The notes beneath the pieces are model-generated. The model did not search any database. It saw nothing but the letters and a program-made list of their open reading frames with translations, and was not told where the DNA came from. This document shows positions 1 through 22,040 of a DNA stretch of 22,040 nucleotides, piece after piece. Within the stretch, counting starts at the first letter, position 1. Every line of letters begins with the position of its first letter. The stretch is from positions 1 to 22,040 of the IMG/VR virus record IMGVR_UViG_3300031741_000024, one strand, 5' to 3'. The stretch is from a virus. A program made the position numbers and the translations under genes.

Positions 1-63
1 GGCAATGGGCGGGGTCAGAACAAGGGGGGCGGGGGTGGCTTTTTTAAAGGCTTGTATTTTTAA
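1..63 (+). CDS. C-terminal end of an upstream gene (partial, tentative)
   Basis: Frame 1 is open from the window edge to a TAA at 61-63 and would encode the last 20 residues of a protein. The visible part is rich in glycine and ends in aromatic and hydrophobic residues (GLYF). Frame 2 is also open, to position 94, so the reading frame is not certain. Frame 1 is preferred because its stop falls just before the Shine-Dalgarno of the next gene. No function can be assigned. Confidence 0.3.
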   Translation, partial: GNGRGQNKGGGGGFFKGLYF

Positions 64-86
64 CAATAACTTAAAAGGTTTTTTAA

Positions 87-638
87 ATGGTTAAAACAGC
101 AAATCAAGATCAACCGGCGCCGGTGGCTTTTGCAAATCTTGCCCAGGTTTTGGAAAGGTTGGATAAAGAAGGTTTTAAAGTTTCAAAGGCTAAAATTTAT
201 CGGGATGAAAAAAAAGGAATGATCCGCGCCAATGCCGACAGGACCGTATCGGAAACTGAGGTCCGGGCGTATGCCAGTAATTTGAAACGGGCGGCCGGTG
301 ATATCGGGGACCTGTCAGATTTGCAAAACCAGAAAGCACAAAAGGAAGTTGAAAAACTGGACGAACAAATCGCAAAACTAAAATTTGACCGGGAAAAATC
401 AGAAGGTAAATTTATTCCCCGGTCGGATTTTGAATCGGAATTGGCCGCCAGGGCCGCGGTATTGGATACAGGATTCCGGCATATGTTCCAGGTACGCGCC
501 CGGGATCTAATCGGCCTGGTCGGTGGCAAACCGGATTTAATGGGGGATTTTCTGGCGGAATTAAATATAATTTTGAACGAACAAATGACAACCTATGCCG
601 GTGTTAAAACATATCACGTTTTATTTATGGAGGATTAA
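87..638 (+). CDS. Terminase small subunit-like DNA-packaging protein
   Basis: The 183-residue protein has the layout of a small terminase subunit. Residues about 14-65 form a DNA-binding-like segment in which KVSKAKIYRDEKKGMI resembles a winged-helix recognition region, and SETEVRAYA closes the domain. A charged coiled coil follows at about 78-108, then a helical C-terminal part that would mediate oligomerisation or contact with the large subunit. In phages with GpA-type large terminases this subunit recognises the packaging site and delivers the large subunit. The start is supported by AAAGG at 75-79. Unusually, four small ORFs separate it from the large subunit at 2016. The call rests on architecture and position; another phage DNA-binding protein is possible. 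Confidence 0.7.
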   Translation: MVKTANQDQPAPVAFANLAQVLERLDKEGFKVSKAKIYRDEKKGMIRANADRTVSETEVRAYASNLKRAAGDIGDLSDLQNQKAQKEVEKLDEQIAKLKFDREKSEGKFIPRSDFESELAARAAVLDTGFRHMFQVRARDLIGLVGGKPDLMGDFLAELNIILNEQMTTYAGVKTYHVLFMED

Positions 639-644
639 AAAAAA

Positions 645-1103
645 ATGGAAATAAAAGTTTGCGATTGTGAAAATGCAAAACCTTTTATGGGGAATTTAGA
701 ATTTGAGAAAATTGTTTTTAGGTGTCCAGAGTGCGGCGGCGCCAGGTGCGACGCGGGGATAAAAAAAAATGATTTGGAAAAAATGATTGATCAATGGAAA
801 ACGACGGCCTTGTCAATTAATGAATCTGAAAAATTGATCAAACTTTTGATCAAAGATCGGGGAAAAAAATCATTGGGAATTGAAGAAATAAAAGGAAAAC
901 AGGCCGCATTTGAAATGGATCTTTTATATTTTGTTAATTCAAAACTTGCAATATTCAAAGATGAAACCGGCATTTCTATAAATGCTATTTATTTTGATAT
1001 GGTCGGGGTTTTTAATTCTGAACCTGGCGTTAATAGAATGGGGTTTAAACTTAAACAATGTAACACAACTTTTGAGAGGAAAAAAAATGGCCTTTACTTT
1101 TAG
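645..1103 (+). CDS. Hypothetical protein with N-terminal cysteine cluster
   Basis: This 152-residue protein is not recognised. Its first 40 residues hold CDC (6-8), CPEC (28-31) and a further Cys at 36, a spacing that could make a small zinc ribbon. The middle is lysine-rich and helical (about 43-90), and the C-terminal third is mixed and hydrophobic. Its ribosome-binding site, GGAGG at 629-633, lies inside the end of the small terminase gene, so the two are probably translated from one message. Its last 17 bases overlap the start of the gene at 1087. It could be a packaging-associated accessory protein, but nothing in the sequence shows that. Confidence 0.55.
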   Translation: MEIKVCDCENAKPFMGNLEFEKIVFRCPECGGARCDAGIKKNDLEKMIDQWKTTALSINESEKLIKLLIKDRGKKSLGIEEIKGKQAAFEMDLLYFVNSKLAIFKDETGISINAIYFDMVGVFNSEPGVNRMGFKLKQCNTTFERKKNGLYF

Positions 1104-1368
1104 ACCGTCAAAGGAAGCGGCAAAGGCGCTTGAAAAAATCAAGAAGGGTAAACAAATAGCGACGTGTTCAAAGGTCATTGAATATGTATTGACCCGGTTT
1201 TTATCCCTTGAAAAAGAACTATCAGAAACCCGGGCGGAACTGTCCGCCCTGAAAAGTGAATTTGCAAGTAGCAAATGGACGATAATTCGAAAACAAGAAG
1301 CGGACATGGATTTTAAGCGTATGGTTCAGGTTTTTGAGAATGACCGTCAACAGGCTTTGAAAAGATGA
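1087..1368 (+). CDS. Small ribbon-helix-helix-like protein with coiled coil
   Basis: The 93-residue protein starts with MAFTFRPSKEAAKALEKI, a short strand followed by a helix. TCSKVIEYVLTRFL gives the second helix, which is the order seen in ribbon-helix-helix DNA-binding proteins. Residues about 42-62 (SLEKELSETRAELSALKSEF) are a heptad-like coiled coil, followed by a basic tail. The open frame extends upstream to an ATG at 982, but the start at 1087 is preferred: it has GAGAGG 8 bases upstream and avoids a long overlap with the preceding gene. It lies directly before the first 44-bp repeat array, so it is one candidate for the array-binding protein; that link is inference. Confidence 0.6.
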   Translation: MAFTFRPSKEAAKALEKIKKGKQIATCSKVIEYVLTRFLSLEKELSETRAELSALKSEFASSKWTIIRKQEADMDFKRMVQVFENDRQQALKR

Positions 1369-1410
1369 TTTCCGCGGGGGTTCGCCGGGATCCGCCGCGT
1401 CGGGTTTGTA

Positions 1411-1511
1411 AAATGGTATCAAAAAAGTGTCCAGGACGACCGGCCCAGGGCGACAAATGGTATCAAAAACGCGCCCAGGGCGACCAGGTCCCGGGTGCAA
1501 ATGGTATCAAA
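1411..1511 (+). repeat. 44-bp-period array A: three AAATGGTATCA copies
   Basis: AAATGGTATCAAA occurs at 1411, 1455 and 1499. The core GGTATC lies at 1415-1420, 1459-1464 and 1503-1508, exactly 44 bp apart, all in the same direction. The two GC-rich spacers are built from short palindromes with a one-base centre: GTCCAGGAC and GCCCAGGGC in the first, CGCCCAGGGCG and GACCAGGTC plus CCCGGG in the second. The first palindrome of each spacer is centred at the same place, base 23 of the unit. The array fills most of the gap between the genes ending at 1368 and starting at 1524, and its last copy sits just before the Shine-Dalgarno of the latter. A related array is at 10965-11065. Function unknown; protein-binding sites are the simplest reading. 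Confidence 0.85.
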
Positions 1512-1523
1512 TAAGGGGGGTGC

Positions 1524-1712
1524 ATGGGTAGAAAATACGAAATATTTGTTGAAATCTTAAAGGATACGCCGGGCGCGTTAATGGTCACAAACGGGGATAT
1601 AACGGCGTGGTTTCCAAAGTTATTGATTGAAATGGATCAGGACGGCGGCCCGGGTGATGGCGTTATTTTGACCATGTCGGAAAGCCTGGCAATCGACAAA
1701 GGGTTTTTATAG
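1524..1712 (+). CDS. Hypothetical small protein
   Basis: A 62-residue protein of no recognised family. It is acidic to neutral, with a hydrophobic N-terminal half (YEIFVEILKDTPGALMV) and a glycine/aspartate turn (DQDGGPGDG) near residue 40. There is no membrane segment or cysteine motif. A G-run at 1515-1520 could serve as its ribosome-binding site, 3-4 bases before the ATG, which is close spacing. It follows repeat array A directly, so any transcriptional or translational effect of the array would act first on this gene and on those through the large terminase. Confidence 0.5.
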   Translation: MGRKYEIFVEILKDTPGALMVTNGDITAWFPKLLIEMDQDGGPGDGVILTMSESLAIDKGFL

Positions 1713-1736
1713 TCCATTCATTAAAGGGATAAAAAT

Positions 1737-2012
1737 ATGAAAATAAAATTGAATAGTTCTGATGTTCATAAAACAAAATTTTTTGATAATACCGGGTGCG
1801 ATATCACAAGGCAATTGGATATTGTGTCCGCCACAATAAAATTAAAAGTTGACCGCCGCCCGACGGTTGATTTGGTTTGTATGGTGGACGGGATTGATTT
1901 TTCAAAAATTAATGTTGCCAGTTTGGTTGATTGCGAAACAAAAAAAAATGTTCTGCAAAGTGTTTATAATGCTGAACAGATGAAAATAAACGGATTTTCA
2001 AGAATTAATTAA
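1737..2012 (+). CDS. Hypothetical protein before the large terminase
   Basis: A 91-residue protein of no recognised family, with AT-rich codons, mixed strand-like segments (DIVSATIKLKVDRRPTVDLV) and three scattered cysteines. AAAGGGAT about 8 bases upstream of the ATG supports the start. It ends 3 bases before the large terminase gene, so the two are very probably cotranslated. Position suggests a packaging accessory role, but there is no sequence evidence for one. Confidence 0.5.
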   Translation: MKIKLNSSDVHKTKFFDNTGCDITRQLDIVSATIKLKVDRRPTVDLVCMVDGIDFSKINVASLVDCETKKNVLQSVYNAEQMKINGFSRIN

Positions 2013-2015
2013 TCT

Positions 2016-4001
2016 ATGAATCAGCTTTTTAAAGATAAGGATCAAGGTATCAAATATCATGGCCGCCCGGCGTGGTGTTCGTTTGATTTGTGGGGATCCT
2101 TAAAAAAAGTAATGCCACAAAAAGAATTATCCATTGAATTTGATTTTTCCCGGGCTGAAAAAAAAATATATAGAAAAAGAAAAAAAATAAAGGTGTCTGA
2201 ATGGGCGGAACGGCACAGAATTTTGACCATGTCAGTTTTGCCCGGCGCCTGGCATAACGACGTTACGCCGTATTTGACCGGGATCATGGACGCGGCCGCC
2301 CTGTCCTTTATCCGGGAAGTAACAATTTGCAAAACGCCGCAAACCGGCGGATCCGAAGCCATCCACAATTTTATCGGTTATTGTATTGATCGCGATTGGG
2401 GTCCGGTTTTATATATTTATCCGGATCAAAAAACGGCCGAAGAAAATTCAAAAGATCGGGTATTGCCCATGATCACGTCGGCGCCACGCTTGCGAAAATA
2501 CTTGACCCCAAAAGATAAAGATACGTCAATTCACAGAATTAAATTATCGCATATGACTGTTTTTTTTGGTTGGGCGCGGTCGGTGGCGACCCTTGCAAAC
2601 AAGTCGATACAGTACGCGGTGGCCGATGAAATCGACAAACCCGGATTTGATCCAGGCAAAACGGAAACCGGGGCGCTCGAATTAATTGACAAGCGGTTGA
2701 CCACGTTTCGGGGGAAATCAAAATTTATTAAAATATCCACGCCGACCCTTGAAAGCGGGAACGTCTGGAAAGAGTTAAATGCAATGGACATTATTTTCGA
2801 TTATTTTGTCAGGTGTCCTTTGTGCGACGGTATGCAGTTAATGAAATTTAAGGGGATCAAGTGGGACGGTGCATCAAAAGCAGATCCCCGGGAAGTCAAA
2901 AACAAAAATCTGGCCTGGTATAAATGTAAACATTGCGCGGGTAAATGGGATGAAGGTTTGCGGGATAAAGCAGTTAAAAAAGGCGTATGGATGGCCCGGG
3001 GCAAAAAAATATCCATGGACGTTTATTTAAGAACATATAGGCCCGCAACAATCGGATTTCATATCCCGGCGTGGATATCTTATTTTATAACTTTTGGGGA
3101 AATTGTATCCGCTTTTTTATTGGGTTTGGACGATCCCATAAAATTGCAGGATTTTAAAAATTCTTATGAGGCCCTGCCCTGGTCGGATGAATCTATTTTG
3201 CAGGACGAACAGGGGGTCCTTGATCATTGTATTGATTTGCCGGGTGGCGTGGTCCCAAAGGCCGCCAGGTGGTTGACGGCCGGGATTGACGTTCAAAAAT
3301 ATGGTTTCTGGTTTGTGGTCCGGGCCTGGTTTGATGAAAATAAAAGCCATTTAGTACAATATGGATATTTTACGACCTGGGCCGATGTTGACACGTTGAT
3401 TTTTAAAACGCGTTATCCGGTTGAAAACGGAAATGGTGAAACCATGGGGATATCGCGGGCCGGGATTGACAGCGGCGGCGGGGTGGCGGCCGACGATGAT
3501 TGGACAAAAACAGAGGAAGTGTATTCGTATATTCGGCGGAATGGCGGTTATACAGCCTTTGCAACAAAGGGCGCGTCAAAACCCCAGGCCACGAAATTAA
3601 AAACAACGGTTGTTGATAAAACGCCCGGCGGCCAAAAAAAGGCCAGAAAATTAATGGGTGGCGGCCTGGTTTTATATTGGTTAAATACCCATGTATTAAA
3701 ATCTATTTTTTGGCAACGTATGACGACGGACAAGGTTAAAGGATCGGATCAGGTAACGACATTACACGCGGATACCGGCATGGATTACGCGCAACAAATC
3801 ACGGCCGAAAAAAAAGAAAAAAACCGTAACGGGGTTTGGAAGTGGGTCCAGATCCGGCGGGATAATCATTTGCTCGATTGTGAAGTTATCGCGGCGGCTT
3901 GTTCAGATCCGGAATGGTCCCCGTCATTATCCCATATTGTCGGGTCTATGCGGACCGGCGGCAAGAAAGGCAAAGTCATATCAAAAGGTATTCAGCAATG
4001 A
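2016..4001 (+). CDS. Terminase large subunit, GpA family
   Basis: At 661 residues this has the length and order of the lambda gpA family, the ATPase-nuclease motor that cuts concatemeric DNA and pumps it through the portal. WAERHRILTMSVLPGAWHND (63-82) is the typical entry to the ATPase domain. EVTICKTPQTGGSEA (101-115) is the family's variant Walker A, and VADEIDK (202-208) is the Walker B with adjacent acidic residue. A CPLC (267-270) and CKHC (304-307) pair forms a zinc-binding insert. The nuclease domain starts near TAGIDVQKYGFWF (421-433), includes GIDSGGG (483-489), and ends with DCEVIAAA (621-628), so acidic residues suitable for metal binding are present. The gene is complete. Its stop overlaps the next start (ATGA at 3998-4001). 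Confidence 0.93.
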   Translation: MNQLFKDKDQGIKYHGRPAWCSFDLWGSLKKVMPQKELSIEFDFSRAEKKIYRKRKKIKVSEWAERHRILTMSVLPGAWHNDVTPYLTGIMDAAALSFIREVTICKTPQTGGSEAIHNFIGYCIDRDWGPVLYIYPDQKTAEENSKDRVLPMITSAPRLRKYLTPKDKDTSIHRIKLSHMTVFFGWARSVATLANKSIQYAVADEIDKPGFDPGKTETGALELIDKRLTTFRGKSKFIKISTPTLESGNVWKELNAMDIIFDYFVRCPLCDGMQLMKFKGIKWDGASKADPREVKNKNLAWYKCKHCAGKWDEGLRDKAVKKGVWMARGKKISMDVYLRTYRPATIGFHIPAWISYFITFGEIVSAFLLGLDDPIKLQDFKNSYEALPWSDESILQDEQGVLDHCIDLPGGVVPKAARWLTAGIDVQKYGFWFVVRAWFDENKSHLVQYGYFTTWADVDTLIFKTRYPVENGNGETMGISRAGIDSGGGVAADDDWTKTEEVYSYIRRNGGYTAFATKGASKPQATKLKTTVVDKTPGGQKKARKLMGGGLVLYWLNTHVLKSIFWQRMTTDKVKGSDQVTTLHADTGMDYAQQITAEKKEKNRNGVWKWVQIRRDNHLLDCEVIAAACSDPEWSPSLSHIVGSMRTGGKKGKVISKGIQQ

Positions 4002-4195
4002 CAGATTGCGGGCTATTAGACGGCCGGGATGAAATTTCCGCATTTTTAAATGGCGCCGGGGTTAAAAAGTTGAACCGCTGGCGGGCGGCCGGTATGCCGA
4101 TAAGAACAGAAAACGGCCGCTGGCTGGCTCATAAAGAGAATATCGACGAATGGTTTAAGCATTATACGCGGCTTAAAAAAAAGGGGGAAAAATGA
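3998..4195 (+). CDS. Small helix-turn-helix DNA-binding protein
   Basis: A 65-residue protein. LLDGRDEISAFLNGAG is followed by KKLNRWRAAGMPIR, a basic wing-like GRWLAHKENIDEWF, and a short lysine tail. This is the pattern of MerR/excisionase-type winged helix-turn-helix proteins and of some phage packaging DNA-binding proteins. The ATG at 3998 is chosen over an in-frame ATG at 3899 because it makes a 4-base ATGA overlap with the large terminase and has AAAAGG upstream at 3982. It could regulate the accessory genes that follow or assist packaging; the sequence does not decide between these. Confidence 0.7.
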   Translation: MTDCGLLDGRDEISAFLNGAGVKKLNRWRAAGMPIRTENGRWLAHKENIDEWFKHYTRLKKKGEK

Positions 4196-4422
4196 AAATA
4201 GTCTTATTAATAATTTTTTCCATGGCATTAATAATTTTAACTATTTTGGTCGGTTATTTTGGGGCCTGGTGTTCTGATATGTCCATGGAATTAAAAAGCT
4301 TGAAAGCGCAACAAAATACTATCCAGATTATGACGTCGGCAAAGTATGGGGAGTATATAAAACATATAAGCAAGCGGCCCGGGTTAAAGGCTAAAATGGA
4401 ATTTATAAAAGATAGGGGATAA
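4192..4422 (+). CDS. Small membrane-anchored protein
   Basis: The 76-residue protein opens with one strongly hydrophobic stretch (about residues 2-26, from KIVLLII to YFGAWC), then a hydrophilic helical tail (MELKSLKAQQNTIQ and a basic C-terminus). This fits a single-pass inner-membrane protein with an N-terminal anchor. It overlaps the previous gene by 4 bases (ATGA), and GGGGG lies just upstream of the start. Small membrane proteins at this kind of location can be moron products or superinfection-exclusion factors, but no family is recognised. Confidence 0.6.
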   Translation: MKIVLLIIFSMALIILTILVGYFGAWCSDMSMELKSLKAQQNTIQIMTSAKYGEYIKHISKRPGLKAKMEFIKDRG

Positions 4423-4423
4423 T

Positions 4424-4741
4424 ATGCCAAAAAGAATACAAAGAAAAAGGACAAAGGGGTGGAAAATGCCGCCTAATACGGTTTATGTCGGCCGGGGTAG
4501 CAAGTTTGGAAACCCTTTTAAAATTACTGAAGATCGAACGGCCGCGGAAACCGTCACAGCTTTTAAAATCTGGTTGACGGTTGACGGTGTCCACGCCGGG
4601 ATCCCTGAAAAAAAGGCGGCCATACTTGATAATATTGAAGAAATCCGGGGCAAAGATTTGGCGTGTTGGTGCAAGATCGGGAAACCGTGTCATGCGGATA
4701 TTTTGTTAGAAATTGCTAATGAAAAAAAATCCGGTAATTGA
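4424..4741 (+). CDS. DUF4326 family protein
   Basis: The 105-residue protein matches the DUF4326 pattern. VYVGRGSKFGNPF (20-32) comes first, then a variable helical middle, then GKDLACWCKIGKPCHADILLE (76-96) with Cys81, Cys83, Cys89 and His90. DUF4326 proteins are short, occur widely in phages and bacteria, and have no established biochemical role that I can name with confidence; the conserved Cys/His and Gly/Arg residues suggest a nucleotide- or metal-related site. The first 15 residues are a basic extension, so the true start could be the in-frame Met at residue 15. AGGGGA precedes the annotated ATG. Confidence 0.8.
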   Translation: MPKRIQRKRTKGWKMPPNTVYVGRGSKFGNPFKITEDRTAAETVTAFKIWLTVDGVHAGIPEKKAAILDNIEEIRGKDLACWCKIGKPCHADILLEIANEKKSGN

Positions 4742-4777
4742 TGTATTTAGCGGATTAACCGCTTATAGGAGAAAAGA

Positions 4778-4993
4778 ATGGATGACACAAAAAGATTTAA
4801 TTGGCTTGAAGAACAATTTGGTGGTGCAGTTATAAATAATGATAACGGTATGTGGGCGTTTGCCTCTGATGGATTTCAAAACATTGAATCTGGAAATGAA
4901 GCGTTTGATTTGGAGTCTACATTTTTAGTAGAGAAGCATGCTTTTAAACCAACACTCCGTGAAGCTATTGACCATGCCATTAAAAATTCATAA
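4778..4993 (+). CDS. Hypothetical small protein, possible moron
   Basis: A 71-residue acidic protein with two tryptophans and the motif NNDNGMWAFASDGFQNI; it resembles conserved small phage proteins of unknown role. Its codons (GGT, TCT, GAA and few GCC/GCG) are plainer than those of neighbours. TAGGAG at 4765-4770 is a good ribosome-binding site. The gene is bracketed by an 8-base direct repeat, TAACCGCT, at 4756-4763 and 4991-4998; the second copy includes its stop codon. A small hairpin (4749-4763) precedes it and another (5011-5037) follows, which suggests a self-contained cassette. Confidence 0.6.
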   Translation: MDDTKRFNWLEEQFGGAVINNDNGMWAFASDGFQNIESGNEAFDLESTFLVEKHAFKPTLREAIDHAIKNS

Positions 4994-5010
4994 CCGCTAA
5001 TAAAAAGTTG

Positions 5011-5037
5011 CACCAGACGGAAACAACCCCGCTGGTG
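5011..5037 (+). other. Hairpin after the 4778 gene
   Basis: CACCAG (5011-5016) plus CGG (5018-5020) pairs with CCG (5029-5031) plus CTGGTG (5032-5037), leaving one bulged A and an 8-base loop. No T-run follows, so it is not a standard intrinsic terminator. It could protect the upstream message from 3' decay or be a remnant of the cassette boundary. Confidence 0.4.
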
Positions 5038-5077
5038 ACCATTACATTACACTAAATAATATAAAAAGATGATAATT

Positions 5078-5281
5078 ATGAAAAATTTAAAAGAAAAATT
5101 AAAAGAAATCGAAATTGAACAAAGACAGTATTTTGATGATTTTAAAAAAACAAAAGCAAAAGTCATGGAAATGCCGGTATCGGATATTGATGATCCGATG
5201 CGCTTGTATTTAAGACAACAAAGTTTTCGCGAAGGGTTCGCGATGGGTTGGCGTGATGCTTTGGAATATAAAGGAAATTAA
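5078..5281 (+). CDS. Hypothetical charged helical protein
   Basis: A small, highly charged protein: MKNLKEKLKEIEIEQRQYFDD gives a helical N-terminus, and the C-terminal half has an aromatic motif (FREGFAMGWRDALEY). An in-frame ATG at 5069 would add three residues; neither start has a strong Shine-Dalgarno, and 5078 is chosen because AAAAGA lies 7 bases before it. No family is recognised. It is one of the accessory genes between the large terminase and the terminator at 5394. Confidence 0.5.
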   Translation: MKNLKEKLKEIEIEQRQYFDDFKKTKAKVMEMPVSDIDDPMRLYLRQQSFREGFAMGWRDALEYKGN

Positions 5282-5284
5282 GGC

Positions 5285-5359
5285 GTGAAAAAGCGGGATA
5301 TTTTTATGGTCGCTTTGAATTGCTTTTTAATTGGTTGGGCGGTTTGGCTGTATTTTTGA
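5285..5359 (+). CDS. 24-residue hydrophobic peptide (GTG start)
   Basis: A GTG at 5285, 3 bases after the previous stop and preceded by AAGGAAATTAAGG, opens a frame of 24 codons ending in TGA at 5357-5359. The peptide has a basic tip (VKKRD) followed by one hydrophobic segment (IFMVALNCFLIGWAVWLYF) long enough to span a membrane. Basic-then-hydrophobic order and coupling to the preceding gene argue for real expression, but the size makes this uncertain. It lies directly before the bidirectional terminator. Confidence 0.4.
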   Translation: MKKRDIFMVALNCFLIGWAVWLYF

Positions 5360-5387
5360 AAGGTATAAATTTTTAAATGGGGAGCAT

Positions 5388-5427
5388 AAAAAAGGCCCGC
5401 CGGGTTTAAATCCTGGCGGGCCTTTTT
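5388..5427. terminator. Bidirectional intrinsic terminator
   Basis: Eleven-base arms, GGCCCGCCGGG (5394-5404) and CCTGGCGGGCC (5412-5422), pair around the 7-base loop TTTAAAT with one G-T wobble. T5 follows on the plus strand (5423-5427) and a run of A precedes (5388-5393), so the same hairpin ends both the rightward accessory transcript and the leftward regulator transcript from 5843. Confidence 0.9.
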
Positions 5428-5444
5428 GTTTTTGGGGTGTCTTA

Positions 5445-5843
5445 TTAATTGTTATATGATTTTAAAAGAATGGATAAAAAACCGGATCTGGAAATATTCA
5501 AATTTTTACAATGAATGTCAATTAATTCAATTTCATTTTTTGCCAGGGAAAAAGAAACCGCCTTTTTTGTATCTGTTTTGGCCGGGCGACCTAATTTTTT
5601 TCCCGGGCGGGCCAGGCGGCGGCCGCCGTGATTTCGATCATTTGTTTTTATTTCGGTGTTATCTACTATCAATTTGTAGTCTGAATTAAATATAACGTCT
5701 TGAAGGGTTTTCCAGGAAATCAAGCGGCCGTCAATTTTTATAATATTGTTTGCCAATCTTTCGACAATTATTTGTGTTTTCCCGTCGGTTAAAATGGATC
5801 CGTTTTTGATCGTGTTTTTTAGTTCCGGTATTGTTTGAATCAT
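5445..5843 (-). CDS. Ribbon-helix-helix/AT-hook regulator
   Basis: The only convincing leftward gene: 132 residues. Residues about 93-130 (KKAVSFSLAKNEIELIDIHC and onward through NISRSGFLSILLKSY) give the strand-helix-helix pattern of ribbon-helix-helix repressors. Just before it lie two basic Gly-Arg-Pro-like patches (RRLARPGKKLGRPAK, 75-89) resembling AT-hooks. The N-terminal 60 residues form a mixed, strand-rich domain of unknown role. AAGGATAA (plus 5850-5857) is the ribosome-binding site, and a good promoter lies at 5888-5916. It is divergent from the head operon and shares its regulatory region, so it probably represses itself and possibly the rightward genes. Confidence 0.7.
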   Translation of the reverse strand: MIQTIPELKNTIKNGSILTDGKTQIIVERLANNIIKIDGRLISWKTLQDVIFNSDYKLIVDNTEIKTNDRNHGGRRLARPGKKLGRPAKTDTKKAVSFSLAKNEIELIDIHCKNLNISRSGFLSILLKSYNN

Positions 5844-5887
5844 TTGATTATCCTTATTTAGTGTTAATGTTTATTTGTATTATGGAT

Positions 5888-5916
5888 AATCTATATGATT
5901 AATCTTGCTTTGTCAA
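5888..5916 (-). promoter_or_regulatory. Leftward sigma70-type promoter of the regulator
   Basis: On the minus strand a perfect -35 TTGACA (plus 5911-5916) is followed after 17 bases by TAGATT (plus 5888-5893), 4 of 6 matches to the -10 consensus. GATTAATC and GATTATCC lie in and beside the -10, so they could be an operator for self-repression. Confidence 0.65.
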
Positions 5917-6021
5917 ATAATTTAATCAAGTTTTTTTATCTTTTTCGCGTATCATTTATCATACCTGTCTAAAATAGACTATTTTTGCGCTTTAATACGC
6001 CTTTTTTGCGTGTCAAGGAAT

Positions 6022-6054
6022 TTAACAGTTTCTTAACAGTTCCTTAACAGTTTC
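6022..6054 (+). repeat. Three tandem 11-bp repeats, TTAACAGTTYC
   Basis: TTAACAGTTTC (6022-6032), TTAACAGTTCC (6033-6043) and TTAACAGTTTC (6044-6054) are adjacent with no spacer and differ at one base. A related TAACAGTTTTT is at 6125-6135. The 11-bp step puts each copy on the same DNA face, as expected for cooperative binding. The neighbouring ribbon-helix-helix protein is the obvious candidate, since that class often binds short tandem repeats. Confidence 0.8.
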
Positions 6055-6182
6055 TTTGTGATGTCTTTTCGACGCCTGGCCGTTTTTCCAAAAAACCGGG
6101 GTTATAATCCGGGCATTCAGTAAATAACAGTTTTTTGAAAATGGAGTTTTTTAAAATGAAAAAATAAAAAGGATTCTTTTTT

Positions 6183-6401
6183 ATGGGTGTTATCTCATTA
6201 GAAACGGCACAAACCATGCTCGATTTGTGGATCACGGCCGGGCAAGCGGTATCAAGGGGCCAGACCTACACGATCGGGAGTCAGACAGTAACCCGGGCGG
6301 ACGCGGCAACGGTCCAGGCCAATATTGAAAAATATAATATAATGGTTTCAAGATTAACCCGGGGCGGCGGTCCCAGGTTGACAGGTGCGACGCCATGCTA
6401 A
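6183..6401 (+). CDS. gpW/DUF6148-like head-tail connector
   Basis: The 72-residue protein begins with ISLETAQTMLDLWITAGQAV. GQTYTIGSQTVTRADAATVQ and then NIEKYNIMVSRLTRG follow. Helix, short beta-hairpin, helix is the gpW/DUF6148 pattern, and placement directly before the portal gene matches. Lambda gpW closes the portal after packaging and makes the site for the next connector. AAGGA at 6169-6173 supports the start. The gene overlaps the portal gene by 7 bases. The last ten residues are a proline/glycine tail ending in cysteine. Confidence 0.8.
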   Translation: MGVISLETAQTMLDLWITAGQAVSRGQTYTIGSQTVTRADAATVQANIEKYNIMVSRLTRGGGPRLTGATPC

Positions 6402-7939
6402 AATCGCCAGAAAGCAAACAAAACTTAATTGATAAATTTGTCGGGATTTTTTCGCCTGTTCGCGCGGTCAAGCGCGCCCGGGCCAGAATGGCTTTAGAAA
6501 TTATTAATTCATACGACGGCGCCAGCAAAACCCGGCGCGCTTTAAAACAATGGCAAACCATGGGAAATGATGCGGATTCCGATATCTTGGGGGATCTTGC
6601 AACCTTGCGCGAACGGTCCCGGGATCTTTGCCGAAATAATCCTTTGGCCGGTGGCGCCTTAAAAACAAAATTAACCCATGTTGTCGGTACGGGTATGCGG
6701 TTACAATCGCGTATTGATCGGGAGGTTTTGAACTATTCCGATGATCAGGCCGACGTGTGGGAGGCAACCATTCAAAGAGAATGGCGTCTTTTTTGGGATT
6801 CAAAAAACGTCGATCTTGCGCGAACCTTGACCGGGACCGGCATTTTAAAAATGGTTTATGGTCAGGAAAAAGAAAACGGGGACGTCTTTGTTTTATTGCC
6901 CAGGGTCCCACGTCCCGGGGTCCCTTATGATTTGTGTTTACAGATCATAGAAGCGGACCGGGTTTGTAATAAGGACAACGGAACCGATACGGACACGCTG
7001 GCGGGCGGCATTGAAAAAGACAAATATGGCGCGCCGAAAAATTATCATATTTTAAAACGCCATCCTGGCAACCTTGCGGCGCCGGGTGGTGATGAATGGG
7101 AAGATTTCAAAGCCTTTGGAGAAAAAACCGGCTTAAGAAATGTTTTGCATTTATACAATCCGCCACGTCCGGGACAATCCCGGGGGGTTCCGGATCTGGC
7201 GCCGGTGATTGAATTATTTAAGCAACTTGGACGGTATTCCGACGCGGAAATTATGGCCGCGGTGATATCCGCCTATTTTACTGTTTTTGTCGAAACCGAC
7301 GGCCCGGTCGGTGGTTTTGATTATTCAAATATTGGCGGGGAAACAAACGCCGCGGCCGCGGATAAAGATTATAAAATGGGTCCGGGAATGATTGTCGAAC
7401 TTGACGGCGGCGACAAAGTCCACGACGCAAACCCGGGCCGACCTAACGCAAATTTCGACCCTTTCGTCCAGGCAATTCAACGGCAAATCGGGGCGGGCCT
7501 TGAAATTCCTTTTGAAATTTTAATAAAACATTTTACAAGCTCATATTCCGCGGCGCGCGCGGCCCTTCTTGAATTTTATCGTTATGTGGCAACCGAACGA
7601 AAATTTTTAACCGACAATTTTTTAAAACCTGTTTATGAGGTTTTTATGTATGAAGCCGTCGTAAACGGGCGGATATCCGCGCCGGGGTTTTTTGCGGATC
7701 CGGCGATCCGGGCGGCCTATTTAAACGCCGATTTTATCGGGACCGCAAAGGGCCAGATTGATGAACTAAAAGAAGTCAGAGCGGCGGCGGCCAGGGTTGA
7801 CGGTAAATTTTCCACGCTTGAACAGGAAACGACAGAAATGACGGGCCAGGATTGGGAAAAGAACCATATCCAGCAAGTCAAGGAACGAAAAAAACAACTG
7901 GCGGATAAATTAATCGAGGGACCAGACAAAGAGGAATAA
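6395..7939 (+). CDS. Portal protein, lambda gpB family
   Basis: A 514-residue portal protein, the usual length for the lambda-type family (Phage_portal_2). The portal is the dodecameric ring at one capsid vertex through which DNA enters and leaves. Typical elements are the N-terminal block with RERSRDLCRNNPLAGGALKT, followed by the THVVGTGMRLQS segment (about 94-105). The region around REWRLFW, the GDVFVLLPR strand and an EADRV motif come next, and SSYSAARAALLEFYR lies in the C-terminal helical part. The last 60 residues are charged and flexible (KERKKQLADKL). It ends 5 bases before the protease gene, and the two are surely cotranscribed. Confidence 0.93.
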   Translation: MLKSPESKQNLIDKFVGIFSPVRAVKRARARMALEIINSYDGASKTRRALKQWQTMGNDADSDILGDLATLRERSRDLCRNNPLAGGALKTKLTHVVGTGMRLQSRIDREVLNYSDDQADVWEATIQREWRLFWDSKNVDLARTLTGTGILKMVYGQEKENGDVFVLLPRVPRPGVPYDLCLQIIEADRVCNKDNGTDTDTLAGGIEKDKYGAPKNYHILKRHPGNLAAPGGDEWEDFKAFGEKTGLRNVLHLYNPPRPGQSRGVPDLAPVIELFKQLGRYSDAEIMAAVISAYFTVFVETDGPVGGFDYSNIGGETNAAAADKDYKMGPGMIVELDGGDKVHDANPGRPNANFDPFVQAIQRQIGAGLEIPFEILIKHFTSSYSAARAALLEFYRYVATERKFLTDNFLKPVYEVFMYEAVVNGRISAPGFFADPAIRAAYLNADFIGTAKGQIDELKEVRAAAARVDGKFSTLEQETTEMTGQDWEKNHIQQVKERKKQLADKLIEGPDKEE

Positions 7940-7944
7940 TTCAA

Positions 7945-9099
7945 ATGAGCAAAAAATTAAATAAAAATGATTATGAAATCAAAAACCAGGCAGGGGCGGA
8001 CACGGCGGAATTATTACTTTACGGCATTATCGGCGATTATTGGGACGACCTGGACGCCGGGGACATTGTCCGGGATTTAAAACGCCTGGACGTCGGTAAT
8101 ATTATTGTCCGGATCTATTCGGACGGCGGATCGGTTTTTGCCGGTCTTGCTATTTATAACGCCTTAAAAACCCATGCGGCAAATATAACCATTGTTGTTG
8201 ATTCCCTGGCCGCGTCCATTGCGTCGGTTATTGCCATGGCGGGCAAAGTTATCATGCCGTCCAATGCCTTTATGATGATTCATAATCCGTCCGGCGGCGC
8301 CTTTGGGGAAGCGGGCGTCATGCTGAAAATGGCGGAAATTCTGGACAAAATCAAATCAAGCCTGGTTGGTGTTTATACCGATAAAACCGGGATTGATAAA
8401 AATAAGGTTGTGGACATGATGGACGCCGAAACCTGGATGACAGCAAAAGAAGCTTTGGCCCTGGGATTTTGCGACAGCATACAGGGACAAACGGATCCCC
8501 AAAATTTTAACGATAAATTTTCTAACAGGATCGAAAACTTTAAAAATGTACCGGATCAATTAAAAGAAATGATCCAGTCAAACAAACCCGGGACGCAAAG
8601 CGCCCGGAAAGGAGCAGCAAAAGTGGAAATAACATTGGAAAAAATCAAAACAGAAAATCCGGACATTGCAAAAGCCTTAAAAGATGAGGGCGCGGCCGAA
8701 GTACGGGGCGACGTCTTAAAAGAAGGGGCAACGGCAGAAAATGAAAGGATTCTTTCCGTATCTGCCCAGGCCATGCCCGGACATGAAAAAATGATTAATG
8801 ATTTGATGTTTGACGGAGAGACAACCGGACCCCAGGCCGCGGTTAAAGTTTTGGCGGCGGAAAAAGAGATCCGGAACATTGCCGGAAATAATCTTGTTGC
8901 GGACAAGATCAAACCGGCCGCCCATGCCGCGGCGGATCCGGCGCCGATCGTCAAAAAAGAATTGCCCGCAACCTTGGAAAACTGCAAGGCGGAATTTGAA
9001 AAAAGCCCGGAAATCCAGGAAGAATTTGAAGATTATAAAAGCTTTCACGCCTACCGGGTCGCCATGGAAAAAGGAAGCGTAAAAGTGCGGGGCAAATAG
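7945..9099 (+). CDS. ClpP-type (S14) head maturation protease with scaffold domain
   Basis: A 384-residue two-part protein. Residues about 20-185 are a ClpP fold: YSDGGSVFAGLAIYNAL is the substrate-binding loop and first helix, and DSLAASIASVIAMAG carries the expected nucleophile Ser91. MIHNPSGG carries His113, and MDAETWMTAKEALALGFCDSI supplies the acidic residue (Asp160/Glu162) and closing motif. Residues about 227-384 are helical and alanine-rich, with PGHEKMINDLMFDGETTGPQ, and resemble the scaffold part fused to many phage proteases. In the lambda gpC group such proteins process the portal or capsid and help shell assembly. GAGG precedes the ATG. A second in-frame start at 8623 is described separately. 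Confidence 0.9.
   Translation: MSKKLNKNDYEIKNQAGADTAELLLYGIIGDYWDDLDAGDIVRDLKRLDVGNIIVRIYSDGGSVFAGLAIYNALKTHAANITIVVDSLAASIASVIAMAGKVIMPSNAFMMIHNPSGGAFGEAGVMLKMAEILDKIKSSLVGVYTDKTGIDKNKVVDMMDAETWMTAKEALALGFCDSIQGQTDPQNFNDKFSNRIENFKNVPDQLKEMIQSNKPGTQSARKGAAKVEITLEKIKTENPDIAKALKDEGAAEVRGDVLKEGATAENERILSVSAQAMPGHEKMINDLMFDGETTGPQAAVKVLAAEKEIRNIAGNNLVADKIKPAAHAAADPAPIVKKELPATLENCKAEFEKSPEIQEEFEDYKSFHAYRVAMEKGSVKVRGK
8623..9099 (+). CDS. Predicted nested scaffold protein (in-frame internal start)
   Basis: Within the protease gene, in the same frame, a GTG at 8623 is preceded by a perfect AAAGGAG (8608-8614) 8 bases upstream. That Shine-Dalgarno is stronger than most in the window and has no reason to be there for the long product. 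Translation from it gives 158 residues covering exactly the helical C-terminal domain (EITLEKIKTENPDIAKALKD and onward). Lambda makes its scaffold Nu3 the same way, from an internal start in gene C. The product would fill the procapsid and be removed by the protease. This is a prediction; no separate stop or frame is involved. Confidence 0.65.
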   Translation: MEITLEKIKTENPDIAKALKDEGAAEVRGDVLKEGATAENERILSVSAQAMPGHEKMINDLMFDGETTGPQAAVKVLAAEKEIRNIAGNNLVADKIKPAAHAAADPAPIVKKELPATLENCKAEFEKSPEIQEEFEDYKSFHAYRVAMEKGSVKVRGK

Positions 9100-9147
9100 G
9101 CCGCCGATAACGACCGGCCGCCGGGAACAAAAAAACTATAAATTTTC

Positions 9148-9171
9148 TATTAATTTAAAAATATGAGGTAA
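9148..9171 (+). promoter_or_regulatory. AT-rich leader of the decoration gene
   Basis: A 24-base element made of TATTAATTTAAAAATA followed by TGAGGTAA, placed just before the decoration-protein start. It carries the GAGG Shine-Dalgarno. Nearly the same element, one base longer, precedes the major capsid gene at 9974-9998, suggesting a shared translation-enhancing or message-stabilising leader for abundant products. Confidence 0.5.
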
Positions 9172-9177
9172 AAAAAA

Positions 9178-9939
9178 ATGACAACTTTAACAAAAAACAC
9201 GCCCAGAGATTTCGAAACAGGAGATCGAAACGAATATCCCGTTATTGCCGCGGATATAATTTTCGAAGGGGCCGCCGTCGGTATTGTAAAAGCCAGCGGC
9301 CACGCCAGGCCATTGACAAGCGCGGATAAATTCGGCGGATTTGCCGAAGCAAAGGCGGACAATTCCGCCGGGGCCGCCGCCGCTGTTAATGTGCGGACCG
9401 AAAAAAGCGGCGCCGTAAAACTTGCCATTTCGGGCGCGGTTATTACCGACCTTGATTTGCCGGTTTATGCCCAGGACGATAACACATTTTCATTCTTGAA
9501 AACGTCCGGCGTTTTTGTCGGGTTTACCCGGCGCTTTGTTGCATCCGGATACATGATTGTAGAATTCGACGTTGACCGCCTGGTCGATCCCCATGCCGGA
9601 TTGACGGCGGAAACGGTGGCCGATGATAAGACCCTGGACGCCCAGGATACGGCAAAGGTCTTGTTTGTCACAGTAGACGCCAAAACTATTACACTCCACG
9701 CGGTGGCCGGGTTCAAAGCCAGGGTTGTAAACGCCGGGGCCTACGGCACGATAGCCGTCACAGTGTCACCAAATGCAAATGATGGCCTGGGCGGTCCGGA
9801 TCTGACAGCGACCGATAATAAGGACATTGCCAATACCAAAACAACCGCACAGCGCGGGGATTTTATCGACGTTGAGTACGGCGACGCGACGGGCTGGATT
9901 GTTTCAAAACTGGCCGGGGTTTGGGCAAAAGAAGCTTAA
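9178..9939 (+). CDS. Capsid decoration/cement-like protein
   Basis: A 253-residue protein placed between protease and major capsid, where lambda-like phages carry the decoration protein. The first 125 residues have the pattern of short phage cement proteins: RNEYPVIAADIIFEGAAVGI, ARPLTSADKFGGFAEAKADN, an SGAVKLAISG strand, LPVYAQDDNTFSF and GYMIVEFDVDRL. The remainder (about 130-253) is a second strand-rich domain, with TVDAKTITLHAVAG and YGDATGWIVSKLAGVWA, probably exposed on the capsid surface. At about twice the length of lambda gpD it looks like a cement domain with an added outer domain. GAGG at 9165-9168 supports the start. Confidence 0.75.
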   Translation: MTTLTKNTPRDFETGDRNEYPVIAADIIFEGAAVGIVKASGHARPLTSADKFGGFAEAKADNSAGAAAAVNVRTEKSGAVKLAISGAVITDLDLPVYAQDDNTFSFLKTSGVFVGFTRRFVASGYMIVEFDVDRLVDPHAGLTAETVADDKTLDAQDTAKVLFVTVDAKTITLHAVAGFKARVVNAGAYGTIAVTVSPNANDGLGGPDLTATDNKDIANTKTTAQRGDFIDVEYGDATGWIVSKLAGVWAKEA

Positions 9940-9973
9940 AAGTTTGCCCGGGCTAAATTGAATAAAAAAATAA

Positions 9974-9998
9974 TATTAATTTTAAAATAATGAGGTAA
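9974..9998 (+). promoter_or_regulatory. AT-rich leader of the major capsid gene
   Basis: TATTAATTTTAAAATAA followed by TGAGGTAA matches the leader at 9148-9171 apart from one inserted base and a minor change, and ends 6 bases before the capsid ATG. The intervening sequence between the two leaders is unrelated, so the match is not a simple extension of gene similarity. Confidence 0.5.
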
Positions 9999-10004
9999 TG
10001 AAAA

Positions 10005-10958
10005 ATGAGCAAGCTAATTACGGAAAAACAGGTCATTGGATGGTATTTTATGCAACTTGCGGCCTTTGCGGGTATGGGTTGGGTAAACGCAATTTCAAAC
10101 TTTTTCACGTCAAACTCAGCAATTGAAACATATCCATGGTTGAATATGTCCCCGGCCATGCGCGAATGGGTTGGCGGCAGAAATGCCAAAGGGTTTGGCG
10201 AAAATTCTTTACAGATCAGAAATAAATTATATGAAGCAACGATTAAACTGCTTGTTTCGGATCTTAAACGCGATAAGACGGGCCAGATTAAAGCCAGGAT
10301 CGAGGAGTTTGCGACTAAGGGCAATAGCCATTGGGCCAGCCTTTTATCAACTTTGATTCTGTCCGGGGCGTCAACCGCCTGCTATGACGGCCAGTATTAT
10401 TTTGATACGGATCACAGCGAGGGCGATTCCGGGACACAATCCAATGATTTATCAATTGATATTTCAACATTGCCAGCGGAAACGGCCGGGTCCATAACAA
10501 TTCCGGGCGTTGAAGAAATGCAAATTTGTATCATGCAAGCCATAACCGCGATTATGGGATTTAAGGACGACCAGGGCGATCCGATGAACGAGGACGCTTT
10601 AAACTTTTTGGTTATGGTCCCCATGTCCTTATGGCAAAGCGCCGTTACGGCGGCGGCCACGCCGTCACAGGTAGCGGCAAGTCAAACCGCCTTTGAAGGG
10701 GTAAGACAGCAAGGTATTAATATTTCAGTGGTTCCAAACGCCAGGTTGTCGGATTGGACAAGCTCTTTTGCGGTATTCCGGGCAGATGGCAAAATCAAAC
10801 CGTTGATCAGACAGGAAGAAAGCGAAGTTGCGCTTAAGGTCAAAGGGTTTGGTTCTGAATATGAATTTGACAATAACGCCCACCAATACGGGATCGACGC
10901 GTCAAGAAATGTTGGCCTGGGCAGATGGCAAGGCGCTTGCCTTGTAACAATGACATAA
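10005..10958 (+). CDS. Major capsid protein, Mu gpT-like
   Basis: A 317-residue protein with the marks of the Mu-like major head subunit (gpT) family: AIETYPWLNMSPAMREWVGGR (39-59), then the KLYEATIKLLVSDLKRDKTG segment (74-93), and the very typical CYDGQYYFDTDH (126-137). The C-terminal half (about 180-317) includes FLVMVPMSLWQSAV and a strand-rich end. It would form the icosahedral shell with an HK97-type fold. Length agrees with the family. It is transcribed with the lambda-type portal and protease genes, so the head is a hybrid of two phage groups. GAGG 10 bases upstream fixes the start. Confidence 0.9.
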   Translation: MSKLITEKQVIGWYFMQLAAFAGMGWVNAISNFFTSNSAIETYPWLNMSPAMREWVGGRNAKGFGENSLQIRNKLYEATIKLLVSDLKRDKTGQIKARIEEFATKGNSHWASLLSTLILSGASTACYDGQYYFDTDHSEGDSGTQSNDLSIDISTLPAETAGSITIPGVEEMQICIMQAITAIMGFKDDQGDPMNEDALNFLVMVPMSLWQSAVTAAATPSQVAASQTAFEGVRQQGINISVVPNARLSDWTSSFAVFRADGKIKPLIRQEESEVALKVKGFGSEYEFDNNAHQYGIDASRNVGLGRWQGACLVTMT

Positions 10959-10964
10959 AACCCG

Positions 10965-11065
10965 AAATGATACCATTTTTAATCCGGATCCCGGGTCCCC
11001 TGGTCAAGAAATGATACCAGAACAAAGACCGGGGCGCCCTGGGTCCACAACCAAACGGTATCAAA
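10965..11065 (+). repeat. 44-bp-period array B: two reversed and one forward copy
   Basis: AAATGATACCA begins at 10965 and 11009, and AAACGGTATCA at 11053. The six-base cores (GATACC 10969-10974 and 11013-11018; GGTATC 11057-11062) are exactly 44 bp apart, the same period as array A, but here the first two are reverse complements. Spacers are again GC-rich and palindromic (ATCCGGAT, CCCGGG, CCCTGGG). Copies two and three can pair as a 7-bp stem around an inner GACC...GGTC hairpin. The array starts 6 bases after the capsid stop and ends just before the Shine-Dalgarno of the gene at 11090. Confidence 0.85.
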
Positions 11066-11089
11066 AAAATAAAAAGAGGTTTTAACAAT

Positions 11090-11422
11090 ATGAAAGAATA
11101 TATCACAACAGCAATTATAAACCTTACCGCCGGTTTGATCGGATTGACAATCAAACAGGCGTCCCGGCGGGTCGGATTTCTGGCCGTGGTTAAAGGTGAA
11201 AAAAATCTTTTTGAAATTATTAAGCCGGTCCAGTTTAAGGCCGGGGAAATCATTTTAATTGATCCGGACAAGATCACGCTGGCAAGCCTTGAATTAACGC
11301 CCGCGGGTTTGGCTTTAGAAGCGGCACAAAAAGAGGACGCTATACAGGCGGAAGTTAAAAAACGCCTGGAACAACAAAAAGCGACCAAAAAACCAATCGC
11401 CAAAAAACCGGCCGGAAAGTGA
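11090..11422 (+). CDS. Hypothetical protein after the capsid gene
   Basis: A 110-residue protein. Residues 1-25 contain a hydrophobic patch (IINLTAGLIGLTI), the centre is strand-rich (FEIIKPVQFKAGEIILIDPD), and the last 35 residues are a charged Lys/Ala/Gln tail ending in KKPIAKKPAGK. Short proteins with Lys/Ala-rich tails sit at this position in Mu-like head modules, so a distant link to that group is possible but not shown. GAGG at 11076-11079 supports the start. It directly follows repeat array B. Confidence 0.6.
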   Translation: MKEYITTAIINLTAGLIGLTIKQASRRVGFLAVVKGEKNLFEIIKPVQFKAGEIILIDPDKITLASLELTPAGLALEAAQKEDAIQAEVKKRLEQQKATKKPIAKKPAGK

Positions 11423-11426
11423 TTAA

Positions 11427-11765
11427 ATGACAACTTTAAAACAGGATTTTGCAACGGATCTTTGTTTGCCTTTTAACACGGACGAACTGGCCGAAACGGT
11501 ATCCTATAACAACGGGGCCACGGTTTCGGAAATATCGGCCATTGTCGATTATACGGTCCAGGATAAAACGCCCGGGGATCATGCCATAATCCACGTTAAA
11601 AAAACCGATGTATCAAGCCCGGGTTATCGTCATTCCTTTACTATTGACGGGACGGTCTGGAAAATTACGGGCGACAAAAAAACGGGCCTGGATGACAAAG
11701 ACAACGGTTTTATTTTATCCATTCCCATATCAAAGGGGGAGAGGTTTTCATCATGGCGGCCATAA
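11427..11765 (+). CDS. Head-tail joining protein (putative)
   Basis: A 112-residue protein with a strand-rich centre (VSEISAIVDYTVQDKTPGDH, then HAIIHVKKTDVSS, then HSFTIDGTVWKITG). Size, beta content and place between capsid and tail genes fit the lambda gpFII-type joining or adaptor proteins, which dock the tail to the finished head. The match is by pattern and position, not by a diagnostic motif. It overlaps the next gene by 13 bases. Confidence 0.6.
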   Translation: MTTLKQDFATDLCLPFNTDELAETVSYNNGATVSEISAIVDYTVQDKTPGDHAIIHVKKTDVSSPGYRHSFTIDGTVWKITGDKKTGLDDKDNGFILSIPISKGERFSSWRP

Positions 11766-12232
11766 ATACCATAATTGAAGATTTAACCGCGGCCCTGGCG
11801 GCGGACGCAACCTTGACAAATTGGGGGGTGGCAACTTACGGCCAGGACGTCACAATCCTGGAAAATTGCGATCCCAGGAACGAACCAGAGTCTGACGATT
11901 GCCCTTTGATTATTGTTTTTCCCGGGTCAAAAATTGCCGGGGTGGGACAACCAAATAAAAGCCACGTCATAGAGGTATCTTGTGGGGTGTATGATTCAAC
12001 AAAGCCAGTGTCCGCGGCCGGTGTGGTGCGATTTACCGGCGGCCGGAATGTCGAAATCATGCGGGGGTATGCCCTGGACGTTATTAAAGATAATATCCCG
12101 GCAAATACCGAAATCCACGCCATTATATCAGACTATAACACGATTGATAATTTTCCATATGTATCAATCAATATGCAAATTGTAATTACAGAACCCCACG
12201 CGATCGGCGCGGGATCAAATCCATTTGAATAA
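11753..12232 (+). CDS. Tail terminator/completion protein (putative)
   Basis: A 159-residue protein with an N-terminal helix (INTIIEDLTAALAADATLTN), a variable loop rich in Asp/Glu/Pro, then strands (CPLIIVFPGSKIAG; SHVIEVSCGVYDST) and a C-terminal helix-strand (NVEIMRGYALDVIKDNIP; VSINMQIVITEP). This order is like gpU-type tail terminators, which cap the tail tube, and the gene sits just before the tail tube gene as expected. The assignment is by context and predicted fold; a neck protein is the main alternative. Confidence 0.55.
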   Translation: MAAINTIIEDLTAALAADATLTNWGVATYGQDVTILENCDPRNEPESDDCPLIIVFPGSKIAGVGQPNKSHVIEVSCGVYDSTKPVSAAGVVRFTGGRNVEIMRGYALDVIKDNIPANTEIHAIISDYNTIDNFPYVSINMQIVITEPHAIGAGSNPFE

Positions 12233-12250
12233 TAAAGGAGTTAAAACAAA

Positions 12251-13192
12251 ATGACAATTCAAACAGGCGCCCAGGCAACGGTTTTGATTGGGATAGAATC
12301 AGCTTTTAAAACAATCGCGACCGTCGGGTTTTCAATGTCGGTAAATTCATCAAGTGTTAAGGGGTCCAGATCCCAGGAAACGCCCAAAACAATTCGCGGA
12401 AATCTTAATCCGCCCGAACCTTTTTCCGGGAATATTGATGTTGGGGGAAAAATTGTTGTCCCGGTTGATTCGATCGCGTTTTGGTACTGGTTGCAATTGG
12501 CTTTGGGTTCGCCCGTTACGGCCGGAACGGATCCATATACCCATACATTTAAAGCCGGGACCGCACGAAGCAGTTTTACGCTTGAACACCAATTTGCGGA
12601 ACTTGCCACGGATAAGTTTTTCCAATATACCGGGTGCAAAATTTCCGGTATGAGTTTTTCCGCCGGTGTTGAGGGCGAACTTTTGGCAACCTTTGACGTT
12701 ATCGGGGCCGTCGAAACAATCGCCGCGGCGTCTTTTCATGCCGGGGCAACCACGCCCAGTTTTTCAAGGCTTAAAAATCGACATCTGGCAATGACAGAGG
12801 GCGGAAGCGCTATTAATAACGCCAAGTCAATTGACTGTAATATTAATTTTGGTCTGGACACAAGCCAATATGTTATCGGCGGATCCAGTGTCCGCGGATC
12901 CCTGCCCGACGGTATTTATACGGTTGGCGGCAATCTTGCGGCCATGTTTGAGGATACGACCCTTTTGGAAAAAGCGGTTAATTCCACGGAAAGCGCTATC
13001 GTTATGACCTTTACCAATGGGGCGGCGGTTCTTGCGATCACTATTCCGGAAGTAAAATACGAGCGCAACAGTCCCGGGATTGAAGGTCCCCAGGGGATCG
13101 CCATATCATTGCCTTTTTCTGCTTTCTATGACGACGCGGCCCAGGCGACCAGTTTTCAGATAGTTTTAACAAATGCGGTGGCCCACGCTTAA
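12251..13192 (+). CDS. Major tail tube protein
   Basis: A 313-residue protein resembling the Phage_tube_2 type of tail tube subunit: beta-rich throughout, with SGNIDVGGKIVVPVDSIAFW near residue 59, SFTLEHQF near 107, and repeated Gly/Ser/Thr-rich strands. It would stack as rings to make the tail conduit. Absence of any sheath gene next to it argues for a non-contractile tail. AAGGAG upstream supports the start. The stop at 13190-13192 is followed in frame by a near copy of the last codons (GCCCACGCG TAA, 13199-13210), a small duplication at the end of the gene. Confidence 0.82.
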   Translation: MTIQTGAQATVLIGIESAFKTIATVGFSMSVNSSSVKGSRSQETPKTIRGNLNPPEPFSGNIDVGGKIVVPVDSIAFWYWLQLALGSPVTAGTDPYTHTFKAGTARSSFTLEHQFAELATDKFFQYTGCKISGMSFSAGVEGELLATFDVIGAVETIAAASFHAGATTPSFSRLKNRHLAMTEGGSAINNAKSIDCNINFGLDTSQYVIGGSSVRGSLPDGIYTVGGNLAAMFEDTTLLEKAVNSTESAIVMTFTNGAAVLAITIPEVKYERNSPGIEGPQGIAISLPFSAFYDDAAQATSFQIVLTNAVAHA

Positions 13193-13199
13193 GCAATAG

Positions 13200-13222
13200 C
13201 CCACGCGTAACGGGTTTTTTTT
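13200..13222 (+). terminator. Possible weak terminator after the tail tube gene
   Basis: CCC-A-CG (13200-13205) can pair with CGGG (13211-13214) around a 5-base loop, followed by eight T. The stem is short with a bulged A, so termination would be partial. That would raise the ratio of tail tube to downstream tail messages. Confidence 0.3.
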
Positions 13223-13263
13223 AATTAATCTAAAAAATTATCTTTGAAAGGATATTTTGAAAA

Positions 13264-13590
13264 ATGCGGAAATTTAAAATAACAAAACCGGACGGGAAAA
13301 AATCCCGTCTGGTTTCCATCCGGTCTTTGACAAGAAAAGAAATCAAGAGTTTTAAAAAATATGGTTATACTATTTTGGCGTGTCGTCCGATATATGAAAC
13401 GGCCGACGATGCAATCGAAAAAGCCCTTGAACTTGTTTTGAGCAAAGAGGATCTAAAATTTTTGGACGATTGCGATTTAAAGATGGTTCAAGAAATTTGG
13501 GCGGAATTGCTCAAAGAAACATACGGGGACCCCAAAGAGTTAAAAAACTCCAAGACCATTACGGATTCTTCTTTGACAAAAAAAGATTAG
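13264..13590 (+). CDS. Tail assembly chaperone, short form (gpG-like)
   Basis: The 108-residue zero-frame product between the tail tube and tape measure genes is where tailed phages make the first tail assembly chaperone. It starts with a basic strand-like segment (MRKFKITKPDGKKSRLVSIR), then a helical middle (DDAIEKALELVLSKEDLKFL; VQEIWAELLKETYGD) and ends soon after a run of seven A. AAAGGA about 10 bases upstream of the ATG supports the start. The product would coat the tape measure protein before tube assembly and is not part of the virion. The frameshifted extension is described separately. Confidence 0.75.
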   Translation: MRKFKITKPDGKKSRLVSIRSLTRKEIKSFKKYGYTILACRPIYETADDAIEKALELVLSKEDLKFLDDCDLKMVQEIWAELLKETYGDPKELKNSKTITDSSLTKKD

Positions 13591-13853
13591 AATATTGTCA
13601 AATCTGTAATGGTGAAAAAAAAACGTGTCTGTCTTGTGAACACGGCCAGGCGCCAGAGTTAAAAAGAGTCAACTTTGACGCCTGGAACATTTACCAGGAA
13701 ATCAGGACACAATACAGGGCCGGGCCAATGGGGTTGATCGGTCTTGACTACAGAGAAATGCGACAGGCAATCCGGGACCATGGCCTTTATCGGTCCCGGG
13801 GCCTGGAACAAAAAATCAAAGCGCTTGAATCTATAAGGCTGAAAAATGAATAA
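13264..13853 (+). CDS. Tail assembly chaperone, -1 frameshift fusion (gpGT-like)
   Basis: At A-AAA-AAA (13578-13584) a -1 slip moves ribosomes from the short chaperone into a frame that stays open to 13853. The fusion has 107 + 89 = 196 residues. The added part starts RLEYCQICNG and contains CQIC and CLSC (residues 112-125), a compact zinc-knuckle-like motif, then a helical basic domain (FDAWNIYQEIRTQY; DYREMRQAIRDHGLY). In lambda the G and GT products made this way recruit tube subunits to the tape measure. The downstream frame has no good ribosome-binding site of its own near its first ATG at 13470, which lies inside the short gene, so fusion is the natural reading. Confidence 0.75.
13578..13584 (+). 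promoter_or_regulatory. Slippery heptamer A-AAA-AAA for -1 frameshifting
   Basis: In the zero frame the codons are ACA AAA AAA GAT TAG, so the heptamer has the correct X-XXY-YYZ phasing and lies 3 bases before the TAG. After the slip the next codon is AGA at 13584-13586. No strong stem-loop is visible immediately downstream; a weak one (CGTGT 13624-13628 with ACACG 13640-13644) is too far to be a typical stimulator. Confidence 0.75.
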
Positions 13854-14430
13854 TCTGCTTAAAATGTCGGTTAAGGGCGCGACCAAAGCCCAGGCGGCCA
13901 TAAAAAGATACAAGACAAAAAGCAAAAAAGCCATGAACACGGCCATAAAGATTGAGGCTTTCAGGCTTAGAAAAAAATTAAAGCATGATTTATCCCGCGG
14001 CGCGCCAGGCGGCCGGGATCTTTTACCCTTAAGCCATATCGCCAGAAATTTATTTCGAAACAAAAACCGCAAACCTTTGGCAAAATTAGGCCCAGGGGTC
14101 CGGTATCGCGTAACGGACCAAAACCCTTTTACGATTGAAATCGGGTTTATTCAATCGGGTCCGGCCGGTTTGCGGCGCCTGGCTAAAAAACACCAAGAAG
14201 GATTTACACAGCTTATCACGCCGGATCAAAAAGGTTGGATCATTGGCCGGGGTGCAAAATTAGGCAAGATCGAGGGCGGGGACACGCCCTTTTTTTTAAG
14301 AAAATCGACCCGGTCATTAACCACGCCAGGCCGTCCGATCATAGATCCATTTTGGGCGGCAAATAAGACAAAGGCCGGGGCAAATATAAGACGCAACTTT
14401 AAAGCCAAACTATCCGGCAAAAGGATATAA
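13846..14430 (+). CDS. Basic tail/neck completion-like protein
   Basis: A 194-residue, strongly basic protein. The first 50 residues are helical (TKAQAAIKRYKTKSKKAMNT; AFRLRKKLKHDLS), the middle has strand and loop elements (VRYRVTDQNPFTIEIGFIQ), and it ends with FFLRKSTRSLTTPGRPII before a basic helix. This order resembles the HK97 gp10/lambda gpZ-like tail completion proteins. The place between chaperone and tape measure is unusual for that group, so the role is tentative. The ATG overlaps the end of the frameshifted chaperone frame (13846-13853), indicating coupling. Confidence 0.55.
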   Translation: MNNLLKMSVKGATKAQAAIKRYKTKSKKAMNTAIKIEAFRLRKKLKHDLSRGAPGGRDLLPLSHIARNLFRNKNRKPLAKLGPGVRYRVTDQNPFTIEIGFIQSGPAGLRRLAKKHQEGFTQLITPDQKGWIIGRGAKLGKIEGGDTPFFLRKSTRSLTTPGRPIIDPFWAANKTKAGANIRRNFKAKLSGKRI

Positions 14431-14435
14431 AACAG

Positions 14436-17400
14436 ATGTCAGATACAAAACTTGAAATTATCCTAACGGCCAAAAATTTAACGGGTGGCGCGTTTAAAAA
14501 AGTGGGATCCGGATTAAAAAAGGTCACGGATTCGGTTTTATCTTTTAATGGCGCCATGGGTGCGGCGGCCGGGGCCGCTGGCCTGGGTTATTTTGTTAAA
14601 AAGAACCTGGAAGCCGCCGACAGTATCGCAAAGACCGCCGACACAATCGGGATCACTACAAAATCATTGCAAGAATACCGTTTTATGGCGGATCGGTCCG
14701 GGGTCGCGGTTGCACAACTTGACCAGGGGTTAGGCGCTTTTTCAAAAAGACTTGGGGAATTGCGTTTGGGGACCGGCGCTTTAAATACCATTTTATCAAA
14801 AGGTAATGGCGTTTTAAAAGAACAGATGATCGCGGCCGGATCCACGGATAAGGCCCTTGAAATTTTTCTTGATACCCTGGGCAAGATCGAGGACCAATCG
14901 GATAAAACAGCGCTTTCGGCAGCCGCTTTTTCCAGGACCGCCGGTATAAAAATGACCAATTTAGTCAAGGGCGGATCCGCCGCCCTGGACGATATGCGTC
15001 AAGAGTTTTTGGACCTGGGCCTTGTGATAGATGAAAAATGGCTCAGACAAAGCGAAAAAGCGATTGATCAATTTACCAATCTTGAATATGCAGTTAAAGC
15101 CCGGCTTATGTCGGCCGTGGTCCAGACGTCGCCGCAAATCATTAAAATGGTGGGTCATATGACGGATTGGGTGGTCAAAAATGATAAATTTTTGACCCAG
15201 GACGTCCCGGGCCATATTAAGAACATGGGAAAAGAGGTTCAAGAATTTACGGATTCAACCGGCTTTAAATTAATGATGGAATATTGGCAACTGGCCGCCG
15301 GGGCCGCGATTGGTTTCAGGGTTGGCGGCGCGCCCGGTGCAATTATCGGGGCCGGTGCTGGCGCCTGGATTAAAGTTTTTGGCGATCTTAAAGAATTAAC
15401 GGCCGGGCAAATTAACCAGGTCAAAACCCTGCAAACAGAATATGAGTTTTTAAGCCGACAGCTTAAAGATATGGAAGGGACGGTCCCGGATCCGGAAATA
15501 GTCCAGGCTTTAGAAGATCGCCAGGCCGCCATTTTAAAACAGGTTGAAGGTTTAAAGCAATTGGCGCCGGTGGCAACTGAAGCGGCCGCCGCTTTAACTG
15601 CTTTCAATAATGCGTCATATGATGGGGATTTTACCGGGTGGAATGAAGGTCTTAACACGGTCAAGATTAATATTTCGGAATTTGTCAATTTCCAGGGCCT
15701 TGAAATGCAACGGGCCATTGATGCTTTAAAGCAATATGAGACAGCGCAAAGAAATATCGTGTCGCCAGAAAAACAAAATTTACATGATTGGTTTTCTATT
15801 GACCGGGAAAGCGCAAAAATAGATCCCGAAGAATATTATCAAGATTGGGCGGATAAACATAACGCGGGTCTGGAAGAACAAAAACAGGCCCTTGAAAAAT
15901 CGCTGGCTGAACAGGCCGACGACTACGAAGATTTTTCCGACACGGTCCAGGACTACACGGCCGATATTATAGATAATTGGGGTAACGCCTGGGAAACCAT
16001 GGCAGATATTGTCAAGCGGACCGTTTCCGAAATGGCCGCGGATTTGATCGCGCAAAAATTGATCGTCCCCATTGCCATGGACATTGGATCCGCCGCGGGT
16101 TTGTCCTGGAAGGGAACAAAATTTGGCGATATGGCGGGCGGTTCTGGCGGCGGCATTATGGACAAATTATCATCTTTAAAAAATTTTGGATCCTTATTTG
16201 GGGGCAATGTTCCGGCCGGTAGTTTTGCCACGGCGTCCGGGATCCCTGGTTCCATGGCAACGGCGGGCAATACGGCGTATGGCCTGGGTATAGGAAAAGC
16301 CGGAACGATTGGCGGCGGCGGTTGGGGTGCTGGTAGCGCTGGCATAATGTCTAGTGTAGCTATGGCGGGTTTTGGTGCAATAGCTGGCATTATAATCGGC
16401 AAGGTTATTAGTTCAATGGCAGAAAAGCACCCGGCCATGTCATTCATGGGATCCGATAAAGATTATTGGAAAATAAAAGGAAATCCGAACATTGACGAAA
16501 TGCCCTTTGATTATACCCAGGGGGCGGGTGGTATATCGAGCAAAAATTTTGATTATCAGATTTCAACCGTTGATTTTGGTACTGATTCGATAAAAGTACA
16601 GGATACAATGTTCCAATATTTCGATACTGTTTTCGCTCAATTGGACGCGGTCACAACGACCAGTATTAACGACGTATTAAAACAATATAAATTTTATGGA
16701 AAAAATGCGGCAATCGGCGGGGGTGATTTTGAGGGCAGTTTTAAACAATTATCCAAGGACGTTTTTTCCGATTTGGTCGGGACAATTTTAACGGATATAC
16801 TTCCAAGTGCTGGCACAACAGACAAAACATTTAATGTGGTCACAGGGAGCAAGGTTCAAGATTATATTGCTATTCCACACATTACACCCACAGGGGAAAA
16901 CGCGTCCGAATCTACTGGTTATAGTGAAGCGCCCGGTTCGCCCGGTGGGCCTAATGTGTTGCCGCAAATTAATGTTCCGGTTTATAGTGATATTACCCGG
17001 CAAGTTTCAACCATGGCGGATACATTTAACGCGGCTTTTTTTGCGGCAATCTTGCCGTCCGGTGGTAATGAATGGGACGCCTTGACCCTGTTTGCTAAAA
17101 CCGTTCAAACGACCGATGATTTTATAAAAAAATTCAATGATCGAATGACGGATTTTTCTTTATCCGCGGTTGATGCTTTTACACAAATTGCCATTGTGTC
17201 CGGCGCCCTGGGGGAACTTGACCAGGTGGTAGCGGATTTAGAAATGGACCCGGTGGTCGAACCGGTTAAAACCTTGTCAGAAGGGTTTGAAACCTTGACG
17301 GAGTCCTTGAAGGCAAATAACGCCACGGTGGACGATCTTTCCAAGCTGCAAACAAGCCAGGATAAAATTTTTTGGGCAACCATTAAAGATTTGGGATCCG

Positions 17401-18983
17401 GCGGCGCGGATAAAATTAACGCCATGGCCGACGCGGTCAAAGGTTTTGTATGGTCGAGCGATCAAATAAAATTGCAGGGGATAGCGTCCCAGGGCGAACA
17501 GATCACAACCTTTTTTGACGAACTATATACGGCGGTTAAATCAACAGGAAACGCGACGTTTATATCCGGGGTGGAAAGTTTAAAGGGCGGGGTCAAAACG
17601 ATTGTCGATACCTTAATGCAGGTTTCGGCCCTGGATATGTATTCCGGACATTTAAAAACAATCGGCGGGGCAAAAGCCAATATTTTTGGCATGGAAAACG
17701 AATGGTCGGGAATGAACATTGGTTCAAAGTATGGGGCGGACCTGGGATCCAGTACAAAACAGGCCGATTTTGTTAAAAGTGTTTTGGGTTTATCGCCGGG
17801 CCAGTTTATAAGCGGCGCGGGCGCCTGGGGCGTTTCGGTTGAAGAAGCGGCCGCGGATCTGGTCACGCTTGCCGATATTGTAAAAGATACGGCAAAAGCC
17901 TTTGAGGATATCGGGGAAAGTCTGGCGGCGGCCCGTCTTTCCATTATCGGGCAATCGTCAACTTTAAGCCCGGACCAACAATTTAAAAATACTTATAAGG
18001 CTTTCCAGGCGGCGGGTGTTCTGGCAATGTCAACCGGCCCCAATAAAGCGGCCGACAGGGCCGCCGGTGCAAAAGATCTGGTCGATTTATCCGGCCAGGT
18101 GTTGGCCTATAAAGAACAATCGACCACGTCTTTTTTTGAATACAAAGCCATAGAAAGCGACGTCTTAAGCACCTTGAAAAAAGTTGAAGATTTTTCAAAG
18201 GCCCAGGTCAAGCTTTTGGATCTTGGGGACCCGGCCGGACAATTAACCGCCCTGGGTGCTATTAATACGGCCATTGATTTTACCAATACAAGCATGACAA
18301 ACCTTTTAACAAATACGGTTTTTACAACGGCGTTTGACGGGTTTAATAATCTATGGAATGACGGCGCGGTTTTCAATAATTTAAACAGTAAATTATTAGA
18401 TTTAACGACGGCTTTAAATGGCCTGGTCGTTAATATAACCACGGACAAAAACGGGGTTGATACCATTACAACCTTTGATTCGGGGACCGGATCCGGGACC
18501 ACGACAACCGACTATACAAATTCAATTGCGGGTTTGAATAAAAAATATAATTTACCGGCCGGGACCCTGGACAAAAGCCATATTACATGGTGGGAAAATT
18601 CTTCCATGTTTGATAAAGCCGAACTTGCGGACGCTTTCGGCTTAACGTCCCCGGCGTCCATTGCCCAGGATATTAAACTATTAGGAAAAAGTTTAAATAT
18701 TCCCGGGTATGCGGGTGGTGGTGACGCCCTGGGCCTTTCAATTGTCGGCGAACAAGGCCCGGAATTAATCAATTTTAAATCAAGCGCGGCCGTTCATTCC
18801 AATAATGATACGGGCAAAATCATGGCCGCGGCCCTGGCGCCGGTGGTGGTAGAATTAAAGCTTTTAAGATCTGAAAATCAAACGGCACGAATGGACATTG
18901 CTTTGATGCGATCGAAAATTCAAAAATTTCATTTGAACGGGATCCCTGTTCGAAACTCAAACGAAGATTTAACGGTGGTCTAA
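14436..18983 (+). CDS. Tape measure protein
   Basis: At 1515 residues this is the longest gene. It sets tail length and is ejected with the DNA. The N-terminus (TAKNLTGGAFKKVGSGLKKV) is typical, followed by a hydrophobic segment (38-53) and helical repeats. A second hydrophobic segment is near 286-311 and a third, strongly membrane-like, near 636-660. The C-terminal motif GGGDALGLSIVGEQGPELIN (about 1426-1446) is common near the ends of these proteins, and a final helix follows. By the lambda ratio of about 0.15 nm per residue the tail could exceed 200 nm, if most of the chain acts as ruler. No lysozyme or peptidase motif is obvious. Codon style changes at about 16320-16990. Confidence 0.93.
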   Translation: MSDTKLEIILTAKNLTGGAFKKVGSGLKKVTDSVLSFNGAMGAAAGAAGLGYFVKKNLEAADSIAKTADTIGITTKSLQEYRFMADRSGVAVAQLDQGLGAFSKRLGELRLGTGALNTILSKGNGVLKEQMIAAGSTDKALEIFLDTLGKIEDQSDKTALSAAAFSRTAGIKMTNLVKGGSAALDDMRQEFLDLGLVIDEKWLRQSEKAIDQFTNLEYAVKARLMSAVVQTSPQIIKMVGHMTDWVVKNDKFLTQDVPGHIKNMGKEVQEFTDSTGFKLMMEYWQLAAGAAIGFRVGGAPGAIIGAGAGAWIKVFGDLKELTAGQINQVKTLQTEYEFLSRQLKDMEGTVPDPEIVQALEDRQAAILKQVEGLKQLAPVATEAAAALTAFNNASYDGDFTGWNEGLNTVKINISEFVNFQGLEMQRAIDALKQYETAQRNIVSPEKQNLHDWFSIDRESAKIDPEEYYQDWADKHNAGLEEQKQALEKSLAEQADDYEDFSDTVQDYTADIIDNWGNAWETMADIVKRTVSEMAADLIAQKLIVPIAMDIGSAAGLSWKGTKFGDMAGGSGGGIMDKLSSLKNFGSLFGGNVPAGSFATASGIPGSMATAGNTAYGLGIGKAGTIGGGGWGAGSAGIMSSVAMAGFGAIAGIIIGKVISSMAEKHPAMSFMGSDKDYWKIKGNPNIDEMPFDYTQGAGGISSKNFDYQISTVDFGTDSIKVQDTMFQYFDTVFAQLDAVTTTSINDVLKQYKFYGKNAAIGGGDFEGSFKQLSKDVFSDLVGTILTDILPSAGTTDKTFNVVTGSKVQDYIAIPHITPTGENASESTGYSEAPGSPGGPNVLPQINVPVYSDITRQVSTMADTFNAAFFAAILPSGGNEWDALTLFAKTVQTTDDFIKKFNDRMTDFSLSAVDAFTQIAIVSGALGELDQVVADLEMDPVVEPVKTLSEGFETLTESLKANNATVDDLSKLQTSQDKIFWATIKDLGSGGADKINAMADAVKGFVWSSDQIKLQGIASQGEQITTFFDELYTAVKSTGNATFISGVESLKGGVKTIVDTLMQVSALDMYSGHLKTIGGAKANIFGMENEWSGMNIGSKYGADLGSSTKQADFVKSVLGLSPGQFISGAGAWGVSVEEAAADLVTLADIVKDTAKAFEDIGESLAAARLSIIGQSSTLSPDQQFKNTYKAFQAAGVLAMSTGPNKAADRAAGAKDLVDLSGQVLAYKEQSTTSFFEYKAIESDVLSTLKKVEDFSKAQVKLLDLGDPAGQLTALGAINTAIDFTNTSMTNLLTNTVFTTAFDGFNNLWNDGAVFNNLNSKLLDLTTALNGLVVNITTDKNGVDTITTFDSGTGSGTTTTDYTNSIAGLNKKYNLPAGTLDKSHITWWENSSMFDKAELADAFGLTSPASIAQDIKLLGKSLNIPGYAGGGDALGLSIVGEQGPELINFKSSAAVHSNNDTGKIMAAALAPVVVELKLLRSENQTARMDIALMRSKIQKFHLNGIPVRNSNEDLTVV

Positions 18984-18985
18984 TA

Positions 18986-20122
18986 ATGAAAATAATACGC
19001 CCGGAAACCATAACAAATGCGATTTTAGTCAGTAGCAATATAACGGCGTCCGCCCTGGCGGAATATAACAAGGCGACAACCTACACGGCAGCGCAAACAG
19101 TCAAGGTGTCATACCAGGACGGGGTTTTACCGGTGGCCCATGCCACAACGACGGCCTATATATTAACGGACCGGGTCACGCCCGCAATTCATAACGGTTT
19201 TATTTATGTTTGTTCCACGGCGGGGACGTCCGGCGGATCCGCGCCGACCTGGCCGACGGTGGCAGGGCAAACCGTCACGGACGGGACCGCCGTTTGGACC
19301 TGTCAGGCAATGGCGGCGCCCATTAAGGAATTTACTTGCGTATTGGGTTGTACGGACGAATATCCGCCGGACGATTCCGGGACAAACTGGCTTTATACCG
19401 GGGCGGCAAATCGTTGGAAATGGGGCGACAGTTTTATCGGGACCCAAACCGCGGCCGATGGAACGGAAAGCACGGACGCGGGCAAAATTGTGAAGGTGTT
19501 CAATGCAAACCGATGTACGGGGATCGGTCTTTTTGGCATGGTCGGCCAGACTTACCAGGTGGACCGATACGACGCAAACGACGTTTTACTATCGACAACG
19601 GGCGCGATCAAGTTGCCAAATGCCGCGGTGTACGGGGATTTGTGGTCCTATTTTTTCGAAGATTTTTTATATAGCCATGATATTATAGTGGAATTTGGTA
19701 TCCGCCACGTTCAAACCATAAAATTAACGATAACCCATAACACGGCCGGGGGATATTATCCGGCTTTAGGGTATGCCCTGGTCGGTCGGGTTACGGATAT
19801 CGGGGACACAAAATGGGACGCGCAAACCGGGATCACGTCCTTTGCTAAAAAGCAAACAAACGAAACTTTCGGCTATACCTATCTGGCGCCTGGCAATACT
19901 TCAAAATACATGGACATTAACGTCGAAATCGACACGGCAGATTATGACCGGATCCAGAAAACCCTTGAAAGCGTGGACGCAATCCCAACAATTTATTGGG
20001 GCAACAATCCCGGGACCAGCTACCAGGCTTTAAATATCTTGGGGTGGTATCACGATTTTACAATGACATTAAGAGGCCCCATAAAATCAACCTGTAAACT
20101 TGAAATAAAAGGATTAACTTAA
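18986..20122 (+). CDS. Distal tail protein with carbohydrate-binding-like insert
   Basis: A 378-residue protein starting 2 bases after the tape measure stop, where distal tail or baseplate hub proteins are encoded. Residues about 26-108 hold patterns seen in phage tail carbohydrate-binding-like modules: NKATTYTAAQTVKV, then HNGFIYVCSTAGTSGGSAPT, then GQTVTDGTAVWTC. The remaining 260 residues are beta-rich with many aromatic residues (YGDLWSYFFEDFLYSHDIIV; YDRIQKTLESVDAIPTIYWG) and look like a structural tail-tip body. It may both cap the tube and touch cell-surface glycans. No catalytic motif is seen. Confidence 0.65.
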   Translation: MKIIRPETITNAILVSSNITASALAEYNKATTYTAAQTVKVSYQDGVLPVAHATTTAYILTDRVTPAIHNGFIYVCSTAGTSGGSAPTWPTVAGQTVTDGTAVWTCQAMAAPIKEFTCVLGCTDEYPPDDSGTNWLYTGAANRWKWGDSFIGTQTAADGTESTDAGKIVKVFNANRCTGIGLFGMVGQTYQVDRYDANDVLLSTTGAIKLPNAAVYGDLWSYFFEDFLYSHDIIVEFGIRHVQTIKLTITHNTAGGYYPALGYALVGRVTDIGDTKWDAQTGITSFAKKQTNETFGYTYLAPGNTSKYMDINVEIDTADYDRIQKTLESVDAIPTIYWGNNPGTSYQALNILGWYHDFTMTLRGPIKSTCKLEIKGLT

Positions 20123-20124
20123 AA

Positions 20125-20643
20125 ATGGCTGAACAAATCACGACAACGATAAGAACAGTATCAGGCCAACCGGACAGGGACGACCAGGAGAATTTTAATA
20201 CGCAAAGCGATGATTTTTTTGAAGATTTTCCCGGGGCGCTTTCTGATGTTAACGACGTGGGCGATGAAATGAATATTGTCGCCACGGAGGTTGAAGCAAA
20301 CGCGCAAGCCGCCGAAACGGCAAAGACGGCCGCCGAAGCCGCCCAGGAGGGAGCAATCGCGGCGGCGGGTGTTGCGGCATGGTTAAGCGGTACAACCTAT
20401 GGTTCCGGCGACGTGGCTTATGGAACTGATTTTAAAACTTACAGATCCGCCCAGGGTAGCAATACAAATCATAATCCGGTTGGTGATGATGGGACATGGT
20501 GGGTTTTATTGACCTTGAAAGCTTTACTTGACGAAGATGATATGGCGTCTGATTCAAATGAACAGGCGCCCACGCAACAGAGTGTAAAAGCTTATACGGC
20601 AAGCAATACATCAAATATTTTGCAAACGCAAATTTTTTCATAA
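20125..20643 (+). CDS. Tail fibre protein with coiled coil and CBM5/12-like module
   Basis: A 172-residue protein with four parts: an N-terminal attachment region (1-45), an alanine-rich coiled coil (about 48-85: EVEANAQAAETAKTAAEAAQ), and a short module with paired tryptophans and the CBM5/12-like pattern AAWLSGTTYGSGDVAYG to GTWW (84-126). The C-terminal stalk is MASDSNEQAPTQQSVKAYT, a phrase common at the ends of phage fibre domains. It probably forms a trimeric fibre base carrying a glycan-binding domain. It begins 2 bases after the previous stop. Confidence 0.7.
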   Translation: MAEQITTTIRTVSGQPDRDDQENFNTQSDDFFEDFPGALSDVNDVGDEMNIVATEVEANAQAAETAKTAAEAAQEGAIAAAGVAAWLSGTTYGSGDVAYGTDFKTYRSAQGSNTNHNPVGDDGTWWVLLTLKALLDEDDMASDSNEQAPTQQSVKAYTASNTSNILQTQIFS

Positions 20644-20658
20644 AGGAGTAAAAAATAA

Positions 20659-21012
20659 ATGTCAGCTTTTACAAAACGCGCCTTATCAGGTTCAACAAAT
20701 GGCAAGGGTATCAAAGTGGTTCAAACCGCCACGGCGGGAACAACAATCCATACAGCAATTACAGGCGAAACCGATTGGGATGAAATATGGCTTTGGTGCG
20801 TAAATTCAAGCGCGGCCGACGTTAAATTGACCCTTGAATATGGCGGGGTGGCAAGCCCGGACGATCATATCGAATACACAGTACCGGCCGAAGATGGTTT
20901 AAAAATAATTTTGCCCGGAACATTGTTACAAAATGGTCTTATTTTAAAAGCCTTTGCCGGGTCCGCGAATGTTCTTATTATTCACGGTTTTGTTAATAGA
21001 ATAGCGGCATAA
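20659..21012 (+). CDS. Small beta-rich tail-associated protein
   Basis: A 117-residue protein, beta-rich throughout: KVVQTATAGTTIHTAITG, DEIWLWCVNSSAADVKLTL, LILKAFAGSANVLIIHGFVN. It resembles small conserved phage proteins found beside fibre genes and is probably a virion component such as a fibre collar or surface protein. No catalytic motif or signal peptide. AAAGGAG upstream supports the start. Confidence 0.6.
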   Translation: MSAFTKRALSGSTNGKGIKVVQTATAGTTIHTAITGETDWDEIWLWCVNSSAADVKLTLEYGGVASPDDHIEYTVPAEDGLKIILPGTLLQNGLILKAFAGSANVLIIHGFVNRIAA

Positions 21013-21021
21013 GGGGGAAAT

Positions 21022-22020
21022 ATGGGACGGCAACATTTTAGAAATCCTATTGTTACGGGTTCTTTACCTCAATTGATCGCGGGTGGTGCGACGGATTATC
21101 TTTTCGGCGGGACCGGAGAGGACGGCGCCTTTGCACCTGGGGCCAGTTATGATTTTACAGACGCAGAGGGCGAATGGGTCATTAAAAATTATTCCAGTAT
21201 CACTATTAATAGCGGGGAAGTTATTTCGGCAGCAAACAGGCTGAAAGGCTTGATCCTGTTTTGCAATGGTGACGTGACTATCAACGGTGAAATTGATCTG
21301 GACGGCAAGGGTTATGGTTCAGAAGAACCAGTACCCGTAGTATGGGATAGATATCTTTCGACCGAAGTTTTGGTGTCGGCCTGGGTTAAGTATTGTTTTG
21401 CTGTAAAGGGTGGCGACGGTGGTGGTGGTGGAGGGTCTTCTCATAGTGCATATAGTAAATATGGTGGAAATGGCGCTCATGCTGGCGGAACTGGCTCAAA
21501 TTCATATGCTAACGGGGTTAGTGCGTCTGGTTGGACCCCAGGTTGGTATCATCATACTTCTGTAATCGCCTATGGGTTAGGAGCAGGTTTATTAAGTCCC
21601 GGTAAGGCATCGCAGTATAAATCTGGTGGTGCGGGTTGGCTAGGTGTTCAAAATGCTGGCGGTAATGGAGCGCAAGGAGGTACGGGCGCAGATGGTATAA
21701 GCGCAACGCTTACAACTTCTGCGGTTGCTATGTATGGGGGCGCATTATTGTTAATTATCGCAAAAGGAACAATAACTTTAGGTTCAACCGCAAATATCCA
21801 CTCTGACGGAAGTCAGGCCCCAGGGTCTACACATATTGTTAACGGTTGCAACGGAAGTGGCGGCGGCGGGAATATCGTTTTAATGTCCGAAGGTTCTCAA
21901 AGTATAGACGGGGCGGCGACGCAATCCGTGGATGGTGGAACGGCGGCCGTCAATTCAAGCTGGCCCGGCAACGGCGGCGCGGGTGATGTGGGAACAATCA
22001 TAAATCAGGTGGTGGTATAA
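21022..22020 (+). CDS. Glycine-rich tail fibre/adhesin-like protein
   Basis: A 332-residue protein. The N-terminal part has a turn-rich beta-solenoid pattern (WVIKNYSSITINSGEVISAA; GLILFCNGDVTINGEIDLDG) typical of phage tail proteins. It then becomes very glycine-rich: GGDGGGGGGSSHS, GGNGAHAGGTGSNS, GGNGAQGGTGADG and NGSGGGGNIVLMS. Glycine-rich tips occur in phage adhesins where stacked glycine helices present variable loops to the receptor. This is therefore the best receptor-binding candidate in the window. Codons between about 21400 and 21830 are richer in GGT, TCT, GCT and AGT than the flanks, consistent with exchange of the tip. Confidence 0.7.
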   Translation: MGRQHFRNPIVTGSLPQLIAGGATDYLFGGTGEDGAFAPGASYDFTDAEGEWVIKNYSSITINSGEVISAANRLKGLILFCNGDVTINGEIDLDGKGYGSEEPVPVVWDRYLSTEVLVSAWVKYCFAVKGGDGGGGGGSSHSAYSKYGGNGAHAGGTGSNSYANGVSASGWTPGWYHHTSVIAYGLGAGLLSPGKASQYKSGGAGWLGVQNAGGNGAQGGTGADGISATLTTSAVAMYGGALLLIIAKGTITLGSTANIHSDGSQAPGSTHIVNGCNGSGGGGNIVLMSEGSQSIDGAATQSVDGGTAAVNSSWPGNGGAGDVGTIINQVVV

Positions 22021-22040
22021 TGAAAACGACAGATCGGAAG
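22020..22040 (+). CDS. Start of the next gene (cut by window end)
   Basis: The A of the fibre gene's TAA is also the first base of an ATG (22020-22022), and seven codons (MKTTDRK) are open to the window edge. Such stop-start overlap fits a coupled downstream gene, perhaps a fibre chaperone, but nothing more can be said. Confidence 0.4.

What the first reader, a model, noticed from the sequence alone, without database searches (positions are those of the whole stretch)
10965..11065. Second 44-bp array with the same period but mixed orientation, 9.5 kb away
Cores at 10969, 11013 and 11057 keep the 44-bp step, although the first two are the reverse complement of the array A motif. Each array has three copies, fills a gap between a gene stop and the next Shine-Dalgarno, and has GC-rich palindromic spacers. 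Preserving spacing while flipping orientation suggests the distance between sites is what is selected. Two arrays flanking the terL-to-capsid block could be paired sites for looping, regulation, packaging or recombination.
Basis: partly seen in the sequence, partly recalled or inferred. Interest (0 to 1): 0.7.

Follow-up and report, generated by a model that had tools for sequence, protein, structure and literature searches.

The report
Phage arrays with a matching DNA-binding protein
Array B is real: it is one of several 44-bp-spaced repeat arrays, scattered over viral genomes, that nearly always travel with an undescribed small virus-encoded protein predicted to bind DNA, and the same protein-plus-array pair recurs in unrelated tailed phages, filamentous phages and a conjugative element.

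Summary
Array B has 8-bp words at 10968, 11012 and 11056 (the third flipped, one mismatch), exactly 44 bp apart. None of 1000 shuffled windows gave such a triple. A close relative keeps both arrays in the same two gaps. Pattern scans found the same design in unrelated Vibrio tailed phages (2-5 arrays per genome), inoviruses and a Bacteroidetes conjugative element. The design is a word TGNWATCA every 44 bp, with two short GC-rich palindromes between words.

These elements share one gene: a small protein predicted to be ribbon-helix-helix plus coiled coil ("RHH-CC"), with no Pfam, PHROG or NCBIfam match. In the window it lies at 1087-1368, 45 bp before array A. I found it in 26 of 29 array-bearing records tested, within about 600 bp of an array. 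It was absent from 1.4 Mb of array-less relatives and controls. Searching with the protein turned up arrays of a different word at the same period.

Best reading: array B is a target array of this protein, which probably bridges or controls several gene boundaries. Binding is inferred, not shown. The palindromic cores remain unexplained.

The parts
10968..10975 (-). array B word 1, TGGTATCA on the - strand
   Evidence: exact match
10976..11011 (.). array B spacer 1 (36 bp); cores CCGG 10984-10987, CCCGGG 10990-10995, CCTGG 10999-11003
   Evidence: sequence
11012..11019 (-). array B word 2, TGGTATCA on the - strand
   Evidence: exact match
11020..11055 (.). array B spacer 2 (36 bp); cores CCGG 11029-11032, CCTGG 11038-11042
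   Evidence: sequence
11056..11063 (+). array B word 3, CGGTATCA (one mismatch, opposite orientation)
1414..1509 (+). array A: three TGGTATCA words at 1414, 1458, 1502 with two 36-bp spacers
1087..1368 (+). RHH-CC gene: 93-aa predicted ribbon-helix-helix plus coiled-coil protein, the candidate array-binding protein, 45 bp upstream of array A
   Evidence: homologs next to arrays in unrelated phages; AlphaFold2 model; RHH-dominated fold matches
10005..10958 (+). major capsid protein gene, ends 9 bp before array B
   Evidence: PHROG 371, E 2.6e-47
11090..11422 (+). small ORF whose start follows array B
   Evidence: ORF list; no family
2016..4001 (+). terminase large subunit gene, downstream of array A
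   Evidence: PHROG 15, E 1.9e-141

Best explanation
Array B is one of at least two target arrays of a phage-encoded RHH-CC protein, whose gene (1087-1368) sits next to array A. Protein dimers are inferred to bind the 8-bp words TGNWATCA. The 44-bp period (about 4.2 helical turns) sets neighbouring dimers at a fixed distance and angle. The coiled-coil tail would let bound dimers join within an array and between arrays kilobases apart. The array beside the protein's own gene would give autoregulation. The arrays at other gene boundaries would let one protein act on several transcription units, as a multi-site regulator or silencer. Shown here: the arrays, their conserved period, the shared gene, its position and its predicted fold. 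Inferred: binding, bridging and regulation.
For: The window RHH-CC protein, searched against all ORFs of the array-bearing elements, ranks its counterparts beside arrays at or near the top, although the window group and the Vibrio tailed phages share no other gene seen. In 228 Vibrio genomes the protein profile's two best hits (E about 1e-28) are the only two genomes with good TGGTATCA arrays. Weaker homologs carry arrays of TGCTATCA or TGCAATCA, mostly at 44 bp (43-44), ending at the start of their own gene. Conversely, a DNA scan for TGNWATCA triples gave new contigs that nearly all hold an RHH-CC ORF (E 1e-36 to 6e-9). In a Bacteroidetes element the profile's best hit, weak at E 0.23 in 6.9 Mb, lay on the same 60-kb contig as the known array, and directly upstream of it was a second array. 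No hit in 1.45 Mb of relatives and controls except in the one array-bearing relative. Model: short helix plus one long helix, pLDDT 90.6; fold matches are mostly ribbon-helix-helix proteins such as ParD, NikR, MatP, Arc and ParG.
Against: No binding or expression data. Fold matches are weak (Foldseek E 0.28 or worse; VIA Z at most 6.4), and Pfam's RHH_1 reaches only E 0.0035, for one member. At least three arrays lie between convergent genes, where a promoter-type operator makes little sense. Named inovirus carriers have a separate repressor-like gene (lambda-repressor-like in one annotation), so RHH-CC is probably not their main repressor. Three array-bearing fragments and four prophage records with a single residual pair show no RHH-CC. 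The palindromic cores are not explained.
Confidence: 0.6

Rival explanations
1. Centromere-like system. RHH-CC is a centromere-binding or DNA-organising protein and the arrays are its dispersed centromere sites, used for segregation or compaction of the episome rather than for transcription.
For: RHH proteins with repeat arrays upstream of their own gene are the classic layout of plasmid partition adaptors (general knowledge). Arrays are dispersed over the genome and some lie between convergent genes. A ParA-like gene starts about 1.2 kb downstream of RHH-CC in the Bacteroidetes element. MatP and ParG are among the fold matches.
Against: No ParA-like gene was seen in the two inovirus contigs read through, and the window is a fragment without one seen. 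Many carriers are integrated prophages. Within the Vibrio tailed-phage lineage (G004, G005, G237) the words keep one orientation relative to transcription in every co-directional array examined.
Confidence: 0.22
2. The arrays are exchange, insertion or packaging sites (paired sites, modular junctions or a mobile repeat element).
For: Arrays end exactly on word boundaries and occupy stop-to-start gaps to the base. They are absent at the same gap in most relatives. Copy number differs between relatives (3 against 4).
Against: No recombinase or small terminase gene was seen linked to them across carriers. Several arrays per genome in both orientations is unlike a pac or cos site. The constant partner is a predicted DNA-binding protein.
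Confidence: 0.08
3. Restriction-linked device. The cores are restriction-type palindromes, so the array would sense methylation, act as a decoy, or be shielded by the bound protein.
For: In Vibrio-type array phages (349 kb) the two most avoided of 110 palindromes, CCWGG (67 seen, 255 expected) and CTCGAG (13 seen, 46 expected), are strongly concentrated in the arrays (26 and 15 copies in 2.9 kb).
Against: CCWGG is also rare in the Vibrio chromosome and in array-less Vibrio phages. The window phage does not avoid CCWGG or CCGG yet has the same cores. A decoy of a few sites would not protect a phage.
Confidence: 0.07
4. RNA-level element: the arrays are chiefly terminators or mRNA-stability hairpins.
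For: Some units are clear terminator hairpins, and the stem before the Vibrio capsid gene shows a compensatory change (GGGCTT/AAGCCC against GGGCTA/TAGCCC) even where the words have decayed.
Against: Stem complementarity is not general across 47 spacers, whereas words, period and cores are. Both orientations occur relative to transcription.
Confidence: 0.05

Closest known systems
Mycobacteriophage L5-type stoperators (PMC9283540)
   Same: Many copies of a short asymmetric word in short intergenic gaps across a temperate phage genome, read by a phage-encoded protein.
   Different: Stoperators are single 13-mers read by a monomeric HTH repressor and work in one orientation relative to transcription. 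Here there are 8-mers in arrays of 3-4 at a fixed 44-bp period, a predicted RHH-CC protein, and no fixed orientation overall.
RHH centromere-binding or operator-binding proteins (ParG, omega, CopG, Arc)
   Same: Predicted beta-helix-helix N-terminus; repeat array directly upstream of the gene in many members.
   Different: No detectable sequence family membership; long C-terminal coiled coil; 44-bp period with palindromic cores between words, instead of contiguous short repeats; no linked ParA seen in most carriers.
pSK1 Par and MatP-matS type coiled-coil DNA-binding proteins (from general knowledge)
   Same: DNA-binding head plus coiled coil; sites that can be bridged.
   Different: pSK1 Par is described as HTH, not RHH; matS is a chromosomal palindrome found singly. 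No sequence relation was found.
TIGR arrays and CRISPR arrays (from general knowledge)
   Same: Repeats separated by spacers of constant length in mobile elements.
   Different: Repeat only 8 bp, mixed orientation, several short arrays per genome, spacers carrying shared palindromic cores; no cas or tas genes were noticed in the records read.

Membership tests
Ribbon-helix-helix DNA-binding proteins | N-terminal beta strand, two helices, fold of the RHH superfamily | tested here: inconclusive
   AlphaFold2 model H9-21 and H27-92 with a free N-terminal segment, pLDDT 90.6. Matches are mostly RHH proteins but weak. Pfam RHH_1 E 0.0035 for one member, below cut-off.
Ribbon-helix-helix DNA-binding proteins | Specific binding of dimers to tandem operator subsites | not testable with these tools
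   Only genetic association and a conserved arginine (R6) in the predicted strand.
Stoperators | Word orientation fixed relative to transcription | tested here: not met
   Of 30 co-directional arrays, 14 read one way, 12 the other, 4 mixed or mismatched. Orientation is constant only within some lineages.
Stoperators | Phage immunity repressor reads the sites | not testable with these tools
   Named inovirus carriers have a separate repressor-like gene.
Par-type centromere | Linked ParA or ParM-type NTPase | tested here: not met
   ParA-like gene seen near RHH-CC in the Bacteroidetes element; none among the ORFs of the inovirus contigs L230 and L233.
Par-type centromere | Improves segregation of a replicon | not testable with these tools
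   needs an experiment
CRISPR or TIGR array | Cas or Tas effector and a repeat unit suited to guide RNA processing | tested here: not met
   8-bp repeats in both orientations with shared cores in the spacers; the gene lists read show a linked RHH-CC gene and no effector. No dedicated effector search was run.

The most novel reading that the evidence does not exclude
A previously undescribed two-part system, shared by ssDNA filamentous phages, dsDNA tailed phages and a conjugative element: a small RHH-CC protein plus genome-dispersed arrays with a strict 44-bp grid, in which the word (TGGTATCA, TGATATCA, TGCTATCA, TGCAATCA) differs between elements and each interval carries two palindromes from a small set. 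It marks and physically links gene boundaries of the mobile genome.
Probability: 0.4. Interest if true: 0.85.

Novelty: new variant of a known kind. Interest (0 to 1): 0.76.

Why it matters
It ties an intergenic repeat that looks like noise to a specific, unnamed protein family, and shows the pair moving among viruses with no other gene in common that I could find. It gives a compact, directly testable model of how one small protein could read a fixed-distance DNA grid and act at many places on a mobile genome. The palindromic cores, concentrated in the arrays although avoided elsewhere in the Vibrio phages, pose an open question of their own.

Tried and rejected
Phage and plasmid collections gave no useful DNA match to the window or to the array phages. 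Host chromosomal repeat: rejected, since of 228 Vibrio genomes only two prophage-bearing ones hold good triples (one further two-mismatch hit lacks the cores). IHF site: WATCARNNNNTTR fits only some words. Extended -10 promoter: the palindromic variant TGATATCA and both orientations argue against it. Dyad or hairpin model for all spacers: stem complementarity near chance. TIGR or CRISPR: see membership test. Simple tandem repeats found by the scans (L139, L191, L192, L231, L266) were set aside. Literature searches for the word and for this combination found nothing relevant. Protein-based scans of viral contigs with single sequences found almost nothing because exact peptide patterns are too strict; the DNA-pattern scans and profile searches worked. 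Protein sequence search of the PDB returned essentially coiled coils only.

Full report
WHAT IS THERE. The window is a 22,040-bp viral fragment with terL at 2016-4001, portal, protease, major capsid gene 10005-10958 and tail genes. The host was not determined. Array B lies between the capsid gene and the next ORF (11090). Its words are TGATACCA (10968), TGATACCA (11012) and CGGTATCA (11056), exactly 44 bp apart. Array A has TGGTATCA at 1414, 1458 and 1502. No triple of this quality arises in 1000 shuffled windows, and there is no third array in the window.

RELATIVES. Contig 3300000174_000011 (L086/L218; MCP 86% identical by blastp) keeps both arrays in the same gaps. Array A has four words there. 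Array B has three words all in one orientation, so the flipped third word of the window is a change of orientation inside a conserved register. Two further relatives (L006, L090) have one array, with the same 44-bp step, downstream of terL. Most MCP relatives have no array at all in this gap. Arrays are therefore gained and lost, but their spacing is not relaxed.

BEYOND THE FAMILY. Scanning viral contigs for two or three words at 44 bp, and bacterial genomes for three, found the same design in unrelated elements. These are Vibrio-type tailed phages with 2-5 arrays each, inoviruses (Zot, secretin) and a Bacteroidetes contig with conjugative-transfer genes. All-against-all blastp found no gene shared between the window group and the Vibrio tailed phages. 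The pattern read backwards gave no match in any of 17 records.

ANATOMY. The word consensus is TGNWATCA, with variants TGGTATCA, TGCTATCA, TGCAATCA and TGATATCA. Of 137 distinct word pairs at 42-46 bp, 132 are at 44 (many loci were themselves chosen by a 44-bp pattern, so the count is biased, but the loci reached through the protein alone also show 43-44). Each 36-bp spacer usually holds two short palindromes near offsets 10-13 and 20-24, drawn from CCGG, CCWGG, CTGCAG, CTCGAG, CGATCG and GGCC. Arrays fit gene boundaries to the base: the word TGATNNCA often supplies the TGA stop of the upstream gene or begins 2 bp after it, and the last word often ends 12 bp before the next start.

THE PARTNER GENE. 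In both inovirus types the array ends at the start of a small ORF. The window ORF 1087-1368, just upstream of array A, and a small ORF near an array in each Vibrio phage are its homologs. A phmmer search with the window protein ranks these ORFs at or near the top of all ORFs of the elements. The family mostly starts M-A-(F/I)-T-x-R, has R6 invariant, and continues into a coiled coil. No curated family fits. AlphaFold2 gives a short helix and one long helix with pLDDT 90.6, and structure matches are mostly ribbon-helix-helix proteins, though weak. I call it RHH-CC.

THREE INDEPENDENT TESTS OF THE LINK. (1) From array to protein: contigs found only by the DNA pattern hold an RHH-CC ORF. (2) From protein to array: in 228 Vibrio genomes the two best profile hits are the two array genomes, and weaker hits turned out to carry arrays of another word at 43-44 bp directly upstream. 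(3) A weak profile hit (E 0.23) in the Bacteroidetes genome fell on the array contig and has a second array immediately upstream. By my count 26 of 29 array-bearing records tested have RHH-CC; the three without (G008, G010, L154) are fragments. The negative control is clean: 1.45 Mb of MCP and terL relatives, array-less Vibrio phages and Vibrio chromosome gave only the one array-bearing relative. Four prophage records with one residual word pair lack RHH-CC.

MECHANISM. Most likely, RHH-CC dimers bind the words, the 44-bp grid fixes the geometry, and the coiled coil joins bound dimers within and between arrays. The array beside the RHH-CC gene would give autoregulation; the arrays at other boundaries would extend control to further genes. 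Regulation is favoured over segregation because most arrays sit just before a gene start and, within the Vibrio tailed-phage lineage (G004, G005, G237), keep one orientation relative to transcription. Segregation or genome organisation remains open because at least three arrays lie between convergent genes and a ParA-like gene accompanies RHH-CC in the Bacteroidetes element. In named inoviruses the gene follows zot and a separate repressor-like gene exists, so RHH-CC is probably an accessory regulator.

OPEN POINT. In Vibrio-type array phages the core palindromes are concentrated in the arrays while avoided elsewhere: CCWGG 67 outside against 255 expected but 26 in 2.9 kb of array; CTCGAG 13 against 46 but 15 in arrays. 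CCWGG is also avoided by the Vibrio chromosome and by array-less Vibrio phages, and the window phage does not avoid it, so avoidance itself is a Vibrio trait. The point is that the arrays retain these cores in spite of it, which argues that the cores matter. What reads them is unknown.

Noticed in passing
L210-L212 (G004), L213-L215 (G005), L216-L217 (G006): CCWGG, CTCGAG and CTGCAG are strongly depleted outside arrays but present in nearly every array; in G006 all CTCGAG and CTGCAG copies lie in arrays.
   Followed up: partly
G004 22433-22528, G005 15101-15196, G001 contig C56 about 72050-72150: The unit next to the Vibrio-phage capsid gene is a terminator hairpin with a compensatory stem change, kept even where the words have decayed.
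   Followed up: partly
L262 11457-11597: A four-word array of TGAAATCA/TGATTTCA at 44-45 bp with different cores and no detectable RHH-CC gene in its 38-kb record; possibly a more distant subfamily.
   Followed up: partly
L235 and L236, upstream of the RHH-CC gene: In Vibrio tailed phages a small Cys-rich ORF (CNTxGCDKC..LKWD) lies between the array and RHH-CC, with an AlpA-like gene following.
   Followed up: no
L259: In the Bacteroidetes conjugative element a ParA-like gene starts about 1.2 kb downstream of RHH-CC.
   Followed up: no
G1029-G1032 (loci L133, L148, L188, L165): Four related prophage records keep a single TGGTATCA pair with the terminator-like unit and have no convincing RHH-CC: probable remnants after loss of the gene.
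   Followed up: partly
L210 13502-17141: Array-bearing Vibrio phages carry ORFs that look ParB-like, PAPS-reductase-like and glutamine-amidotransferase-like (by eye); possibly a DNA-modification island.
   Followed up: no
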